Shown: positions 1 to 64,000 of the stretch, in pieces
How the letters are laid out: every line of letters begins with the position of its first letter
Position numbering within the stretch: the stretch's first letter is position 1
Assembly: GCF_001306035.1 (NCBI RefSeq)
Contig: NZ_LGCM01000037.1
Span: 1 to 64,000 of the forward strand
DNA from: Levilinea saccharolytica
GTDB lineage: Bacteria; Chloroflexota; Anaerolineae; Anaerolineales; Anaerolineaceae
Direction of reading: 5' to 3'
DNA length: 64,000 nt
Position numbers and translations under genes: made by a program
The notes under the pieces: generated by a model
Databases searched by the model: none
Seen by the model: only the letters and a program-made list of their open reading frames with translations
What the model was told of the DNA's origin: nothing

Positions 1-1
1 G

Positions 2-1873
2 GTGAGCGCAGCCTTTGCTGTGGGGGCAGCCCTTTTGGGTGCGGTGCTGCTGTGGAAGCCGGGCTGGCTGGCATGGGCGCTGCGCTTGCGTGCGAGCCTG
101 CCGTTGGCGCTGCTGTGGGCGGCGGGGCTGGCCGTGAGCGCGGCGGTGTGCTGGCTGTTCCTGTACACCAAATGGAGCGGGGTGCTGAACGGCCCCTATT
201 TCCGCACGTTGGCCTACGGTTTTGCCCTGGTGGTGATGGCCTGGCTGGCGGCGGGCAAAGCTCCATCCCTTTTCACCTGGAAGGGCTGGCTGAGCGCCGG
301 TGTGGCTTTGGGGATCGTCTTCGCGGCCCTTTTGGCGGCCCAAGAGGTGGTTTCGTATCCTTTCCGCCTCTCCTGGTCGGAGGGCAACCGCCTGTGGGAT
401 TATTCGCTGATGTACGGGCGCGATATTTACAACTATCCGGCCCATCTACGCATTCCGGCCTATATTGACCGCGGGCGGCAGAGCCTGTGGGGCCTGCCCT
501 TCATTTTGCCTTCCGTGTCCATTCTGGGCGTGCGGCTGTGGAGCGCGCTGGTGTACAGCGTGCCCTACATCTTGCTGGGTTGGTTTGCGTTTCACGCCGG
601 GCGCGCACGGGGTTGGACTTTGCTATTTTTGGGCTTATGGACCTATCTGTTCCTCAATCAGGGGCCCATTTATTCGCCCCTGGTGCTGGCAGCCATCCTG
701 GTGGCGGCAGCCTGGCGCGCACCGCTGGCGGCTGCGGTTTTGCTGGTGGGCCTGGCGGGGTATTACGCGCGGGTCAGCCGCTACACCTGGCTGTTTGCAC
801 CGGCCATGTGGGCGGCGATGGTGGCCTTTATCAGCACGGGTATCCCCGGCGTCACCACCGCGCTGCGCCGTTGGGTGCGGGCGGGGGTCCTGGGCGCGGC
901 GGGCGTGTTTGGCGGCTATCTGCTGCCGGAACTGCTGGCCTGGGTTCGCAGCCTGAGCCGCGGGGTGAGCACCGGCGGGGGCGGCGGGGTGGTCAGCATT
1001 GAGGGCATCACCTCCACTTTAGAGCGCCAGCCGCTGCTGTGGAACCGGCTGTGGCCGAACCCCACCTACGCGCCGGGGATTGTGCTGGGCCTATTGATGG
1101 CCGCCGGCCCGCTGGTGCTGCTGTTGGTGCTGTTTGCGCGCCGCCAGGGCTGGCGCTTGGACGTGTGGCAAAAACTGGCAGTGGCGGGGGTGCTTTTGGC
1201 CTTTTTGGGCGTGGGGCTGGTGATCAGCGTCAAAATTGGCGGCGGCAGCAACCTGCACAATCTGGATATGCTCCTGATCGGCCTGCTGTTTTGGGCGGCG
1301 CTGGCCTGGGAGGCGGGCCTGGGCGGCTGGCTGCTGGCGCAGCGGGATCGCCCCTGGTGGGCCGCGGCCCTGACCCTGGCGGTGGTGCTGTACCCCGCCT
1401 CTCAGGGCATGCTCAAGGCGCATCCGATGGATTTACCCTCGCATGAGCGCGCCGCTGAGGTGCTGGCGGTGGTGCAGCAAAAGGTCAGCCATTTTGCCCA
1501 GCAAGGCGAGGTGCTCTTCATTGATCAGCGCCAACTGCTGACCTTTAACCTGGTGGAACAGGTGCCCCTGGTGCCGCAGTACGAGAAAAAGCTGCTGATG
1601 GATGAAGCTATGGCCGAGAATGAGGATTATTTTGAGGCCTTCTTTGAAGATTTGGCCCGCCAGCGCTTTTCTTTGATCCTGAGCGAACCGCTGTGGGTGA
1701 ACTATCAGGGGGAGACCTACCAGTTCGGCAATGAAAATGACGCCTGGGTCAAATGGGTTTCGGTGCCGGTCTTGTGCTACTATGAACCGGTCGAGACGTT
1801 TATGGATGTGGGGGTGCAGCTGCTGACCCCCAAACCGAACCCGGAACCCGGCCCAGAGTGCCCGCGCCCCTAG
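2..1873 (+). CDS. Large multi-pass membrane protein, possible GT-C type glycosyltransferase
   Basis: The 623-residue product is mostly hydrophobic, with about a dozen predicted membrane segments spread over residues 1-460 and a soluble C-terminal part of about 160 residues. An acidic segment after the third or fourth membrane helix (SWSEGNRLWDYS, about residues 124-135) resembles the acidic first exoplasmic loop of GT-C enzymes that use lipid-linked sugars; this is inference, as no diagnostic motif is certain. The GTG at position 2 may be the true start, but the window begins there, so the gene could extend upstream. It is followed 34 bases later by a second protein of the same style, suggesting an operon for envelope glycan work. 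Confidence 0.6.
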   Translation: MSAAFAVGAALLGAVLLWKPGWLAWALRLRASLPLALLWAAGLAVSAAVCWLFLYTKWSGVLNGPYFRTLAYGFALVVMAWLAAGKAPSLFTWKGWLSAGVALGIVFAALLAAQEVVSYPFRLSWSEGNRLWDYSLMYGRDIYNYPAHLRIPAYIDRGRQSLWGLPFILPSVSILGVRLWSALVYSVPYILLGWFAFHAGRARGWTLLFLGLWTYLFLNQGPIYSPLVLAAILVAAAWRAPLAAAVLLVGLAGYYARVSRYTWLFAPAMWAAMVAFISTGIPGVTTALRRWVRAGVLGAAGVFGGYLLPELLAWVRSLSRGVSTGGGGGVVSIEGITSTLERQPLLWNRLWPNPTYAPGIVLGLLMAAGPLVLLLVLFARRQGWRLDVWQKLAVAGVLLAFLGVGLVISVKIGGGSNLHNLDMLLIGLLFWAALAWEAGLGGWLLAQRDRPWWAAALTLAVVLYPASQGMLKAHPMDLPSHERAAEVLAVVQQKVSHFAQQGEVLFIDQRQLLTFNLVEQVPLVPQYEKKLLMDEAMAENEDYFEAFFEDLARQRFSLILSEPLWVNYQGETYQFGNENDAWVKWVSVPVLCYYEPVETFMDVGVQLLTPKPNPEPGPECPRP

Positions 1874-1907
1874 GGTCGGGCAGGAAGCTGTGCATGGAGG
1901 AGAATCG

Positions 1908-3929
1908 GTGAGCGTTTTACTGGAAGCGGCGAGCCTGGCGGCCTGGGGGGGCATGTGTTTCCTGGGCGGGGTGTGGATTGTGCGCGGGGCCTTCCGGCTG
2001 CGCGATAATGAAGAGGTGCTGGTGGGCCTGGGGGTGGGGGTGGCCCTGGAAATCTGGCTGGCTAACCTGTTGGGCCGCTATATGCCCGTGCCGCTGGCGT
2101 TTTGGCTGGCGGCGGGGCTGGTTTTGACAGCGGGGCTGGCGCTTTCGCTGCCGCTGCGCAGTTGGAAAGAGGTCGCGGGGCTGTTCCGCATGCGCATTCT
2201 GCCTTTGCAGTGGCTGGCGCTGGCGGTTATGACCCTGGTGCTGTTCTCGGCGGGGCGCGGGCTGGCCATTTTGGATGATTACCAGAACCTGCCCACCACG
2301 TCCATGCTGGCGGCTGGGGATATCCCCCCGCGCTTTGCGCTGGACCCCAACGTGACCTTTGACTATCACTATTACACCCTGCTCTTCGCTGCGCAGGTGA
2401 TGCGCCTGGGCGATTTGTTCCCGTGGAGCGCGCTGGACCTGGTGCGCGCCTTTGCTCTGGCCCTGTCCTTGCTGATGGGCGGGCTGTGGGTGCAGCGGGC
2501 CACGCGCAGCGCCCTGGCGGGGTGGATGATGGTGGTGTTTGCGGCTTTTAACGGCGGCACGCGCTGGCTGATGCTGCTGCTGCCGGAGGGCATCCTGCGG
2601 CGCTTTTCCGATCACATTCAAATGATCGGTTCGGCGGGCCAGAGCGCGCCGGATTTCTTCACCGCCATGCAGGGCACCTGGTCAGTGGACGCTGGATCGC
2701 AGTGGGAATTTCCCTTTGCCTATGCCAGCGGGATGAACGCCCCCAGCATCTGGACCTATCACTCCGGCGCGGGGGCCATGAGCGGCGTGCTGGGAACCTT
2801 CATCCTCCTGACCCATAACCGCTGGCGCGGCTGGCGGGGCGGGGTGGTGACGGCGGCGGTGCTGGCGGCGCGCGCGCTGGTGGCCGAAACCAGCCTGGTG
2901 CGGCTGCTGGTGGGCTTTGGGGCGGTGGCCGTGCTGTTTATGGCCCTCAACCGCACCTGGCGCGTGCCGCGTTCGCTGTGGCGCTGGGGACTGGTGCTGC
3001 TGCCGGTGTTGGCGGCGGCGGCGGTGCAGGGCGGGGTATGGAGCGGTCTGTTTTCCGGCTTGGTGGGCAAGGTGTCCGGCGCCGAAACGGGCGGCGGTTA
3101 TTTCACCTTTGGCTTCCAGCTTATGTGGCCGCCAGCTTTCCTCTCCAGTCATCTGGGTTTCCTGTCGCTGGCCAATCCCTACCAACTGCTGACGGCGCTG
3201 TTTGAAATTGGGCCGATGCTCTTCACTCTGCCTCTGGCGATCCTGTGGGGCATCAAGGCTTTTCGTGCTCAACGCTGGTACGAGGCCGCGCTGATCGTCA
3301 TGCCCATCCTCAGCCTGTTCACCCTGGTGGTGCAGTACACCGGCAACGCCGGGCCCACGGCCATCAACCGCGTGCAGGCCCAGCTCATCGGCATCACCAG
3401 CGGCGGCTTTGCCATGGCGGCGCTGTGGATGTGGATGGAACGGCGCAAGGCCTGGGTGCGGGCGGCGGTGGCCTCGGTGCTGTTTGTGGCCTGCTACGGC
3501 GGCTTTGTGCTGTTTGGCATTGAGCTGCTTTCGGCCACCCGCCCTATCAATTCCACCTTCATTCAGCTGCTGGACGCGCGTGTGGCCAAGGATTACTGGA
3601 ACCGGCTGGAGCCGGAGGCGGTGGTGTTTGATCCCGGCTCGTGGCGGGCGGTGACGGTGTTGGGGCGTCCCACCAATTCGCACCTGACCTGGTATCAGGA
3701 AAAGCCGGAATGGCCGCAGCTGGTGGAAAATCCCCGGCCGGGCGTGCTGCGCGCGGCGGGGTTTGATTATGCCTATCTCGATTATGCCTATTGGAATCAA
3801 CTGACGCCGGAGATCCAGCAGACGTATGAAAATTCGTGTGCGCGGTTGGTGGCGGAGTATGAATACGACCGCTTCCCCTATGATTTCCGCCGCCTTTATG
3901 ATTTGAAAGATTGCCCGGCGGCCCCCTGA
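1908..3929 (+). CDS. Large multi-pass membrane protein, possible GT-C type glycosyltransferase
   Basis: The 673-residue product has many hydrophobic segments and a soluble C-terminus of about 130 residues. The GTG at 1908 is chosen because GGAGG lies at 1896-1900; an in-frame GTG at 1890 precedes that site and is unlikely. An acidic loop (LAILDDYQNLP, near residue 120) and a later DYHYY stretch sit where GT-C enzymes carry catalytic acidic residues, but I cannot assign a family with certainty. It is similar in organisation to the preceding gene, though not an obvious close copy. The operon continues into a small lipoprotein 27 bases downstream. Confidence 0.6.
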   Translation: MSVLLEAASLAAWGGMCFLGGVWIVRGAFRLRDNEEVLVGLGVGVALEIWLANLLGRYMPVPLAFWLAAGLVLTAGLALSLPLRSWKEVAGLFRMRILPLQWLALAVMTLVLFSAGRGLAILDDYQNLPTTSMLAAGDIPPRFALDPNVTFDYHYYTLLFAAQVMRLGDLFPWSALDLVRAFALALSLLMGGLWVQRATRSALAGWMMVVFAAFNGGTRWLMLLLPEGILRRFSDHIQMIGSAGQSAPDFFTAMQGTWSVDAGSQWEFPFAYASGMNAPSIWTYHSGAGAMSGVLGTFILLTHNRWRGWRGGVVTAAVLAARALVAETSLVRLLVGFGAVAVLFMALNRTWRVPRSLWRWGLVLLPVLAAAAVQGGVWSGLFSGLVGKVSGAETGGGYFTFGFQLMWPPAFLSSHLGFLSLANPYQLLTALFEIGPMLFTLPLAILWGIKAFRAQRWYEAALIVMPILSLFTLVVQYTGNAGPTAINRVQAQLIGITSGGFAMAALWMWMERRKAWVRAAVASVLFVACYGGFVLFGIELLSATRPINSTFIQLLDARVAKDYWNRLEPEAVVFDPGSWRAVTVLGRPTNSHLTWYQEKPEWPQLVENPRPGVLRAAGFDYAYLDYAYWNQLTPEIQQTYENSCARLVAEYEYDRFPYDFRRLYDLKDCPAAP

Positions 3930-3956
3930 GGGCAGGGCGAACTGTGAGGGCTTCCT

Positions 3957-4430
3957 ATGAAAACTTGGATTCAGCGCGGATGGGTGCTGCTGGGGGTGCT
4001 GCTGCTGGCGGGCTGTAATTTGCCAGACCTTACAGCTCCGGCGGGCGGCTCGGCCCAGCCGACCCCGTTGATCATTTCTCTGCCCCAATCGGGTGAAGCT
4101 GAAGGGGGTGCGCCCACGGCCCCCGCCGCGGAAGATACCGTGCGGGCTTTCCTGAACGCTTATCAGGAAAACCCGGACCAAATGAAGGGCTATCTCAGCC
4201 AGAACCGCGTGCAAAAGCTGACCAAGGGCGGAGCGTTGGAGCTTTTGCAGTTCAACGGGGCCTTGGAAGGTTTTTCCATTCAGGCGGCCTCGGTCAGCCC
4301 CACCACGGGGGTGGCCCAGGTGGAGGTGGAGGCCAAGGTGGGCGGCGCGGAGGTGCGGCGCACCTTCATCCTCATTCAAGAGGGCGGGCGCTGGATGATT
4401 GACGCTGTGCGCAAGCCCAAAAAGAAGTGA
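3957..4430 (+). CDS. Lipoprotein with NTF2-like C-terminal domain
   Basis: The 157-residue product has a type II signal peptide: MKTWIQRG, a hydrophobic core, then the lipobox LLAGC with Cys20 as the predicted lipidated residue. A short Pro/Thr-rich linker follows. Residues 55-155 read like a small alpha+beta domain of the SnoaL/NTF2 or DUF4878 kind (TVRAFLNAYQENP near its start, a basic tail PKKK at the end). It is probably anchored on the outer face of the membrane. It follows the two membrane proteins and is the last gene before a hairpin at 4479-4509. The precise role is unknown. Confidence 0.65.
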   Translation: MKTWIQRGWVLLGVLLLAGCNLPDLTAPAGGSAQPTPLIISLPQSGEAEGGAPTAPAAEDTVRAFLNAYQENPDQMKGYLSQNRVQKLTKGGALELLQFNGALEGFSIQAASVSPTTGVAQVEVEAKVGGAEVRRTFILIQEGGRWMIDAVRKPKKK

Positions 4431-4478
4431 CCCGCGGGGTATATTCCGCCCCTGACGTCAACCGAGAGGTACACTCAC

Positions 4479-4509
4479 TTGCCTGGACAACCGCAATTCG
4501 TCCAGGCAA
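4479..4509 (+). terminator. Perfect 10-bp hairpin after the lipoprotein gene
   Basis: TTGCCTGGAC (4479-4488) and GTCCAGGCAA (4500-4509) are perfect inverted repeats with an 11-base loop, followed by TTTGTG. The T-run is short, so it may be a weak intrinsic terminator or an operator. It lies between the lipoprotein gene and the phosphorylase gene. Confidence 0.5.
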
Positions 4510-4599
4510 TTTGTGATAAAATGCAGTGTCAAGCTGCTGCTGTGCAGTGGTTTGTGGGCGGTTTCAGACTGTCCAACCTTAGAGAGAGGTATCATTCAA

Positions 4600-6774
4600 A
4601 TGAAAACAATTCGCAGGGAGATCCCTAACCAATTTCGGCTCCCCCGCCGTATCAGCCGCCTCGGCGAGCTGGCCTACAACTTGTGGTGGGTGTGGAACCC
4701 CGATTCCCAGATTCTGTTCTCCTTCATTGATAAGAATCTGTGGGAAGGCGTGTCGCACAACCCGGTGGCCTTTTTGCAGCAGGTGGAACGCCCGTACTTG
4801 AACGCGGTCACCAATGACCGCTGGTATTTGGAGCTGTACGACAAGGTCATGCAGCGCTATGATGATTATCTGCGCGGCGCCAACACCTGGTACAGCGAGA
4901 AATACCCCAAGCTGAAGCACAAATCCATCGCCTATTTCTCCTTTGAATTTGGCCTGCACGAATCCATTCCGGTGTACGCAGGCGGCCTGGGGGTGCTTTC
5001 CGGCGACCACCTGAAAGAGGCCAGCGATTTGGGCCTGCCGCTGGTGGGCGTGGGCTTTATCTACAACCAGGGCTATTTTGCCCAGCACATCACCGAAGAC
5101 GGCTGGCAGGAAACTCGCAACCTGATCCTCAATTTTGATCAGATGCCGGTCATTCCGCTGACGGACGAAGATCATCAGCCCCTGACCATTCAGGTGGACC
5201 TGCCCGACCGGGCGGTGACGGCGCGCCTGTGGCTGATTCAGGTGGGGCGGGTTCCGCTGTACCTGCTGGACACCAATGTGGACAGCAATTCCCCTGCTGA
5301 CCGGCAGCTGACCGCGCGCCTGTACAGCAACGACCCCGAGGTGCGCATTTCGCAGGAAATCCTGCTGGGCATTGGCGGGGTGCGCGCCCTGCGTCTGTTG
5401 GGCTATCAGCCGGACGTCTGGCACATGAACGAAGGCCATTCGGCTTTCCTGACCCTGGAACGGCTGCGCGAGATGATTCAGCAGGGCAAGACCTTCGAGC
5501 AGGCCGCCGCTGAGATCCGCAAGGGCAACGTCTTCACCACCCATACCCCCGTTCCGGCAGGTAATGATCAGTTCCCCCTGTGGCTGGTGGATAAGTACTT
5601 TGTGCAGGTGTGGGATCAATTGGGCCTGACTCGCGACCAGTTCATTGATCTGGCGCGCCACACCCAATCCTGGGGCGACAACTTCAGCATGCCTGTTTTG
5701 GCCCTGCACCTTTCCAATCAGGCCAACGCTGTCTCTGAGCTGCACGGTCAGGTTTCGCGGGCCATGTGGCAGTTCCTGTGGCCGGAGCGCAAAGAGGCGG
5801 ATGTGCCCATCACGCACATCACCAACGGCGTGCACACCGGCACCTGGCTGGCGCGGCGCATGGGTTTGCTCTTCCAGCAGTATCTGGGACGCGATTGGCG
5901 CGAGCGCGCCGACGACTTGGATTTCTGGTCGCAGGTAGAAGCCATCCCCGACGCCCAGCTGTGGGCGGTGCGCGAGCATCTCAAGCGCAAGCTGATCATG
6001 TTCGCTAACGAGCGGGCGCGCAAGGCCTGGCATGAGGGCGGCAGTCACCCCGTGCAGGTGGTGGCGGGCGGCGTTTTGTTGGAGCCGTATTCGCTGACTA
6101 TCGGGTTTGCCCGCCGTTTTGCCACCTATAAACGTGGCAATTTGATCCTGCGCGATTTCGACCGACTGATGCGCATCATCAACAACACGCGCATGCCGGT
6201 GCAGATCATCTTTGCAGGCAAGGCTCACCCGGCGGATGAACCCGGCAAACTGATCATCCAGCAGGTGTACCGCGCGGTGAAAAATGCCAAGACGGCCGGC
6301 CGGCTGGTTTTTCTGGAAGATTACGATATGAACGTGGCACGCTACCTGGTGCAGGGTGTGGATGTGTGGTTGAACACCCCGCGGCGGCCCAACGAAGCCT
6401 CGGGCACCTCTGGCATGAAGGCGGCCTTGAACGGCGCGCTGAACTTCTCGGTGTTGGACGGCTGGTGGCATGAGGCCTACAACGGCATGAACGGCTGGTC
6501 CATCGGCGACGAAACCGAATACAGCGACCCCAATTTGCAGGATGACGCGGAAGCGCGCGAGCTGTATGACACGCTGGAGAACGAGATTGTGCCGCTGTAT
6601 TACAGCCGCCGCTCCAGCGACAAATTGCCTGGGGATTGGATGGTGCGCGTGAAAGAATCCATCCGTACCCTGGCTCCGCAGTTCAGCATGAAGCGCATGG
6701 TCAAAGAATACATGGACGAGCTGTATCTCTCGGCGATGGGTGTGAAAAAAGCTCCGAACGCGGCGGAAGATTAG
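4600..6774 (+). CDS. glgP: Alpha-glucan phosphorylase (GT35, short type)
   Basis: The enzyme degrades glycogen or maltodextrin with phosphate, releasing glucose 1-phosphate in the cytoplasm. The 724-residue length and the N-terminus (RISRLGELAYNLWWVW) fit the shorter bacterial/archaeal phosphorylase group (TIGR02094-like) rather than the roughly 800-residue GlgP/MalP group. The pyridoxal phosphate lysine motif is seen as EASGTSGMKAALNGALNFS near residues 604-622. The ATG at 4600 is chosen because AGAGAGAGG precedes it and homology begins there; an upstream in-frame extension to 4513 looks non-coding. It stands 20 bases before a membrane protein gene. Confidence 0.93.
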   Translation: MKTIRREIPNQFRLPRRISRLGELAYNLWWVWNPDSQILFSFIDKNLWEGVSHNPVAFLQQVERPYLNAVTNDRWYLELYDKVMQRYDDYLRGANTWYSEKYPKLKHKSIAYFSFEFGLHESIPVYAGGLGVLSGDHLKEASDLGLPLVGVGFIYNQGYFAQHITEDGWQETRNLILNFDQMPVIPLTDEDHQPLTIQVDLPDRAVTARLWLIQVGRVPLYLLDTNVDSNSPADRQLTARLYSNDPEVRISQEILLGIGGVRALRLLGYQPDVWHMNEGHSAFLTLERLREMIQQGKTFEQAAAEIRKGNVFTTHTPVPAGNDQFPLWLVDKYFVQVWDQLGLTRDQFIDLARHTQSWGDNFSMPVLALHLSNQANAVSELHGQVSRAMWQFLWPERKEADVPITHITNGVHTGTWLARRMGLLFQQYLGRDWRERADDLDFWSQVEAIPDAQLWAVREHLKRKLIMFANERARKAWHEGGSHPVQVVAGGVLLEPYSLTIGFARRFATYKRGNLILRDFDRLMRIINNTRMPVQIIFAGKAHPADEPGKLIIQQVYRAVKNAKTAGRLVFLEDYDMNVARYLVQGVDVWLNTPRRPNEASGTSGMKAALNGALNFSVLDGWWHEAYNGMNGWSIGDETEYSDPNLQDDAEARELYDTLENEIVPLYYSRRSSDKLPGDWMVRVKESIRTLAPQFSMKRMVKEYMDELYLSAMGVKKAPNAAED

Positions 6775-6794
6775 CCGGAAAGGATCAGGACACC

Positions 6795-7322
6795 ATGCAG
6801 TTTATTTTGACGCCAGAGGCTTTTTTGGGTGCGCTGCTGATTTTTGCGCTGCGCATCGGCGACATGTCCTTGGATACCATCCGCGTGCTGTTTGTGGTGC
6901 GGGGGCGCAAGGGACTGGCCTGGGGACTGGGGTTCTTCCAATCCCTCATTTTTGTGATCGCCATCAGTTCGGTGCTTTCGAACCTGGATAATTTCCTGAA
7001 CGTGCTGGGTTATGCGGGCGGTTTCGCCACGGGCAACGTGGTGGGCATGCTCATAGAAGAGCGTCTGGCGGTGGGACACATTCATTTCACGATCATGTCT
7101 TCCACCCGCGGGGCGTCCATCACCGAAAAACTGCGTGCCAGCGGCTTTGCCGTCACCGAAATTCCGGCGCGCGGCAAGAACGGCACGGTGTTTGTGCTGC
7201 ATGTGGATGTGACCCGCCGCGACAAGGATAACGTGGAGACGGTGGTTTTGGAAACCGACCCGGAAGCCTTTGTCACCGCGGAAGACGTGCGCCCCATCCG
7301 GCGCGGCTACTGGCGGGCCTGA
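6795..7322 (+). CDS. DUF2179/DUF5698 (UPF0316-type) membrane protein
   Basis: The 175-residue product has three predicted membrane helices in residues 8-85 (motif LRIGDMSLDTIRVLFVVRGR between helices 1 and 2), followed by a soluble ferredoxin-like DUF2179 domain with the pattern ISSTRG-like (MSSTRGASITEKLRASGF). The helix pattern and the DUF2179 tail are typical of the UPF0316 family, whose role is not established. The ATG at 6795 is preceded by AAAGGATCAGG. The gene lies 20 bases after the phosphorylase and probably shares its transcript, ending at the terminator at 7341-7378. Confidence 0.8.
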   Translation: MQFILTPEAFLGALLIFALRIGDMSLDTIRVLFVVRGRKGLAWGLGFFQSLIFVIAISSVLSNLDNFLNVLGYAGGFATGNVVGMLIEERLAVGHIHFTIMSSTRGASITEKLRASGFAVTEIPARGKNGTVFVLHVDVTRRDKDNVETVVLETDPEAFVTAEDVRPIRRGYWRA

Positions 7323-7340
7323 GGCCCGATTAAAAAAGGA

Positions 7341-7378
7341 GTCCCCAATGCCTGTGAAAAGGGTGTTGGGGACTTTTT
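7341..7378 (+). terminator. Rho-independent terminator
   Basis: GTCCCCAA (7341-7348) pairs with TTGGGGAC (7366-7373) and is followed directly by TTTTT. It closes the phosphorylase/DUF2179 transcript, just ahead of the sugar kinase gene. Confidence 0.85.
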
Positions 7379-7399
7379 GGTTTGACCGCGGGAGGCAGC

Positions 7400-8908
7400 A
7401 TGGACGCTTTGGTGGGTTTGGACCTGGGAACGTCGAGCGTGAAGGCGGTGGTCATGCAGCGCGACGGGCGTTTGTTGGCGGCGGCGGGCGAAGAAACTGC
7501 CCTGCACACCCCGCAGCCCGGCTGGGCGGAACAGGACCCCCAGGACTGGCTGGCGGCCAGTCTGCGCGCCCTGCGGCGGGCGGTGGCCGAGAGCGGCGTC
7601 TCGCCGCAGCAGGTGGCCGGGGTGGGGGTGACCGGCCAGATGCATTCGCTGGTGTGCCTGAGCGGCACGGGAGAGGTGCTGCGCCCGGCGATTTTATGGG
7701 CCGACAGCCGCAGTCAGCCCCAGGTGTACGCGCTGCTGCGCAGTCCCGGGGCCGACGCCCTGGCGGAATGGACAGGTAACCCGCTGGCGGCGGGGATGAT
7801 GTTGGTCTCTTGGCTGTGGCTGCGCCAAAACGAGGTTGATACCGCCCGGCGCACACGCTGGCTGGTTTCCCCCAAGGATTATTTGCGCTGGCAGCTCAGC
7901 GGCGACCTGGGTACTGAGGACAGCGACGCTTCGGCCACGCTGCTGTTTGACCCCTTTGAGCGCTATTGGAGCCAGCCGGTGCTGGATCTTGCGGGTCTGC
8001 GGGAAGAAAACCTGCCGTATGTGAACCTCTCGGCGCGGGCGGCAGCCGGGCTGCGGCCGTCTATGGCGGCGGCCTGCGGACTGCGGGCGGGCACGCCGGT
8101 GGTCTTTGGGGCCAGCGATCAGGCGGCGCGGGCGGTGGGTCAGGGGTTATTAGATGAAGGCTGGGCGGCGGTGACCATCGGCACGGGCGGACAGATCTTT
8201 GCGCCGGTTGCGGATGCGCGCGCGGCGGCCCGCCAGGCTCCGCACCGCAAAGCCGTACACCTCTTCTGCCACGCCCTGCCCGACCGCTGGCATTTGCAGG
8301 CGGCCACCCTTTCGGCGGGGCTTTCGCTGCGCTGGCTGCGCGATCAGCTCTGGCCGGGCAGCGATTACGCCAGCCTGGCGGAGGCTGCTCAGGGGGTGGA
8401 GGCAGCCCAGGAGGGGCTGTTTTTCCTGCCGCACCTGGCCGGGGAACGCACCCCGCACCTGGATTCATCGGTGCGCGGCCTGTTCGCGGGGCTGAGCCTA
8501 TCGCACCAGCGCGCTCATCTGACGCGGGCGGTGATGGAGGGGGTGGTGTTCAGCCTGCGTCAGGGGTTAGAGGCGCTCACCACGGCGGGCGCGCCGCTGG
8601 AAGGGCTGCTGCTGGCGGGGGGCGCGCTGCGCCATCCCCTGTGGGTGCGGCTGGCGGCGGATATTTTGGGGCAGGCGGTTTACACCACCGAGCGGGAGGA
8701 AATCACGGCGTGCGGGGCGGCCATGTTGGCGGGGGTGGGCGGCGGCGTGTACGCAGATGTGCGCGCGGCAGTTCAGCAGGCTGTTTCCCCGCTGGGGCAG
8801 CCCGTGCTGCCTGACCCGCAGCGGGCCGAGTTGTACACGCAGGCCTATGCGCGTTACTGCCGGCTGTATCCGGCATTGCGCCAGGCGGGGTTTGCGCGCC
8901 CGGCTTAG
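7400..8908 (+). CDS. xylB: Xylulokinase-like FGGY family carbohydrate kinase
   Basis: The protein phosphorylates a sugar, most likely D-xylulose to xylulose 5-phosphate. The 502-residue product begins with the ATP-binding phosphate-1 motif (ALVGLDLGTSSVKAVV), and has the FGGY signature region GVTGQMHSLV near residue 80 and WADSRS at 98, both typical of XylB, plus GGALRHPLWVRLAADILG in the C-terminal lobe. The ATG at 7400 is preceded by GGGAGGC. No xylose isomerase or transporter lies nearby, so the sugar is inferred from family resemblance. Its stop codon overlaps the stop of the convergent NfeD gene by two bases. Confidence 0.85.
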   Translation: MDALVGLDLGTSSVKAVVMQRDGRLLAAAGEETALHTPQPGWAEQDPQDWLAASLRALRRAVAESGVSPQQVAGVGVTGQMHSLVCLSGTGEVLRPAILWADSRSQPQVYALLRSPGADALAEWTGNPLAAGMMLVSWLWLRQNEVDTARRTRWLVSPKDYLRWQLSGDLGTEDSDASATLLFDPFERYWSQPVLDLAGLREENLPYVNLSARAAAGLRPSMAAACGLRAGTPVVFGASDQAARAVGQGLLDEGWAAVTIGTGGQIFAPVADARAAARQAPHRKAVHLFCHALPDRWHLQAATLSAGLSLRWLRDQLWPGSDYASLAEAAQGVEAAQEGLFFLPHLAGERTPHLDSSVRGLFAGLSLSHQRAHLTRAVMEGVVFSLRQGLEALTTAGAPLEGLLLAGGALRHPLWVRLAADILGQAVYTTEREEITACGAAMLAGVGGGVYADVRAAVQQAVSPLGQPVLPDPQRAELYTQAYARYCRLYPALRQAGFARPA

Positions 8909-10236
8909 CTGGGCGGGTTCACTTTGCGCACTGTCAGGCGTAAGCCGTTGACGGACAGCACTTCCACACGCTCCCCTTCGGCGGCGTGCGGCTGGCCCTC
9001 TTCCACCTCGGCGGCCCACAGCTCGCCCGCCACCTGCACGGTTCCAGCCGGGTGCAGCGCCGTACGAACCACGCCCACCTGACCCGGAAGGGCTTCTCGC
9101 CCGGTGAGTACCGGTGTGCGCTGGGCGCGCAGGGCAAAGGTGACGATGGCCAGGAAGCTGGCCGCCAGGACGATGGAAGTGACCACCACCAGCACAGGCG
9201 AAATGCGCGGCAGGCCGGGGATGCGCACCGAATTAAAGAGGATCAAGGCCCCCGCGATGAGCGAAATGGCCCCCGCGGCGCTGAGCATGCCCACGGTGGG
9301 GGTTTTCACCTCCAGCACGAAGAGCACAAAGGCCACGCCGATAAAGAGAATGCCGAACCAGTTGACCGGCAGAATCCCCAGGCCGTAGACCGCCAGCAGG
9401 ATGCACACCACGCCGATGAAACCGGCCACCCAGCCGCCGGGACTGGAGAGTTCGATCATCAAGGCCCAAATGCCGGTGGAAAGCAGCAGAAACACCAGAT
9501 TGGGGTTGATCAGCAGTTGCAGTACGTTTTCGATCAGCGACGCGCGAATTTCCACCAGCTGCGCCCCGGCGGTGGTCAGGGTCACGCTGCCGCTGTCTAG
9601 CTCCACCGTGCGGCCGTCCATCTGCTCCAGTAAATCCTGCACATCGAAGGCTTTGTAATCCACCAGGCCGATGGCCAGGGCTTCTTCCACAGTCACGGCT
9701 TTGGCGGAATCAATCATATCTTCCGCCAGACGGGTGGCTTCGGGCGGGCGGTTGGCGGTCAGCGCGCGCACAGAGGCCTTGAGCGATTCCTTCACCTTGG
9801 CCTGCATGGTCTCTTCAATATCCTCACCCTGCCCGCCCACCGGGCTGGCCGCGCCGATGGTCGTTTCGGGGGCCATCGCAGCGACGTGCCCCGCCATCGT
9901 GATCAGCGCACCGGCTGAGCTGGCGGCGGCGTTGCGTGGGGAAACATACACGGCCACCGGCACGGGGCTGGAGCGGATGGTCTGCACAATGCGTTCCATG
10001 GTGTCAATCGCCCCGCCGGGGGTGTCGAGCTGCAAGACCACCACGCTGGCGTTTTGCTCATCTGCGGCGCGTAAACCGCGTTCCAGATATTCCACCAGCA
10101 CCGGGGTGATGGGCCCGCGGAAAGTGAGCACCACCGCCTGGGGGGCGCTGCTTTGAGCCTGGGCAGGGATGACGCTCAGAACCCAAAAGATGCAGAAGAA
10201 GACCAGCCACAGCCGTGAAGCCATTCGTGATTTCAT
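8905..10236 (-). CDS. NfeD-family membrane-bound serine protease (ClpP class)
   Basis: The 443-residue long-form NfeD protein has a signal peptide (residues 1-27, ending near SVIPAQAQ), a ClpP/crotonase-fold protease domain with LDTPGGAIDTMERIV and the catalytic-serine region RNAAASSAGALITMAGH, then four or five membrane helices and a C-terminal OB-fold NfeD domain. The family is linked to stomatin-type membrane proteins and membrane quality control. The start at 10236 is chosen because GGAGGA precedes ATGAAATCACG; longer in-frame starts lack this. A second, short NfeD gene lies beside a slipin gene at 40.4 kb. It is divergent from dnaK. Confidence 0.88.
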   Translation of the reverse strand: MKSRMASRLWLVFFCIFWVLSVIPAQAQSSAPQAVVLTFRGPITPVLVEYLERGLRAADEQNASVVVLQLDTPGGAIDTMERIVQTIRSSPVPVAVYVSPRNAAASSAGALITMAGHVAAMAPETTIGAASPVGGQGEDIEETMQAKVKESLKASVRALTANRPPEATRLAEDMIDSAKAVTVEEALAIGLVDYKAFDVQDLLEQMDGRTVELDSGSVTLTTAGAQLVEIRASLIENVLQLLINPNLVFLLLSTGIWALMIELSSPGGWVAGFIGVVCILLAVYGLGILPVNWFGILFIGVAFVLFVLEVKTPTVGMLSAAGAISLIAGALILFNSVRIPGLPRISPVLVVVTSIVLAASFLAIVTFALRAQRTPVLTGREALPGQVGVVRTALHPAGTVQVAGELWAAEVEEGQPHAAEGERVEVLSVNGLRLTVRKVNPPS

Positions 10237-10252
10237 AACGTCCTCCGCTTTC

Positions 10253-10258
10253 ATTATA
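10253..10258 (-). promoter_or_regulatory. -10 element for the NfeD gene
   Basis: Read on the minus strand, TATAAT lies 17 bases upstream of the ATG at 10236, with the GGAGGA site between them. No good -35 hexamer is seen at the usual spacing, so this is a partial promoter call. Confidence 0.4.
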
Positions 10259-10406
10259 ACGTGAAGTTGTCCAAACCCCATGCGCCGTGTCACACCTTGG
10301 GCTGGCAGGCCGGGCTTAACAAATTTCCTATAGATCGTTAATACCCTTCGTATGGGGGGCGGGTAAGCTAAACCTGAGAAGTTCTTTGCGAAAGGAGTGC
10401 AGAACA

Positions 10407-12257
10407 ATGGGAAAAATTATCGGTATTGACCTGGGAACCACCAACAGCGTGGTAGCCGTGATGGAAGGCGGAGACCCGGTGGTCATCACCACCGCAGAAG
10501 GATCGCGGCTGTGTCCATCGGTGGTGGCGTTTAACAAAAATGGAGAACGACTGGTGGGGCTTTCTGCCAAGCGCCAGGCGGTGATTAACCCGGAAAACAC
10601 GGTGTTCTCGGTGAAGCGTTTCATGGGCCGCCGTTACGATGAAGTGCAGCAAGAGCGTCAGATGGTGCCTTACCGCGTGGTGAGCGGCCCGGCGGGGGAT
10701 GCGCGCGTGTCCATCCCCATGAACCGGCGCGAATACACCCCGCAGGAGATTTCGGCCATGATCCTGGCCAAGCTGAAGGCAGACGCCGAGGCTTATTTGG
10801 GCCAGCCGGTGACCCAGGCGGTCATCACCGTTCCGGCGTATTTTAACGACAGTCAGCGTCAGGCCACCAAAGACGCGGGCCGGATTGCCGGTCTGGAGGT
10901 ACTGCGCATCATCAACGAGCCCACCGCTTCAGCCCTGGCGTATGGGTTGGAAAAGAAACGCAACGAAAAAATACTGGTGTTCGACCTGGGCGGCGGTACC
11001 TTTGACGTCAGCGTTTTGGAGGTGGGCGAAGGTGTGTTTGAAGTCAAAGCCACCCACGGTGATACCCACCTGGGCGGGGACGACTGGGATGAGCGCGTGG
11101 TGCAGTGGCTGGCCGACACCTTCCAAAAGAACGAAAGCATTGATTTGCGCGCCGACCGTCAGGCCCTGCAGCGCCTGCGCGAGGCGGCCGAGAAGGCTAA
11201 GATTGAGCTTTCCAGCGTAATGGAGACCGAGATCAACCTGCCCTACATCACCGCCGATGCCAGCGGCCCGCGCCATTTGCAGATCAGCCTCAACCGCGCC
11301 CGCTTTGAAGAGCTGACCCGCGATTTAGTTGAGCGGCTGCGTGCCCCATTGGAAAGCGCGCTGCGCGATGCGGGTCTGAAAGCGGCGGAGATTGACGAAG
11401 TGGTATTGGTGGGCGGCTCTACGCGCATGCCCATGGTGCAAGATTTTGTGCGGGGTTTGGTGGGCAAAGAGCCCAACAAGAGCGTTAACCCGGATGAAGT
11501 CGTGGCGGTCGGCGCGGCCATTCAGGGCGGCGTTTTGGGCGGTGAAGTGCAGGATGTGCTTCTGCTGGATGTGACCCCCCTGTCGCTGGGTCTGGAGACC
11601 CTGGGCGGGGTAATGACGCCCTTGATTGAACGCAACACCACCATCCCCACCCGCAAGAGTCAGGTGTTCTCCACCGCCGAAGACGGCCAGACGGCTGTGG
11701 ATGTGCATGTGCTGCAAGGCGAGCGCCCGATGGCCGCCGACAACATGAGTCTGGGCCGCTTCCGCCTGGACGGCATCCCACCCGCCCCGCGCGGCACGCC
11801 GCAGGTGGAGGTGACCTTTGATATGGACGCCAACGGCATTTTGAACGTTTCGGCGCGCGATCAGGCCAGCGGACGCGAACAGCGTGTGACCATCACCGCT
11901 TCGACGCAATTGAGTACCGCCGAGGTGGAACGCATGGTGCGCGAGGCGCAGACCAACGCCGCCGAAGATCAGCACCGCCGCGAACTGGCCGAAGCCCGCA
12001 ACCTGGCCGACAACCTGCTGTATCAGGCCGAGAAGGTTTTGGGCGCAGGCGGCGTATCGGGGATGCAGCGCACCGAGCTGCAAAACCGCATCAACGAACT
12101 GCGCCAGGCGTCTGGCGGCAGCGACCTGAGCCGCATTCGTCAACTGAGCGAGGCCCTGCAGCGGGCTTTGCAGAACCAACCCGCCGCGGCCGCCGATCAG
12201 CCCGCAGCGGAGAATGGGGAGCCTGAGGTGGTGGACGGAGAATTCCGCGACGCCTGA
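10407..12257 (+). CDS. dnaK: Chaperone protein DnaK (Hsp70)
   Basis: This is the ATP-dependent cytoplasmic chaperone for protein folding and stress repair. The 616-residue product shows all Hsp70 signatures: [15 protein letters not shown] at the N-terminus, [16 protein letters not shown] near residue 192, [17 protein letters not shown] near 330, the linker [17 protein letters not shown], and a substrate-binding domain with an acidic C-terminal tail ([12 protein letters not shown]). The ATG at 10407 follows AAAGGAGTGC. No grpE or dnaJ is adjacent and no CIRCE element (TTAGCACTC-N9-GAGTGCTAA) is visible upstream, so its heat control is not evident from this sequence. Confidence 0.96.
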
Positions 12258-12616
12258 GCTGCCGCACGGCAGGGCGCGCGTCAATTCAGTTTATCGGTAA
12301 GCACCGCACGGGTCCGGGCGTTCCCTCAGGGGGGCGTCCGGACTTCGTGATTCCGGCGTTTTCTTGAAGATTTCGGTAATTGTTGACCCAAAATGCGCAT
12401 TTTATCGCTTTTTACCCGCTTTCCCTGATTGATCTATCCAAAATAATAGCTACAATAAAAATGGAACAATACTTGCAAGACTTTTTTTTCGGTCTTGATT
12501 AAGATAGAATTTATCAACGTATCGCGCGGGAACTGTCCGGGGTGTTTCAGCGTCTATGAGGTATCGGCTGCCAGCGAATGGATCGCCCTTGCAGCCCATT
12601 TCGAAAGGAGAATGTG
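12258..12616. other. Intergenic region dnaK to Ig-domain lipoprotein
   Basis: This 359-base gap holds a hairpin at 12312-12343 (GTCCGGGCG / CGTCCGGAC, loop 14) with no clean T-run, possibly the dnaK terminator. An AT-rich stretch follows (12360-12520) with an imperfect hairpin whose loop is eight T residues (CAAGAC...GTCTTG, 12476-12497). No open reading frame with a good start site was seen. The long gap probably carries the promoter and leader of the downstream lipoprotein gene. Confidence 0.5.
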
Positions 12617-13894
12617 ATGTTGAAGCGAATTTCCCCCACTTTCTTAATGGTACTGGTGGTGATTCTGAGCCTATCGGCCTGCAACCTGCCGGGCATGCCC
12701 GCCGACGGCGGCAGCCTGGATCCGAACGCGATGAACACGGCGGTGGTGCAAACCGTGTCTGCCCAGCAGACGCAGTTTGCTTTTGACTCTTTGGTGCAGG
12801 AGCTGACCCGCGTGGCACAGACCACGCCCGACGCAGGGGAAGCCCCCAGCGGCGGCTTCACGGCCACCCCCACCTCCATTCCCAGCATGACCCTGGCGCC
12901 TTCGCAGACCCTGCCGCCCACTCAGACTCTGGCCCCCACCTCGACGGCGGTGCCGACCCTGACCGCGGTCCCCTGGACGCCGACGCCCATCGCCACCAAC
13001 ACCATTGCCGTGCCCTGTTACCGGGCGCAGTTCATCTCGGATGTGACCATCCCCGACGGCACCAAGATGCAGGCCAACCAGTCCTTCACCAAGACCTGGC
13101 GGCTGAAGAATTCGGGCAGCTGCAACTGGACCAACGAATTTGATCTGGTCTTTGACAGCGGCAACGCCATGAGCGGCCCGGCTTCGCAGAAGCTGCCCGC
13201 CACCATCCGCCCCGGCGACTCGGTGGATCTGTCGGTTTCGCTGAAGGCGCCTTCCTCCAGCGGCTCATACACAGGCAACTGGAAACTGCGCAGCTCCAAC
13301 GGGGTGCTCTTTGGGCTGGGCGCCAACGCCAACAACCCCTTCTGGGTCAAGATTGAAGTCGGCGACACCGACCCCGGGAGCTGGGACAGCGACCACCCGC
13401 GCGATTTTGCCTATAACTACTGCCAGGCCATCTGGCGCACCAGCAAGGGCCAGATCTCCTGCCCCAGCGATGGGGATAACACCTCCACCGGCTCGGTGCG
13501 GCGTTCCAAGACCCCCAAGCTGGAAGACGGCTATCAGGAAGATGAAATGGCCATCATTGTAGCCCCCAATTCGGGCGACAGCGGCTACATTGTGGGGCGC
13601 TTCCCCGCCCTGAAGATCCGCGACGGTGATCACTTCCGCACGACCGTGGGCTGCATGAACGAAGCCACTGACTGCGACGTGACCTTCCGGGTGAGCTACG
13701 CGCTGGAGGGCGAGACCTCCACTAAAAACCTGGGGTCGTGGGATGAAGAATACGACGGCGACTGGACCACGATTGATATTGACCTGTCGGAATTTGCGGG
13801 CAAGCGCATTGAACTCTATCTGCGGGTGAACAACAACGGCTCTTCCAAGGATGACCGTGTGTTCTGGCTGGTTCCGGTGGTGTTCAAGCCTTAA
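12617..13894 (+). CDS. Lipoprotein with NBR1-type Ig-like domain
   Basis: The 425-residue product has a lipoprotein signal peptide with lipobox SLSAC (Cys22), then a long Thr/Pro-rich linker (about residues 75-130). Residues 135-250 match the NBR1 Ig-like domain: FISDVTIPDGTKMQANQSF, TWRLKNSGSCNW, and GSYTGNWKLRSSNGVLFG. A further beta-rich domain occupies residues 255-425 and may bind a ligand; its function is not recognised. AAAGGAGAATGTG precedes the ATG at 12617. Such Ig-domain lipoproteins are common in Anaerolineae and are presumed to sit on the outer surface. Confidence 0.82.
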   Translation: MLKRISPTFLMVLVVILSLSACNLPGMPADGGSLDPNAMNTAVVQTVSAQQTQFAFDSLVQELTRVAQTTPDAGEAPSGGFTATPTSIPSMTLAPSQTLPPTQTLAPTSTAVPTLTAVPWTPTPIATNTIAVPCYRAQFISDVTIPDGTKMQANQSFTKTWRLKNSGSCNWTNEFDLVFDSGNAMSGPASQKLPATIRPGDSVDLSVSLKAPSSSGSYTGNWKLRSSNGVLFGLGANANNPFWVKIEVGDTDPGSWDSDHPRDFAYNYCQAIWRTSKGQISCPSDGDNTSTGSVRRSKTPKLEDGYQEDEMAIIVAPNSGDSGYIVGRFPALKIRDGDHFRTTVGCMNEATDCDVTFRVSYALEGETSTKNLGSWDEEYDGDWTTIDIDLSEFAGKRIELYLRVNNNGSSKDDRVFWLVPVVFKP

Positions 13895-14048
13895 TCGTAT
13901 CAAAATAGCGCGGCGCTCTTGCCCCTGGGTCAGGGCGCCGCGCAGGGTTCAAAAGTTAGCAAGGCAAGCTGCGGATCAGCCCGCTGCGGTGGGTGGGCTG
14001 CCGGTGAACAAACCTGAAAGGGTTTGTGCGAGACCTAAGGAGGGCCAA

Positions 14049-15404
14049 ATGTTTTCCATTTTTAGCAAAAGCAGTTTTAAGCTCATTCAGGGATTGGTGG
14101 CTCTGGCGGTGGTGTTGGGGGTTTTGCTCCCCAATCCTCAGCCGATCGCGGCCTACACCATCCCCACCTTTTCCATCCTGGAAGTGGTTGAAGACGCCAG
14201 TGTGAAGATTCAGACCGCCAATTTCCCCGCCGGACAGATTTTCACCGTGCGCATGGGGAAATACGGCACGCTGGCCATTGGCGGCGTGGTGGTCGCCACC
14301 ACCAATTCGGGCGCGGGCGGCGCTTTTCAGGAGACCTACACCATTCCCGATTCTCTCAAGGGCGATTACCGCATCGCCATTCGCATGGACAGCCCGGACG
14401 GCTACTACAGCTATAACTGGTTCGTGAACAACACGGATGCAGCCCCGACCCCCGGTTCGGGTTCCAGCTACACCGGCATCCCCACCTTCTCCATCCTGGA
14501 AGTGGCGACTGATGACACGGTAAAGATCCGCACCAATAATTTCCCCAAGGATCAAACCTTCACCGTGCGCATGGGCGTGTACGGCACCCTGGGTGTGGGC
14601 GGTGTGGTGGTTGCCACCACCAATTCGGGCGCGGGCGGGGCTTTTGAAGAGACCTACACCATCCCCGATTCGCTCAAGGGCGATCAGCGCATCGCCATCC
14701 GCATGGACAGCACCGCCGGGTACTATGCCTACAACTGGTTCTGGAATAACACCACCAGCGGCGGCTCCAGCGGCGGCAGCGGCTCCAGCTATACGGGCAT
14801 CCCCACCTTCTCCATTCAAGAAGTGGCCGCGGATGACACCGTGAAGATCCGCACCAATAATTTCCCGGCGGGCTATGAATTCAAGGTGCGCATGGGCGAA
14901 TACGGCACCCTGGGTGTGGGCGGCGTGGTCGTGGCCACCACCAATTCGGGGGCGGGCGGGGTCTTTGAGGAGACCTACACCATCCCCGATTCGCTCAAGG
15001 GCCGCACGCGCATCGCCATCCGCCTGGAGGCGGCTGAGGGCTTTTATGCCTACAACTGGTTCTGGAACAACACCACCAGCGGCGGCTCCAGCAGCGGCAG
15101 CGGTTCCAGCTACACGGGCATCCCCACCTTCTCCATCAAGGCGGTGGTGAAGGATGACACCGTCACCGTGACGACCAACAATTTCCCGGCGGACACGGAT
15201 TTCACCGTGCGCATGGGTGCGTACGGCACGCTGGCGGCGGGCGGCGTGGTGGTTGCCAGCTTCAATTCGGGCACGGGCGGGGCCTTTGAACAGACCTTCA
15301 CCATCCCCGACGGGCTGAAAGGCAGCAGCCGCATCGCCATTCGTGCCGACAGCTCGCTGGGCTATTACGCCTACAACTGGTTCTGGAACAACTCCACCGA
15401 TTAA
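14049..15404 (+). CDS. Secreted protein of four tandem 105-107 residue repeats
   Basis: The 451-residue product has a signal peptide (residues 1-36, ending QPIAA), followed by four nearly identical beta-rich repeats starting YTGIPTFSI, each containing TFTVRMG-YGTL, GGVVVATTNSGAGG and YTIPDSLKG, and ending in AYNWFWNN. Gly/Ser linkers (GGSSGGSGSS) join the repeats. DNA repeat units begin at 14154, 14469, 14790 and 15111, giving periods of 315, 321 and 321 bases. AAGGAGG precedes the ATG at 14049. It is likely an exported surface or matrix protein; no enzymatic motif is seen. The repeat family is not one I can name. Confidence 0.82.
   Translation: MFSIFSKSSFKLIQGLVALAVVLGVLLPNPQPIAAYTIPTFSILEVVEDASVKIQTANFPAGQIFTVRMGKYGTLAIGGVVVATTNSGAGGAFQETYTIPDSLKGDYRIAIRMDSPDGYYSYNWFVNNTDAAPTPGSGSSYTGIPTFSILEVATDDTVKIRTNNFPKDQTFTVRMGVYGTLGVGGVVVATTNSGAGGAFEETYTIPDSLKGDQRIAIRMDSTAGYYAYNWFWNNTTSGGSSGGSGSSYTGIPTFSIQEVAADDTVKIRTNNFPAGYEFKVRMGEYGTLGVGGVVVATTNSGAGGVFEETYTIPDSLKGRTRIAIRLEAAEGFYAYNWFWNNTTSGGSSSGSGSSYTGIPTFSIKAVVKDDTVTVTTNNFPADTDFTVRMGAYGTLAAGGVVVASFNSGTGGAFEQTFTIPDGLKGSSRIAIRADSSLGYYAYNWFWNNSTD
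14154..15392 (+). repeat. Four in-frame tandem repeats of 315-321 bp
   Basis: The units begin at 14154, 14469, 14790 and 15111. Units 2-4 are highly similar at DNA level; long stretches such as the codons for GGVVVATTNSGAGG are almost unchanged. Such an array can expand or contract by recombination. Confidence 0.9.
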
Positions 15405-15432
15405 TCGACACCATCCAACCGGTGAATCCAAA

Positions 15433-15465
15433 GGGCTGCCCGAGTAGAATTGGGCAGCCCTTTTT
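15433..15465. terminator. Terminator between convergent genes
   Basis: GGGCTGCCC (15433-15441) pairs with GGGCAGCCC (15452-15460), followed by TTTTT on the plus strand and TTT on the minus strand. It terminates the repeat-protein gene and may also serve the convergent membrane protein gene ending at 15491. Confidence 0.88.
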
Positions 15466-15490
15466 GATTTAAATTTCCGTTAGCCGCGGG

Positions 15491-17833
15491 TCAGGGCAGA
15501 TAGGCAAAGTACAGTTCGTTGCCGTAGGCCAGCAGCACCAGGCGGTTGGGGGTGATGGTGAAAGCGGTGATTTTGCCGCGCAGGGCGGGGTAATCGGCGG
15601 TGGCGCGGGGCTGAATCTGGCGCACCAGATTCAGGCGCAGGCTGAAGGTGAAGACGGAGCGGCTGGCGGCATCTAACAGGTAGATGGCGGGTTCCGGCGG
15701 CGGGGTGGAGCGCATCTGGGTGATTTGCGTTCCGGCGGGGAAGGTAAAGACCGGGGCTTGATTTCCGCTGCGCGTATCTTGCAGGGGGGCGTTTTCGTCA
15801 CAGGTGGTTTTGCCGCTGACGGTGAAGGTGCGGAAGGTGCAGTTAATGATGCGGCCTGACGGCGTGCTGAGGAACAGATTCTGGTTGTAATACACAAGAT
15901 CGTTGACCTCAGCCAGGTCGGGCACTTGCTGGTCAAAGAACAGCCCCGGCGGTGAGAACACCAGCCCGACCACGCCTTCGTCCTGGTTGCGGGGGTAGAC
16001 CCACACCTGATCTTTCTCTTGGTCCAGCACATACAGCACCTGCTGGCGGAAATCAATGGCTGAAATGGAGCCCCATTGGGTGTCGGGCGGGGTCAGGGAT
16101 TGGCTTTCGGGGGGCTTGTTGGCCCCGCAGTACACCAGGTTGCCGCCCGCGTCCATGGCCAGCAGGGTGTAATCGCTGATCCCGGCGGGGATGAGGGCCA
16201 GATCAATCAATTTATCCACGGTGATCAGGCCGTAAGAGCCGGGGCCGCAGGTGAAGCTGTTATCCACTTCGTAGGTCTGCCCCGAAAGGTACAGCCGGAA
16301 AACCCGCCCGCTGGATTGATCCAGCAGGAAAATTTCGCTGTTGTTGGCGGCGATACGGATGAATTGGGCTGTGCTGGTGAAGCCGGAGGACACTAGGGGG
16401 ACGAAATCCAGGCGGGTGATGCCGTCCAGTTGATCCAGGGCCTGTGTGGCCTCGCTGCGCAGGCTGCTGGCCTCGGCGCTTTCGCCGTATTCCTGGGCTT
16501 TGTCCAACAGGTTAACCACTTGCGCCCAACCGATGCGTTGGGCGTCGCGCTCTTTGCTGTCGCGGGCTTGCTGGGCCAGGGCAGCGGCCTGCTGAACGTA
16601 GCTTTCAAATTGCTGCGTCCGTCCGCTGGGGCCGAACAGGTACACCGTGGCGGCGATGGCCACCACCACCAGCGGCACGGCGATGGCAATGAAGAGCATG
16701 GCGTTGCGGCTCGGCCCGCCGCTGCTGTCTTCGCTTTGGGGCAGGGCCTGATTCAGGAATTTCTGCGCGCTTTGCTGGACTCGCTGACCCCAGCGGCTGG
16801 CCCCAAACCAGACGCGCGCCAGACCCTTGCGCATTTCGGGGCTGATGACCGGGCCAGAACGGCGCGGGCGGCGCGGGGTGGGCGGGCTGGGGGGCTGCAG
16901 GCGTTCACCGGTGACGTATACCCCGGCTGGGGCGGGCTCTTCCGCGGCGGCTTCCATGCGCACCGGCTCCGGCACGGGAGCAGGTTGGGCCGGGGAGGCC
17001 GCGCTGAAGGAGGGCTCGGCTGTCGGCGGTGCGCTGATGGGAAATTCGGCTGGGACCGGCGTGCTGAAAGAAGGTTCGGCGGGGGTTGGCACGCTGGCGG
17101 GAGCTTCGATGGGGCTCTGCGGCTGTTCACGCGGTTCTGAGGGAGCCGCCGAACCGGCAGCGCGCGGGCGCAGCCGCCGCAGCAGGCCGCTGCCCGGTTG
17201 GAATTGCAGCAAGGCGGCTTGCAGGTCTCCGCTGGCCTGGGCCATCACCCGGCGGCGGATATTCTCCAGGGTGAAGCGCTCGGCCGTGACTGTCTGGCTG
17301 AAGGCGGGCAAGGGGGTGGGGCTGAGCAGCAGCAATTCGCCGCCCTTGAGCGCGGTTTGCACGAAGCACGGGCTGGCCTTGCGGCTGATGCCCAAACCGC
17401 GCCCGCCACTTTCGCTGTCGGCGATTTCTTGAATTTCTGCGCGCGCCAGCAGCCAGGCGCGTGCCGGGCCGCAAATGGCCACCAACAGGCTGTCGCCGCG
17501 CAGCACCGCCATGCTCAGGCTGATTTCGCTGGCCGTGCCCTGGGCGCGGTTTTGCTCTAAGAGGGTCAGGTTCACCTGTTCGGCGGCGGCGCGCAGCGCG
17601 CCGGTGACTGTGCCGCGCGTGCGGTAAAAGGTATCGCTCAGCTTGCTGTGCAGCATTTCCATGCCCGCTGGGGTGAGGGCCGGCCCGGCACATACCTGAA
17701 ACAGCGCCACCAGGCGGTCTCCGGCGCGGGTGCGGTCGCAGCGCCGCGGGGCCGCGGTGGAAAGCAAGCCCGGCAGCTCGGTTTGGTCTTCGCCGGAAGC
17801 GACATGGATCGGAAGCAGAAACAGGTCTAGCAC
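15491..17833 (-). CDS. Membrane protein with a pseudo-PP2C N-terminal domain and beta-rich extracytoplasmic domain
   Basis: In this 780-residue protein residues 1-210 follow the layout of a PP2C phosphatase but lack its metal-binding acids: the usual GDSR is GPAR (ICGPARAWLLARAEIQEIA), and the usual SDGL is SPTPL (GGELLLLSPTPLPAF). Residues 225-330 are Pro/Ala/Ser-rich and residues about 375-400 form one membrane helix (LFIAIAVPLVVVAIAATVYLF). A coiled-coil-like stretch follows, then a beta-rich, possibly propeller-like domain. The start is GTG at 17833; a TATAAT lies about 60 bases upstream on this strand. The inferred role is a sensor or scaffold that joins a cytoplasmic pseudo-phosphatase to an outside domain. 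Confidence 0.7.
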   Translation of the reverse strand: MLDLFLLPIHVASGEDQTELPGLLSTAAPRRCDRTRAGDRLVALFQVCAGPALTPAGMEMLHSKLSDTFYRTRGTVTGALRAAAEQVNLTLLEQNRAQGTASEISLSMAVLRGDSLLVAICGPARAWLLARAEIQEIADSESGGRGLGISRKASPCFVQTALKGGELLLLSPTPLPAFSQTVTAERFTLENIRRRVMAQASGDLQAALLQFQPGSGLLRRLRPRAAGSAAPSEPREQPQSPIEAPASVPTPAEPSFSTPVPAEFPISAPPTAEPSFSAASPAQPAPVPEPVRMEAAAEEPAPAGVYVTGERLQPPSPPTPRRPRRSGPVISPEMRKGLARVWFGASRWGQRVQQSAQKFLNQALPQSEDSSGGPSRNAMLFIAIAVPLVVVAIAATVYLFGPSGRTQQFESYVQQAAALAQQARDSKERDAQRIGWAQVVNLLDKAQEYGESAEASSLRSEATQALDQLDGITRLDFVPLVSSGFTSTAQFIRIAANNSEIFLLDQSSGRVFRLYLSGQTYEVDNSFTCGPGSYGLITVDKLIDLALIPAGISDYTLLAMDAGGNLVYCGANKPPESQSLTPPDTQWGSISAIDFRQQVLYVLDQEKDQVWVYPRNQDEGVVGLVFSPPGLFFDQQVPDLAEVNDLVYYNQNLFLSTPSGRIINCTFRTFTVSGKTTCDENAPLQDTRSGNQAPVFTFPAGTQITQMRSTPPPEPAIYLLDAASRSVFTFSLRLNLVRQIQPRATADYPALRGKITAFTITPNRLVLLAYGNELYFAYLP

Positions 17834-17896
17834 GGGGAGGCTCCACTTTTCACGGCAGCGCAGCCCAGCGGGCGCGCATGCCTGAGTTGCTTAAAA

Positions 17897-18262
17897 TTAT
17901 ACATCAGCCCACCCTCCTGTGCTTTCCAGCGGGCCGATCCACCCGAAGCGGTTAAAATCCAGCCGCCCCTGCGCGTCAAATTCCACCCCTTCGGCCTCCA
18001 ACAGGCTGCGCTGCATGGAGCTGCCGTAACCGGCGCCGTGCGGGCTGATCTTGCCCTGGGCGTTGATCACCCGCTGCCAGGGCACCTGGGCGGGGCCGGG
18101 GCGGTCTGCCAGGGCGGCCAGGGCATAGCCCACCATGCGGGCAGTGCACCCGCCGGTGATTTTGGCTACCTGACCGTAGGTGGCCACTTTTCCGGCTGGG
18201 ATCTGGCGCACCACGCGGTAGATTTGTTCATATAAAGGAATATCCTGAGGGGCAATGGGCAT
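17897..18262 (-). CDS. Alkyltransferase-like protein (ATL, MGMT fold without the acceptor cysteine)
   Basis: The 121-residue product matches the C-terminal DNA-binding domain of O6-alkylguanine-DNA alkyltransferase: IPAGKVATYGQVA, the helix TARMVGYALAAL with the arginine finger, and VPWQRVINAQGKIS. The catalytic PCHR motif is PWQR, so the methyl-accepting Cys is Trp62 and it cannot repair by transfer. Known ATL proteins bind O6-alkylguanine and hand it to nucleotide excision repair. The start at 18262 is chosen because AGGAGGG precedes it; the longer frame to 18331 is unlikely. Confidence 0.88.
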   Translation of the reverse strand: MPIAPQDIPLYEQIYRVVRQIPAGKVATYGQVAKITGGCTARMVGYALAALADRPGPAQVPWQRVINAQGKISPHGAGYGSSMQRSLLEAEGVEFDAQGRLDFNRFGWIGPLESTGGWADV

Positions 18263-18367
18263 ACGAAAATCCCTCCTGATAGCTGGGCCTGATCTAATCT
18301 TACCATAAGGCCGATTATTCCATGCGCCCATTGGATGCGCGCACTTAAAAACTGTACCGCGGTGCGC

Positions 18368-18395
18368 TTGAATTTGATAGGAATCGGCATATAAT
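18368..18395 (+). promoter_or_regulatory. Promoter of the first NHL-repeat gene
   Basis: TTGAAT (18368-18373), a 16-base spacer and TATAAT (18390-18395) lie about 107 bases before the start codon at 18503. Confidence 0.55.
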
Positions 18396-18502
18396 CAAAG
18401 TTGGGGGTTGATCCGTCACGAACTTTTGATTCCTACAGTTCTGATCCACCACGTTTAGGGGAAAAGTTCGGTCTTTAATCTTTTTTGTTGGGAGGGATAA
18501 CG

Positions 18503-21500
18503 ATGCACACCAAGTTTCATAAATTCTGGTTGGTTGGGCTGCTGGTGATTGTGTCCATGTTGGCCAATGTCAGCGGCGTCGCGGCTTTTCCGGAGCCGCC
18601 GGATGGCCCGCAGCCGGCGCAGCCGCGCGGCGGTTCGGGGGCGGGAGTGGCGGTGACTCAGGGCGCGGAACCCAACGCCCAGGCCATTGCTTTGGGCAAG
18701 CCGGGGACGGTGTTCTCGTATAACTCGGCTTTCGGCGAGGTGGACACGCCTTATTTCGACAGTCCGACCCTGGATGACCCTATTCTGTATCTGAACCGTC
18801 CCTTTGGCCTGCGCTACAACGCCGCGGGGGAACTTTTTATCACCGAAGAGGACGGCGCGCGCCTGAGCATGTTGGAAACCGATGGGACGCCGGTGGTGCT
18901 GGCTGGTCGGCCCGGCATGCACGACTGGGGAAACTTCGGCATGAATTGGCCCAAGGACGTGGCTGTGGATGCCAACGGCCTTCTATGGGTGCCCAATAAC
19001 GAAGTGATCACGGTCGTAGACCCCAACGCGCCCGAGGGGGAGCGAGTTGTGGCGCACGTGCCGAATGAACCCTGGAACGAGCCCAACGAGAGCCGTCTAA
19101 ATGAGTCGATGGGCCTGGCTTTTGACGGCACGCGTCTGTTTGTTTCGGATCGCGGCCGCAACTGCGTGAAGGTCTTTGATGCGGATATCAATAATTTCAC
19201 TATGACCTGGCGCTATGACATCGGTGTGTGCGATGAATGGGGCGACGCCAGCCAGACGGAACGCTTCAACCGTCAGGCGCATGTGGAATTCTATGACGGC
19301 GTGCTGTATGTGGCTGACAGCGATAATAACCGTGTGATGGCCTGTGAAGAAGACCCGGCCGATACCTTCACCTGCTCGGTGTTCCACGGAACCGGCAATC
19401 CGGGCAGTGCGGACGATGAATTGAACCGCCCCGCCGGTCTGGGGTTGGAATTTAGCCCCAACCCCTATCTGCTGATCGCAGATGGCGACAATGGGCGTGT
19501 GGCGCGCTGCAACTTGAGCGGCGGGCCGGTGACGTGCGACCCCGATTTCATCACGGTGTACGGCTGGCCCGTCATCGATGTGGCTTATGACGCTGTCTCA
19601 GGCACGTATGCGGTCAGCGACGGCGAGAAGATTCGCCGCTTCCCAGCCACGGGTGGGGGTGACGCGGACTACACGGTCATTGCGGGCGACCCGGACGGCA
19701 AGCCTTATTTGACCGACGACGCGCATTTCTACGGTGTGCGCGGAATTGACACCGATTCGAAGAACAATGTGTATTTCGCCGAAGAGCTGGGCGGGCGCAT
19801 GTTCAAGTTCGATGCCCTGGGCAACCTGGTGTGGTCGTTCGGCACGCGCAGCGACAACCCAGAAGAGGGCCTGAACGGGCCGATGTCCCTGGCGGTCAGC
19901 CGCACAGGGCTGGTGTATGTGGGGCAGAACGGCTGGGCCAGGCTGCTGGTGTACAGCGCCGTGGACGGCAGTTTTGTGCGCCGGATTGACCAGGACTGGG
20001 ACACCGGTACGGAAGATTACCACCTGACCGGCGTCAGCGGCCTGGCGGTGGATCCGCGCGGGTATGTGTATGTGGCCGACCGCTGGCGGCACCGTGTGAT
20101 GGTGTACGACCGCTTTGACCAGAAGGTCATGGAACTGGGCGTGAAGGACGAGCCCGGCCAGGACAGCGGCCACTTCGCCGAACCGGGCGGGATCGCCGTG
20201 GACGCCAAACTGAATATCTACGTGGCCGATACCAACAACTGCCGCGTGCAAAAATTCAACAAAAAGGGCGTGTATCAGATGACCATCGGCAGCCAGATGT
20301 GCGGGCCGGACGGCTTCGACAGCCTGGGTCGGCCGCTAGATGTGGCTGTGGACGCCAAGGGGCGCATCTACGTAGCGGATGAATGGCATGTGCGCACCCA
20401 GGTGTTCGATAAGACCGGCGCGTATCTGACCACCATCGGCGGCAACTGGGGATCGGGCACCAGCCAGTTCCGCAACGCCTCGGGCGTGGCGGTGGATAAG
20501 AAAAGCAATGTCTATATCGCGGATTGGAGCACGGCGCAGGTGAAGAAGTTCCTGCCCAAGGCCCCCGATTACTTTGGCCAACTGACCCTCAATGGTTTCG
20601 GCAGCCGCTGGGCCGACGCGGTGACGGCGGTCTCGATGTATAAGGGCTTGCTGTACGCAGGGGTTCAAAGCGACCGCGGCGCTCAGATCTGGCGCAAGGG
20701 CAAGAAGGGTTGGGAAGTGGTGGAAGCCGACGGCTTCCGCAACGGCAACAACGGCATTGACTTCTTGTTTGAATACAACGGCATGCTGTATGCTTCCACG
20801 TACAACTACGACCCCAACAGCGGCGGGCAGATCTGGCGCACGATGGACGGGCTGACCTGGCAGATCGTGGTGAACAACGGCTTTGATCAGTTCCAGCGCA
20901 ACCCCGAAGTCTTCCGCATGATGAAGGTGGGGAATGAACTGTGCGCCACCACCTGGAGCAGCAACTCCGGAGCGCAGCTGTGGTGCAGTCCCAGCGGCGA
21001 CCTGGGCAGCTGGACGAAGGAAGACCTGGGCGGCGACGGCTTTGGCCACGACGATGGTATCGCCATTACAGATTTGGTCGAATACCAGGGCGCCTGGTAC
21101 GCTTCGACCTTCCACGCCAATTATGACGATGACGGCGACGGCAACCCCGACGATCTGGATGGGGATGCGGACGGCGGCCAGGTATGGCGGCGGGACAACA
21201 CCGGCACCTGGAGCCAGGTGAACGAAAACGGCTTTGGCAACACCGGAAATATTGTTATCAGCTCGCTGGTGCCCTTCACGGGCGGCCTGTACGCCATGGC
21301 AGTGCATTCCCCGGGTGAATCATCACAGATCTGGCGCTGCACTGACCAATGCGATGATACGGGCGATTGGGAATTTGTGACCGACGGCGAGACCCTGGGC
21401 GGCGACTGGAATTACCGCCGCGGTGCGGGGCTGGTGCTGGTCGGCACGCGCCTGGCGGCGGTGATGGGCAATAACGACCTGGGCCTGGGGGTGTTCACCA

Positions 21501-21682
21501 CCCTGGACGGCAACCTCTGGACACAGGCGGGTCTGCCGGGCATGGGCAACAGCAATAACCAGCTGACCTACTACTCGAACAGCCTGTTCCCCTATAAGGG
21601 CAATCTGTACATGGGCGTGTTTAATTGGGGCACGGGCGCGAGCCTGTGGAAGTTTTGCCCGACCAAGAAGGTGTGCAAGTAA
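18503..21682 (+). CDS. Secreted NHL-repeat protein, paralog 1
   Basis: The 1,059-residue product has a signal peptide (MHTKFHKFWLVGLLVIVS..., predicted cut after GVAA near residue 30) and a Pro-rich start (PEPPDGPQPAQPRGG). Residues about 75-690 contain many NHL-type beta-propeller blades with the pattern GVAVD-GNIYVAD--NCRVQKF. Residues 690-1059 are a second beta-rich region with repeated units ending QIWR (GAQIWRKGKKGW, GGQIWRTMDGLTW, SSQIWRC). The C-terminus is WKFCPTKKVCK. The ATG at 18503 follows GGGAGGG. It is likely extracellular and may bind sugars or protein; the function is unknown. Its neighbour downstream is a full-length paralog. Confidence 0.85.
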   Translation: MHTKFHKFWLVGLLVIVSMLANVSGVAAFPEPPDGPQPAQPRGGSGAGVAVTQGAEPNAQAIALGKPGTVFSYNSAFGEVDTPYFDSPTLDDPILYLNRPFGLRYNAAGELFITEEDGARLSMLETDGTPVVLAGRPGMHDWGNFGMNWPKDVAVDANGLLWVPNNEVITVVDPNAPEGERVVAHVPNEPWNEPNESRLNESMGLAFDGTRLFVSDRGRNCVKVFDADINNFTMTWRYDIGVCDEWGDASQTERFNRQAHVEFYDGVLYVADSDNNRVMACEEDPADTFTCSVFHGTGNPGSADDELNRPAGLGLEFSPNPYLLIADGDNGRVARCNLSGGPVTCDPDFITVYGWPVIDVAYDAVSGTYAVSDGEKIRRFPATGGGDADYTVIAGDPDGKPYLTDDAHFYGVRGIDTDSKNNVYFAEELGGRMFKFDALGNLVWSFGTRSDNPEEGLNGPMSLAVSRTGLVYVGQNGWARLLVYSAVDGSFVRRIDQDWDTGTEDYHLTGVSGLAVDPRGYVYVADRWRHRVMVYDRFDQKVMELGVKDEPGQDSGHFAEPGGIAVDAKLNIYVADTNNCRVQKFNKKGVYQMTIGSQMCGPDGFDSLGRPLDVAVDAKGRIYVADEWHVRTQVFDKTGAYLTTIGGNWGSGTSQFRNASGVAVDKKSNVYIADWSTAQVKKFLPKAPDYFGQLTLNGFGSRWADAVTAVSMYKGLLYAGVQSDRGAQIWRKGKKGWEVVEADGFRNGNNGIDFLFEYNGMLYASTYNYDPNSGGQIWRTMDGLTWQIVVNNGFDQFQRNPEVFRMMKVGNELCATTWSSNSGAQLWCSPSGDLGSWTKEDLGGDGFGHDDGIAITDLVEYQGAWYASTFHANYDDDGDGNPDDLDGDADGGQVWRRDNTGTWSQVNENGFGNTGNIVISSLVPFTGGLYAMAVHSPGESSQIWRCTDQCDDTGDWEFVTDGETLGGDWNYRRGAGLVLVGTRLAAVMGNNDLGLGVFTTLDGNLWTQAGLPGMGNSNNQLTYYSNSLFPYKGNLYMGVFNWGTGASLWKFCPTKKVCK

Positions 21683-21708
21683 GCGCATCTGAACGGAAAT
21701 AAAAAAAG

Positions 21709-21743
21709 CCCGGCCTCATGGAAAATTCCGTGGGGCCGGGTTT
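21709..21743 (+). terminator. Terminator after NHL paralog 1
   Basis: CCCGGCCTCATGG (21709-21721) pairs, with G-U pairs, with CCGTGGGGCCGGG (21728-21740), followed by TTT. A closely related hairpin follows the second paralog, so the terminator was duplicated along with the gene. Confidence 0.75.
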
Positions 21744-21812
21744 GATTTAAGCGAGAATTTCATGTATCTGCGTTCATCGCTGATTCAAGACAAATTTGGC
21801 ACCCCTGAACGC

Positions 21813-21841
21813 TTGCGATTTCCTAAAAGGTACTCTATACT
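21813..21841 (+). promoter_or_regulatory. Promoter of the second NHL-repeat gene
   Basis: TTGCGA (21813-21818), a 17-base spacer and TATACT (21836-21841) lie about 114 bases before the start codon at 21955. The rest of the 272-base gap holds the preceding terminator and no evident gene. Confidence 0.5.
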
Positions 21842-21954
21842 CATTTCAGGGGGTCGAATGAACGGTCGCCAAACACAGAATCAATCGAGAAGACAGTCGT
21901 GGGGGAGAATGATTGTCATTAACGCACATCCAATTCCATAAGGGAGGAAGATCT

Positions 21955-24900
21955 ATGCACACCAAGTTTCAGAAATTCTGGTTGGTTGGGCTGCTGGTGA
22001 TTGTGTCCTTATTGGCCAATGCCAGCGGTGCGGCGGCTTTTCCGGAGCCGCCGGATGGGCCGCAGCCTGCACAGCCGCGCGGCGGCTCGGGGCTGGGGGT
22101 GGCGGTGACGCAGGGGGCGGAAATCAACGCCCAGGCCATCGCCTTGGGCAAGCCAGGGACGGTGTATCGCTATGAGAAAACCTACGGGGTCAGCGAACAA
22201 GCCTTCCCCTGGTATCATCCGGGCTATTTTGCCTGGCCGCACTCGGTGTGGGTGCATACGGACGGCAGCGTCTTCATCTCTGATCCGTGGGCCAAAGCCG
22301 TGCGCAAGTACGATGCCAACGGCAACCACCTGGTTGATTTCGGCCACCCTGGCACGGAGACCGGGTGGATTGAGGACGGTTATTTCCAGGACCCGCTGAA
22401 GATGGCCACAGACGCGGACGGGAACCTGTACGTCACCGACCACAACCTGAATATCGTGCGCATCCTCAACCCCTTGGGGGAACAAACCGGGTGGATCGGC
22501 GACCCCGAAACTTCGGGGACGGACGATGAGCATTTCAACACCCCCGAAGGCATCTTCATCTCCCCCGTCAACGGCCAGATCTACATCGCCGACACCTACA
22601 ACCACCGCATTCAGGTGTTTGACAGCGACGTCAATCATCTCTTCACCATCGGTGAGGCCGGCGTCAGCGGTGACGATAACGACCACCTGAACGCCCCCAT
22701 TGGTGTGGCTGTGGACGCTGCCGGCAACATCTATGTGGCCGACGCCGATAATAACCGCGTGGTGAAGTACGACGCCGACGGCGATTACCTGGCGCAGATC
22801 ACCGGTCTGGAAGGTCCCACCACGGTCGCGGTGGATAACGTCCGCGGCTATCTGTACGTAGGCGTCATCCAAGATGCATACGTGCCCTATTACAACCTCG
22901 CTAATCTCAGCTACGCCGGCGCCTTCGGTGAACTGGATGTTCAGGGAGATGACACCACCCACTTTATGGAACCGCACGGTGTGGCGGTGGATGAGGTTAG
23001 TGGTAAAGTCTACATCGCCGACAGCCCCAATCGCCGCGTGCTGGTGTACAACGCGGTTACCAAGGCTTACCTGCGCCAGTTCGGCCACACCAACCAATTT
23101 ATCCCCACGGATGACCAGCATTTCTTTGAACCCAAGGTTGTGGAAGTGGAGCCGAACGGCTCCGTCATCCTGGGCGAAGGCGGGCTGCGCCTGATCAAGC
23201 TCAACCCCGACGGCTCTGCCGCCTGGACGGTGGGACAATCCGGTTTTGGGGGAGATCCCCCGGACTTCGTGGGAACTCCCAACGGTATCGTCTCCGACGG
23301 CAAGACCGTGTATGCGGCCATGGACTGTACCATTCATAAGTACAGAAGTACTGACGGCGCTTACCTGGGTGTATTCGCGGGCGGCGGGGATTGCTGGGCG
23401 CCCGACAGCCCATTTGAGAGTATCAGCGACATCGCCCGCGATTCGGCCGGCAACATCTACGTGACCGATAGCGCGCTGCACCGCGTGACCCAACTGAACA
23501 AATACGGCGTGGTGGTCGCCACCGTGGGTGTGCGCGGCGAAGAAGGTTCAGATAACGCCCACTTCCGCTACCCAGAGGGTATTGGGTTGGATAAGGCCCG
23601 CAACGTGTATGTGGCGGATGACAGCAACTGCCGCGTGCAGAAGTTCGACAAACGTCTGCGCTACCTGATGACCTTCACCACCACCCTGTGCGGCGACACA
23701 CACGACCGCCTGTACGGTCCGCAGGATGTGGTGGTGGATGCCAAGGGCAATGTCTTTGTGGCGGATACCTGGAACTATCGCATTCAGGTCTTCGACAAAA
23801 CCGGCGCGTATCTCAGTACCATCGGCGGTAGCTGGTACAGCCGGGGCGGCGGTACGGGCCAGCTGCGCGTCCCCATGAGCCTGGCGATGGACAAGAAAGG
23901 CAATCTCTACGTGGCCGACCGCGACAACCACCGCATTCAGGTGTACGCCCCTGGCGTGCCCTACTTCGGCCAGCAAAGTCTGAACGGCTTCGGCAGCCGC
24001 TGGACTACGGGAGTATATACCGTAGCGATGTTCAAAGGCATGCTGTACGCGGGGAGTGATGGGGAACACGGCGCGCAGATCTGGCGCAAAGCGAAGAGCG
24101 GTTGGATGATGGTGGAGGGCGACGGCTTCCATAACAGCGCCGAGGCCATTAACCACCTTTTTGAATACAACGGCATGCTCTACGCCGCCACCTACACCTA
24201 TAACGACCCCAACAACGGCGGGCAAATCTGGCGCACGGCCGACGGGCTGAGCTGGCAGATTGTGGTAAACAACGGCTTTGACCAGGGACAGCGTAACCCC
24301 GAAGTCTTCCGCATGATGAAGCTGGGAAATGAACTGTGCGCCAGCACCTGGAGTGTTGGCGCTGGGGCGCAGTTATGGTGCAGCACCACAGGGGATGCGG
24401 GCAGTTGGGAGCCAGAAGGTCTGGGCGGTGACGGTTTCGGCAGCGATGATAACATTGCTATTCTGGATGCAATTGAGTATCAGGACGCCTGGTATGCATC
24501 CACATATAATACTGGTGAAGGTGCTCAGGTGTGGCGGCGTAGCCTGAGCGGCACCTGGAGTCAGGTGAACATCAGCGGTTTTGGAGATCCAGATAATACC
24601 ATGATCCCCTCGTTGGTCCCGTTCAACGGCAGCCTGTACGCCATCACGCATCATCGGGCGGGAGGGTCCTCGGAAATTTGGCGGTGCAGAAACCAATGCA
24701 CCAAGACGAGCGACTGGCAGTTTATCGCCGACGGCGAGAATTTAGGCGGTGATATCAACTACCGTGTGATGTCATCCTTGGCGGTGGTTGGCAAGTATCT
24801 GGTGGTCGTGATGGGGAATGATGTTCTGGGTCTGGGGGTGTTCACCACCCCAGACGGTGTGACCTGGTGGTCGCAGGCGGGGCCATCGGGCATGGGCAAC

Positions 24901-25032
24901 AGCGGCAATGGTCGTGTTTACTATACAAACGCTCTGTTCCCCTATAAGGGCAATCTGTACATGGGCGTGATGAATTGGGGCACGGGCGGGAGCGTGTGGA
25001 AGTTCTGCCCGACCAAGAAGGTGTGCAAGTAA
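21955..25032 (+). CDS. Secreted NHL-repeat protein, paralog 2
   Basis: The 1,025-residue protein shares with the preceding gene a nearly identical signal peptide (MHTKF-KFWLVGLLVIVS), the same Pro-rich start, the same NHL blade architecture (GVAVDAAGNIYVADADNNRV, GNLYVADRDNHRIQVY), the same C-terminal QIWR repeats and the same last residues (WKFCPTKKVCK). The N-terminal propeller part, residues 50-200, is clearly diverged while the signal peptide and C-terminal third are conserved. GGGAGGAAG precedes the ATG at 21955. It is probably exported. Diverged blades with conserved ends suggest duplication followed by ligand-face diversification, which is inference. Confidence 0.85.
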   Translation: MHTKFQKFWLVGLLVIVSLLANASGAAAFPEPPDGPQPAQPRGGSGLGVAVTQGAEINAQAIALGKPGTVYRYEKTYGVSEQAFPWYHPGYFAWPHSVWVHTDGSVFISDPWAKAVRKYDANGNHLVDFGHPGTETGWIEDGYFQDPLKMATDADGNLYVTDHNLNIVRILNPLGEQTGWIGDPETSGTDDEHFNTPEGIFISPVNGQIYIADTYNHRIQVFDSDVNHLFTIGEAGVSGDDNDHLNAPIGVAVDAAGNIYVADADNNRVVKYDADGDYLAQITGLEGPTTVAVDNVRGYLYVGVIQDAYVPYYNLANLSYAGAFGELDVQGDDTTHFMEPHGVAVDEVSGKVYIADSPNRRVLVYNAVTKAYLRQFGHTNQFIPTDDQHFFEPKVVEVEPNGSVILGEGGLRLIKLNPDGSAAWTVGQSGFGGDPPDFVGTPNGIVSDGKTVYAAMDCTIHKYRSTDGAYLGVFAGGGDCWAPDSPFESISDIARDSAGNIYVTDSALHRVTQLNKYGVVVATVGVRGEEGSDNAHFRYPEGIGLDKARNVYVADDSNCRVQKFDKRLRYLMTFTTTLCGDTHDRLYGPQDVVVDAKGNVFVADTWNYRIQVFDKTGAYLSTIGGSWYSRGGGTGQLRVPMSLAMDKKGNLYVADRDNHRIQVYAPGVPYFGQQSLNGFGSRWTTGVYTVAMFKGMLYAGSDGEHGAQIWRKAKSGWMMVEGDGFHNSAEAINHLFEYNGMLYAATYTYNDPNNGGQIWRTADGLSWQIVVNNGFDQGQRNPEVFRMMKLGNELCASTWSVGAGAQLWCSTTGDAGSWEPEGLGGDGFGSDDNIAILDAIEYQDAWYASTYNTGEGAQVWRRSLSGTWSQVNISGFGDPDNTMIPSLVPFNGSLYAITHHRAGGSSEIWRCRNQCTKTSDWQFIADGENLGGDINYRVMSSLAVVGKYLVVVMGNDVLGLGVFTTPDGVTWWSQAGPSGMGNSGNGRVYYTNALFPYKGNLYMGVMNWGTGGSVWKFCPTKKVCK

Positions 25033-25056
25033 GCGCACCGGAACGGAAATAAAGAA

Positions 25057-25091
25057 CCGGCCTCACGGGTAACTCCGTGGGGCCGGATTTG
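25057..25091 (+). terminator. Terminator after NHL paralog 2
   Basis: CCGGCCTCACGG (25057-25068) pairs with CCGTGGGGCCGG (25075-25086), followed by ATTTGATTT. It is a sister of the hairpin at 21709-21743. Confidence 0.7.
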
Positions 25092-25113
25092 ATTTAACCA
25101 GAGGATTGGTGTT

Positions 25114-25788
25114 TCAGGCGGTTTGGGGGGCGAGCCGCTCGGCAAACACCTGCTGCGCGGCGGCAAACCCCAGGGTCACAGCCTGCCCATGAACCTCCAG
25201 GGTGACGGTCTGATTGAAGGGCAGCACCTCCACCACCCGCGCCGGGCTGCCCGGCACCACCGATTTTTCTTCCAAAAAGTGCAGCAGCTGGCTATCTTCT
25301 TCGGCCAGCTCGTGGATGCGGCGGATGACGACCTCGTCGCCGGGGCGCAGATTGACCAGCGAGACCCAATCGGCGGCCAGATCCTCAAACCCGGGCAGAG
25401 GGTTGCCGTGCGGGCAGGTGGTGGGGTGGTTCAGGTCCGCAATCAGCGCGGCTTCCAGCTCGTCCGAGATGGCGTGTTCGATCTCATGGGCCTGCAGATG
25501 GACTTTGGACCAGGATAACATACGCGAAAGCAGCCATTCGGTCAGCATGTGGCGGCGCATGACCGTGCGGGCGGCGGCCATGCCGGGGTCCGTCAGGTGC
25601 GGGCCGTGGGGGCTGTCCATGCTCACCAGGCCGTCGCGCACCATGCGTTTGAGGGTGTTGGTGACAGTGGGGGGCGAGACACCCAGCAGCTCGGCTAGGC
25701 GCACCCCCTGAACCGCCTCGCCGTCGCGCTGCAGGATGAACAGGATCATTAAATAGTCTTCAATCGTCGGGCTAATCTTATCGGTCAT
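25114..25788 (-). CDS. DtxR/MntR-family metal-dependent repressor
   Basis: The 224-residue protein has an N-terminal winged helix (TIEDYLMILFILQRDG, then VRLAELLGVSPPTVTNTLKRM), a metal-binding dimerisation domain (RRHMLTEWLLSRMLSW, EAHEIEHAISDELE-like HEIEHAISDELEAAL, CPHGNPLPG) and a C-terminal SH3/FeoA-like domain (NLRPGDEVVIRRI). It is divergent from feoAB, so it most likely senses Fe(II) and represses iron uptake. The start MTDKISPTIEDYL at 25788 is preferred because family similarity begins there; longer in-frame starts up to 25845 exist. A palindromic operator lies between it and feoA. Confidence 0.87.
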   Translation of the reverse strand: MTDKISPTIEDYLMILFILQRDGEAVQGVRLAELLGVSPPTVTNTLKRMVRDGLVSMDSPHGPHLTDPGMAAARTVMRRHMLTEWLLSRMLSWSKVHLQAHEIEHAISDELEAALIADLNHPTTCPHGNPLPGFEDLAADWVSLVNLRPGDEVVIRRIHELAEEDSQLLHFLEEKSVVPGSPARVVEVLPFNQTVTLEVHGQAVTLGFAAAQQVFAERLAPQTA

Positions 25789-25822
25789 GGCGCCTTTATG
25801 AAAAACAGGACGTTCTTCCATC

Positions 25823-25850
25823 TTGACAAATGCTGAAAACAGCATATAAA
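25823..25850 (+). promoter_or_regulatory. feoABC promoter
   Basis: TTGACA (25823-25828), a 16-base spacer and TATAAA (25845-25850). The spacer holds the inverted repeat TGCTG-AAAA-CAGCA. The predicted transcript start falls inside the operator at 25851-25864. Confidence 0.7.
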
Positions 25851-25866
25851 TTAGTGTATACTAATT
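25849..25866. promoter_or_regulatory. Palindromic operator for the DtxR-type repressor
   Basis: The sequence AATTAGTGTATACTAATT has perfect 7-base arms (AATTAGT/ACTAATT) around GTAT. It resembles the TTAGG...CCTAA class of DtxR/IdeR sites and overlaps the expected start of feo transcription. A half-site AATTAGT recurs at 25871-25877. The assignment to this repressor is inferred from position. Confidence 0.65.
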
Positions 25867-25948
25867 GTGAAATTAGTCAATGGTCAATCTGTGAAGTAGG
25901 ACACTCTAATTATAGCCCGGCGGGGCTTTCCGTCAAGATAGGATCTTT

Positions 25949-26200
25949 ATGCAGCCGACAACTTTGAACCAGACGCGATTATTGGATTTGCAGGCAGGTG
26001 AGCGCGGATTGGTGATTTCATTGGGCAGCGGTAAACAGCTCATCAGCCGCCTGACGGCTTTGGGTTTCACCCCAGGGGGAGAGCTGGTGGTCAATCAAAA
26101 CTATGCCCACGGCCCGCTGATTGTGACCGTGCGCGGCGGGCGGGTGGCCATTGGGCGCGGGGAGGCCGCGGCCATTCTGGTGGAGCGGAGGGACGAATGA
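25949..26200 (+). CDS. feoA: Ferrous iron transport protein A
   Basis: The 83-residue SH3-like protein has the FeoA pattern LLDLQAGERGLVISLG, ISRLTALGFTPGGELVV and VTVRGGRVAIGRGEAAAILV. It works with FeoB at the cytoplasmic face of the membrane in Fe(II) uptake. The stop overlaps the feoB start (ATGA at 26197-26200), giving translational coupling. Confidence 0.93.
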   Translation: MQPTTLNQTRLLDLQAGERGLVISLGSGKQLISRLTALGFTPGGELVVNQNYAHGPLIVTVRGGRVAIGRGEAAAILVERRDE

Positions 26201-28236
26201 GCTGCCACAGCGACACCGCAACCTCACCCGCGCTGGATGTGGAAAACGCCCAGCGCACCACCCTGATTGCCCTGGCGGGGCAGCCCAACATGGGCAAATC
26301 CACCCTGTTCAACCTGCTCACTGGCCTGAACCAACACGTGGGCAATTGGGCCGGGAAGACCGTGGAGCGGCGCGAAGGCAGCCTGACTCACGACGGGCAG
26401 CGCTTCACCCTCGTGGACCTGCCGGGCACTTACAGCCTGACGGCCAATTCCGCCGAAGAGCGCATCGCGCGCGATTTCATCCTGCACGAGCAGCCGGATG
26501 TGGTCATCGCCGTGGTGAACGCCGCCAATCTGGAGCGCAGCCTGTACCTGCTGGCCGAGCTGGTCAGCTTGCCGGCGCCGGTGGTGGTGGCGTTGAATAT
26601 GATGGATGTGGCCCGCCAGGAGAATATCCTGGTGGAGCCGGAGGTGCTGGAAGCCGCCCTGGGTCTGCCCGTCATCCCCATGACGGCCACGCGCGCCGAA
26701 GGCGTGCGCGAGTTGTTTGCGGCGGTGCAGGAGACCCTGGCGGGCCGCCGCGGGCTGGTGGCGCGCCTGCCCGAAATTCGCGAAGATCACCGCGAATCCC
26801 TGCGGGTGGTGCTGGAGGCCGTGCAGGGCTATGTGCCTGCGCCGTACCCCACCGCCTGGGCGGCCACCAAGCTGCTGGAAGGGGATGAGGAAATCACCCA
26901 GCAGATGCGCGCGCTGCTGCCGGCGGAGCGCTGGGAACGCGTTCACCAGGAGTTGATGGCGCACGAGGACGCCTTTTTGGCGGTGGCCACCGGCCGTTAT
27001 GAGTGGATTGGCCGGCTGGTGCGCGCGGCGGTGGTTCGCCCGCGGGTGGGGCAAATTGGCCTGACCGAACGCCTGGACCGTTGGGCGGCGCACCCATTTT
27101 GGGGGCTGGTGATCCTGGCCGCCATTTTGGGCGGGGTGTTTTGGATGACCTTTCAAATCGGCGCGCCCCTGCAGGAGTGGTTGGACACGCAGATCATTGG
27201 GCGGGTCAGCGGCTGGCTGGCGGCGGCTTTGGTCAGCGCGCCGCTGTGGGTGCAGGGGCTGGTGCTGGACGGCGTGATGGGCGGGGTGGGCACGGTGGTG
27301 ACCTTTTTGCCCATCCTGGTGATTTTCTTCGCGGTCTTGGGCCTGCTGGAAGACGTGGGCTATATGGCACGGGCGGCCTATGTGATGGACCGCTTTATGC
27401 ACCTGATGGGCATGCACGGCAAGTCCTTTTTGCCGCTGTTCCTGGGCTTCGGCTGCAATGTTCCGGCGGTGATGGGGGCGCGGGTGGCCGATTCGCGGGC
27501 GGCGCAGCTGCTCACCATCCTGCTGGCGCCCCTGGTGCCCTGCACAGCCCGCCTGGGCGTTCTGGCCTTTCTGGCGCCGGCCTTTTTTGGCGCGGCGGCG
27601 GCCTGGGTATCCTGGGGGCTGGTGATGCTGTCGCTGGGCGTGCTGGTGCTGGTGGGTGTGGTGATGAGCCGCACGGTCTTCCGCGGACAGCGCTCGGCCT
27701 TTGTGATGGAAATGCCCCTCTACCACATCCCCAACCTGCGCACCATTGGCCTGCTGGTGTGGCAGCGCTCGCTGTCCTTCCTGGAAAAGGCCGGCACCAC
27801 CATTCTGGTGTTTTCGGTGGTGGTGTGGGCTTTGGCGGCTTTGCCCGGCGGCGACCTGGAAAACAGTTGGCTGGCGGGGCTGGGGCGTTGGTTTGAACCG
27901 GTGGGCCTGTGGATGGGCCTGGATTGGCGCCTGACGGTGGCGCTTTTGGCCAGCTTCTTCGCCAAAGAGAATTCCATCGCCACCCTGGGGGTCTTGTTTG
28001 GCAGCGCCGAGGATGCGGGATTGGCCAGCACCCTGGCGGGCATCTATTCCCCGGCCAGCGGCCTGGCTTTCCTGACGGTATCGCTGCTCTTCATCCCCTG
28101 CGCGGCCACCGTGGCCGTCATCCGGCAGGAGAGCGGCTCGTGGCACTGGACCCTGTTCAGCGTGGCCCTGACCCTGGCCATTTCGCTGGCGGTGGGCGCG
28201 GGTGTGTATGCCCTGGCGGTGTGGGGAGGGCTGTAA
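26197..28236 (+). CDS. feoB: Ferrous iron transport protein B
   Basis: This Fe(II) transporter has an N-terminal GTPase. The 679-residue product shows the G1 motif AGQPNMGKSTLFN (residues about 27-39), G3 VDLPGTYSL, and G4 ALNMMD, then a guanine-dissociation-inhibitor-like helical region, then two Gate domains with about ten membrane segments. GFGCNVPAVMGARV is the conserved Cys-containing Gate motif. It is somewhat shorter than the E. coli protein (773). It is co-transcribed with feoA and a FeoC-like gene. Confidence 0.95.
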   Translation: MSCHSDTATSPALDVENAQRTTLIALAGQPNMGKSTLFNLLTGLNQHVGNWAGKTVERREGSLTHDGQRFTLVDLPGTYSLTANSAEERIARDFILHEQPDVVIAVVNAANLERSLYLLAELVSLPAPVVVALNMMDVARQENILVEPEVLEAALGLPVIPMTATRAEGVRELFAAVQETLAGRRGLVARLPEIREDHRESLRVVLEAVQGYVPAPYPTAWAATKLLEGDEEITQQMRALLPAERWERVHQELMAHEDAFLAVATGRYEWIGRLVRAAVVRPRVGQIGLTERLDRWAAHPFWGLVILAAILGGVFWMTFQIGAPLQEWLDTQIIGRVSGWLAAALVSAPLWVQGLVLDGVMGGVGTVVTFLPILVIFFAVLGLLEDVGYMARAAYVMDRFMHLMGMHGKSFLPLFLGFGCNVPAVMGARVADSRAAQLLTILLAPLVPCTARLGVLAFLAPAFFGAAAAWVSWGLVMLSLGVLVLVGVVMSRTVFRGQRSAFVMEMPLYHIPNLRTIGLLVWQRSLSFLEKAGTTILVFSVVVWALAALPGGDLENSWLAGLGRWFEPVGLWMGLDWRLTVALLASFFAKENSIATLGVLFGSAEDAGLASTLAGIYSPASGLAFLTVSLLFIPCAATVAVIRQESGSWHWTLFSVALTLAISLAVGAGVYALAVWGGL

Positions 28237-28239
28237 ACC

Positions 28240-28491
28240 ATGCTTCAGGAACTTTTGACGATCTTAAGGTCGGGCGGCTCGTTGGAAATTGGCGCGCTGG
28301 CGGCCAAGCTGAACACCAGCCCGCAGATGGTGACAGCCATGCTGGATCATTTGCAGCGCATGGGCCTGCTGACGGCGGCGCAGGACTGTTCAGGGTGCCA
28401 GCTTGCCTCGTCCTGTTCGCACGGCTGCGGGAGCGCGCCCGCGCCCATGTGGCAGCTGCACAGCCGCGCGGCTGAAGATCCCCCGCGCTGA
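28240..28491 (+). CDS. FeoC-like small winged-helix protein with a cysteine cluster
   Basis: The 83-residue product lies three bases after feoB. Residues 1-45 form a winged-helix-like segment (GSLEIGALAAKLNTSPQMVTAMLDHL) and residues 49-65 hold a Cys cluster (CSGCQLASSCSHGC), as in FeoC proteins that may carry an iron-sulfur centre. FeoC is thought to regulate FeoB stability or feo expression. The position at the end of feoAB supports the call. Confidence 0.82.
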   Translation: MLQELLTILRSGGSLEIGALAAKLNTSPQMVTAMLDHLQRMGLLTAAQDCSGCQLASSCSHGCGSAPAPMWQLHSRAAEDPPR

Positions 28492-28512
28492 CTTGCGGAC
28501 ATTATCTTGACG

Positions 28513-28561
28513 CTTTCCGCGACTTCTGATAGACTCATCACCCGTCGCGGAAAGTATTTTT
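28513..28561 (+). terminator. feo operon terminator
   Basis: CTTTCCGCGAC (28513-28523) and GTCGCGGAAAG (28544-28554) are perfect 11-base inverted repeats followed by TATTTTT. The 20-base loop is long for a terminator but the stem is strong. Confidence 0.7.
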
Positions 28562-28572
28562 AACCCAGGGCC

Positions 28573-28601
28573 TTGTCATTCCGTCATGGGTTTGGTATAA
28601 T
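28573..28601 (+). promoter_or_regulatory. Promoter of the tRNA-tuf cluster
   Basis: TTGTCA (28573-28578), a 17-base spacer and TATAAT (28596-28601), with TGG just before the -10 hexamer. It lies 37 bases before the first tRNA. Confidence 0.8.
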
Positions 28602-28638
28602 TCCTGCGCTGTAGAGGAACCTTAAAATCATTTTCTGC

Positions 28639-28710
28639 GCCGACGTAGCTCAATGGTAGAGCAACCGCCTTGTAAGCGGTTGGTTACGGGTCCGATTCCC
28701 GTCGTCGGCT
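28639..28710 (+). tRNA. tRNA-Thr (anticodon TGT)
   Basis: The acceptor stem GCCGACG (28639-28645) pairs with CGTCGGC (28703-28709). The anticodon loop CTTGTAA gives TGT. The T arm has GGTCCGATTCC. CCA is not encoded. It is first in a Thr-Tyr-Thr cluster ahead of tuf, an arrangement known in many bacteria. Confidence 0.95.
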
Positions 28711-28795
28711 CAGTTGACGGCTGGCGAGTGAGATGGATGGAAGGGAGAAATCCCCCGCGATCTCACTTGCGAGCTGGCAACAGTTCGAAAATATC

Positions 28796-28879
28796 GGGCG
28801 GTTACCCAAGTGGCCAAAGGGACCTGACTGTAAATCAGCTGGAGACACTCCTTCGGAGGTTCGAATCCTTCACCGCCCA
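28796..28879 (+). tRNA. tRNA-Tyr (anticodon GTA)
   Basis: The acceptor stem GGGCGGT (28796-28802) pairs with ACCGCCC (28872-28878). The anticodon loop CTGTAAA gives GTA, and a long variable arm (class II) is present as expected for tRNA-Tyr. Confidence 0.93.
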
Positions 28880-28947
28880 CTCGCTGAAAAAGCGAGAAAG
28901 ATCACAAGCGCAAAGATGTTACAAGCGCAAAGAGTTGGGATCGGCAA

Positions 28948-29020
28948 GCCCTCATAGCTCAGTAGGTAGAGCACGTTCTTGGTAAGAACGGGGTCATGGG
29001 TTCAAATCCCATTGAGGGCT
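28948..29020 (+). tRNA. tRNA-Thr (anticodon GGT)
   Basis: The acceptor stem GCCCTCA (28948-28954) pairs with TGAGGGC (29013-29019). The anticodon loop TTGGTAA gives GGT. The T loop is GGTTCAAATCC. It lies 46 bases before tuf. Confidence 0.95.
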
Positions 29021-29066
29021 CTATTTGCCGCCTGCACCTTGATGTCTTTGCAATAGGAGAGGAATC

Positions 29067-30269
29067 ATGGCCAAGCAAAAATTTGATCGAAGCAAGCCGC
29101 ATCTGAATGTAGGCACGATGGGGCACATCGACCACGGAAAGACGACCTTGACGGCGGCGATCACGAAGTATTGCCAGATGATGGGCAACGCAGAATATCG
29201 GGCGTATGACCAGATTGACAACGCGCCGGAAGAAAAAGCGCGCGGGATCACCATCAACATCGCGCACGTGGAATACTCGACGGCGAACCGGCACTACGCG
29301 CACGTAGACATGCCGGGCCACCGCGACTACATCAAGAACATGATCACGGGTGCGGCGCAGGTAGACGGCGCCATCCTGGTGGTGGCAGCGCCGGACGGCC
29401 CCATGCCGCAGACGCGCGAGCACGTGCTGCTGGCGCGGCAGGTGGAAGTGCCGAGCATCGTCGTGTTCCTGAACAAAGTGGATCAGATGGACGACCCGGA
29501 ATTGTTGGAACTGGTGGAATTGGAACTGCGGGAAATGCTGACCGCGAACGAATTCCCTGGGGACGAGATTCCGATTGTGCGCGGGAGCGCGTTGAAGGCG
29601 CTGGAAAGCACCTCGACGGACGTGAACGCGCCGGAATATGCGTGCATCAAAGAGCTGCTGGATGTGGTGGACAGCTACATCAAAGAGCCGGAGCGGGCGA
29701 TTGACAAGCCGTTCTCGATGCCGGTGGAAGACGTGTTCTCGATCAAGGGACGCGGCACGGTGGTGACGGGTCGTGTGGACCGCGGCATCATCAAAGTGGG
29801 CGAACCGGTTGAGATCGTAGGTTTGCGCGACAAGAGCATGAGCTCGGTGTGCACGGGCGTAGAAATGTTCCACAAGATGCTGGATCAGGGTATGGCTGGT
29901 GACAACCTGGGCCTGCTGCTGCGGGGCATTGAGCGCACGGACGTGGAGCGCGGAATGGTAGTGGCGAAGCCGGGGAGCATTCACCCGCACCGCAAGTTCA
30001 ACGCGGAAGTGTACGTGTTGAAGCGGGAAGAGGGTGGGCGGCACAAGCCGTTCTTCCCTGGGTACCGGCCGCAGTTCTACATTCGGACGATGGATGTGAC
30101 GGGAGACATTCGGCTGCCCGCGGGCGTAGAGATGGTCATGCCGGGCGACAATGTCAACATGGAAGTTGAACTGATTGTGCCGGTGGCGCTGGAGCAAGGC
30201 TCCAAGTTCGCCATTCGCGAAGGCGGTCTGACCGTCGGCGCTGGCGTGATCACCAAAATTCTGGACTAA
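29067..30269 (+). CDS. tuf: Translation elongation factor Tu
   Basis: EF-Tu delivers aminoacyl-tRNA to the ribosome as a GTP complex. The 400-residue product shows [12 protein letters not shown] (G1), [12 protein letters not shown] (G2), [13 protein letters not shown] (G3) and [10 protein letters not shown] (G4), and the domain 2-3 regions through to the C-terminal [21 protein letters not shown] precedes the ATG. Codon use is typical of a highly expressed gene here. It is co-located with tRNA genes and rpmG. Confidence 0.98.
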
Positions 30270-30312
30270 GCAAGAGGAGAGCCAGCCGGGTTAACTGGCT
30301 GCGTGAAACGGT

Positions 30313-30483
30313 ATGGCATCTAAAAAGAAAGATATCCGCCCGGTGATCACCTTTGCGTGCATGGACTGCAAAGAGCGCAACTACACTTCGCAGAAGAACC
30401 GCCGTAATGACCCCGGCCGCATGGAACTGAAAAAATACTGTCCTCGCTGCCGCAAACACACTGCGCACCGCGAGACAAAGTAA
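30313..30483 (+). CDS. rpmG: 50S ribosomal protein L33
   Basis: The 56-residue protein reads [14 protein letters not shown] and then has a zinc-ribbon with CMDC and CPRC, the zinc-binding (C+) form of L33. [16 protein letters not shown] is the conserved core. It sits between tuf and tRNA-Trp, the standard tuf-rpmG-trnW-secE-nusG order. Confidence 0.95.
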
Positions 30484-30537
30484 GGATTGAGAGCGCTGGA
30501 AACCCGCCGGACAACCAGCGGGTTTCCAGCCTCGCAT

Positions 30538-30610
30538 AGGCCAGTAGCTCAATTGGCAGAGCGCCTGTCTCCAAAACAGGAGGTTGTGGGTTCAATTCCT
30601 GCCTGGCCTG
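30538..30610 (+). tRNA. tRNA-Trp (anticodon CCA)
   Basis: The acceptor stem AGGCCAG (30538-30544) pairs with CTGGCCT (30603-30609). The anticodon loop CTCCAAA gives CCA. The T loop is GGTTCAATTCC. It lies between rpmG and secE. Confidence 0.95.
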
Positions 30611-30672
30611 CCTCATCCAAGGCGACGCCGTCTTAATGGCGGCGTTTTAGCCGTAAAGATAAGGAGTACTGC

Positions 30673-30909
30673 GTGACGGACAAAACCGAGAAAAAAGAGG
30701 CAAAACCGAATTTCTTCGAGCGCATGGGCAACAGCATCAAGCGCTGGTGGCGCGAAACTGTCGGCGAGCTGCGAAAAGTGACCTGGCCCACCCGCCAGGA
30801 GACTTTCCGTTTGACCAAGATCGTTTTGATGGTTTTGGCTGTGATGAGCCTGGCTTTGGGCCTGCTCGATTTCCTGCTCGCGCAGCTCATGGTTCTGATT
30901 TTGGCCTAG
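30673..30909 (+). CDS. secE: Protein translocase subunit SecE
   Basis: The 78-residue single-helix subunit of SecYEG has an amphipathic stretch with the SecE signature (ELRKVTWPTRQETFRLT) and one membrane helix (VLMVLAVMSLALGLLDFLL). It uses a GTG start at 30673 with AAGGAG upstream. The position before nusG is standard. Confidence 0.95.
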   Translation: MTDKTEKKEAKPNFFERMGNSIKRWWRETVGELRKVTWPTRQETFRLTKIVLMVLAVMSLALGLLDFLLAQLMVLILA

Positions 30910-30954
30910 CCTGGATGAACTGCCGGGCGTGGACAGCTTTATAAGGAAAAAACG

Positions 30955-31605
30955 ATGGATGCGTTAAACGAGAATTTTCAGGATGACGAAAGCCAGGAAA
31001 CCCTGCCGGTACAAGCGGCGGGGGATGATGCGCTTCCGGTCCCTGGCGCTTCCAAGGATGAACAGGCTGTCGAAGAAGGCACGGACCGCGCCTGGTATGT
31101 GATTCACTGCTATTCGGGGTATGAGAACAAGGTTCGTCATAACCTGGAGCAGCGAATTGAAACCATGAACATGAAAGACATGATCTTTGACGTGGTCATT
31201 CCGACCCAGGAAGAGATCGAAGTCAAAGATGGTAAGCGCCGTGTGGTCGAGCGCCATGTTTTCCCTGGGTACGTTCTGGTGAACATGATTATGACGGAAG
31301 AGTCCTGGTACGTGGTTCGCAACACGCCAGGCGTTACTGGTTTTGTGGGCATGGGTACTGCACCCACCGCCCTGCGGCCCGAAGAAGTCAACCAGATCTT
31401 GAAGCGCATGGAAGCCGAGGCCCCCGTGGTCAAGGTGACCTTTAAGGTTGGCGAGCGCGTGCGCATCATTGACGGGCCGTTCAACGACTTCCGCGGCACG
31501 GTTTCAGAAATTGACATGGGGCGCACCAAAGTGCGCGTGATGGTCAACTTCTTTGGCCGTGAAACCCCTGTGGAGCTGGATTTCTTACAGGTGGAAAAAG
31601 CTTAG
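30955..31605 (+). CDS. nusG: Transcription termination/antitermination factor NusG
   Basis: The 216-residue product has an acidic N-terminal extension (residues 1-45), the NGN domain (WYVIHCYSGYENKVRHNLE, RHVFPGYVLVNMIM, WYVVRNTPGVTGFVG) and the C-terminal KOW domain (FKVGERVRIIDGPFNDFRG). It binds RNA polymerase and couples transcription to termination or translation. The extension resembles that of NusG in other deep-branching bacteria. Confidence 0.96.
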   Translation: MDALNENFQDDESQETLPVQAAGDDALPVPGASKDEQAVEEGTDRAWYVIHCYSGYENKVRHNLEQRIETMNMKDMIFDVVIPTQEEIEVKDGKRRVVERHVFPGYVLVNMIMTEESWYVVRNTPGVTGFVGMGTAPTALRPEEVNQILKRMEAEAPVVKVTFKVGERVRIIDGPFNDFRGTVSEIDMGRTKVRVMVNFFGRETPVELDFLQVEKA

Positions 31606-31641
31606 TGAGCGGGCCTGCGCCCAGCGCAGGCTTAGATATTC

Positions 31642-31679
31642 GTGGGAGGGCGCCCACCCTAATCGCCCGTTATAACCAC
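31642..31679 (+). promoter_or_regulatory. L1-type mRNA leader motif upstream of rplK
   Basis: GTGG-GA-GGGC and GCCC-GTTATAA-CCAC form two short helices around an asymmetric internal loop, immediately before the AAGGAG site of rplK. The fold and bases match the conserved L1-binding leader found before rplK/rplA in many bacteria, where free L1 represses its own operon. A second copy precedes rplA. Confidence 0.7.
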
Positions 31680-31693
31680 AAAGGAGTAAAGCT

Positions 31694-32119
31694 GTGGCAA
31701 AGAAACTGAAAGCGATTGTACGTTTACAGCTGCCTGGCGGAAAAGCGACGCCAGCGCCCCCGGTTGGTCCGGCCCTGGCTGGGCACGGTATCAACATTAT
31801 GGCGTTTGTGAAAGAATACAACGCCCGGACGGCGAACCGGGCCGGGGAAATCGTCCCGGCGGAAATCACGGTGTTCACCGATGGTTCCTTCAACTTCATT
31901 CTGAAGTCGCCCCCGGCTGGCTTCCTGTTGAAGCGGGCCGCTGGTGTGGATAAGGGCTCTGCCACGTCGAACCGCACCAAGGTTGGCAAAGTGACTCGCG
32001 CGCAAATTCGCGAGATCGCTGAGCTGAAGATGAAAGACTTGAACGCGGTTGATTTGGAAGGCGCCATGCGCCAGATCGAAGGAACGGCCCGCAGCCTTGG
32101 GCTGCAGGTGGTCGACTGA
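31694..32119 (+). CDS. rplK: 50S ribosomal protein L11
   Basis: The 141-residue product begins [20 protein letters not shown] and [15 protein letters not shown], the L11 signature, and ends with the rRNA-binding region ([20 protein letters not shown]). It uses GTG at 31694 with AAAGGAG upstream. It begins the rplKAJL cluster. Confidence 0.97.
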
Positions 32120-32125
32120 CACCCC

Positions 32126-32160
32126 GTGGGAGGGCCTGCTGACAGGCCCGTTTGAACCAC
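32126..32160 (+). promoter_or_regulatory. L1-type mRNA leader motif upstream of rplA
   Basis: GTGG-GA-GGGC (32126-32135) and GCCC-GTTTGAA-CCAC (32146-32160) repeat the two-helix motif seen before rplK, again followed directly by AAAGGAGT. The loop-closing bases differ while helix and internal-loop bases are kept. Confidence 0.7.
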
Positions 32161-32172
32161 AAAGGAGTTCGC

Positions 32173-32892
32173 ATGTCTAAGCACGGTAAGAAGTATACGG
32201 CTGCAAGCGCGCTGGTGAATCCGGCGCAGTATTACGCCCCCCGCGAAGCCCTGGAATTGGTCCAGAAGGCCAGCTACACCTCGTTTGACGCCACGGTGGA
32301 AGTTCACCTGCGCATGGGTTTGGACCCGCGCCAGGCTGACCAGCAGGTGCGCGACGTGGTGGTGCTGCCCCACGGGTTGGGCAAGACGGTGCGTGTGTTG
32401 GTCTTCGCCCAGGGCGAAGGCGTTCAGTTCGCTCAGGAAGGCGGCGCGGATTACATCGCCGACACCGACGAATGGATCAACAAGATTCAGGGCGGCTGGA
32501 CTGATTTTGATGTGGCCATCTCCACCCCGGATATGATGGGTAAAGCGGGCCGCCTGGGTCGTGTGTTGGGCCCCCGCGGTTTGATGCCGAACCCCAAGGC
32601 CGGTACGGTGGTGCAGGCGGCTGACCTGCCGCGTGTGATCCAGGAAGCCAAGGCTGGCCGCGTGGAATTCCGCCTGGATAAGACCGCCAACCTGCACGTT
32701 CCGATTGGCAAAGTGTCCTTTGACCTGGAAAAACTGTACGACAATTTGGCCGCGCTGATGGAAGCGATCAAGAAAGCTCGTCCCTCGGCTGCCAAGGGAA
32801 CGTACATCCGCCGCATGACCATCACCGCTACGATGGCCCCTGGCGTCAAAGTGGACGCCAACGCGGCCCAGATCATGTCGGTCCGCGAGTAA
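32173..32892 (+). CDS. rplA: 50S ribosomal protein L1
   Basis: The 239-residue product has [41 protein letters not shown], and the L1 signature region [18 protein letters not shown]. It forms the L1 stalk and is a known translational repressor of its own operon. ATG 32173 follows AAAGGAG. The leader motifs before it and before rplK are candidate targets. Confidence 0.97.
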
Positions 32893-32900
32893 ACTTGTGG

Positions 32901-32906
32901 TATAAT
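32901..32906 (+). promoter_or_regulatory. Extended -10 promoter for rplJL
   Basis: TATAAT at 32901-32906 preceded by TGG (extended -10 form), nine bases after the rplA stop. No good -35 is seen. It would start the L10 leader transcript. Confidence 0.55.
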
Positions 32907-32954
32907 CGGGCTGCCAGGCGGGCAAAACCGGCCTGGCGCCCGGATCAAAATTGA

Positions 32955-33099
32955 ATAAGCCCGTATCACCGTAGAAAGCTGGTGCCAACATTGGCTTAAT
33001 ATCCTGCCGAGGTGAAGTGCGCGAGAATGTCCCCCAGCCGTTGCGGCTGATTTCCTGCGTCTTTGCCTGGCAGTTTTCGGGCGAAGACGTTTTATTTTT
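32955..33099 (+). promoter_or_regulatory. Ribosomal protein L10 leader with attenuator
   Basis: The segment has the conserved core of the L10 leader (GCTGGTGCCAACATTGGC then TAATATCCTGCCGAGGTG). It ends in a terminator hairpin: GTCTTTGCC (33059-33067) pairs with GGCGAAGAC (33080-33088), followed by GTTTTATTTTT. In bacteria with this element, L10(L12)4 binds the leader and favours premature termination of rplJL. Confidence 0.82.
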
Positions 33100-33142
33100 C
33101 AGGAATTTGATTTAATCACGGAAGGAAGGAGGTGAATTCAAG

Positions 33143-33670
33143 TTGGCCTTCTCAAAGAAGCAAAAAACAGCAATGGTTTCGCAGTACACCGAATGGTTCA
33201 ACCAGAGTCAAGCGGTCTTCATGCTTTCGTTTTCGAAGATGTCGATGAAAGAGATCGATGCTTTGCGCGCCAAAGCGCGGGAAGCGGGCGGTGAGGCTCA
33301 TGTGGTCAAGAACCGGCTGGTCGAAATGGCCCTGCGTGAACGAGGTGTGAGTTTCGACAAACCCCTCGAAGGCACGACCCTGATGGGCTTTGCGTTCCAG
33401 GATGTACCGGCCCTGGCAAAAGTGTTCTCGGATGCAGCTAAAGCAGACGCGTTTGAAGTCAAGGGCGGCATTTTGGGCGCTCGCGTGATTTCCGCCGCGG
33501 ATGTGAAGGCGCTGGCGGATATGCCGCCGCTGCCGGTGGTGCGCGCTCAGCTGCTGGGTACTCTGTTGGCCCCGGCGAGCAAACTGGTGCGTACGCTGGC
33601 CGAACCTGCGCGTCAGGTTGCGGCAGTCGTCAAGGCATATTCCGAAAAGGAAGCTGCCCCGGCCGTGTAA
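33143..33670 (+). CDS. rplJ: 50S ribosomal protein L10
   Basis: The 175-residue product begins AFSKKQKTAMVSQYTEWF and has the L10 pattern VKNRLVEMALRERG and a helical C-terminus that binds L7/L12 dimers. It uses TTG at 33143 with a very strong AAGGAGGTGAA upstream. The gene follows the L10 leader and precedes rplL. Confidence 0.96.
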   Translation: MAFSKKQKTAMVSQYTEWFNQSQAVFMLSFSKMSMKEIDALRAKAREAGGEAHVVKNRLVEMALRERGVSFDKPLEGTTLMGFAFQDVPALAKVFSDAAKADAFEVKGGILGARVISAADVKALADMPPLPVVRAQLLGTLLAPASKLVRTLAEPARQVAAVVKAYSEKEAAPAV

Positions 33671-33759
33671 CCGGCTGGTAATGGAAAACCAAGTGGGTTG
33701 GCCTGTGGGCCTCCCGACCTTTTTTGAAAACGAACAAACATACGTAAGGAGTATTTGAA

Positions 33760-34140
33760 ATGGCTGATATCGCGAAGCTGGTTGATGAACTGAGCACCCT
33801 CACCGTTTTGGAAGCTGCTGAACTGGTGAAGGCTCTGGAAGAGAAGTGGGGCGTTTCCGCCGCCGCTCCTGTGGCCATGGCTGCCATGCCTGCCGCCGCT
33901 GCCGCCGCTGCCGAACCCGTCGAAGAAAAGACCGAGTTCGATGTCGTCCTCAAGGACGCTGGTCCCAAGAAGATCGAGACCATCAAGGTCATCCGCCAAC
34001 TGACCAACCTGGGTCTGGTGGAAGCCAAGACCATGGCCGAGACCGCTGGCACCAAGGTTCTGTCCGGCGTGGGCAAAGAAGTTGCCAACGATGCCAAGAG
34101 CAAGCTGGAAGCCGCTGGCGCCGTGGTGGCGGTCGAGTAA
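33760..34140 (+). CDS. rplL: 50S ribosomal protein L7/L12
   Basis: The 126-residue product has the N-terminal dimerisation region ([24 protein letters not shown]), an Ala/Pro-rich hinge and the factor-binding domain ([34 protein letters not shown]). It forms the stalk that recruits elongation factors. rpoB does not follow; lexA lies downstream on the other strand. Confidence 0.97.
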
Positions 34141-34164
34141 TTCTCACCGACCTGCACAACAAAA

Positions 34165-34198
34165 ACAGGCCCTCCTGCAAAGGAGAGGCCTGTTTTTT
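34165..34198 (+). terminator. rplJL terminator
   Basis: ACAGGCCCTCC (34165-34175) pairs with GGAGAGGCCTGT (34182-34193, one bulge), followed by TTTTT. It ends the ribosomal protein cluster without read-through to rpoBC. Confidence 0.88.
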
Positions 34199-34249
34199 GT
34201 TTTGTGCTGAAGTGAAAGGCGAAGGTGCAGCAGCGGTGAGGGGAAAAGA

Positions 34250-34972
34250 TCAGGCGAACTGGCTTTTGACCTGACGGATGACCATGACCACCTTGCCCAT
34301 GATGCGCAGCCGTTCGGGGTTGTTGATGTAAATGGGCGACATGGTGGGGTTGGCAGGCTGCAGGCGGACGCGGTCGTTTTCTTTGAAGAAGTACTTCAGG
34401 GTGGTTTCATCGTTGTCATCTAACCATACGGCCACCATCTCACCATTGGCGGCCTGGTTGGCCTGGCGCAGGACGACAATGTCGCCGTCGTTGATCATGG
34501 CGTCAATCATCGAGTCGCCTTCCACTTCCAGGGCGAAAAGCTCGCTGATGTTCTCACGGGCGGGGATCAGGCTGCGGGCAATTTCCACACCGCTTTCTGG
34601 GTCGTAATAGGCCAGGTCAGAGGACGGCACGGGGATGGGCTTACCGGCGACGATGCGCCCCAGCAGGGGAACCGAGAAGAAGTCGCTGGCGGCCTGGGCG
34701 GCCTGCCGGGCCACGCGCTTGACCTCCCCCGTGAAGGAGGGGTACATGGGCCGCAGGATGCGAATGCTGCGCGAGACGTGTTGGTTGCGCTCGATGTATT
34801 TGTGCTGTTCCAAGTTTTTAAGGTAATAATCCACCAGCGAGGTGGAGGTGACCCCAATGCTGTCGCCGATTTCTCGGATGGAAGGGGAGTACCCATTTTT
34901 ATCCTGGAAGGTGGTGAGGAACTCCATGATCTTGCGGTGCCGCTCACCCAAACCTGCGCTTTTTCGTGCCAT
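34250..34972 (-). CDS. lexA: LexA repressor
   Basis: This is the SOS-response repressor and autoprotease. The 240-residue product has an N-terminal winged helix (HRKIMEFLTTFQDKNGYSPSIREIG), the cleavage site Ala109-Gly110 (RIVAGKPIPV), the catalytic Ser154 (EGDSMIDAMI) and Lys193 (ETTLKYFF). It is somewhat longer than the usual 200-210 residues owing to a longer linker between the DNA-binding and protease domains. AGGAGAGGGCT precedes the ATG. An autoregulatory operator lies upstream at 35026-35039. Confidence 0.93.
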   Translation of the reverse strand: MARKSAGLGERHRKIMEFLTTFQDKNGYSPSIREIGDSIGVTSTSLVDYYLKNLEQHKYIERNQHVSRSIRILRPMYPSFTGEVKRVARQAAQAASDFFSVPLLGRIVAGKPIPVPSSDLAYYDPESGVEIARSLIPARENISELFALEVEGDSMIDAMINDGDIVVLRQANQAANGEMVAVWLDDNDETTLKYFFKENDRVRLQPANPTMSPIYINNPERLRIMGKVVMVIRQVKSQFA

Positions 34973-35025
34973 AGCCCTCTCCTTTCAGAGGAACCTCGAT
35001 CATTTGTACTATTTATTATATTACA

Positions 35026-35039
35026 CGAACATCCGTTCT
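35026..35039. promoter_or_regulatory. Candidate LexA operator upstream of lexA
   Basis: CGAACATCCGTTCT contains GAAC-N4-GTTC, the form of the Gram-positive SOS box. It lies 54 bases upstream of the lexA start, where autoregulation is expected. Confidence 0.7.
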
Positions 35040-35097
35040 GTGTCAAGACTCAATTTTTAAGAATTCACCACCTAACAAAATTCTTAAGAGATTTTGT

Positions 35098-35126
35098 TTG
35101 ACGGACGCCCCAAAGCCCTGTATAGT
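35098..35126 (+). promoter_or_regulatory. Promoter of the single-domain response regulator
   Basis: TTGACG (35098-35103), 17-base spacer, TATAGT (35121-35126). The implied transcript start near 35133 rules out translation from the ATG at 35129. Confidence 0.7.
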
Positions 35127-35158
35127 AAATGGATAAGCTTTTGCGGAGGTTTTTTCGG

Positions 35159-35545
35159 ATGTCGAAAGGCGTTGTGCTGGTCATCGAAGACAATATTGAC
35201 AATCTGGATCTGGTGCGCTTCTTGTTGGAAGAAGGTGAGTTTGAAGTGCTCACCGCCATGGACGGGCGCGAGGGGTTGAACACGGCGCGGGAAAAGCTGC
35301 CGGATTTGATCTTGTTGGATCTGGCCATTCCAGAAATTGACGGTTGGGATGTGGCCCAGTCGCTGAAAAAAGACCCGGCCACGGCGGGCATCTTTGTGGT
35401 GGCTATGACCGCCCACATTTTGCCGGGGGACCGCAAACGCGCCTTGGAAGCGGGCTGCGATGCGTATATTTCTAAGCCGCTGGACGTGCCGAGCTTTGCC
35501 GAGACGATCGCGGGGTACATCCGTTCGAAACCCGCGGCGGCCTGA
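35159..35545 (+). CDS. Single-domain response regulator (receiver only)
   Basis: The 128-residue receiver domain has acidic pocket residues ED near position 10, phospho-acceptor Asp54 (LILLDLAIPEIDGWD), the Thr switch (VVAMTAH) and Lys in SKPLD. There is no output domain, so it acts by protein contact, in the manner of DivK or CheY. The start at 35159 follows GGAGG and lies downstream of the promoter. No kinase gene is adjacent. Confidence 0.9.
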   Translation: MSKGVVLVIEDNIDNLDLVRFLLEEGEFEVLTAMDGREGLNTAREKLPDLILLDLAIPEIDGWDVAQSLKKDPATAGIFVVAMTAHILPGDRKRALEAGCDAYISKPLDVPSFAETIAGYIRSKPAAA

Positions 35546-35574
35546 GGCGCACATTCATTGATCCATACGAAAAA

Positions 35575-35599
35575 ATCGCCGTACGCGGCGATTTTTTTA
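35575..35599 (+). terminator. Terminator after the response regulator
   Basis: ATCGCCG (35575-35581), loop TACG, CGGCGAT (35586-35592), with runs of A before and T after, so it can act in both directions for the convergent gene ending at 35624. Confidence 0.88.
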
Positions 35600-35623
35600 T
35601 TTTCTGGGGAAGGCTGCCAGGGG

Positions 35624-36223
35624 TCAACGTTTGCCCAGGGTCTGAACAAAAAGGGTCACGGCGTCGCCCTCGTCGCGGGCGTACACATCCCGCCGCAGGA
35701 AGTACATCCAGGCCACCACCGCCAGATCGCCCACCGAAGACCCCACGTTGATGCTCAGATACAGGGAAGCCCCCAGCAACCACGCGCCGGGGCCCAGCAG
35801 CAGGGCGGCCAGCCCCGGCAGCGACAGCAGTACCACCGGGGCCAGCGCCACCAGGGCGTAGGCACGGCGGGCAAAATACCAGTTGGGTGCTGAGGCGAAG
35901 GCGTAGCTGCCGCGGAAGCCAAAGTGCGGCTTTTCACGGCTGAACAGGTAAAAGAAAACGCCGTGAATCAGCTCGTGAACCACCACCATCACCGCCAGCA
36001 GGCCGATCAGCACGGCGGTGAAGACCAGCACATTGTCCACCACGAACATCTGAGCGCCGGCTTGCGGGCGCAGCCAGCGGATCAGCGCCAGGCAGACAAT
36101 TTGCGTCAGGGCGATGAGCACTAGACCCAGCACGTTCAGGCCAATCTGCAAGGCCCAATTTTTCTTCATGTCCAGGCGGCCGGCGGATTTGAAGCCGGCG
36201 GGGAGATGGGGCACGGCGAGCAT
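35624..36223 (-). CDS. DUF3267-type membrane protein with HExxH motif
   Basis: The 199-residue product has four or five predicted membrane helices. HELIHG (in VVVHELIHGVFFYLF) is a zinc-protease type HExxH motif placed in a membrane helix, as in DUF3267 proteins; proteolytic activity of that family is not established. The ATG at 36223 is only six bases after a TATAAT and has no Shine-Dalgarno, so the mRNA may be leaderless. Confidence 0.72.
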   Translation of the reverse strand: MLAVPHLPAGFKSAGRLDMKKNWALQIGLNVLGLVLIALTQIVCLALIRWLRPQAGAQMFVVDNVLVFTAVLIGLLAVMVVVHELIHGVFFYLFSREKPHFGFRGSYAFASAPNWYFARRAYALVALAPVVLLSLPGLAALLLGPGAWLLGASLYLSINVGSSVGDLAVVAWMYFLRRDVYARDEGDAVTLFVQTLGKR

Positions 36224-36229
36224 GGTTTG

Positions 36230-36235
36230 ATTATA
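36230..36235 (-). promoter_or_regulatory. -10 element placing transcript start at the ATG
   Basis: On the minus strand, TATAAT ends six bases before ATG 36223, so transcription would start at or next to the start codon. Confidence 0.5.
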
Positions 36236-36318
36236 GCATAGGCGCATCTGCGCGCTGCGCGGGGGTTTGCCGTTAAAATAGGGACAGGTGATTTTCATTT
36301 TCCTTCGAAGGAGCGGCT

Positions 36319-37185
36319 ATGCACGCCAGACGCGCGTTGATGTATATGCCCGGGCACGACCGGCGCAAGATTGAGAAGGCCATTACCCTGCAGGTGGACA
36401 CCATTTGCATGGATATTGAAGACGGCGTGGCGGCCAACCGCAAGGCCGACGCCCGACAGGGGATCGCCGCGGCCCTGGCGGAATTGGATTTTGGGCGCAG
36501 CGAAAAGCTGGTGCGCATCAATCCGGTGCAGTCTGGGTTGGCCGAGGCCGACCTGGAGGTGGTTTTACCCCGCCGCCCCGACGGCATCGTCGTTCCCAAA
36601 ATCCAATCGGCGGCGGATGTGCACTGGGTGGAGGCGCGCCTGGAGCAGGCGGAACGCCAACACGGCTGGGAGGCCGGGTCGCTGCTCCTGATCGTGTTGA
36701 TCGAAACGCCCCTGGCGGTCATCCGCCTGAACGAGATCTGCCAATCCTCCGAACGCCTGCAGGCTCTGATTTTTGGGGCTGACGACCTGGCGGCCTGGAT
36801 GCAGGCCACGCGCACCCCGGCGGCCTGGGAGGTGTTTTACGCGCGCGGTGCGGTGGCGCTGCACGCGGCGGCCTACGGCCTGCAGAGCATTGATATGGTC
36901 AAGATTGATTTCAACGATACCGAGGGGCTGCGTCAGGAGGCCCGCATGGGCGCGGAGATGGGCTACACCGGCAAGCAGATTATCCACCCCAACCAGTGGC
37001 CGCTGACGGCGGAGGCCTTTACCCCCAGCCCGGCGCAAATTGAAGAGGCCCAGCGTCTGTTGGATTCGTTTGACCAGGAGAGCAGCCAGGGCCGCGGGGC
37101 CTACGCCGTGGACGGGCGCATGGTGGACATGCCGTTGATCCGCGCGGCCCGCAACGTGATCGATCGGGCTAACGCGGCGCGCTGA
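36319..37185 (+). CDS. CitE-like HpcH/HpaI aldolase/lyase family protein
   Basis: The 288-residue TIM-barrel protein has the CitE-type signature MYMPGHDRRKIEKAI, the Mg-binding acidic region DTICMDIEDGV, catalytic Arg in KLVRINPV, a second metal-ligand Glu/Asp (LIVLIETPLAVIRL, FGADDLAAW) and GKQIIHPNQ near the C-terminus. Family members cleave or join acyl-CoA substrates such as citramalyl-CoA or malyl-CoA. No citrate lyase subunits are adjacent, so the substrate is open. GAAGGAG precedes the ATG. Confidence 0.85.
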   Translation: MHARRALMYMPGHDRRKIEKAITLQVDTICMDIEDGVAANRKADARQGIAAALAELDFGRSEKLVRINPVQSGLAEADLEVVLPRRPDGIVVPKIQSAADVHWVEARLEQAERQHGWEAGSLLLIVLIETPLAVIRLNEICQSSERLQALIFGADDLAAWMQATRTPAAWEVFYARGAVALHAAAYGLQSIDMVKIDFNDTEGLRQEARMGAEMGYTGKQIIHPNQWPLTAEAFTPSPAQIEEAQRLLDSFDQESSQGRGAYAVDGRMVDMPLIRAARNVIDRANAAR

Positions 37186-37202
37186 GGCGCTCAGGTGGTC
37201 CG

Positions 37203-38327
37203 CTAGGGTACGGACGGCGGGGGGTTGGTGGGCCAGGGCGTCAGCGTGGCGCCGTCTTCCAGGGGGGCGGGCAGCAGGATGGGCGTCAGGCTGGGGGTCA
37301 GGGTGGCCCCCGGCTGCAAGCTGGCGGTGGGCGCGGCGGTGGCAAGTCCCGGCGCACCCGGCGGCGGCGTCAGGCTTTGCTCCCACAGAGCTGGCGTGGG
37401 GCTGGGAGCACCGCTGCGCTGCTGCCACCACAGGGCGCCCAGGATGGCCACGGCGATGAGGGCCGAGACCAATACCAGCACCATGCAGCCCAGCACCAGC
37501 GGTTTAAAGCTGAGCTTGCGCGGCGGCGGCGGGGGAACCTCGGCCACGACCAGGGTGATGTTGTCGTGCCCGCCGCGGGCGTTGGCCAGCTGCACCAGGG
37601 CGTCGGCCGCGCTTTGCAGGGGCTGCCGCCGTAAAATATCTTCAATTTCTTCGCGTTCCACCAGGTCCGTCAGGCCGTCGCTGCACAGCAGCAGGCGGTC
37701 TTTGGGCTGAAGGAGCAGGCCCTGGTTGGCCAGCGCGTTCTTGTCATTTTCGCTGCCGTTCAGGCGCAGGCGGTGATCCAGCCGCGGCGGGTTGGGCGAA
37801 CCCAGGTAGCGGCGGATGACGTGCGAATTGGGGTGCCCTTTGACCTGATCGGGACGGATAAAGCCGCCTTCCAGAGCTTCCTGAATCCAGGTGTGGTCGG
37901 TGCTGAGCTGACGCAGCACCCCACCGCGCAGCAGGTAAATGCGCGAATCGCCTACGGTGCCGGTGTATAGGCGTTTGCCCTGCACCCATGCCAGGGCGCA
38001 GGTGGCCCCCATGCCGTGATAGGTGGGGCTGCTTTCGGCCAGCTCGCGGATACGCTCGCTGCTTTCCACAATGGCTTCATCCAAAATCTTCAAAGGATCT
38101 GTGCCGTCGCTGTCGGCGACCACTTCACTGATGATCTCCACCGCCAGCTCCGCGGCCACTTCGCCGGCCTGGTGTCCGCCAATGCCGTCGCACAGCACCG
38201 CCAGAAGCACCGGTTCATCGCCGGCCTGAAAAGCCGAAACGGCGTAACGGTCTTCATTGATTTTGCCGGTCATCCCCGGATGGGTGGCGGCGGCGGTGGT
38301 CAGATGGGCGTGCTCGGTGCGAATCAT
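37203..38327 (-). CDS. PP2C-family serine/threonine phosphatase with membrane anchor
   Basis: The 374-residue product has a full PP2C domain: KINEDRYAV near residue 22, AVLCDGIGGHQAGE near 45, GTVGDSRIYLL near 119, and LLLCSDGLTDLVE near 205, then NARGGHDNITLVV. After residue 270 there is one membrane helix and a Pro/Thr-rich tail. It removes phosphate from Ser/Thr proteins, with metal ions. Its ATG overlaps the stop of the upstream FHA gene (ATGA), so the two are translationally coupled. The partner kinase is not in the window. Confidence 0.9.
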   Translation of the reverse strand: MIRTEHAHLTTAAATHPGMTGKINEDRYAVSAFQAGDEPVLLAVLCDGIGGHQAGEVAAELAVEIISEVVADSDGTDPLKILDEAIVESSERIRELAESSPTYHGMGATCALAWVQGKRLYTGTVGDSRIYLLRGGVLRQLSTDHTWIQEALEGGFIRPDQVKGHPNSHVIRRYLGSPNPPRLDHRLRLNGSENDKNALANQGLLLQPKDRLLLCSDGLTDLVEREEIEDILRRQPLQSAADALVQLANARGGHDNITLVVAEVPPPPPRKLSFKPLVLGCMVLVLVSALIAVAILGALWWQQRSGAPSPTPALWEQSLTPPPGAPGLATAAPTASLQPGATLTPSLTPILLPAPLEDGATLTPWPTNPPPSVP

Positions 38328-40240
38328 TCGAGGTTGTCCTGGTAAGGTTGGGTTTGAATCGTGCGGGCGCGCCCCGGGCGGCTGAGCTGGAAGCGGAAAG
38401 ACACCCGTCCAAAATGGATCAAATCACCGTGTTCCAGACGGGCGCCCAGGGAGGAAACCGGAGCATAATTCAGCCAGGTGCCGGCCACCGAGCCGGCGTC
38501 TGCCAGGCGGTAACCTTCGCTGGTGGTGACCAGGCGCGCATGCAGGGGGCTGACGCTGGGCGAATCGATCACCTGAATGGCCTGGGCAGGATCGGAGCCA
38601 AAGGTGATTTCAGGCTGAGTGAGGGGGATGATGCTGCCGCTCAGGGGGCTGCCGTCTTCGCCCAGGCGCTGCAAATAGGCTTTGGCCGGGGTGGGGATGA
38701 GCGTGCGCGGCAGGGAGGGCGAAGCGACGGAGGTGTAGGCCGAAGGAGCTTCCTGGGGGATGCGCACCACCTGGGTGAGCGGGTCGCGGGTGGGCTGGCG
38801 CTTTTGGGGCAGGCGCGGCAGGGCGCGCAGAATGCGGCGCGCGCTGAGCGCAAACACCACCCCCAGCACCAGTACAGCCGCGCCGACCGCCAGGCCGGTT
38901 TGCAGCCCGCGGTCGGTCATCAGGCGCAGCATCAGGCCGCTGGGCTTGGCCGGCACGACCACTTCCACGGGGATGTTGATGCTGGCGCGGCGCAGGCCAA
39001 TTTCGTCCTCCACCTCCACCTTGAGCTGGTGGGTGCCGCTTTCGGTGTAGGCGGTCAGCGGCCAGCGGAAAACATCAAAGGGGGGTTGGGTATTTTCGGC
39101 GGCCACCGCCCCATCCACGTACAAACGCGAAAGGCGCAGCTCGCGCGGGCGTCCGTCGGGGAATTCCACCAAAATGCGCACTTCCACGCTGGGCGGCCCC
39201 AAGATGGGGGCTTCGGTGCGCGATACCTGTACCCACTGCTGTTCAAGGCGCACGGGCGGGGCCAGGAACATGGGGTTGGGGGGTTGAATTTGCAGATCAA
39301 AGGGGGTTTCGGGGCTGAGAGCCTGCAGCTGCTCTTGTTGAATCTCAATTTGCAGGCTGGCTGTGCCGCTTTGCTGTAAGGCCGAGCGGTAGCGCCCCTG
39401 ATACAGATAGCGCTGCGACCACAGATAGGTTTCCAGGTTGGGCAGCGGTTCGGAGCCGGTGAAGATGAAAAACTCCCCGCCGGTGCGCCCGGCCATTTCC
39501 AACAGCACGTCTGCCGCGGGCGTGCCGGCGGCGTTCGGCGGGGCCACCATCCACACGTAAATGCGCACGCCCATTTGGGCTGCGCGGTTGGTGAGGTTGG
39601 GCAGGGCCTGCTGGAGGGCAGCGTTGGGCGGCGTGGTGACGTAGAGGATGGCCCGTTTCATGTTGGGCGTGGGGTTGGGGTCCGAGGCCAGGTCTAAGGC
39701 CTGGGTCAGGCTGACCAGGGCGGCCTGGGCGTTGAGCAGATCGGGGTTGTAGGCCCCCAGAGCCTCGGCAAAGGCAGCGGGGTCTTTCTCGCGGATGACC
39801 TGCAGGCCGGTATTGGTGGCCAGGCTGTAATCGTTGGGGGCTTCGCTGCCCAGGTTAGTGACCCACACCTGTAAGGCGCCCTGAATCTGCACATAATGGC
39901 TCACCCCGGCCACCTGGGTGGCCATCAGCGGGGCGGGATTGATAGCCACGATGAACTGCAGGCCTGGCTCCAGACGGTCGAGGGCGGTCAGGGGCTGGGA
40001 CTGCCCATTTTCCAGCACGCGCAGTTGGTTGGGCTGCAGATCGGGTAAAAACTGACCTGAAGCGGTGTAGGCCTCGAAAGTGAATTCGATCTCCGGAAAA
40101 GCCTGCGTGTTGGGCGGCAGCAAAATAATCCGGCCCGCTTGCTGTGCGCTGGCGGGCTGCGGGTGGGTCAAGATCACGCTTAGCGCCAGCAGCGCCAGGC
40201 CGATCGTATGAAAGATACGCCGGTGGGTTTCTGGCTTCAT
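38324..40240 (-). CDS. Membrane protein with VWA-like extracytoplasmic domain and C-terminal FHA domain
   Basis: The 638-residue protein has a signal-anchor (residues 1-33, ending HPQPASAQQ). Residues about 35-270 read like a von Willebrand A domain (LRVLENGQSQPL, LVSLTQALDLA, ILYVTTPPN), then a beta-rich region, a membrane helix near residue 460 (GLAVGAAVLVLGVVFALSA) and a cytoplasmic FHA domain (SPSVSPLHARLVTTSEGYRL, GTWLNYAPV). FHA binds phosphothreonine. The ATG at 40240 is seven bases after TAAAAT, a likely leaderless start. Together with the PP2C gene it forms a phospho-signalling pair. Confidence 0.82.
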   Translation of the reverse strand: MKPETHRRIFHTIGLALLALSVILTHPQPASAQQAGRIILLPPNTQAFPEIEFTFEAYTASGQFLPDLQPNQLRVLENGQSQPLTALDRLEPGLQFIVAINPAPLMATQVAGVSHYVQIQGALQVWVTNLGSEAPNDYSLATNTGLQVIREKDPAAFAEALGAYNPDLLNAQAALVSLTQALDLASDPNPTPNMKRAILYVTTPPNAALQQALPNLTNRAAQMGVRIYVWMVAPPNAAGTPAADVLLEMAGRTGGEFFIFTGSEPLPNLETYLWSQRYLYQGRYRSALQQSGTASLQIEIQQEQLQALSPETPFDLQIQPPNPMFLAPPVRLEQQWVQVSRTEAPILGPPSVEVRILVEFPDGRPRELRLSRLYVDGAVAAENTQPPFDVFRWPLTAYTESGTHQLKVEVEDEIGLRRASINIPVEVVVPAKPSGLMLRLMTDRGLQTGLAVGAAVLVLGVVFALSARRILRALPRLPQKRQPTRDPLTQVVRIPQEAPSAYTSVASPSLPRTLIPTPAKAYLQRLGEDGSPLSGSIIPLTQPEITFGSDPAQAIQVIDSPSVSPLHARLVTTSEGYRLADAGSVAGTWLNYAPVSSLGARLEHGDLIHFGRVSFRFQLSRPGRARTIQTQPYQDNLE

Positions 40241-40343
40241 GCAGTCTATTTTACCGACTTTTTGAGGTTTGTGCATCCTTTTTCGGTCGGGCAGCGTATA
40301 GCGATTACTCCCCTGGGCGGATGTCCTGCGTGGGGGGATGATG

Positions 40344-40349
40344 TATAAT
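40344..40349 (+). promoter_or_regulatory. -10 element for the NfeD/slipin pair
   Basis: TATAAT at 40344-40349 overlaps an in-frame ATG at 40348, so that ATG cannot be the start; the real start is 40408. Confidence 0.5.
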
Positions 40350-40407
40350 GATCATGGAAAGGTTTTTGCTCAAATTTGCTGCTTCCGGGTGGAAAGGCTC
40401 GGGAAAA

Positions 40408-41016
40408 ATGAATCTCCTTTTAGATCCCAATGTCGCGTATTTGCTGCTGGTGGCTGGCTCTGTCCTGGTACTGTTGGCGCTGCTTTCGCCGGGCACGGGC
40501 ATTTTGGAGGCGGCCGCTCTGGTCATTTTGGTGCTGGCGGGCTACAGCCTGGCCAGTCTGCCGATCAATATCTGGGCGCTGCTGCTCCTGGTGGGGGCGC
40601 TTTACCCCTTCTGGCTGGCGGTGCGGCGCAAAAAACAGGTTCCCTATCTGCTGCTGGCCATTGCAGCCCTGGTGGTGGGCTCGGTATTCATGTTCCGCGG
40701 GGCTGACGGTAGCCTTTCGGCGGTCCATCCGGCTTTGGCCGGCGTGGTTTCAGTGTTGGTGGTGCTGCTGCTGTGGCTGGTGGCGCGGCGCGGTCTGGAG
40801 GCTGTGGGTATTCAGCCGGCGCATTCCCTGGATCCGTTGATCGGCATGGAAGGCGAGGTGCGCGCCAGCTTTAAGGGAGATGGAGCGGTTTACGTACGCG
40901 GTGAAGAATGGACTGCGCGCTGCCCGGTGATGGTAAAGAGTGGGACGCGGGTGCGTGTGGTGGGTCGTGAGGGTTTGGTCTTGTTGGTGACGCCCGTCGA
41001 GGCAGACCCGAATTAA
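40408..41016 (+). CDS. NfeD-like protein (short form)
   Basis: The 202-residue short NfeD has four membrane helices (starting MNLLLDPNVAYLLLVAGSV, typical of NfeD) and a C-terminal OB-fold domain (IGMEGEVRASFKGDGAVYV, VRVVGREGLVLLV). It has no protease domain, unlike the long form at 8.9-10.2 kb. NfeD genes typically neighbour stomatin-like genes, as here. Confidence 0.85.
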   Translation: MNLLLDPNVAYLLLVAGSVLVLLALLSPGTGILEAAALVILVLAGYSLASLPINIWALLLLVGALYPFWLAVRRKKQVPYLLLAIAALVVGSVFMFRGADGSLSAVHPALAGVVSVLVVLLLWLVARRGLEAVGIQPAHSLDPLIGMEGEVRASFKGDGAVYVRGEEWTARCPVMVKSGTRVRVVGREGLVLLVTPVEADPN

Positions 41017-41073
41017 TCCGGTGGGCGCCCTGCGGCGCTCTGCCGGTGCACATACTCAGCAAGGAGGAGACAA

Positions 41074-41952
41074 ATGCAAGAAGGTGCGATGTCCGTATTA
41101 TGCCTGATTGGCGTGGTCGCTCTGGTATTTGTGGTGTTTTTGTCCACAGCGCTGCGCATTGTTCCCGAATATCAGCGTCTGGTCGTGTTCCGCTTGGGGC
41201 GCTGTATCGGCAGCCGTGGGCCGGGCTTGATCATCCTGATCCCCTTTATTGATCGGGCGGTCAAAGTGGACCTGCGCGAGCAAGTGCGTGAAATTCCGGC
41301 GCAGACCTCCATCACGGCCGATAACGCCCCCATCTCGATTGACTTCCTGTGGTACTACAAGGTCTTTGACCCCATGAACACCGTGCTGCAAGTGGGCAAC
41401 TTTGAACTGGCAGCCCAGGGTATTGCCACCACCACGCTGCGCGCGGTCATCGGCGGTATCATGCTGGATGGTGTGCTTTCGGAACGTGAGAAAATCAATC
41501 TGGCCCTGCGCACCCGTTTGGATGAAGTTACCGAACGTTGGGGTGTGAAAGTGACCAATGTCGAAATTCGTGAGATCATCCCTCCGCGCGACGTGCAGGA
41601 CGCGATGAACCGCCAGCTTTCGGCGGAACGTAACCGCCGCGCCGTGGTGACCGAATCCACCGGTACACGCGAAGCGGCCGTCAACGTGGCGGAAGGTCAG
41701 CGCCAGGCGGCCATTTTGCAGGCTGAAGGTGAAAAGCAGGCCCAGCTGCTGCGCGCTGAGGGTTACTCGGCGGCTCTGGAGCGCATCTTCTCGGTGGCGG
41801 GCAAGATTGACCACCAGACGATCACCCTGCAGTACTTTGAGACCTTGAAGACCATGTCGGCCAACCCGGCTACCAAGTTCGTTTTCCCGTTGGAATTCAC
41901 CTCCATGCTGACGGATTTCATCCGCGTTCGTGAGGAAAAGAAATCAGCCTAG
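41074..41952 (+). CDS. Slipin/stomatin-like SPFH (Band 7) membrane protein
   Basis: The 292-residue product has one N-terminal membrane helix, then a Band 7 domain (RIVPEYQRLVVFRLGRCIG, GPGLIILIPFIDRAVKVDLR, VREIPAQTSITADNAPISID) and the coiled-coil region with ERNRRAVVTESTG and AEGEKQAQLLRAEG. Such proteins form large oligomeric rings at the membrane and work with NfeD proteases. AAGGAGGAG precedes the ATG. A strong terminator follows. Confidence 0.92.
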   Translation: MQEGAMSVLCLIGVVALVFVVFLSTALRIVPEYQRLVVFRLGRCIGSRGPGLIILIPFIDRAVKVDLREQVREIPAQTSITADNAPISIDFLWYYKVFDPMNTVLQVGNFELAAQGIATTTLRAVIGGIMLDGVLSEREKINLALRTRLDEVTERWGVKVTNVEIREIIPPRDVQDAMNRQLSAERNRRAVVTESTGTREAAVNVAEGQRQAAILQAEGEKQAQLLRAEGYSAALERIFSVAGKIDHQTITLQYFETLKTMSANPATKFVFPLEFTSMLTDFIRVREEKKSA

Positions 41953-41988
41953 CGGATAACAGCAAGATGATGGCAAAATGAAACCATT

Positions 41989-42022
41989 CCGGTGCAGACA
42001 GATTTGTCTGCACCGGATTTTT
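41989..42022 (+). terminator. Terminator after the slipin gene
   Basis: CCGGTGCAGACA (41989-42000) and TGTCTGCACCGG (42005-42016) are perfect 12-base inverted repeats, followed by ATTTTT. Confidence 0.92.
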
Positions 42023-42060
42023 AAGCCGCAGGCGGACAAAAAGCGTTTAGAATGGAAAAT

Positions 42061-42540
42061 ATGACACCCGAACCCGCTTTATTCACTATCCAACCTGCCG
42101 GCCTTTTGGATCTGAACGATCTGCGCCGCCTGGAATCGCTGTGCTTTGAGGCGGACGCCTGGCCAGTTTTGGACCTGATGGGGGTGCTGACTTTGCCGGG
42201 GATCGTGCGGTTGAAGGCCGTCATCGCCGGACGAATGGTCGGTTTTGCGGCCGGGGATAAGCGCGACCCGCTGGGAATCGGCTGGATCACCACGCTGGGC
42301 GTGGACCCGGCGTACCGCCGCCAGGGGGTGGGGCGGGGATTATTGGAGGCCTGTGAAGAACAGGTGGGGCTGCCGAGGGTACGCCTGACCCTGCGGCGCA
42401 GCAACCTGGAGGCGTACCGCCTGTACCAGGCGGCTGGATACAGCCGTTATGAGGTGTGGCCGCAGTATTATTCTGGGGGGGAAGACGGGATTGTGATGCA
42501 AAAGGTGCTGGGAGAAGCGAAAAATTCTCAAATTGGGTGA
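42061..42540 (+). CDS. GNAT-family N-acetyltransferase (RimI-like)
   Basis: The 159-residue product has the acetyl-CoA loop motif RRQGVGRGLLEACEEQ near residue 85 and the C-terminal RimI-like pattern NLEAYRLYQAAGYSRY. The substrate is unknown. ATG 42061 lies seven bases after TAGAAT (42048-42053) and no Shine-Dalgarno is seen, so the message may be leaderless; an ATG at 42052 overlaps that hexamer. Confidence 0.82.
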   Translation: MTPEPALFTIQPAGLLDLNDLRRLESLCFEADAWPVLDLMGVLTLPGIVRLKAVIAGRMVGFAAGDKRDPLGIGWITTLGVDPAYRRQGVGRGLLEACEEQVGLPRVRLTLRRSNLEAYRLYQAAGYSRYEVWPQYYSGGEDGIVMQKVLGEAKNSQIG

Positions 42541-42569
42541 TTGACAAACTAGAATATCTGTTCTATAAT
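42541..42569 (+). promoter_or_regulatory. Perfect sigma-70 type promoter
   Basis: TTGACA (42541-42546), 17-base spacer and TATAAT (42564-42569), the ideal form. A LexA-like box fills the spacer and another lies just downstream. Confidence 0.85.
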
Positions 42570-42592
42570 GTGATCAATTAGAACAAATATTC
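42552..42592. promoter_or_regulatory. Two LexA-like boxes over the promoter
   Basis: GAATATCTGTTC (42552-42563, in the spacer) and GAACAAATATTC (42581-42592) both fit GAAY-N4-RTTC, the pattern seen upstream of lexA (GAACATCCGTTC). They would block the promoter and its start site. Each has one mismatched half-site, so binding strength is uncertain. Confidence 0.55.
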
Positions 42593-42622
42593 AGTTTTAC
42601 CCTGCCTGAAAGGAGAATTGTC

Positions 42623-43375
42623 ATGAATCTCACCGGTACCCGCTCTGGTCGTTTTTCGCCCTCCCAGCTGTTTCGGAATGTGTCGGTCAACCCATCGGTC
42701 GTATTTGGGTTGATCATCCTCACAGCCCTGGGCGCGTTCGAGATGTTCAATTATTCCACCACCGATTACGCCCTGCGCGACCTGTTGGGCAATTTGAAGT
42801 TCGCCGGGATTCATTGGGCAACCATCCTGGCAGTGGCCTTCTGCGGCATTGACTTTGCCGGGATTGCGCGCCTGTTCACCCCCGAACAGGGCAACGAAGA
42901 ACCCAAAGAGGTCTGGTATTTGTTCGGCGCCTGGTTGTTGGCCGCCACGATGAACGCCATTCTGACCTGGTGGGGCGTTTCGATGGCGATTGCCACGCAC
43001 AATGTTCAGAGTGCGGCTGTCATGGACTCGAAGATCATCACCAACATTGTGCCCGCGTTCGTGGCCATCATGGTGTGGGTGATCCGCATCCTCATCATCG
43101 GCACGATTTCGGTCGCCGGAGACCGCCTGGTCTGGGGGGCGCAGCGCCGCGGAGTGAGCCGCCGCGCACCCGCCAGCCTGCCCGCCACCAGCCGCACGGT
43201 CTCGACGCCCTTGGGCACCAGCACCCCCATGCCGCGGCCCACCTTCTCCCGCGCAGTGGAAGCCGCCGCTTCAGCCCGACCTGAACCCACCTATCACAGC
43301 GTTTCGGCCAGCTCGCGGGCGGTTCCTCGACCCAGCGAAAACAACAGCGGGTCTTCAGCTCCCCGGCGGTTCTAA
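42623..43375 (+). CDS. Unknown membrane protein, candidate SOS-controlled gene
   Basis: The 250-residue product has about four membrane helices (VVFGLIILTALGAF, AGIHWATILAVAFCGI, WYLFGAWLLAATMNAILTWW and IVPAFVAIMVWVIRILIIG) and a basic, Ser/Pro/Arg-rich disordered tail from residue 170. I do not recognise a family. AAAGGAG precedes ATG 42623. A perfect promoter with two LexA-like boxes precedes it, so induction on DNA damage is plausible. The layout, a small membrane body with an unstructured cytoplasmic tail, could suit a damage-induced cell-division or DNA-transfer factor, but that is speculation. Confidence 0.6.
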   Translation: MNLTGTRSGRFSPSQLFRNVSVNPSVVFGLIILTALGAFEMFNYSTTDYALRDLLGNLKFAGIHWATILAVAFCGIDFAGIARLFTPEQGNEEPKEVWYLFGAWLLAATMNAILTWWGVSMAIATHNVQSAAVMDSKIITNIVPAFVAIMVWVIRILIIGTISVAGDRLVWGAQRRGVSRRAPASLPATSRTVSTPLGTSTPMPRPTFSRAVEAAASARPEPTYHSVSASSRAVPRPSENNSGSSAPRRF

Positions 43376-43409
43376 AGCGCTTCCGCAGCGCAGGGTAAAA
43401 TGATCAAAT

Positions 43410-43439
43410 AGCCTCCCCCGCGTTTGGGGGAGGCTTTGA
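43410..43439. terminator. Terminator between convergent genes
   Basis: AGCCTCCCCC (43410-43419) pairs with GGGGGAGGCT (43426-43435), followed by TTGATTTT, between the membrane protein gene and the convergent histidine kinase gene. Confidence 0.85.
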
Positions 43440-43441
43440 TT

Positions 43442-44821
43442 TTAAGCCGAGGGGTTGGGCGGGCCGCTGAGCGGCAGCCACACGCAGAAGGTGGTGCCCT
43501 GACCTTCGCGGGAACTCACCTCAATGCGCCCGCCGTGGCTGCGCGTGATCCAGTTGGCGATGGACAGCCCCAAACCAAAGCCCGTGCCGGAAGCGCGCGT
43601 GCGCGATTTTTCGGCGCGGTAGAAGCGCTCGAAAATGTGCGGCAGATCTGCGGCGGGGATTCCGGGACCGGTATCGGTGACCAGGATTTGGGCCATCTGA
43701 TCGGATTTGCGCAGCGAGAGGATAATTTCGCCCCCGTTGGGGGTGTATTGGATGGCGTTGCCGCCTAAATTCAACAGCACCTGCTTGATGCGGTCAAAAT
43801 CCGCCACAATCTCCACCTGATCAATTTCGGCAATGCGCAAGCTCACCCGATCCCCGGCGATGGTGCGCATTTGCTGGAAGACTTCCAACAGAATGGTGTC
43901 TAACGAGACAGGCATGAGGTTCAGCGGCAGCCGCCCGGATTCGGCCTGGGCCAGGATGAGCAGATCCCCGACCAGGCGGGTGAGGCGGTCCACTTCCGAT
44001 TCAATACCAGTTAATGATTCTTCGTCCAGCTCCTTCATGCGGCGCATGAGCCCGACATTGCCGCGGATAACGGTCAACGGTGTGCGCAGCTCGTGGGAGA
44101 CATCCGCCAGGAAGCGGCGCTGGCTGGTGAAGAGCTTTTCCAGGCGTTCCAGCACCTGATTGAAGGAGGTGATGAGGGCGCCAACTTCGTCATCGCCTAC
44201 ACCTGTCATGGGGATGCGGCGCTGTAAGTCGTCGGCGCGGGTGATTTGGGCCGCCACGCGCGTGACGGTGGCCAGGGGCGCCAGGGTTTGACCGATGACC
44301 AGCCAGGCCGAAAGTCCCGAAAAGACGAGTCCCAACGCCAGCACCAGCACCAGGATGAGCGATAGGGTGGAGAGGATCATATCCACCAGGGTGATGTTCT
44401 GGCTGATTTGCAGCACGCCCACCGGGCCGCGAATGGTTTTCAGGGGGATGGAGAGGACGCGCAGGCTTTTGCCGGATTGGCGGATGGTTTGATAGCGGGG
44501 CTCATCGGCCCAGCGCCCGGCGTTATCCAGCGGGTCGCGCTGGGTGGGGGGCTTGGCCAGGAGCAATTTGCGGTCGGTGCTCCACACCTGAAATTCGACC
44601 GTTTCCGTGGTGCGCAGATCCACCAAACCGCGCGGGTCGAAGGTGTTAGCGGTGTTCATCCGCAGGCGGGAGATGATGGCAGTCGAGTTTTGGACCAGGG
44701 TGCGGTCCACCTGGTCGAGCAGGATCACGTTCACCAGACCGTACACCAGGGCTGAAACCAGCAGCATGGTGCCCCCCAGCAGGCTGGTGTACAGCAGGGT
44801 CAGGCGTAAACGCAGCGACAT
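43442..44821 (-). CDS. Sensor histidine kinase
   Basis: The 459-residue membrane kinase has helix 1 (residues 8-35), an extracytoplasmic sensor region (36-145), helix 2 (about 147-176), HAMP (177-230), HisKA with His243 (FLADVSHELRTPLTVIRGN) and an HATPase with NIQ-type N-box (NLGGNAIQYTPNGG), DTGPGIPAADLPHIFERFYR and GFGLGLSIAN. Its ATG overlaps the stop of the upstream regulator gene by one base (TAATG), so the two are coupled. The stimulus is unknown. Confidence 0.93.
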   Translation of the reverse strand: MSLRLRLTLLYTSLLGGTMLLVSALVYGLVNVILLDQVDRTLVQNSTAIISRLRMNTANTFDPRGLVDLRTTETVEFQVWSTDRKLLLAKPPTQRDPLDNAGRWADEPRYQTIRQSGKSLRVLSIPLKTIRGPVGVLQISQNITLVDMILSTLSLILVLVLALGLVFSGLSAWLVIGQTLAPLATVTRVAAQITRADDLQRRIPMTGVGDDEVGALITSFNQVLERLEKLFTSQRRFLADVSHELRTPLTVIRGNVGLMRRMKELDEESLTGIESEVDRLTRLVGDLLILAQAESGRLPLNLMPVSLDTILLEVFQQMRTIAGDRVSLRIAEIDQVEIVADFDRIKQVLLNLGGNAIQYTPNGGEIILSLRKSDQMAQILVTDTGPGIPAADLPHIFERFYRAEKSRTRASGTGFGLGLSIANWITRSHGGRIEVSSREGQGTTFCVWLPLSGPPNPSA

Positions 44822-45498
44822 TATGCCGTCTCGCGCATGACATACCCCACACCGCGCACGGTGTAGATCAGCCGCGACTCCTTATCCCCTTCCAACTTCT
44901 GGCGCAGGTAGCGGATGTACACATCCAAGACGTTGCTTTCGCCGCCAAAGTCGTAGCCCCACACGCGGTCGAAGATCATTTCGCGGGTGAGCACCTGGCG
45001 GGGGTGGCGCATGAACAGCTCCAGCAGATCGTATTCCTTGGCGGTGAGCGAAATGATGCGCCCGTTGCGTTCGGCCTGGCGGGTGGAGGTATCCAGATTG
45101 AGATCCATAAAGTTCAGCACCGGCGTACGGTCTTGCTGGGTGCGGCGCAGCAGCGCGCGAATGCGGGCGGTCAGCTCATCCAACTGGAAAGGTTTAACCA
45201 CGTAGTCATCGGCGCCGGCGTCCAGGCCCTGCACACGGTCGTGAAGGGTGTCTTTGGCGGTCAGCATCAGCACGGGCACATTGCTGAGGGCGCGCAGACG
45301 CTGGCAGACTTCCAGCCCATCCATGCCGGGCAGCATCCAATCCAGGATGACCAGATCGGGCTGCCGGTCTCGCGCCAGGGCCAGGCCGCTCTCGCCGTCT
45401 AAGGCTGCGTCCACCTGGTAGCCCTCATAGGCCAGCGAGCGGCGCAGCAGCTTCACAATGGCTTCATCATCCTCAATGATCAAAACTTTCTCATTCAT
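44821..45498 (-). CDS. OmpR/PhoB-family response regulator
   Basis: The 225-residue product has a receiver domain with phospho-acceptor Asp53 ([15 protein letters not shown]), Thr in MLTAKD and Lys in VKPFQLDEL, and a C-terminal winged helix ([45 protein letters not shown]). It is the transcriptional partner of the downstream kinase. Confidence 0.95.
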
Positions 45499-45521
45499 AA
45501 TGCCTCCCAGCCGAAAAAACT

Positions 45522-45539
45522 GTTCCAGGTTGTTGGAAC
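45522..45539. promoter_or_regulatory. Inverted repeat upstream of the two-component operon
   Basis: GTTCCA (45522-45527) and TGGAAC (45534-45539) flank six bases, 24-41 bases upstream of the regulator start. It might be an autoregulatory site; no motif match is claimed. Confidence 0.3.
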
Positions 45540-45621
45540 CGAAATATCAAGCTTATCCTTTAATTTTAGCTGGTTTTTGAAAAAAGCAATCCGGATTCGG
45601 GAATTTGATCTCAGTTTGCGC

Positions 45622-45627
45622 TATAAT
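45622..45627 (+). promoter_or_regulatory. -10 element for the RNase D gene, leaderless arrangement
   Basis: TATAAT ends seven bases before ATG 45635, placing the expected transcript start on the start codon. No good -35 is seen. Confidence 0.5.
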
Positions 45628-45634
45628 CACCCGC

Positions 45635-46762
45635 ATGGCATCCTCTTTAATGCAGCCGCCTGTGTGGATAGACCGTTACGCCGCCCTGGAGCGTTTGGCC
45701 GGCCAACTGCTGCGCGAAGCGCAGGTGGCGGTGGATACCGAATCAAACTCCTTGTATGCCTATCAAGAGCAGGTGTGCCTGATTCAGATTTCCACCGCTG
45801 AGAAAGACTATCTGATTGACCCCCTGGCGATTGACAGCCTGGACCCTTTGGCGGGGGTGTTCTCGCGCGCGGAGATTGAAAAGATCTTCCACGCGGCCGA
45901 ATATGACGTCATCTGCCTGAAGCGCGATTTTGGCTTTGAGATTCACCACCTGTTTGACACCATGCATGCCAGCCGGATCTTGGGACGGGAAAACGTGGGG
46001 CTGGCCGGCATCTTAGAGCAGGAATTCCAGATTGAGCTGAACAAGCAGTACCAGCGCGCCAATTGGGGCCGCCGCCCGCTGCCGCCGGAGATGTTGGCCT
46101 ATGCCCGCCTGGACAGCCACTATCTGATTGACCTGCGCGCCCGTTTGGAAGCGGAACTGCGCCAGCGCGGACGCTGGGAGCTGGCCCAGGAGGATTTTTG
46201 CCGCCTGGAGAACACGGAAGTGCCCCCGCAGGAAAACGGCAACGCCGTGTGGCGCATCCCCGGCGCGCACGATCTGAACGCCACCCAACTGGCGGTGCTG
46301 AAATCTCTGGTGCAGTACCGCGATCAGCAGGCGCGGATGGCGAATTTGCCCGTGTTTAAAGTGCTGAGCAACCAGGTGCTGTTTGAAATTGCCCGCAGTT
46401 TGCCGCAGACACGGCCCGCGCTGGAGAACCTGGGCATGCTGAACGGCCGCCTGCTGCAGCGGCACGGTGATGCTTTGCTGCAGGCTGTGCAGCGCGGTTT
46501 GCGTGAACCCCCCCTGACCCGCGCGCACAACCCGCGCCCCAGCGACGCCTATTTGACCCGCCTGGACGCCCTGCGCAGCTGGCGCAAGCAGACTGCGGAA
46601 TCGCTGCAAGTGCCTTCGGATGTGGTGCTGCCGCGCGATGTGCTGGAATGGATTGCCCAGAGCTGCCCGGCCACCCTGGAGGAGCTGCGCGGCCTGATGA
46701 ATACCATCCCCTGGCGTTTTCAGAACTTTGGCAGTGAGATCCTGCGTATCATTCGCCCATAG
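45635..46762 (+). CDS. rnd: Ribonuclease D (3'-5' exoribonuclease)
   Basis: The 375-residue DEDDy nuclease trims RNA 3' ends such as tRNA precursors. Exo motif I is VAVDTESNSLYAY, motif II FHAAEYDVICLKRDF, and motif III YARLDSHYLIDLR. The C-terminal half contains HRDC-type helices (NATQLAVLKSLVQYRDQQA, LTRLDALRSWRKQTA). The start at 45635 is preferred to the TTG at 45605 because the -10 hexamer lies between them. It lies nine bases before the beta-CASP nuclease gene. Confidence 0.93.
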   Translation: MASSLMQPPVWIDRYAALERLAGQLLREAQVAVDTESNSLYAYQEQVCLIQISTAEKDYLIDPLAIDSLDPLAGVFSRAEIEKIFHAAEYDVICLKRDFGFEIHHLFDTMHASRILGRENVGLAGILEQEFQIELNKQYQRANWGRRPLPPEMLAYARLDSHYLIDLRARLEAELRQRGRWELAQEDFCRLENTEVPPQENGNAVWRIPGAHDLNATQLAVLKSLVQYRDQQARMANLPVFKVLSNQVLFEIARSLPQTRPALENLGMLNGRLLQRHGDALLQAVQRGLREPPLTRAHNPRPSDAYLTRLDALRSWRKQTAESLQVPSDVVLPRDVLEWIAQSCPATLEELRGLMNTIPWRFQNFGSEILRIIRP

Positions 46763-46771
46763 GAGGCTGTC

Positions 46772-48169
46772 ATGAAGCTGCACATCTTGGGCGCAGCCCA
46801 TACGGTTACTGGATCGGAATATCTGATTGAAGTGAACGGCCGCCGCCTGCTGTTGGAATGCGGTCTGTTTCAGGGCCGGCGCAGCGATACCTACGAAAAG
46901 AACCTGAATTTTGGCTACAATCCCAAAACTGTGGACGCGATGATCCTTTCGCACGCCCATATTGACCACAGCGGCAATTTGCCCAACCTGGTGAAGAACG
47001 GCTTTAACGCGCCCATTTACGCCACGCCCGCCACGGTGGAACTGGCGGATATCATGCTGCAGGATTCGGCGCATGTGCAGGAGATGGACGTTGCCTTTGT
47101 GAACAAGAAGCGCAGCCAGCGCCGCGAACCCCTGGTGGAGCCGCTGTATACCGTGCAGGACGCCATTGACGTGCGCCCGCTGTTTGTGAAGAAGAATTAC
47201 AACGAGAGCTTCACCCCCATCCCCGGCGTGCGTGCGAAGTTGGTGGACGCCGGCCATATCCTGGGCTCGGCCAGCGTGTGTTTGGACGTGGAGGAAAACG
47301 GGCGCAGCTACCGCTTCTGGTTCTCCGGCGATATTGGCCGCTACCAGCTGCCCCTGCTGAAAGACCCCACCCTGCCTCAGGATGTGGATTACTTATTGAT
47401 GGAAAGCACCTATGGGGATAAGGTGCACGGTGACCCCGAAGTTGCTTTCCGTGAATTTCGGGATGTGGTCAAGCGCACGGTGGCGCGCGGCGGCAAGGTG
47501 ATCGTTCCGGCCTTTGCGGTGGGACGCACCCAGGAACTGGTGTACGCGCTCAACCGTATGATTACCAGCGGCGAGCTGCCTGCCATCCCGGTGTTCGTAG
47601 ACAGCCCCCTGGCGGTGCGGGCTACCGATGTGTTCAAAGAGTTTGCAGACGATTTTGATGAAGAAACCCGCGCCTTTGTGCTCAGCGGCAAGCACCCGGC
47701 CCTGACCTTTAAGACCCTCACCTATATCCAGTCGGTGGATGAATCCAAAGCGCTGAACGAGCGCAGCGACCCGATGGTGATCATCTCGGCTTCGGGCATG
47801 GCGGAAGCCGGCCGGATTCTGCACCATTTGCGCAACAACATCGAAAACCCGCGCAACACCATCGCGATTGTTTCCTGGCAGGCGCCGGATACGCTGGGCC
47901 GCCGCCTGGCGGACCGCGAGCCGCATGTGCGCATTTTTGGCGAAAAATTCACCCGCCGCGCCGAAGTGGCCACCATCGGCGGCCTGTCGGCCCATGCCGA
48001 CCAGGCTCTGCTGATGCGCTATGCCCAGGCCAGCAATGGGCGCCTGAAAAAATTGATCGTCGTGCACGGCGAGCCGCGCTCTTCGGGCGTGCTGATTGAA
48101 AAGCTGCGGCCGGCCCTGCCGGAGACGGAAATCATTTACCCAATTCAGGACGAGATGGTGGATATTTAA
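46772..48169 (+). CDS. Metallo-beta-lactamase/beta-CASP RNase-type protein
   Basis: The 465-residue product has metal-binding motifs LSHAHIDHSGNLP, DAGHILGSASV, and FSGDIGR, the beta-CASP region (VIVPAFAVGRTQELVYAL, VFVDSPLAVRAT, MVIISASGMAEAGRILHHL) and a C-terminal Zn-binding part with SAHADQALL and VHGEP. This matches the YSH1/CPSF73-like bacterial RNA-processing exonuclease group. The pairing with RNase D suggests shared RNA maturation work. AGGAGG precedes the ATG. Confidence 0.92.
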   Translation: MKLHILGAAHTVTGSEYLIEVNGRRLLLECGLFQGRRSDTYEKNLNFGYNPKTVDAMILSHAHIDHSGNLPNLVKNGFNAPIYATPATVELADIMLQDSAHVQEMDVAFVNKKRSQRREPLVEPLYTVQDAIDVRPLFVKKNYNESFTPIPGVRAKLVDAGHILGSASVCLDVEENGRSYRFWFSGDIGRYQLPLLKDPTLPQDVDYLLMESTYGDKVHGDPEVAFREFRDVVKRTVARGGKVIVPAFAVGRTQELVYALNRMITSGELPAIPVFVDSPLAVRATDVFKEFADDFDEETRAFVLSGKHPALTFKTLTYIQSVDESKALNERSDPMVIISASGMAEAGRILHHLRNNIENPRNTIAIVSWQAPDTLGRRLADREPHVRIFGEKFTRRAEVATIGGLSAHADQALLMRYAQASNGRLKKLIVVHGEPRSSGVLIEKLRPALPETEIIYPIQDEMVDI

Positions 48170-48181
48170 GCCGGTCTCAGG

Positions 48182-48187
48182 TATAAT
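48182..48187 (+). promoter_or_regulatory. -10 element of tRNA-Ser
   Basis: TATAAT at 48182-48187, ten bases before the tRNA; no clear -35. Confidence 0.5.
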
Positions 48188-48197
48188 GAACCCGCTT

Positions 48198-48285
48198 GGA
48201 GAGGTGCCGGAGTGGCCGATCGGGGCGGTCTCGAAAACCGTTGTGGCGCTCGTCGTCACCGTGGGTTCGAATCCCACCCTCTCCG
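48198..48285 (+). tRNA. tRNA-Ser (anticodon CGA)
   Basis: The acceptor stem GGAGAGG (48198-48204) pairs with CCTCTCC (48278-48284). The anticodon loop CTCGAAA gives CGA. A long variable arm marks it as class II. CCA is not encoded. Confidence 0.94.
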
Positions 48286-48344
48286 CTGTAAACACGAATA
48301 AGATGGTAAGAGGTCAGCGTCCCTCCAGGGCCGGCCTCGGATAA

Positions 48345-48382
48345 AAGCTGCGCGGACGGCCATCCGCGGCGGCTTTTTTCTT
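48345..48382 (+). terminator. tRNA-Ser terminator
   Basis: AAAGCTGCGCGGA pairs imperfectly with TCCGCGGCGGCTTT, followed by TTT, about 60 bases after the tRNA. Confidence 0.7.
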
Positions 48383-48443
48383 TAACTGGGGTTGGCTGGG
48401 GGGGAACGGGCATTACAGAATTGAAAGCCTGCACAGAAAGCCA

Positions 48444-48472
48444 TTAACAGAGAAACCAATTGCGCGTATAAT
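48444..48472 (+). promoter_or_regulatory. marR promoter
   Basis: TTAACA (48444-48449), 17-base spacer and TATAAT (48467-48472). Confidence 0.75.
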
Positions 48473-48487
48473 CCGGACGATCACTTG

Positions 48488-48501
48488 GTTAACATGTTAA
48501 C
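48488..48501. promoter_or_regulatory. Perfect 14-bp palindrome, candidate MarR operator
   Basis: GTTAACATGTTAAC is a perfect palindrome just downstream of the promoter and 31 bases before the marR start, a standard place for autorepression. Binding by this protein is inferred. Confidence 0.65.
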
Positions 48502-48531
48502 GAATTTTGTGCCGCCCTTCAGAGAGGGAAA

Positions 48532-48999
48532 ATGTACGATATTCGCGATGTCTGGCAGCGGGCGCATCAGATGCTGCGCTCCGCCCGGAAAATTATCAAT
48601 GAAGAGCTGCGCCCGCTGAACCTGAGCAGCGCAGAGGGCAACATCCTGCTGCACTTGTTTACCCAGGGGCAGGGGGAGCTGGGGCAGGAGCAATTGGTGG
48701 AGCAGCTGGATATCAGCAAGCCGGCGGTCTCACGGGCCCTTGACTCGCTGGAGCAAAAAGGCTACGTGCTGCGCCAGGAAGACCCCAGCGACCGGCGCGT
48801 TCACCGTGTGCGGCTGACGGAGCGGGCGCGCACCGTTGGCCCCCAGATTGAGCGGGCCTATAACCAGCTGTATGCGGCTGCCATGCAGGGGATTTCGCAG
48901 GAAGAATTGGCCGCCTTCCTTCACCTTTTCACGCGCATGTCGGAGAACTTCACCCGCGCGCAGAAGAATCAAAACAAAGAAGACCGCGATGCTGCCTGA
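48532..48999 (+). CDS. MarR-family transcriptional regulator
   Basis: The 155-residue winged-helix protein has the MarR pattern LSSAEGNILLHLFTQGQG, QLDISKPAVSRALDSLEQKGYV and RQEDPSDRRVHRVRLTERA. Its 3' end overlaps the next gene by 11 bases, so regulator and membrane enzyme are probably made together. The ligand is unknown. A perfect palindrome lies between its promoter and start codon. Confidence 0.93.
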   Translation: MYDIRDVWQRAHQMLRSARKIINEELRPLNLSSAEGNILLHLFTQGQGELGQEQLVEQLDISKPAVSRALDSLEQKGYVLRQEDPSDRRVHRVRLTERARTVGPQIERAYNQLYAAAMQGISQEELAAFLHLFTRMSENFTRAQKNQNKEDRDAA

Positions 49000-49711
49000 T
49001 TGGATCGGTATGGGATGTTACTTTGGGTTTCTGATTGCCCTGGGGCTGCCGGTGATCTTGCTCAAGGCGTATGTCAAACTGCCTTTTGAGATCACCCGTA
49101 AGCTGTACCACCTTTTGATTACCCTTTCCATTTTTCCCCTGGTGAAATGTTTCACCACCTGGTATATGGCGGTGCTGACGGTGTTCCTGCTGGCGGCCAT
49201 CGCCTACCCGGCCCTGGTGCTGGCGGAGAAAACCGCCTGGTTCCAGCGCATCGCCGTGGAGCGCAAAGGCGGCGAATTCCGCAGCAGTCTGCTGATTGTG
49301 CAAGGGGCAATGGCCGTGCTGCTCTTTGTGTTTTGGGGGCTGCTGGGGGAGTCGTGGAAGTTCATCGCCGTGGTGGCCGTTTTGGCCTGGGGATTGGGCG
49401 ACGCCGCCGCGGCCCTGGTGGGCAAATCCATCGGCCGCCGCCGCATTCAGCATCCGCGCATTCAGGGGACGAAAACCTATGAAGGCACCTTCGCCATGTA
49501 TATCACCGCCGGGCTGACCATTTTCATCACCCTTCTGGTGGAGGTCAACCAACCCTGGCTGGCGAGCCTGACGGTGGCGGCCCTGGTGGCGCCGATCTGC
49601 GCGCTGGTGGAGCTGTTCTCTTCGCGCGGCATGGACACGCTGACCGTGCCCTTGTCGGCGGCCTTTGCCATGCTGCCGCTGATGTCGCTGTTTGCCTACC
49701 TGGGGATCTGA
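48989..49711 (+). CDS. Phytol/dolichol kinase-like membrane protein (CTP-dependent lipid kinase family)
   Basis: The 240-residue product has about seven membrane helices. It shows the family pattern EITRKLYHLLITLSIF near residue 33 and the putative nucleotide-binding stretch WGLGDAAAALVGKSIGRRRI followed by KTYEGTFAMY, as in phytol kinase (VTE5) and dolichol kinase relatives. The lipid substrate is not clear; recycling of prenol or diacylglycerol is plausible. The ATG at 48989 lies inside the end of marR. Confidence 0.8.
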   Translation: MLPDWIGMGCYFGFLIALGLPVILLKAYVKLPFEITRKLYHLLITLSIFPLVKCFTTWYMAVLTVFLLAAIAYPALVLAEKTAWFQRIAVERKGGEFRSSLLIVQGAMAVLLFVFWGLLGESWKFIAVVAVLAWGLGDAAAALVGKSIGRRRIQHPRIQGTKTYEGTFAMYITAGLTIFITLLVEVNQPWLASLTVAALVAPICALVELFSSRGMDTLTVPLSAAFAMLPLMSLFAYLGI

Positions 49712-49716
49712 CACCC

Positions 49717-50361
49717 ATGAACGCACTTTCCAAAGATCAGGCGGCCAGCCGGGAGAAGACGCTGCTGACCGCCCTGCTGTTGAGCGCGCCGGGGCCGCTG
49801 TTTACGGGCTACGCCATGCTGACCAGCCATTCCACCACCCAGCTGGCAGATTTCATCCGGCGGGGGGTGGAACTGGTGGCCCTGTTTCTTTCCTGGTGGG
49901 TCTTTCGCCAGCTGCAGCGCAGCGCCGCCCAGAGCGAGGCCGACCGTGCGCGGCTGGAGCGCACGGCGGGGTTCAGCGTGGCGGGGGCGATGATTTGTTC
50001 TGGGCTGGTGATGCTGGGGGTGGCCGTTTCGCGGCTTTCGATATTTGAGCCGGGGGGCAAAGTGATCTTCGGGCTGGTGATCGCGTTTTTGGGGCTGCTG
50101 GCCAACACCTGGTTCTGGCGGCGGTATACTGTGCTGACGCGCGAGCAGTACAGCGCTGTCATCGCGGCCCAGATGGGCTTATACCGCGCCAAGGCCAGCG
50201 TGGATCTGTGCGTGGTGGCCGCCCTGGCCGCGGTCGCCCTCGCCCCCAGCCACCCCGCCACGCGTTACGTGGACATTTTGGGGTCGGTGATGGTGGCGGG
50301 CTACCTGCTGTGGAGCGGCCTGCGCATGGCGCGCGCGCAGTGGGACCGCCGCGCAGCTTAG
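49717..50361 (+). CDS. Degenerate cation diffusion facilitator-like membrane protein
   Basis: The 214-residue product has six hydrophobic segments arranged as in CDF transporters (STTQLADFIRRGVELVAL for helix 2; YRAKASVDLCVVAALAAVAL for helix 5; YVDILGSVMVAGYLLWSG for helix 6). The usual metal-binding pairs (H/D-x3-D in helices 2 and 5) appear as R-x3-E and L-x3-A, and the C-terminal cytoplasmic domain is absent. It may not move zinc or iron in the normal way. It starts six bases after the lipid-kinase-like gene, likely in the marR transcript. Confidence 0.65.
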   Translation: MNALSKDQAASREKTLLTALLLSAPGPLFTGYAMLTSHSTTQLADFIRRGVELVALFLSWWVFRQLQRSAAQSEADRARLERTAGFSVAGAMICSGLVMLGVAVSRLSIFEPGGKVIFGLVIAFLGLLANTWFWRRYTVLTREQYSAVIAAQMGLYRAKASVDLCVVAALAAVALAPSHPATRYVDILGSVMVAGYLLWSGLRMARAQWDRRAA

Positions 50362-50366
50362 CTTCG

Positions 50367-51320
50367 TCAATCCCCCAATAGATACTTCCGCAGGGCGCTG
50401 ACCTGTGCAGCGCGGAAATCGCGCACCACCTGGAACCTTGGGCCGAACTGGTCAAAGCCGTGAAAGGCGCCGGGAACGACTGTGGTTTCACATGCCACGC
50501 CGCTGTCTTTTAGGCGCTGGGCGTAGGCCAGGTCTTCTTCATAGAACAGGTCTAACGTGCCCACGCCGATCCAGGCGGGCGGCAGGCCAGAGAGGTCTGC
50601 GCGCCGGGCCGCGGCGGCATAGGGGGGCAGGGGGGCTGAACTCACCGGCTGGTGGAGATACAGTTCCCACCCCAGGCGGTTATTTTCTGGCGACCAGAGC
50701 AGGTGCTCGGCGCGGTTGATATCTTCGCGCAGCACCGTGCGGTCATCCAGCATGGGATAGACCAGCAGCTGAGCCGCGGGCTGCACCTCGCCGCGGTCGT
50801 GGGCCAGCTGGGCCAGGGACGCCGCCAACCCCCCGCCGGCGCTTTCGCCGCCCACCACCAGGCGCTGGGGGTTAATTTTCAGCAGATCGGCGCGGCTGTG
50901 CGCCCAGGTGAGGGCGGCGTAGGCGTCTTCCAACGGAGCGGGGAAGGGGTGCGCCGGTGCCAGGCGGTAATCCACCGAGAGGATGACGATGCCCAGCTGC
51001 TGCACCAGATAGCACAGGTGCGGGTCGTTTTGTTCGGGCCGGCCGAGGAAATAGCCGCCGCCGTGCATCCACACCAGGGCGGGGGTGGGCGCGGGCCGCG
51101 CGGCGGGCTGATAGATGCGCAGGCGCAGGGGTGGGGCGCCGCCCTCCGCGCGGGAGGCCCACACATCTTCCACCAGGACGCCCGCGGGCGGCTTGACCCC
51201 GGGCTGCAGGCGTATGAGCCGCTGAAGGAGGGGGATGTTCCAGCGGCGGAAGGGCAGCCGGGGGAGGAATTTGGCCATGGGGCGCAGTTCGGCATGCACG
51301 GTGGAAAGGTCTTTTGCCAC
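50367..51320 (-). CDS. Alpha/beta hydrolase of the hormone-sensitive lipase family
   Basis: The 317-residue esterase has the HSL oxyanion motif HGGGYFLG, the VDYRLAPAHPFPAPLEDAYAAL block, the nucleophile elbow GGESAGGGLA, and the late His in FHGFDQFG with Asp in GTLDLFYEED. It hydrolyses short-chain esters. GTG 51320 is chosen because GGAGGT precedes it and TATAAT lies about 30 bases upstream; the frame is open to 51365. It convergently faces the CDF-like gene. Confidence 0.88.
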   Translation of the reverse strand: MAKDLSTVHAELRPMAKFLPRLPFRRWNIPLLQRLIRLQPGVKPPAGVLVEDVWASRAEGGAPPLRLRIYQPAARPAPTPALVWMHGGGYFLGRPEQNDPHLCYLVQQLGIVILSVDYRLAPAHPFPAPLEDAYAALTWAHSRADLLKINPQRLVVGGESAGGGLAASLAQLAHDRGEVQPAAQLLVYPMLDDRTVLREDINRAEHLLWSPENNRLGWELYLHQPVSSAPLPPYAAAARRADLSGLPPAWIGVGTLDLFYEEDLAYAQRLKDSGVACETTVVPGAFHGFDQFGPRFQVVRDFRAAQVSALRKYLLGD

Positions 51321-51427
51321 GGGGACCTCCAGGGAGGGGGATAGGGGAATTATAACCCTCAACACCCGCTCGGTCGCTGCGGGAATTGCGGTACGTCAAA
51401 TTTGTCATAAAATTATAATAAATCCTA

Positions 51428-51456
51428 TTGAAAATATGACAAACGCGTGCTATACT
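51428..51456 (+). promoter_or_regulatory. Promoter of the XRE-ImmA-PIN operon
   Basis: TTGAAA (51428-51433), 17-base spacer, TATACT (51451-51456), 23 bases before the XRE start. Confidence 0.7.
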
Positions 51457-51479
51457 CAAGTCACTCACGGAGGAGTAGG

Positions 51480-51830
51480 ATGACCCAAATGAATATCGGA
51501 CAAAAGGTCAAAGGACTGCGCGAGAAGGCCGGCCTGAGTCAGGCGCAGATCGCGCAATTCTTGGGGGTGGATCAAAGCATGATTTCAAAATGTGAAAAGG
51601 GTGAACGCCAGTTTCAAGTGGATCATTTGGAGCGGTTGGGCAGCCTGTTTGGCCTTTCTCTGGGTGTTTTGATGAACGCAGAAGATGCAGCGGCGACCTT
51701 GCAGATTGCCTTTCGTGCGGATGGTATGCAAGTTGAAGACCTTCAGGCGATTGCCGATATTCAAAAGATCGCCCTGAACCTGGATGAGATGCGCACCCTT
51801 TTGCGGGAGAGCGTGCATGAAGCCGCATAA
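51480..51830 (+). CDS. XRE-family HTH transcriptional regulator
   Basis: The 116-residue product has a lambda-repressor-like HTH (residues 6-60): IGQKVKGLREKAGLSQAQIAQFLGVDQSMISKCEKG in outline, with SQAQIAQFLG as helix 2 and QSMISKCEKG as the recognition helix. The C-terminal half is helical with no clear domain. GGAGGAGTAGG precedes the ATG. It overlaps the ImmA-type peptidase gene by 14 bases. In such pairs the peptidase usually cleaves the regulator when triggered. Confidence 0.92.
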   Translation: MTQMNIGQKVKGLREKAGLSQAQIAQFLGVDQSMISKCEKGERQFQVDHLERLGSLFGLSLGVLMNAEDAAATLQIAFRADGMQVEDLQAIADIQKIALNLDEMRTLLRESVHEAA

Positions 51831-52587
51831 ACAAAGCGAGCTGAGTTACCAGGCCAATGAACTGCGCAAACGCTTTGGCGAGGATCTGTTCTCGCCGGTC
51901 GAAGTGCTTTCCATCCTGCAGTCGCAGGAGAACCTGACCCTGGTGTTTTACCCATTCTCCGCGCGCATTTCTGGGATGTGCATGCGCACGCACAGCGGCG
52001 AGCAGCTGATCGCCATCAACTCCACCAGCACGCTGGGGCGGCAGCGCTTTACGGCGGCGCATGAGCTGTATCACCTCTTCGTCCAGAAAGAGATTGCCTC
52101 CGTGATCTGCGGCGGTGAAATTGGCGCCGCCAAAGACGAAGAGGAAAAGAACGCAGACTGCTTCGCTTCGTATTTCCTTGCGCCCAATGACGCACTGCAC
52201 AGCTTTATTGAGAAGAATTTGCAGAAGGGCTCGCGCCAGGCCTTGACGGTGGAGGATGTGGTGCGCATTGAGCAGTATTTCCGCATGAGCCGCCAGGCCA
52301 CCCTCTACCGACTGGTGGGAGACGGCTGGCTGACCCTGGATGCTGCCAACACCCTCAAGGGCGGCATTGTCGCCTCGGCGCGCCGATTGGGGTTTAGCGA
52401 TGAGTTATATGTGCCCGCGCCGGAGAACCGTCAGTATTTCACCAGCGGCAGCTACATTGGGCTGGCGCAGCGGCTGTTGGACGCGGATGTCATCTCCAGC
52501 GGCAAATACGAAGGGCTGCTGCTGGAGGCCTACCGGGCTGACATCGTTTTCAACCTGGAAGCCGAAGGCCAGGAGACGTATGACTGA
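51817..52587 (+). CDS. ImmA/IrrE-family metallopeptidase
   Basis: The 256-residue product has the zinc-protease motif HELYH (His82-Glu83-x2-His86, in RFTAAHELYHLFVQ) and a downstream acidic stretch EEEKNADCFASYFLAP supplying the third ligand, as in COG2856 proteins. Residues 145-256 are a helical C-terminal part of unknown role. It overlaps the XRE gene before it and the PIN gene after it by 8 bases. It probably inactivates the XRE regulator by cleavage. Confidence 0.9.
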   Translation: MKPHKQSELSYQANELRKRFGEDLFSPVEVLSILQSQENLTLVFYPFSARISGMCMRTHSGEQLIAINSTSTLGRQRFTAAHELYHLFVQKEIASVICGGEIGAAKDEEEKNADCFASYFLAPNDALHSFIEKNLQKGSRQALTVEDVVRIEQYFRMSRQATLYRLVGDGWLTLDAANTLKGGIVASARRLGFSDELYVPAPENRQYFTSGSYIGLAQRLLDADVISSGKYEGLLLEAYRADIVFNLEAEGQETYD

Positions 52588-53110
52588 GCCGTTGTTCCTG
52601 GATACAGACTGCCTCTCCACCTTTCTGGTGGTCGGCCAGGAGAACCTGGTTCTGCGGCTGTACGCCGGACGCATCGGCATCCCCCAGCAGGTGTACGCTG
52701 AGCTGAGCAAAGTGCATTTCATGAAACACAAAGTGGATGTGCTGCGGCAAACCGGCAAAGTGGTGCTCTATCAAATCAGCGCCGGTACAACCGAGGGGGA
52801 TTTTTATTTTAAACTGACCACCAAACCGGACCCGGGGTATAAGGTCATCGGCAGCGGTGAGGCTGCCGCGATTGTTCTGACCCAACACTACAACGGCATT
52901 TTGGGCAGCAATAACCTGCGCGATATTCTGCCCTATATCCGCAGGTACCATTTGCAGCACCGCACCAGCGCCGATATCATGGCTGAGGCGCTGGAACAGC
53001 ATTTGATCAGCGAAGGGCAGGGCAATGCCATCTGGAAGCAAATGCTCCAGCGCAACCGCAAGCTGCCCACGGATACGTTTTCTGAGTTCCTGGCAAGTCG
53101 GGAATCATAG
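52580..53110 (+). CDS. PIN-like domain protein, putative ribonuclease toxin
   Basis: The 176-residue product starts EPLFLDTDCLSTFLVVGQE, with the first acidic residue of a PIN active site (Asp8), and later has GSGEAAAIVLTQ (the mid-domain Glu) and GSNNLRDI (the distal Asp region usually ILSDD). This fits DUF3368-like PIN proteins. PIN proteins are RNases in toxin-antitoxin systems. Overlaps with the peptidase gene imply that the three are translated as one unit. A normal small antitoxin is absent, so the XRE and peptidase may provide control. Confidence 0.78.
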   Translation: MTEPLFLDTDCLSTFLVVGQENLVLRLYAGRIGIPQQVYAELSKVHFMKHKVDVLRQTGKVVLYQISAGTTEGDFYFKLTTKPDPGYKVIGSGEAAAIVLTQHYNGILGSNNLRDILPYIRRYHLQHRTSADIMAEALEQHLISEGQGNAIWKQMLQRNRKLPTDTFSEFLASRES

Positions 53111-53198
53111 GGGAGGGAGGACTGCTGATTGATGGTCTCATAGAAAAGACCATAAAATCTTATCAGGATGTCTTCACCCAAGACGGTTAAATGCCATT

Positions 53199-53366
53199 AT
53201 GATATTCGTCAACAAAAATTTCCTTGCAGACAAAATGAGATTTGTTGTATCATTAAAACCTGAAGAATTTGACTATCACGGTGTGGATTCCATAATCCTG
53301 CATAATATTGAACAATTAGAACCCAATCGCCTCCAGAAAATACCTTCAATTGAGGTGAAAAGGTAG
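53199..53366 (+). CDS. Small ORF of unknown meaning
   Basis: The 55-residue frame (MIFVNKNFLADKM... ending PSIEVKR) lies between the PIN gene and the DGQHR gene, in the first AT-rich stretch. A weak hairpin (ATGGTCT/AGACCAT, 53132-53153) precedes it. A possible promoter for the next gene (TTGACT, N16, CATAAT; 53269-53296) falls inside it. No Shine-Dalgarno is clear. It may be a remnant or chance ORF. Confidence 0.25.
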   Translation: MIFVNKNFLADKMRFVVSLKPEEFDYHGVDSIILHNIEQLEPNRLQKIPSIEVKR

Positions 53367-53372
53367 GACACG

Positions 53373-54905
53373 ATGAAAAAAATGAATGAAATGCACGTAA
53401 ATGCAATAATTGTTCGGCAATGGTTAAGGGAATGGGACAACGTGCATTTTGCGGATAAAAAGCATCGACGAATTCCTGAACCCCAGTTCTTCCTGTTTAC
53501 ATTGTCTGCCCTCCAACTACGAAGACTGTCTAAAGTATATCAGCGCAAAGCAGACCGCCCTAGAGCCCAAGATACGTCTGTACAACGCACGCTTGAGAAG
53601 CCAAGAGCCGAAGAGATAGGGCGATTCATCCATGGCGGCTATCCTTGGTCTGAGCTTAATGAGAATCAAAAAAAGCAGGACGAATATAGTGATCTTCGAA
53701 TGCCTGGTTGGCTACCTACTGCTATAGTTGCTAATATCCTGCCAGTAGGTGCAGAAAGAGATGGAAGTAAGTTGTTAGCCGAAAATGCAATTAGGGTTGA
53801 GTTGGTAGATAAATCTATGGCTCGGTTGGTATTGCCAAAAGGGTTTTTAGATGATGACTGGAATCCGAATGTGCCACCATTAGAAATTATTGATGGACAA
53901 CATCGACTATATTCATTTGAAAATAACGAACAGCTTGATGGAGATTTTGATCTCCCAGTGGTGGCTTTTAATAATCTTGATTTTACTTGGCAAGCCTATT
54001 TGTTTTATACGATCAACATCAAACCTAAGAAGATTAACACAAGTTTGGCTTATGACTTATATCCATTGCTACGCATACAGGATTGGTTAGAAAAAGCCCA
54101 AAATGGTCCAGCTGTTTACCGAGAAACCCGTGCTCAGGAATTAACGGAGATACTTTGGTCGCACCCTGAAAGTCCATGGCGTGGTCGGATTAATATGCTG
54201 GGTGAGAAAAGGGGCGGTGATGTAACTCAAGCGGCTTTTGTTCGTTCATTGTTAACTAGTTACGTGAAACGTGGTGCACCGATCGGCGGATTATTTGGTG
54301 ATGAGCTCCACACAAATAAAGGAGACCTGTTGCAATGGAACAGAATTAAGCAAGGCGCTTTCCTGATTGTAGTGTGGCAGGCGATACAAACGGTAATTCT
54401 TGGAATGGATGAACCATGGATGCGACATTTAAGATCAGTAATTCGTCAGGAGAGTTTGCCTCTCCTTAACGCTAATCAAACGGACCTTGCTTTTTCTGGC
54501 CCTTATTCGCTTTTGGCAACAGACCAAGGGGTAAGGGGTGTTTTGCAAGTGACAAACGATATGTGTTTCATTGGAGCTGACATTCTGAAATTGAGTGAAT
54601 GGGTCTTAGATGAATTAAAAAGTGATGTTATAAACGACGATGCGATTTCAGAAAGCGTGAAGACCTTAAGAGAGCAACCGGTATACCCTTTCTTGGAAAA
54701 GATAGCGCGGATTATCGCTGAATTTGACTGGAGAGCTTCTTCTACTCCCCAACTAGACGAGGAAACCAGAAGAGGTCAAATGGTATACAAAGGAAGCAGC
54801 GGTTATAAAGAAATGCGCCTACAGCTTATTCGAAGGTTATGTGATGCGAAAGATCAAGAAATATCAAGAATTGCAGAACGCTTAAGGGGAGTTCTAAAGT
54901 ACTAA
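53373..54905 (+). CDS. DGQHR-domain protein (DndB-like)
   Basis: The 510-residue product carries the signature IDGQHRLYSF (residues 173-182), followed by LPVVAFNNLDFTWQAYLFYTINIKPKKIN, which matches the DGQHR/DndB family. DndB proteins relate to ParB-like folds and occur beside DNA modification systems such as phosphorothioation. Genes for phosphorothioation are not in this window. Base composition is strikingly lower in GC than the neighbouring genes, suggesting transfer. It begins a three-gene run ending in an adenine methyltransferase. Confidence 0.85.
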   Translation: MKKMNEMHVNAIIVRQWLREWDNVHFADKKHRRIPEPQFFLFTLSALQLRRLSKVYQRKADRPRAQDTSVQRTLEKPRAEEIGRFIHGGYPWSELNENQKKQDEYSDLRMPGWLPTAIVANILPVGAERDGSKLLAENAIRVELVDKSMARLVLPKGFLDDDWNPNVPPLEIIDGQHRLYSFENNEQLDGDFDLPVVAFNNLDFTWQAYLFYTINIKPKKINTSLAYDLYPLLRIQDWLEKAQNGPAVYRETRAQELTEILWSHPESPWRGRINMLGEKRGGDVTQAAFVRSLLTSYVKRGAPIGGLFGDELHTNKGDLLQWNRIKQGAFLIVVWQAIQTVILGMDEPWMRHLRSVIRQESLPLLNANQTDLAFSGPYSLLATDQGVRGVLQVTNDMCFIGADILKLSEWVLDELKSDVINDDAISESVKTLREQPVYPFLEKIARIIAEFDWRASSTPQLDEETRRGQMVYKGSSGYKEMRLQLIRRLCDAKDQEISRIAERLRGVLKY

Positions 54906-54909
54906 GACT

Positions 54910-56223
54910 ATGACAATCGAAACCGTTGTTCAAAACTCTTCTCCAAACTTAATCATTTCCTCTGCAGAGAGAATCAAAAAATCAGCTTTTATAAAAAGCA
55001 GGTGGTTATATAGAAATATCTACCGTTCCGATGTAATTGATACAATAAAACGAGAGGATAATTCAGCCCCTTCTAAACCAGATCACCTCGCTCAATATAT
55101 TGCCGCATCAACAGTTCTACATTGTTGTGATGGTTGGAAGTTCTTCTCTTTGGGAATGGACAATCTCCTAAATGGAGACTCAGCTAATTCTGTATTTATG
55201 GCTTATTACGCACAATTACGTGCATTGATGGCTTATTTTGCTACAGAAGGAATCGGCATCTTTAATAATAAACATTTCTATTTTGATAATCGTGGGGACT
55301 GTTTCTTTTTTAAAAGTAACACTCATGATGTAGTAAAGAACTTGATCAATGCCTGGGCGCAGGATAAAGCTAAAAGCCCTCGCTTTCTTAACGTGCTCAA
55401 ACTGGAAGGAAGACCATTTTCAGATTGGATCTCAAGCGCAGACGTTGTGCTTGGTTCTCCAACAATTCCTGAAGTAGCCAAGGATTGGTTACAAGCATGG
55501 TCGATTGACCTTAAAATTCTTGGAGAAGACCATACTAGAAGAAATGAGGTAAGCTACCGACCTCAAGGTATTACTAAGCTACCAACTTCACGTCACTTTG
55601 AGAATGATTTAAGTATGTGCCTTGAAGCATGGAAGGTAACAGAACCTTTTGCAGCAAATCGATTTGCTATCTTAGACCAAATTTTACTCCGAAAAATTCT
55701 GCTAGCTGTTTATGAACGTCGTAAAACTACCAGGATGGATTTTGAGCAATTCGTTGCAACCTCCATGGTTAATCTTGGCCTTGGTACAGATTCGCGTCTT
55801 TATCGAGTCATGACATCTTCAAATCCTATTACAAATGAGATTTTAAAGAATGCAGAAAAAACAGCCTTCCATAAAACTACGGGGACCGACCCCGTTCCAG
55901 TTTTATGTCGAGCTTTTATTTTGCTTCGAATTGCGTCTGCTGCTGTTGAGAATTTTTTAGAAAAAAGTTCTATTAGTAGTTCGGATATCGAATTCTGGTG
56001 GTCAAACTTCGGAATTAACAATGGATTATGGACACCAGGAAATCCGCCGGAACAGATGAGCGATTTATGGAGCGATATAGATGAAGCCATTCTAGGTTTG
56101 GAGGATTTTCTTGATCAAGCAGATACTAACATATGTGTTACCCAAGCACATTATTCTGTTCCATATGAATTGTGGCAAGTGAAACAATTTACAAAGGCTG
56201 GTCTTTGGGCTATCGGATTATGA
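54910..56223 (+). CDS. Unknown protein in the DGQHR-methyltransferase cassette
   Basis: The 437-residue soluble protein is not recognised. It is largely alpha-helical by eye. Residues 85-120 (AYYAQLRALMAYFATEGIGIF then NNKHFYFDNRG) resemble helical HEPN-like or YaaC-like proteins in phage-defence neighbourhoods, but no R-x4-6-H site is certain. It starts four bases after the DGQHR stop and its stop overlaps the methyltransferase start (ATGA), so the three are probably made in fixed proportion. No nuclease motif (PD-(D/E)xK, HNH, PLD) is evident. It is the natural candidate for an effector or specificity factor. Confidence 0.6.
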   Translation: MTIETVVQNSSPNLIISSAERIKKSAFIKSRWLYRNIYRSDVIDTIKREDNSAPSKPDHLAQYIAASTVLHCCDGWKFFSLGMDNLLNGDSANSVFMAYYAQLRALMAYFATEGIGIFNNKHFYFDNRGDCFFFKSNTHDVVKNLINAWAQDKAKSPRFLNVLKLEGRPFSDWISSADVVLGSPTIPEVAKDWLQAWSIDLKILGEDHTRRNEVSYRPQGITKLPTSRHFENDLSMCLEAWKVTEPFAANRFAILDQILLRKILLAVYERRKTTRMDFEQFVATSMVNLGLGTDSRLYRVMTSSNPITNEILKNAEKTAFHKTTGTDPVPVLCRAFILLRIASAAVENFLEKSSISSSDIEFWWSNFGINNGLWTPGNPPEQMSDLWSDIDEAILGLEDFLDQADTNICVTQAHYSVPYELWQVKQFTKAGLWAIGL

Positions 56224-57362
56224 AATATATGGGATCGAAACGAACGATGTTGAATAATGGCTTAGGGCATTTACTTCTCCGAGAAGTTGAATGCGCTGAA
56301 AGGATGGTGGATCTATTTACTGGCTCTGGGTCCGTCGCTTGGTTTGTAGCTGAAAATACTCAAAAACCTGTTTTAGCGGTTGATCTTCAAAAATACTCAG
56401 CAGTACTTGCCAAATCCATTATTTGCCGTACAAAGCCAATGAACTTTTCGATGCTTGAAGAGCGATGGATAAAACCTGTTGAAATTCGAAGGAACGAGAG
56501 TGACTTATGGATTAGAGGGAAGAAGCTACGTATAGGGCCAAAAGGGATAAAAGCTTATGTTGATCGAGCAAGAGATTTGTGTTCTTTGTTATCGAATATA
56601 GGCCCTATATGGAATGCTTACGGGGGGCACTATTTTAGTCCCACGCAGGCGATTACTTTTGACCTGCTATTGGATTCTTTGCCTCACGATGATCAGGAAC
56701 GAACAATTTGTTTAGCTGCATGTATATCTGCCGCTAGTCAGTGTGTCGCTTCGCCAGGGCATACGGCTCAGCCATTTCAACCCACCAAAGGTGCTGGTAA
56801 ATATATCCTTGAGTCATGGTCAAGGGATCCAATTGAATATGTCAAAAAGGCATTAGAAAGTTTGTGTCCAAAACATGCGAATGTCGAAGGACAAGTAATT
56901 ACTGGTAATGCAGAAGACGCTCTTGTGTATGTCCAACCTACCGATCTTGTTTTCATTGATCCGCCGTATTCCAGTGTTCAATATAGTCGCTTCTACCACG
57001 TTTTAGAAACTTTTGCTGAGGTACGAAAAACACGTAGCGTCGAGGGGGTTGGGAGGTACCCGCCTATAAACGAACGACCGCAATCAGAATTTAGCAATAT
57101 TACTCAAGCCAAAGCAGCTCTAAGTAGATTGTTTAGCGCATTGGCGTCAAAGAAATGCACAATTATTCTTACTTATCCAAGTGGACAGTCAAGCAATGGC
57201 TTATCAGGGGATTACGTCAAACAAGTTGCGCATCCATTGTTTAATATTGAATGTCATAATAATATCGAAGGTATGTTTAGCACCTTAGGTGGTAATAATT
57301 ACAATAGAACGGCGAGGCAAAAGTCAGACGAGTTAATTCTTCTATTAAAGCCGATTAATTAA
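56220..57362 (+). CDS. D12-class adenine-specific DNA methyltransferase
   Basis: The 380-residue product has the D12/Dam N-terminus MKYMGSKRTMLNNGL, the AdoMet-binding motif I DLFTGSGSVAWF (residues 31-42) and the catalytic motif IV DPPYS (residues 247-251, in FIDPPYSSVQYSRFYH). It most resembles COG3392 adenine methylases and should methylate N6 of adenine in double-stranded DNA. The ATG overlaps the preceding stop by four bases, favouring this start over the TTG at 56172. The gene is AT-rich relative to the genome. No adjacent restriction endonuclease is recognised. Confidence 0.9.
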   Translation: MKYMGSKRTMLNNGLGHLLLREVECAERMVDLFTGSGSVAWFVAENTQKPVLAVDLQKYSAVLAKSIICRTKPMNFSMLEERWIKPVEIRRNESDLWIRGKKLRIGPKGIKAYVDRARDLCSLLSNIGPIWNAYGGHYFSPTQAITFDLLLDSLPHDDQERTICLAACISAASQCVASPGHTAQPFQPTKGAGKYILESWSRDPIEYVKKALESLCPKHANVEGQVITGNAEDALVYVQPTDLVFIDPPYSSVQYSRFYHVLETFAEVRKTRSVEGVGRYPPINERPQSEFSNITQAKAALSRLFSALASKKCTIILTYPSGQSSNGLSGDYVKQVAHPLFNIECHNNIEGMFSTLGGNNYNRTARQKSDELILLLKPIN

Positions 57363-57625
57363 AACTATAAATGATGATTTGTTCGAATGAAAAAAGATTA
57401 AACCAATCTACAGCCTGAAGCTAACATTTTTTCTACCCCATCTACAATTCCCCGATGTTACTGCTATCCTAACGATGGGTGTTTCCCCCCGCCCCTCCAA
57501 CCGTATAGTCTCCTCTCCCCTCCGGCGATACCAAAGGTAAACAGCCTTTCAGACGCTGCTCTGTAAACACCTGTCCCTGGTCTTAAACCCCCTCCCCCTC
57601 AACACACACCCCCTCTTACACCTCT

Positions 57626-57647
57626 GGCGGCCATTGGCCGCCTTTTT
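57626..57647 (+). terminator. Terminator ahead of the iol operon
   Basis: GGCGGCCA (57626-57633) and TGGCCGCC (57635-57642) followed by TTTTT. The one-base gap gives a tight loop, so the inner pairs will be open. Confidence 0.8.
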
Positions 57648-57673
57648 GGTTTTCTTTTGGTTGGAAAATTAAG

Positions 57674-57708
57674 TTGATTTATCTTTCAAAAAGATGTAAT
57701 ATTGAAAG
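57674..57708 (+). promoter_or_regulatory. Candidate iol promoter with operator-like inverted repeat
   Basis: TTGATT (57674-57679), 17-base spacer, TAATAT (57697-57702). CTTTCAA (57683-57689) and TTGAAAG (57702-57708) are perfect inverted repeats 12 bases apart, lying across the -10 hexamer. A regulator for inositol use could bind here; none is encoded nearby. Confidence 0.45.
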
Positions 57709-57771
57709 TGCAGTTACATTTCTTTCGCAAAATCACCCATCACACCGCTTCCCCGCGGTCCGGAGGACCTC

Positions 57772-58650
57772 ATGGGCACTTCCAGGTCAAATCTCATCAT
57801 CCCCCCCGATTTTTCTCAACCCGAATACATCCACATCACCCCGGCCTCAGCCGGCTGGGAACACCTGTCTTTTTCCGCCCGCAAGATGACGGCCGGCCAA
57901 AGCTGGGAATGGGACACAGGCGAAAACGAGCTGGCGCTGGTGCTGCTGGGCGGAACCTGCGCGGTGCAATCCAACCGCGGCAGTTGGCCGGTGCTGGGCG
58001 GCCGCAAGAGCGTTTTTGGCGGCCTGCCCCACACGCTCTTTCTGCCCCCGCAGACGCGCTTCACCGTGCAGGCGCTCAGCCCCGATGTGGACCTGGCCTA
58101 CGGCTGGTGCCGCGCCGCCCAGGAGTTCCCCGCCCGCTGGGTGCGCCCCCAGGATGCGGCCGTGGAAATTCGCGGCGGGGGCAACGCCACCCGCCAGATC
58201 AACAAGATGCTGCCGCCCGGGTTCCCGTGCAGCCGCCTGGTGGTAGTGGAGGTGTACACCCCCTCGGGCAACTGGAGCTCCTACCCCCCGCACAAGCACG
58301 ATGAACACCGCACCGCCGCGGACGGCAGCCTTTTGGAGGCCGATCTGGAGGAAATTTATTTTTACAAATTTGACCGCCCGGAGGGCTTTGCCTACCAGCG
58401 TATCTACACCCCCGACCGGCGTTTGGACGAGGTCATGCTGGCGCAGGACAGCCATGCGGTGCTTTCGCCGGAGGGCTATCACCCGGTGGTGACCGCGCCC
58501 GGCTACCCCTGCTATTACCTCAACATGCTGGCCGGCTCAGCCCAATCGCTGGCGGCCAGCGACGACCCGGATTTCACCTGGGTCAAAGACACCTGGAAAG
58601 AACAAGACCCGCGCCTGCCGCTGGTTACCCTTGAGATGGAAACTGCCTGA
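57772..58650 (+). CDS. iolB: 5-deoxy-glucuronate isomerase
   Basis: IolB converts 5-deoxy-D-glucuronate to 2-deoxy-5-keto-D-gluconate in myo-inositol breakdown. The 292-residue bicupin protein shows the conserved block SYPPHKHDEHR with metal-binding His residues, EEIYFYKFDRPEGFAYQR and GYHPVVTAPGYPCYYLNML. CGGAGGA precedes the ATG. It heads the five-gene iol run in this window. Confidence 0.95.
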   Translation: MGTSRSNLIIPPDFSQPEYIHITPASAGWEHLSFSARKMTAGQSWEWDTGENELALVLLGGTCAVQSNRGSWPVLGGRKSVFGGLPHTLFLPPQTRFTVQALSPDVDLAYGWCRAAQEFPARWVRPQDAAVEIRGGGNATRQINKMLPPGFPCSRLVVVEVYTPSGNWSSYPPHKHDEHRTAADGSLLEADLEEIYFYKFDRPEGFAYQRIYTPDRRLDEVMLAQDSHAVLSPEGYHPVVTAPGYPCYYLNMLAGSAQSLAASDDPDFTWVKDTWKEQDPRLPLVTLEMETA

Positions 58651-58662
58651 AGGAGTTTTTAC

Positions 58663-59748
58663 ATGTCTGAACGATTTAAGAGCAAACTGCATCAGATTAC
58701 CGTTCAATACCCCACCGATTACTGGAACGACTCCTGTTCGATCGAAGAGTTGTCCTACGCGGTGGAAAATGGGGCCGTGGGCGCCACCACCAACCCCACC
58801 ATCGTGCTGGGCGTGCTCAAGAAAGAAATGCACCTGTGGGAAGACCGCATCCGCGAGCTGATCGCCGAGCACCCCACCTGGGACGAAAGCGCGCTGACCT
58901 GGAAGCTGTTCGAAGAGATCGCCGTCAAGGCCGCCGCGCTGTTAAGGCCGGCCTACGACCGTTACGGCGGCAAGAAAGGCCGGCTTTCCATTCAAACCAA
59001 CCCCGCCGCCTACCGCAACGCCGAGGCTGTGGCCCAGCAGGCCGTCCATTTTGACAGCCTGGCCCCCAATATGCAGGTCAAGGCCCCCGTCACCCAGGCC
59101 GGGGTGCGTGCCATCGAAGAGGCTACCTATCAGGGCGTGTCCATCAACGCCACGGTCAGCTTCACCGTGCCGCAGGCCTTGGCCGTGGCCGAGGCGGTGG
59201 AACGCGGGCTGAACCGCCGCACAGCCGAGGGCAAGGCTGTGGATTTCATGTCGCCGGTGTGCACCATCATGGTGGGGCGCACGGACGACTGGATGAAGGT
59301 GGTGGCCAAACGCGACGGCATCGAGATTGACCCGGCAACTCTGGATTGGGCCGGCATCGCCTGCGTCAAGAAAGCCTATGGGATCTACCAACAGCGCGGC
59401 TACCGAACGCGCCTGCTGGTGGCGGCCTACCGCCATCTGGGACACGCCTCCGAATTCATCGGCGGCGATCTGGTGCTCTCCATCCCCTACGAATGGCAGG
59501 TGAAATTCAACGCCAGCGACATCGAGGTGCGCGAGCGCATGAGCCAGCCGGTGGACGCCAAGATCGTGGCGGAGCTGTACGAGAAGATCCCCGATTTCCG
59601 CCGCGCCTATGACGAAGACGGCCTGAGCGTGGAGGAATTCGACACCTACGGCGCCACCGTGCGCACCCTGCGCGGGTTTATCACCTCGGCGCACGATTTG
59701 ATGGCGGTGGTGCGCGATTTCATGCTGCCCAACCCGGATGTGAAATAA
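58663..59748 (+). CDS. Transaldolase-family protein in the iol operon
   Basis: The 361-residue TIM-barrel protein resembles transaldolase: GAVGATTNPTIVLGVL at the N-terminus (compare the family's GVTTNPSL) and the Schiff-base lysine in MQVKAPVTQAGVRAIEEA near residue 148, then VSINATVSFTVPQALAVAEA. It is longer than short TalB-type proteins. It lies between iolB and iolD, 12 bases after iolB. It may act as an aldolase on an inositol-derived sugar phosphate or feed the pentose pathway; the substrate is inferred from context only. Confidence 0.82.
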   Translation: MSERFKSKLHQITVQYPTDYWNDSCSIEELSYAVENGAVGATTNPTIVLGVLKKEMHLWEDRIRELIAEHPTWDESALTWKLFEEIAVKAAALLRPAYDRYGGKKGRLSIQTNPAAYRNAEAVAQQAVHFDSLAPNMQVKAPVTQAGVRAIEEATYQGVSINATVSFTVPQALAVAEAVERGLNRRTAEGKAVDFMSPVCTIMVGRTDDWMKVVAKRDGIEIDPATLDWAGIACVKKAYGIYQQRGYRTRLLVAAYRHLGHASEFIGGDLVLSIPYEWQVKFNASDIEVRERMSQPVDAKIVAELYEKIPDFRRAYDEDGLSVEEFDTYGATVRTLRGFITSAHDLMAVVRDFMLPNPDVK

Positions 59749-59768
59749 CCCCCCTCACGAGGAAACCT

Positions 59769-61631
<1,863 letters not shown>

Positions 61632-61666
61632 TCTTTGATTCTGGCTTGTACTCAAAAGGAGAATGT

Positions 61667-62683
61667 ATGCATACCATCCGTGTGGGGCTAATTGGCGCGG
61701 GGCGCATGGGGCGCGTGTTTGCCCAGACTCTGGCATATACCGTGGCCGAAGTGGACCTGGTGGCTGTGGCGGACGCAAACGCCCAGACGAGCGCCGAGGT
61801 GGCGGCGCATTTTCACGTGCCGCACCACTATGGGGATTACCGCGAGCTGCTCAAGCGCGAGGATATTGACGCTGTGGTCGTGGTCACCCCCACCGCCACC
61901 CACGCGGAGGTCATCGCGGCCGCGGCCGCCGCGGGCAAGCACATCTTCAGCGAAAAGCCCCTGGCCCAGACTCTGAGCGAATGCGACGCCGCTATTGAGG
62001 CCGTGGAGCGCAGCGGGGTCAAGCTGCAGCTGGGGTTCATGCGCCGTTTTGACGCGGGCTACCGCATGGCCAAGCAGAAGATCGAAGAGGGTCTCATCGG
62101 CACGCCGGTGATGTTCCACGCCGCCAGCCGCGACCCCAAGCGCACCAGCCTGGAATTTGCCCGCCGCGAAAACAGCGGGGGGCTGATCATGGACATGGGC
62201 GTGCACGATTTCGATCTGGCGCGCTGGCTGATGGGCAGCGAAGTGGTGCGCACCTACAGCGAGGGCGGCTGCCTGGTGTACCCGGAGCTGAACGAAGTGG
62301 GTGATATTGACAACGCGCTGATCAACCTCAAGTTCGCCAACGGGGCGCTGGGCGCCATTGATCTCAGCCGCAACGCCGTCTACGGCTACGACATCCGCAC
62401 CGAAGTGCTCGGCTCGGAAGGCAGCCTGCTGATCGGCACCCTCCAGCAGACGCCCACCCTGATGCTGACGCGCGCCGGGGTTACGCACGACACCGTACCC
62501 TATTTCATGGAGCGCTTTGGCGAGGCCTATACCAACGAAATCCGCGATTTCGTCACCTGCCTGATCGAAGACCGCCCGCCCAGCGTGGATGCGTATGACG
62601 CCCGCAAGGCCACGGCCATCGGCGTGGCTGCCACCCTGTCATTGGATGAAGGGCGGCCGGTATCCTTGGATGAGGTGCAATAA
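61667..62683 (+). CDS. iolG: Inositol 2-dehydrogenase (Gfo/Idh/MocA family)
   Basis: The 338-residue NAD-dependent enzyme oxidises myo-inositol to 2-keto-myo-inositol. The Rossmann motif is [15 protein letters not shown]; the catalytic motif is EKPLAQ (family EKP), followed by [13 protein letters not shown], then [20 protein letters not shown] with catalytic Asp/His. AAAGGAG precedes the ATG at 61667. Confidence 0.93.
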
Positions 62684-62690
62684 GGGAACT

Positions 62691-64000
62691 ATGGAAACGA
62701 TTAAAAACTACATCAACGGTCAATGGATCGAAGCCGCCGAGGCGGAATACGCCTCGGTGATTAACCCCGCCACGGGCGAGGAAGTGGCCCGCACGCCCCT
62801 GTGCGGCCCCGAGGTGGTGGATGCGGCCGCCCAGGCCGCGGCGGCGGCTTTGCCCGCCTGGCGGCGTACCCCGGCCCAGGACCGCATTCAATACCTCTTT
62901 AAACTGCGCGATCTGCTCAAAAGCCATCAGGACGAAATCGCCCGCGCCATCGTCATCGAGGCCGGCAAAACCTTTGACGAGGCCAAAGCCGAGATGGTGC
63001 GCGCCATTGAAAACGTGGAAACGGCCTGCGGCATCCCCATGATGATGAAAGGTGAAATCGCCGAAGACATCGCCCCCGGCATTGACGAACGCATGCTGCG
63101 CCAGCCGGTGGGGGTGTGCGCCACCATCTGCCCCTTCAACTTCCCCGGCATGATCCCCTTCTGGTATCTGCCCTACGCATTGGCTTGCGGCAACACCTAT
63201 GTGATCAAGCCTTCTGAGAAAGTGCCGCTGACCATGCAGGTCATCTTCCGGCTGATTGACCAGGTGGGCTTCCCCGCGGGGGTGGTGAACATGGTCAACG
63301 GGGCCAAGGCCGCCGTGGACGCCATTTTGGATCATCCCGCCATCCGCGCCGTCACCTTTGTGGGCTCCTCACCTGTGGCCCGCTACATTTACCTGCGCGC
63401 GGCGGAGCGCGGCAAACGCGTTCAGGCCCAGGGCGGCGCCAAGAATCCGGTGGTGATTCTGCCGGACGCGGATATGGATATGGCCGTGCGCATTGTGTCG
63501 GATTCCGCCTTTGGCTGCGCCGGTCAGCGCTGTTTGGCGGTGTCGTGGGTGGTGACGGTGGATCAGGCCCGCCAGCCCTTCCTGGAGCGCATCTGTGAAT
63601 CGGCGCGCAGCAAGGTGGTAGGCTACGGCCTGGATCAGGGCGTGCAGATGGGCCCGGTCATCAGCCAGGCTGCCCGCGAGCGCATTGAAGGGCTGATCGG
63701 TGTGGGCGTGCGCGATGGGGCGCAGGCGCTGGTGGACGGGCGCGGCGCGCTCATCCCCGGCTACGAAAAAGGTTCCTTCATCCGCCCCACCGTGCTGGAT
63801 CATGTGCAGCCGGGCAGCGAGCTTTCAAAAACGGAGATTTTTGGGCCGGTGCTGAGCCTGACCCATGTGAACACGTTGGAAGAAGCCCTGGAGCTGGTGA
63901 ACGCGGGGGTTTACGGCAACCAGGCCAGTATCTTCACCGCCAGCGGCGCAGCCGCCCGCCGGTTTTCCTATGAAGCCCAGGCGGGCAATATCGGTATCAA
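62691..64000 (+). CDS. iolA: Methylmalonate-semialdehyde dehydrogenase, CoA-acylating (3' end off the window)
   Basis: IolA/MmsA converts malonate or methylmalonate semialdehyde to acetyl- or propionyl-CoA, the last step of inositol breakdown. 436 residues are present: the N-terminus [17 protein letters not shown]-binding region ([20 protein letters not shown]), catalytic Cys in [13 protein letters not shown] near residue 284, and the EIFGPVLSL block. The frame has no stop before the window ends, with roughly 50 residues missing from the usual 485-500. It begins seven bases after iolG. Confidence 0.94.

Follow-up and report, generated by a model that had tools for sequence, protein, structure and literature searches.

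The window, the whole stretch of DNA that we analyzed, comprises 64,000 nucleotides of Levilinea saccharolytica (contig NZ_LGCM01000037.1, positions 1 to 64,000); within the 4.23-Mb genome, this contig is numbered C11. On its plus strand, a gene at 42623..43375 encodes an orphan membrane protein of 250 residues with four predicted helices, and 7.6 kb from it the minus strand carries lexA (34250..34972). Just upstream of the membrane gene, at 40348-41952, are genes for an NfeD-type protein and then a Band-7/SPFH protein, a familiar membrane pair. A histidine kinase and a response regulator (43442-45498) are encoded convergently with the membrane gene.

The membrane gene has a promoter that can be read directly from the sequence. 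Its -35 element, TTGACA (42541..42546, plus strand), which was also part of our genome pattern searches, and its -10 element, TATAAT (42564..42569, plus strand), are separated by a spacer of 17 bp (42547-42563). In the spacer lies a putative LexA operator (operator 1), the 16-bp near-palindrome TAGAATATCTGTTCTA (42550..42565, plus strand), whose core, GAATATCTGTTC, occupies 42552-42563 and whose end is overlapped by the -10 element. A second LexA-like operator (operator 2), GAACAAATATTC, lies 29 bp downstream of the first (42581..42592, plus strand). Both GAATATCTGTTC and GAACAAATATTC differ from GAAC-N4-GTTC by one mismatch each. A ribosome-binding site, AAGGAG (42610..42615, plus strand, assigned by eye), precedes the ATG start codon at 42623. 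Upstream comparison with the sister species found operator 1 identical and operator 2 unchanged. The first-pass annotation had described TTGACA-N17-TATAAT with one box in the spacer and another after the -10 element, and a direct check of the sequence bore this out. It had also described the boxes as bracketing the promoter, which they do not, since the first sits within the spacer and the second downstream of the -10 element.

Conservation of the operators upstream of the membrane gene

Boxes with at most one mismatch to the palindrome are about as frequent in the 64-kb window as chance predicts (24 against 19.44 expected, with 18 of 100 shuffles reaching 24), so the case for the operators has to rest on their position and conservation. 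The genome-wide scan for GAAC-N4-GTTC that had been proposed as a check gave 45 perfect palindromes (control, 13). Of the 34 distinct places inspected, 30 fall within called reading frames and 4 outside, so that the bare palindrome is a poor predictor when it is not joined to a promoter. The pattern TTGAC-N5..8-GAAYNNNNRTTC-N2..6-AAT was present at three sites in the 4.23-Mb genome versus none for the control; the three genes concerned are the membrane gene, a GyrI-like gene, and a TIGR03916-type radical-SAM gene. A broader -35/box/-10 pattern was matched in 92 of 101 genomes, that of L. saccharolytica included, and a reversed control pattern gave one match in all 101 together.

Of these 101 genomes, 80 (again counting that of L. 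saccharolytica) encode a homologue of the membrane protein, as do 51 of the 64 of high quality, and a second genome collection contributed a further 23 loci. We compared 68 upstream regions, consisting of 27 of the 30 loci of the first set (without L020, a duplicate, and the cut loci L033 and L043), 19 of the 23 of the second (without the duplicates L046, L047, and L049 and the cut locus L055), and 22 further places from the first set, chosen for distance. All 68 differ in sequence, and some perhaps come from closely related genomes. The locus L030 has a broken frame; its upstream region is among the 68, and its product is absent from the protein alignment.

Of the 68 regions, 66 contain a box in which 7 or all 8 core bases match (shuffles: mean 4.2, maximum 9), and in 34 the core is perfect. 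With the threshold lowered to 6 of 8, a box lies between -35-like and -10-like elements in 63 regions; a stricter form of this promoter pattern is present in 58. The box is flanked by TA on both outer sides in 54 of 68, giving TAGAAY-N4-GTTCTA running into the -10 element. A pair of boxes, each with no more than one core mismatch and variably spaced, is present in 26 of 68. A matrix trained only on 46 lexA boxes placed 61 of the 68 regions above the 99th percentile of the shuffles; on the better strand, the two window boxes scored 12.3 and 13.2, against 10.2 for that percentile. It is the comparison with relatives that makes these putative operators real, and it contradicts a chance resemblance.

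lexA, recA, and a putative LexA regulon

The lexA product matches TIGR00498 with 159 bits (cut-off, 111) as well as PF01726 and PF00717, and by eye it has the AG cleavage site and the catalytic Ser and Lys of a self-cleaving LexA. The box upstream of lexA, GAACATCCGTTC (35027..35038, minus strand), had been correctly recognized earlier; it lies in the 17-bp spacer of the minus-strand lexA promoter. A weak second box, GTACAAATGATC (34998..35009, minus strand), with 6 of 8 core bases, lies 29 bp from the first. We collected upstream regions from 46 of the lexA loci found in the genome search. All 46 have a box, which is perfect in 41 and placed in the promoter pattern in 38. The outer flanks of the lexA boxes are most often CA..GT (16 of 46), in contrast to the TA..TA that predominates at the membrane gene. 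All 51 high-quality genomes that carry the membrane gene also have lexA, and the sole high-quality genome without lexA (G069) is also without the membrane gene.

The recA gene, included to serve as a negative control, proved positive. A promoter-embedded box, usually GAACAnnTGTRC, was found in 14 of 26 recA loci and was absent from the other 12; these boxes emerged once one core mismatch was allowed at any position. The set comprised 26 of 30 loci, with L180, L194, L196, and L197 left out because their flanks were cut or taken as cut. The recA promoter of L. saccharolytica itself reads TTGACC..GAACAAATGTAC..TATAAT.

A radical-SAM repair gene has an upstream box in 8 of 30 loci, including those of L. 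saccharolytica and its sister species. The L. saccharolytica gene is assigned to the TIGR03916 type with a score of 267 bits, short of the 343.5 cut-off; we equate this type with COG4277. For the UDG pair COG1573-COG4277 of Bacteroidetes, one study reports evidence of SOS-type regulation (PMC8565304).

We also fetched 40 promoter-box sites, from among the matches listed, that were otherwise unexplained, and named their first genes by eye. These genes were RadA-like at 10 sites, LuxR-type at 9, GyrI-like at 4, Fer4_12 radical-SAM at 4, and AAA/FtsK-like ATPase at 3, and at the remaining 10 something else or nothing callable. The RadA-like gene has RadA as its best library match, with an E value of 0.004 and far below the cut-off. 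In the loci that were read further, it precedes a gene for a family-B DNA polymerase, followed in G043 by an SRAP gene. Relatives such as L327, L328, L329, and L330 have an operon of the RadA-like gene, a gene for a protein of about 135 residues, and the family-B polymerase gene, and this operon is sometimes preceded by a LuxR-type gene. The RadA-like/polymerase operon, apparently SOS controlled, may be a counterpart of mutasome cassettes.

Taken as a set, the patterns look like a LexA regulon of the GAAC-N4-GTTC class, a reading that is well supported by the sequence comparisons. The earlier proposal that the membrane gene is an SOS gene under LexA draws strong support from this comparative evidence, since its putative operator is shared with lexA, recA, and repair genes. 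We consider it very probable that the membrane gene is under LexA control.

Features of the membrane protein

The four helices are predicted at residues 24-55, 65-85, 94-125, and 136-175 in an AlphaFold model of modest confidence (mean pLDDT 65.7, pTM 0.45). They are followed by a C-terminal tail (43148-43372), modeled with low confidence and probably disordered, which includes the motif RPEPTYH. An alignment of 45 members has 48 invariant columns. The majority fall within or close to the predicted helices, and the tail has four. These four are the E, P, Y, and H of EPxYH (consensus RPEPTYH), present in 45 of 45 members amid otherwise variable sequence. This conservation suggests that the tail has a binding partner, probably a cytoplasmic one.

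Searches of Pfam, NCBIfam, PHROGs, and PADLOC returned nothing usable for the window protein, including no match to a holin family in Pfam, NCBIfam, or PHROGs, and comparison of the modest AlphaFold model with PDB folds gave no match at an E value of 0.001 or below. Weak fold matches to helix bundles (taste receptors, Orai, and others) were set aside as generic. Two weak PHROG matches of homologues, one of L058 to a virion protein family (E value 3e-4, in the tail) and one of L067 to a superinfection-exclusion-like family (E value 9e-3), were not used.

In a sample of 301 genomes of the phylum, the family was present in 26, all of them within the class Anaerolineae. A non-exhaustive clustering of the stretches compared revealed no prophage or tailocin genes near the gene. 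Homologues of the histidine kinase and the response regulator occur in 12 and 11, respectively, of 26 compared stretches around the gene.

Association with an SLT lytic transglycosylase

The candidate partner of the membrane protein is a lytic transglycosylase whose sequence includes an SLT domain (PF01464) and a hydrophobic N-terminal segment. In 25 of the 30 best SLT loci, its gene lies directly downstream of the membrane gene, on the same strand and with 45-878 bp between the matched parts; this fraction may overstate the linkage, since the SLT query came from a locus, L064, where the two genes adjoin. As for the other five, G092 is without the membrane gene, G062 has its SLT gene on another contig, and the remaining three matches begin no more than about 200 bp into a contig. 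The order of genes in G089 is lexA, then divergently a methyladenine glycosylase gene, the membrane gene, and the SLT gene. G076 has the same order (its glycosylase named by eye) plus one reading frame between lexA and the glycosylase gene.

Within the family Anaerolineaceae, to which L. saccharolytica belongs, the SLT gene is in most cases distant from the membrane gene or located on a different contig, G035 being an exception. The window has no SLT gene adjacent to the membrane gene; the L. saccharolytica copy, whose product has an SLT domain, is on contig C5. Its promoter, TTGAAT-AAATAGAACAAATATAC-TATAAT, is identical in the sister species, and its putative operator, TAGAACAAATATACTA, is degenerate in one half. 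Such unlinked SLT genes have TAGAAY-N7-YTA upstream in 20 of 20 fetched regions (shuffles: mean 0.24, maximum 4), a pattern that was picked after the SLT sites had been seen, and -35-like and -10-like elements surround it in 19 of the 20. The second half of these boxes is often GTGC or TAC in place of GTTC, and the strict core flagged 15 of 20.

In the same family, 49 genomes have the membrane gene and 43 of these also have the SLT gene, which is found in 0 of the 12 genomes without the membrane gene. This co-occurrence has a P value of about 1e-8, or about 5e-6 if two genomes left unassigned (G047 and G049, which have no membrane gene and one weak unlisted match each) are counted against it; the matches were classified by hand, from a query range ending near 120-125 or 161-162 and a frame of at most 275 residues. 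The genomes with the membrane gene and no SLT gene (G006, G023, G024, G033, G036, and G051) are all 64-88% complete.

A viral homologue adjacent to a holin gene

A single viral homologue of the membrane protein was found. It has 166 residues, is 49% identical in the matched part, and is without the C-terminal tail. On the phage contig (IMGVR_UViG_3300027917_002087), it lies directly behind a holin gene of PF09682/phrog_608 (superfamily 6). Downstream are an HNH gene, a gene for another membrane protein, a terminase-like gene, and a portal-like gene; the last two were named by eye, and the terminase-like protein has no library match. The other membrane protein (L352:5858-6742) has 295 residues and likewise no library match. 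The viral homologue itself has no library match, PF09682 included, and the window protein also does not match PF09682.

A predicted SOS-induced envelope module

We propose the following mechanism. LexA dimers would bind the GAAC-N4-GTTC-type operator in the -35/-10 spacer, the second site near the start point would also be occupied, and LexA on these operators would block RNA polymerase. DNA damage would then lead to self-cleavage of LexA and switch the membrane gene on. The four-helix membrane protein would act together with the extracytoplasmic SLT transglycosylase, itself under a like operator, and the pair would form an SOS-induced module that cuts or remodels peptidoglycan. The envelope action that we infer would be an opening of the wall or lysis rather than a simple block of division, and the cell would probably alter or open its own envelope upon DNA damage. 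With no recognized domain or fold in the membrane protein, the proposed envelope action rests on its partner and one phage homologue.

An SOS-induced envelope module that includes the SLT enzyme is probable in our judgment. A LexA-repressed SOS promoter combined with a membrane protein/SLT envelope module is the best explanation overall, and reasonably probable as a whole. The suggestion in the first-pass annotation of a damage-response membrane factor fits this explanation. The alternative offered alongside it, a division inhibitor, found nothing specific in its favor, given the four helices, the wall-cutting partner, and the viral homologue behind a holin gene.

The strongest competing reading is a functional special case of the best explanation, namely, an SOS lysis module. 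Here the membrane protein would resemble a holin or a holin partner, the SLT enzyme would take the part of an endolysin, and a subset of damaged cells would be opened and their contents released. Consistent with lysis, the only viral homologue found sits directly behind a holin gene, and the partner cuts the wall and bears a hydrophobic segment at its N terminus. In other bacteria, phage-type endolysins are known to lyse damaged cells (PMC4834629, PMC5589764). However, the viral evidence is a single phage contig, and no match to the membrane protein was found in 50,697 phage and 72,556 plasmid records. Since a holin is already present in that phage, its homologue may serve something else. A suicidal function retained by most of an order would also be unusual. 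The RPEPTYH tail adds a further objection, as we know of no counterpart to it in holins. We regard such a lysis module as doubtful, and outright lysis as the action of the pair is similarly a minority expectation. Tentatively, one may picture a chromosomal, non-prophage SOS module for lysis or wall opening that is kept in most of the order and turns damage into a controlled opening or remodeling of the envelope. It would consist of the four-helix protein, akin to a protein encoded at a phage holin locus, and the lytic transglycosylase, both repressed by LexA. If true, such a module would serve DNA release, vesicles, or kin benefit.

Less likely is an SOS division inhibitor, in which the membrane protein would block the divisome during repair and the SLT enzyme would prevent the septal wall from closing. 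The predicted SOS control and the membrane location agree with this reading, and membrane-bound division inhibitors, YneA and SosA among them, are frequent in SOS regulons. The protein nevertheless has four predicted helices rather than one, its partner cuts the wall, its viral homologue sits beside a holin gene, and it matches no known inhibitor in Pfam or NCBIfam. These points make a division inhibitor rather improbable.

The operator might instead belong to another regulator, e.g., the convergent two-component system at 43442-45498. Homologues of its kinase and response regulator accompany the gene in nearly half of the compared stretches (12 and 11 of 26). The outer TA..TA flanks differ from those of the lexA boxes, so a second regulator is conceivable, and boxes are found at recA in 14 of 26 loci and at the radical-SAM gene in 8 of 30, not in all, which counts against LexA control. 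However, the operator is common to recA, lexA, the DNA polymerase operon, and the repair gene, and its position in the spacer fits a repressor; we consider another regulator very unlikely. Finally, that two one-mismatch boxes lie by chance near a strong promoter is a negligible prospect, since the order-wide conservation of the operator outweighs the 24 boxes, against 19.4 expected, in the window.

Comparison with known systems

The regulation itself, as predicted here, is that of an ordinary SOS operator of a known class. The GAAC-N4-GTTC class of LexA is known from Firmicutes and Actinobacteria (PMC3323433). The putative regulon resembles that class in its core palindrome, a repressor of the TIGR00498 family, an operator placed over the promoter, and the sharing of the operator with lexA and recA. 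It differs in that the 16-bp form, TAGAAYANNTGTKCTA, overlaps the -10 element, the lexA boxes have other flanks, and at recA and the SLT gene the second half of the box is degenerate.

YneA, SosA, SidA, and DivS are small single-pass membrane proteins. The likeness to them lies in a membrane protein produced on LexA derepression, which is putative in our case. Unlike them, the window protein has four predicted helices, a long tail with RPEPTYH, and a lytic transglycosylase as partner, and it had no match to any of the four in library searches.

Explosive cell lysis and the maltocin endolysin share with the proposed module SOS control, a membrane protein combined with a wall-cutting enzyme, and, through the viral homologue, the neighborhood of a holin. 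Here, in contrast, the stretches compared were without prophage or tailocin genes, the distribution is nearly order-wide, and the transglycosylase comes with a hydrophobic N-terminal segment of its own. Holin superfamily 6 (PF09682) adjoins the viral homologue, yet neither that homologue nor the window protein matches it. The arrangement also recalls a holin-endolysin cassette, as the gene lies beside that of a peptidoglycan-cutting enzyme in 25 of the 30 best SLT loci, a query-biased figure, although not in the window.

SOS envelope effectors have so far been known only piecemeal. Among the open-licence matches listed for LexA/SOS in Chloroflexi and Anaerolineae, there was no paper on this regulon; within that literature, what is new is the LexA regulon of these bacteria, the family of orphan effectors, and the pairing of that family with a transglycosylase. 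Our comparisons give a sequence-level outline of an Anaerolineales LexA regulon, with a two-gene envelope module among its predicted outputs. The family is present in 80 of the 101 genomes examined, has a candidate partner that cuts the wall, and has a viral relative beside a holin; this makes an SOS effect on the envelope testable with two genes.

Further operator-like sites

Three other sites deserve mention. A gene for a GyrI-like protein (PF06445) has a promoter-embedded operator, TAGAATATATGTTCTA (G000:C12:140696-140724; L070). A near-operator, TAAAACATAAGTTCTA (G000:C6:34228-34243; L077), lies about 85 bp upstream of gyrB. An operator-like box, TAGAACATCTGTTCAG (G000:C9:94093-94108; L080), is located in a stretch of low third-position G+C near a reading frame that by eye is excisionase-like, and it possibly marks an SOS-controlled mobile element.
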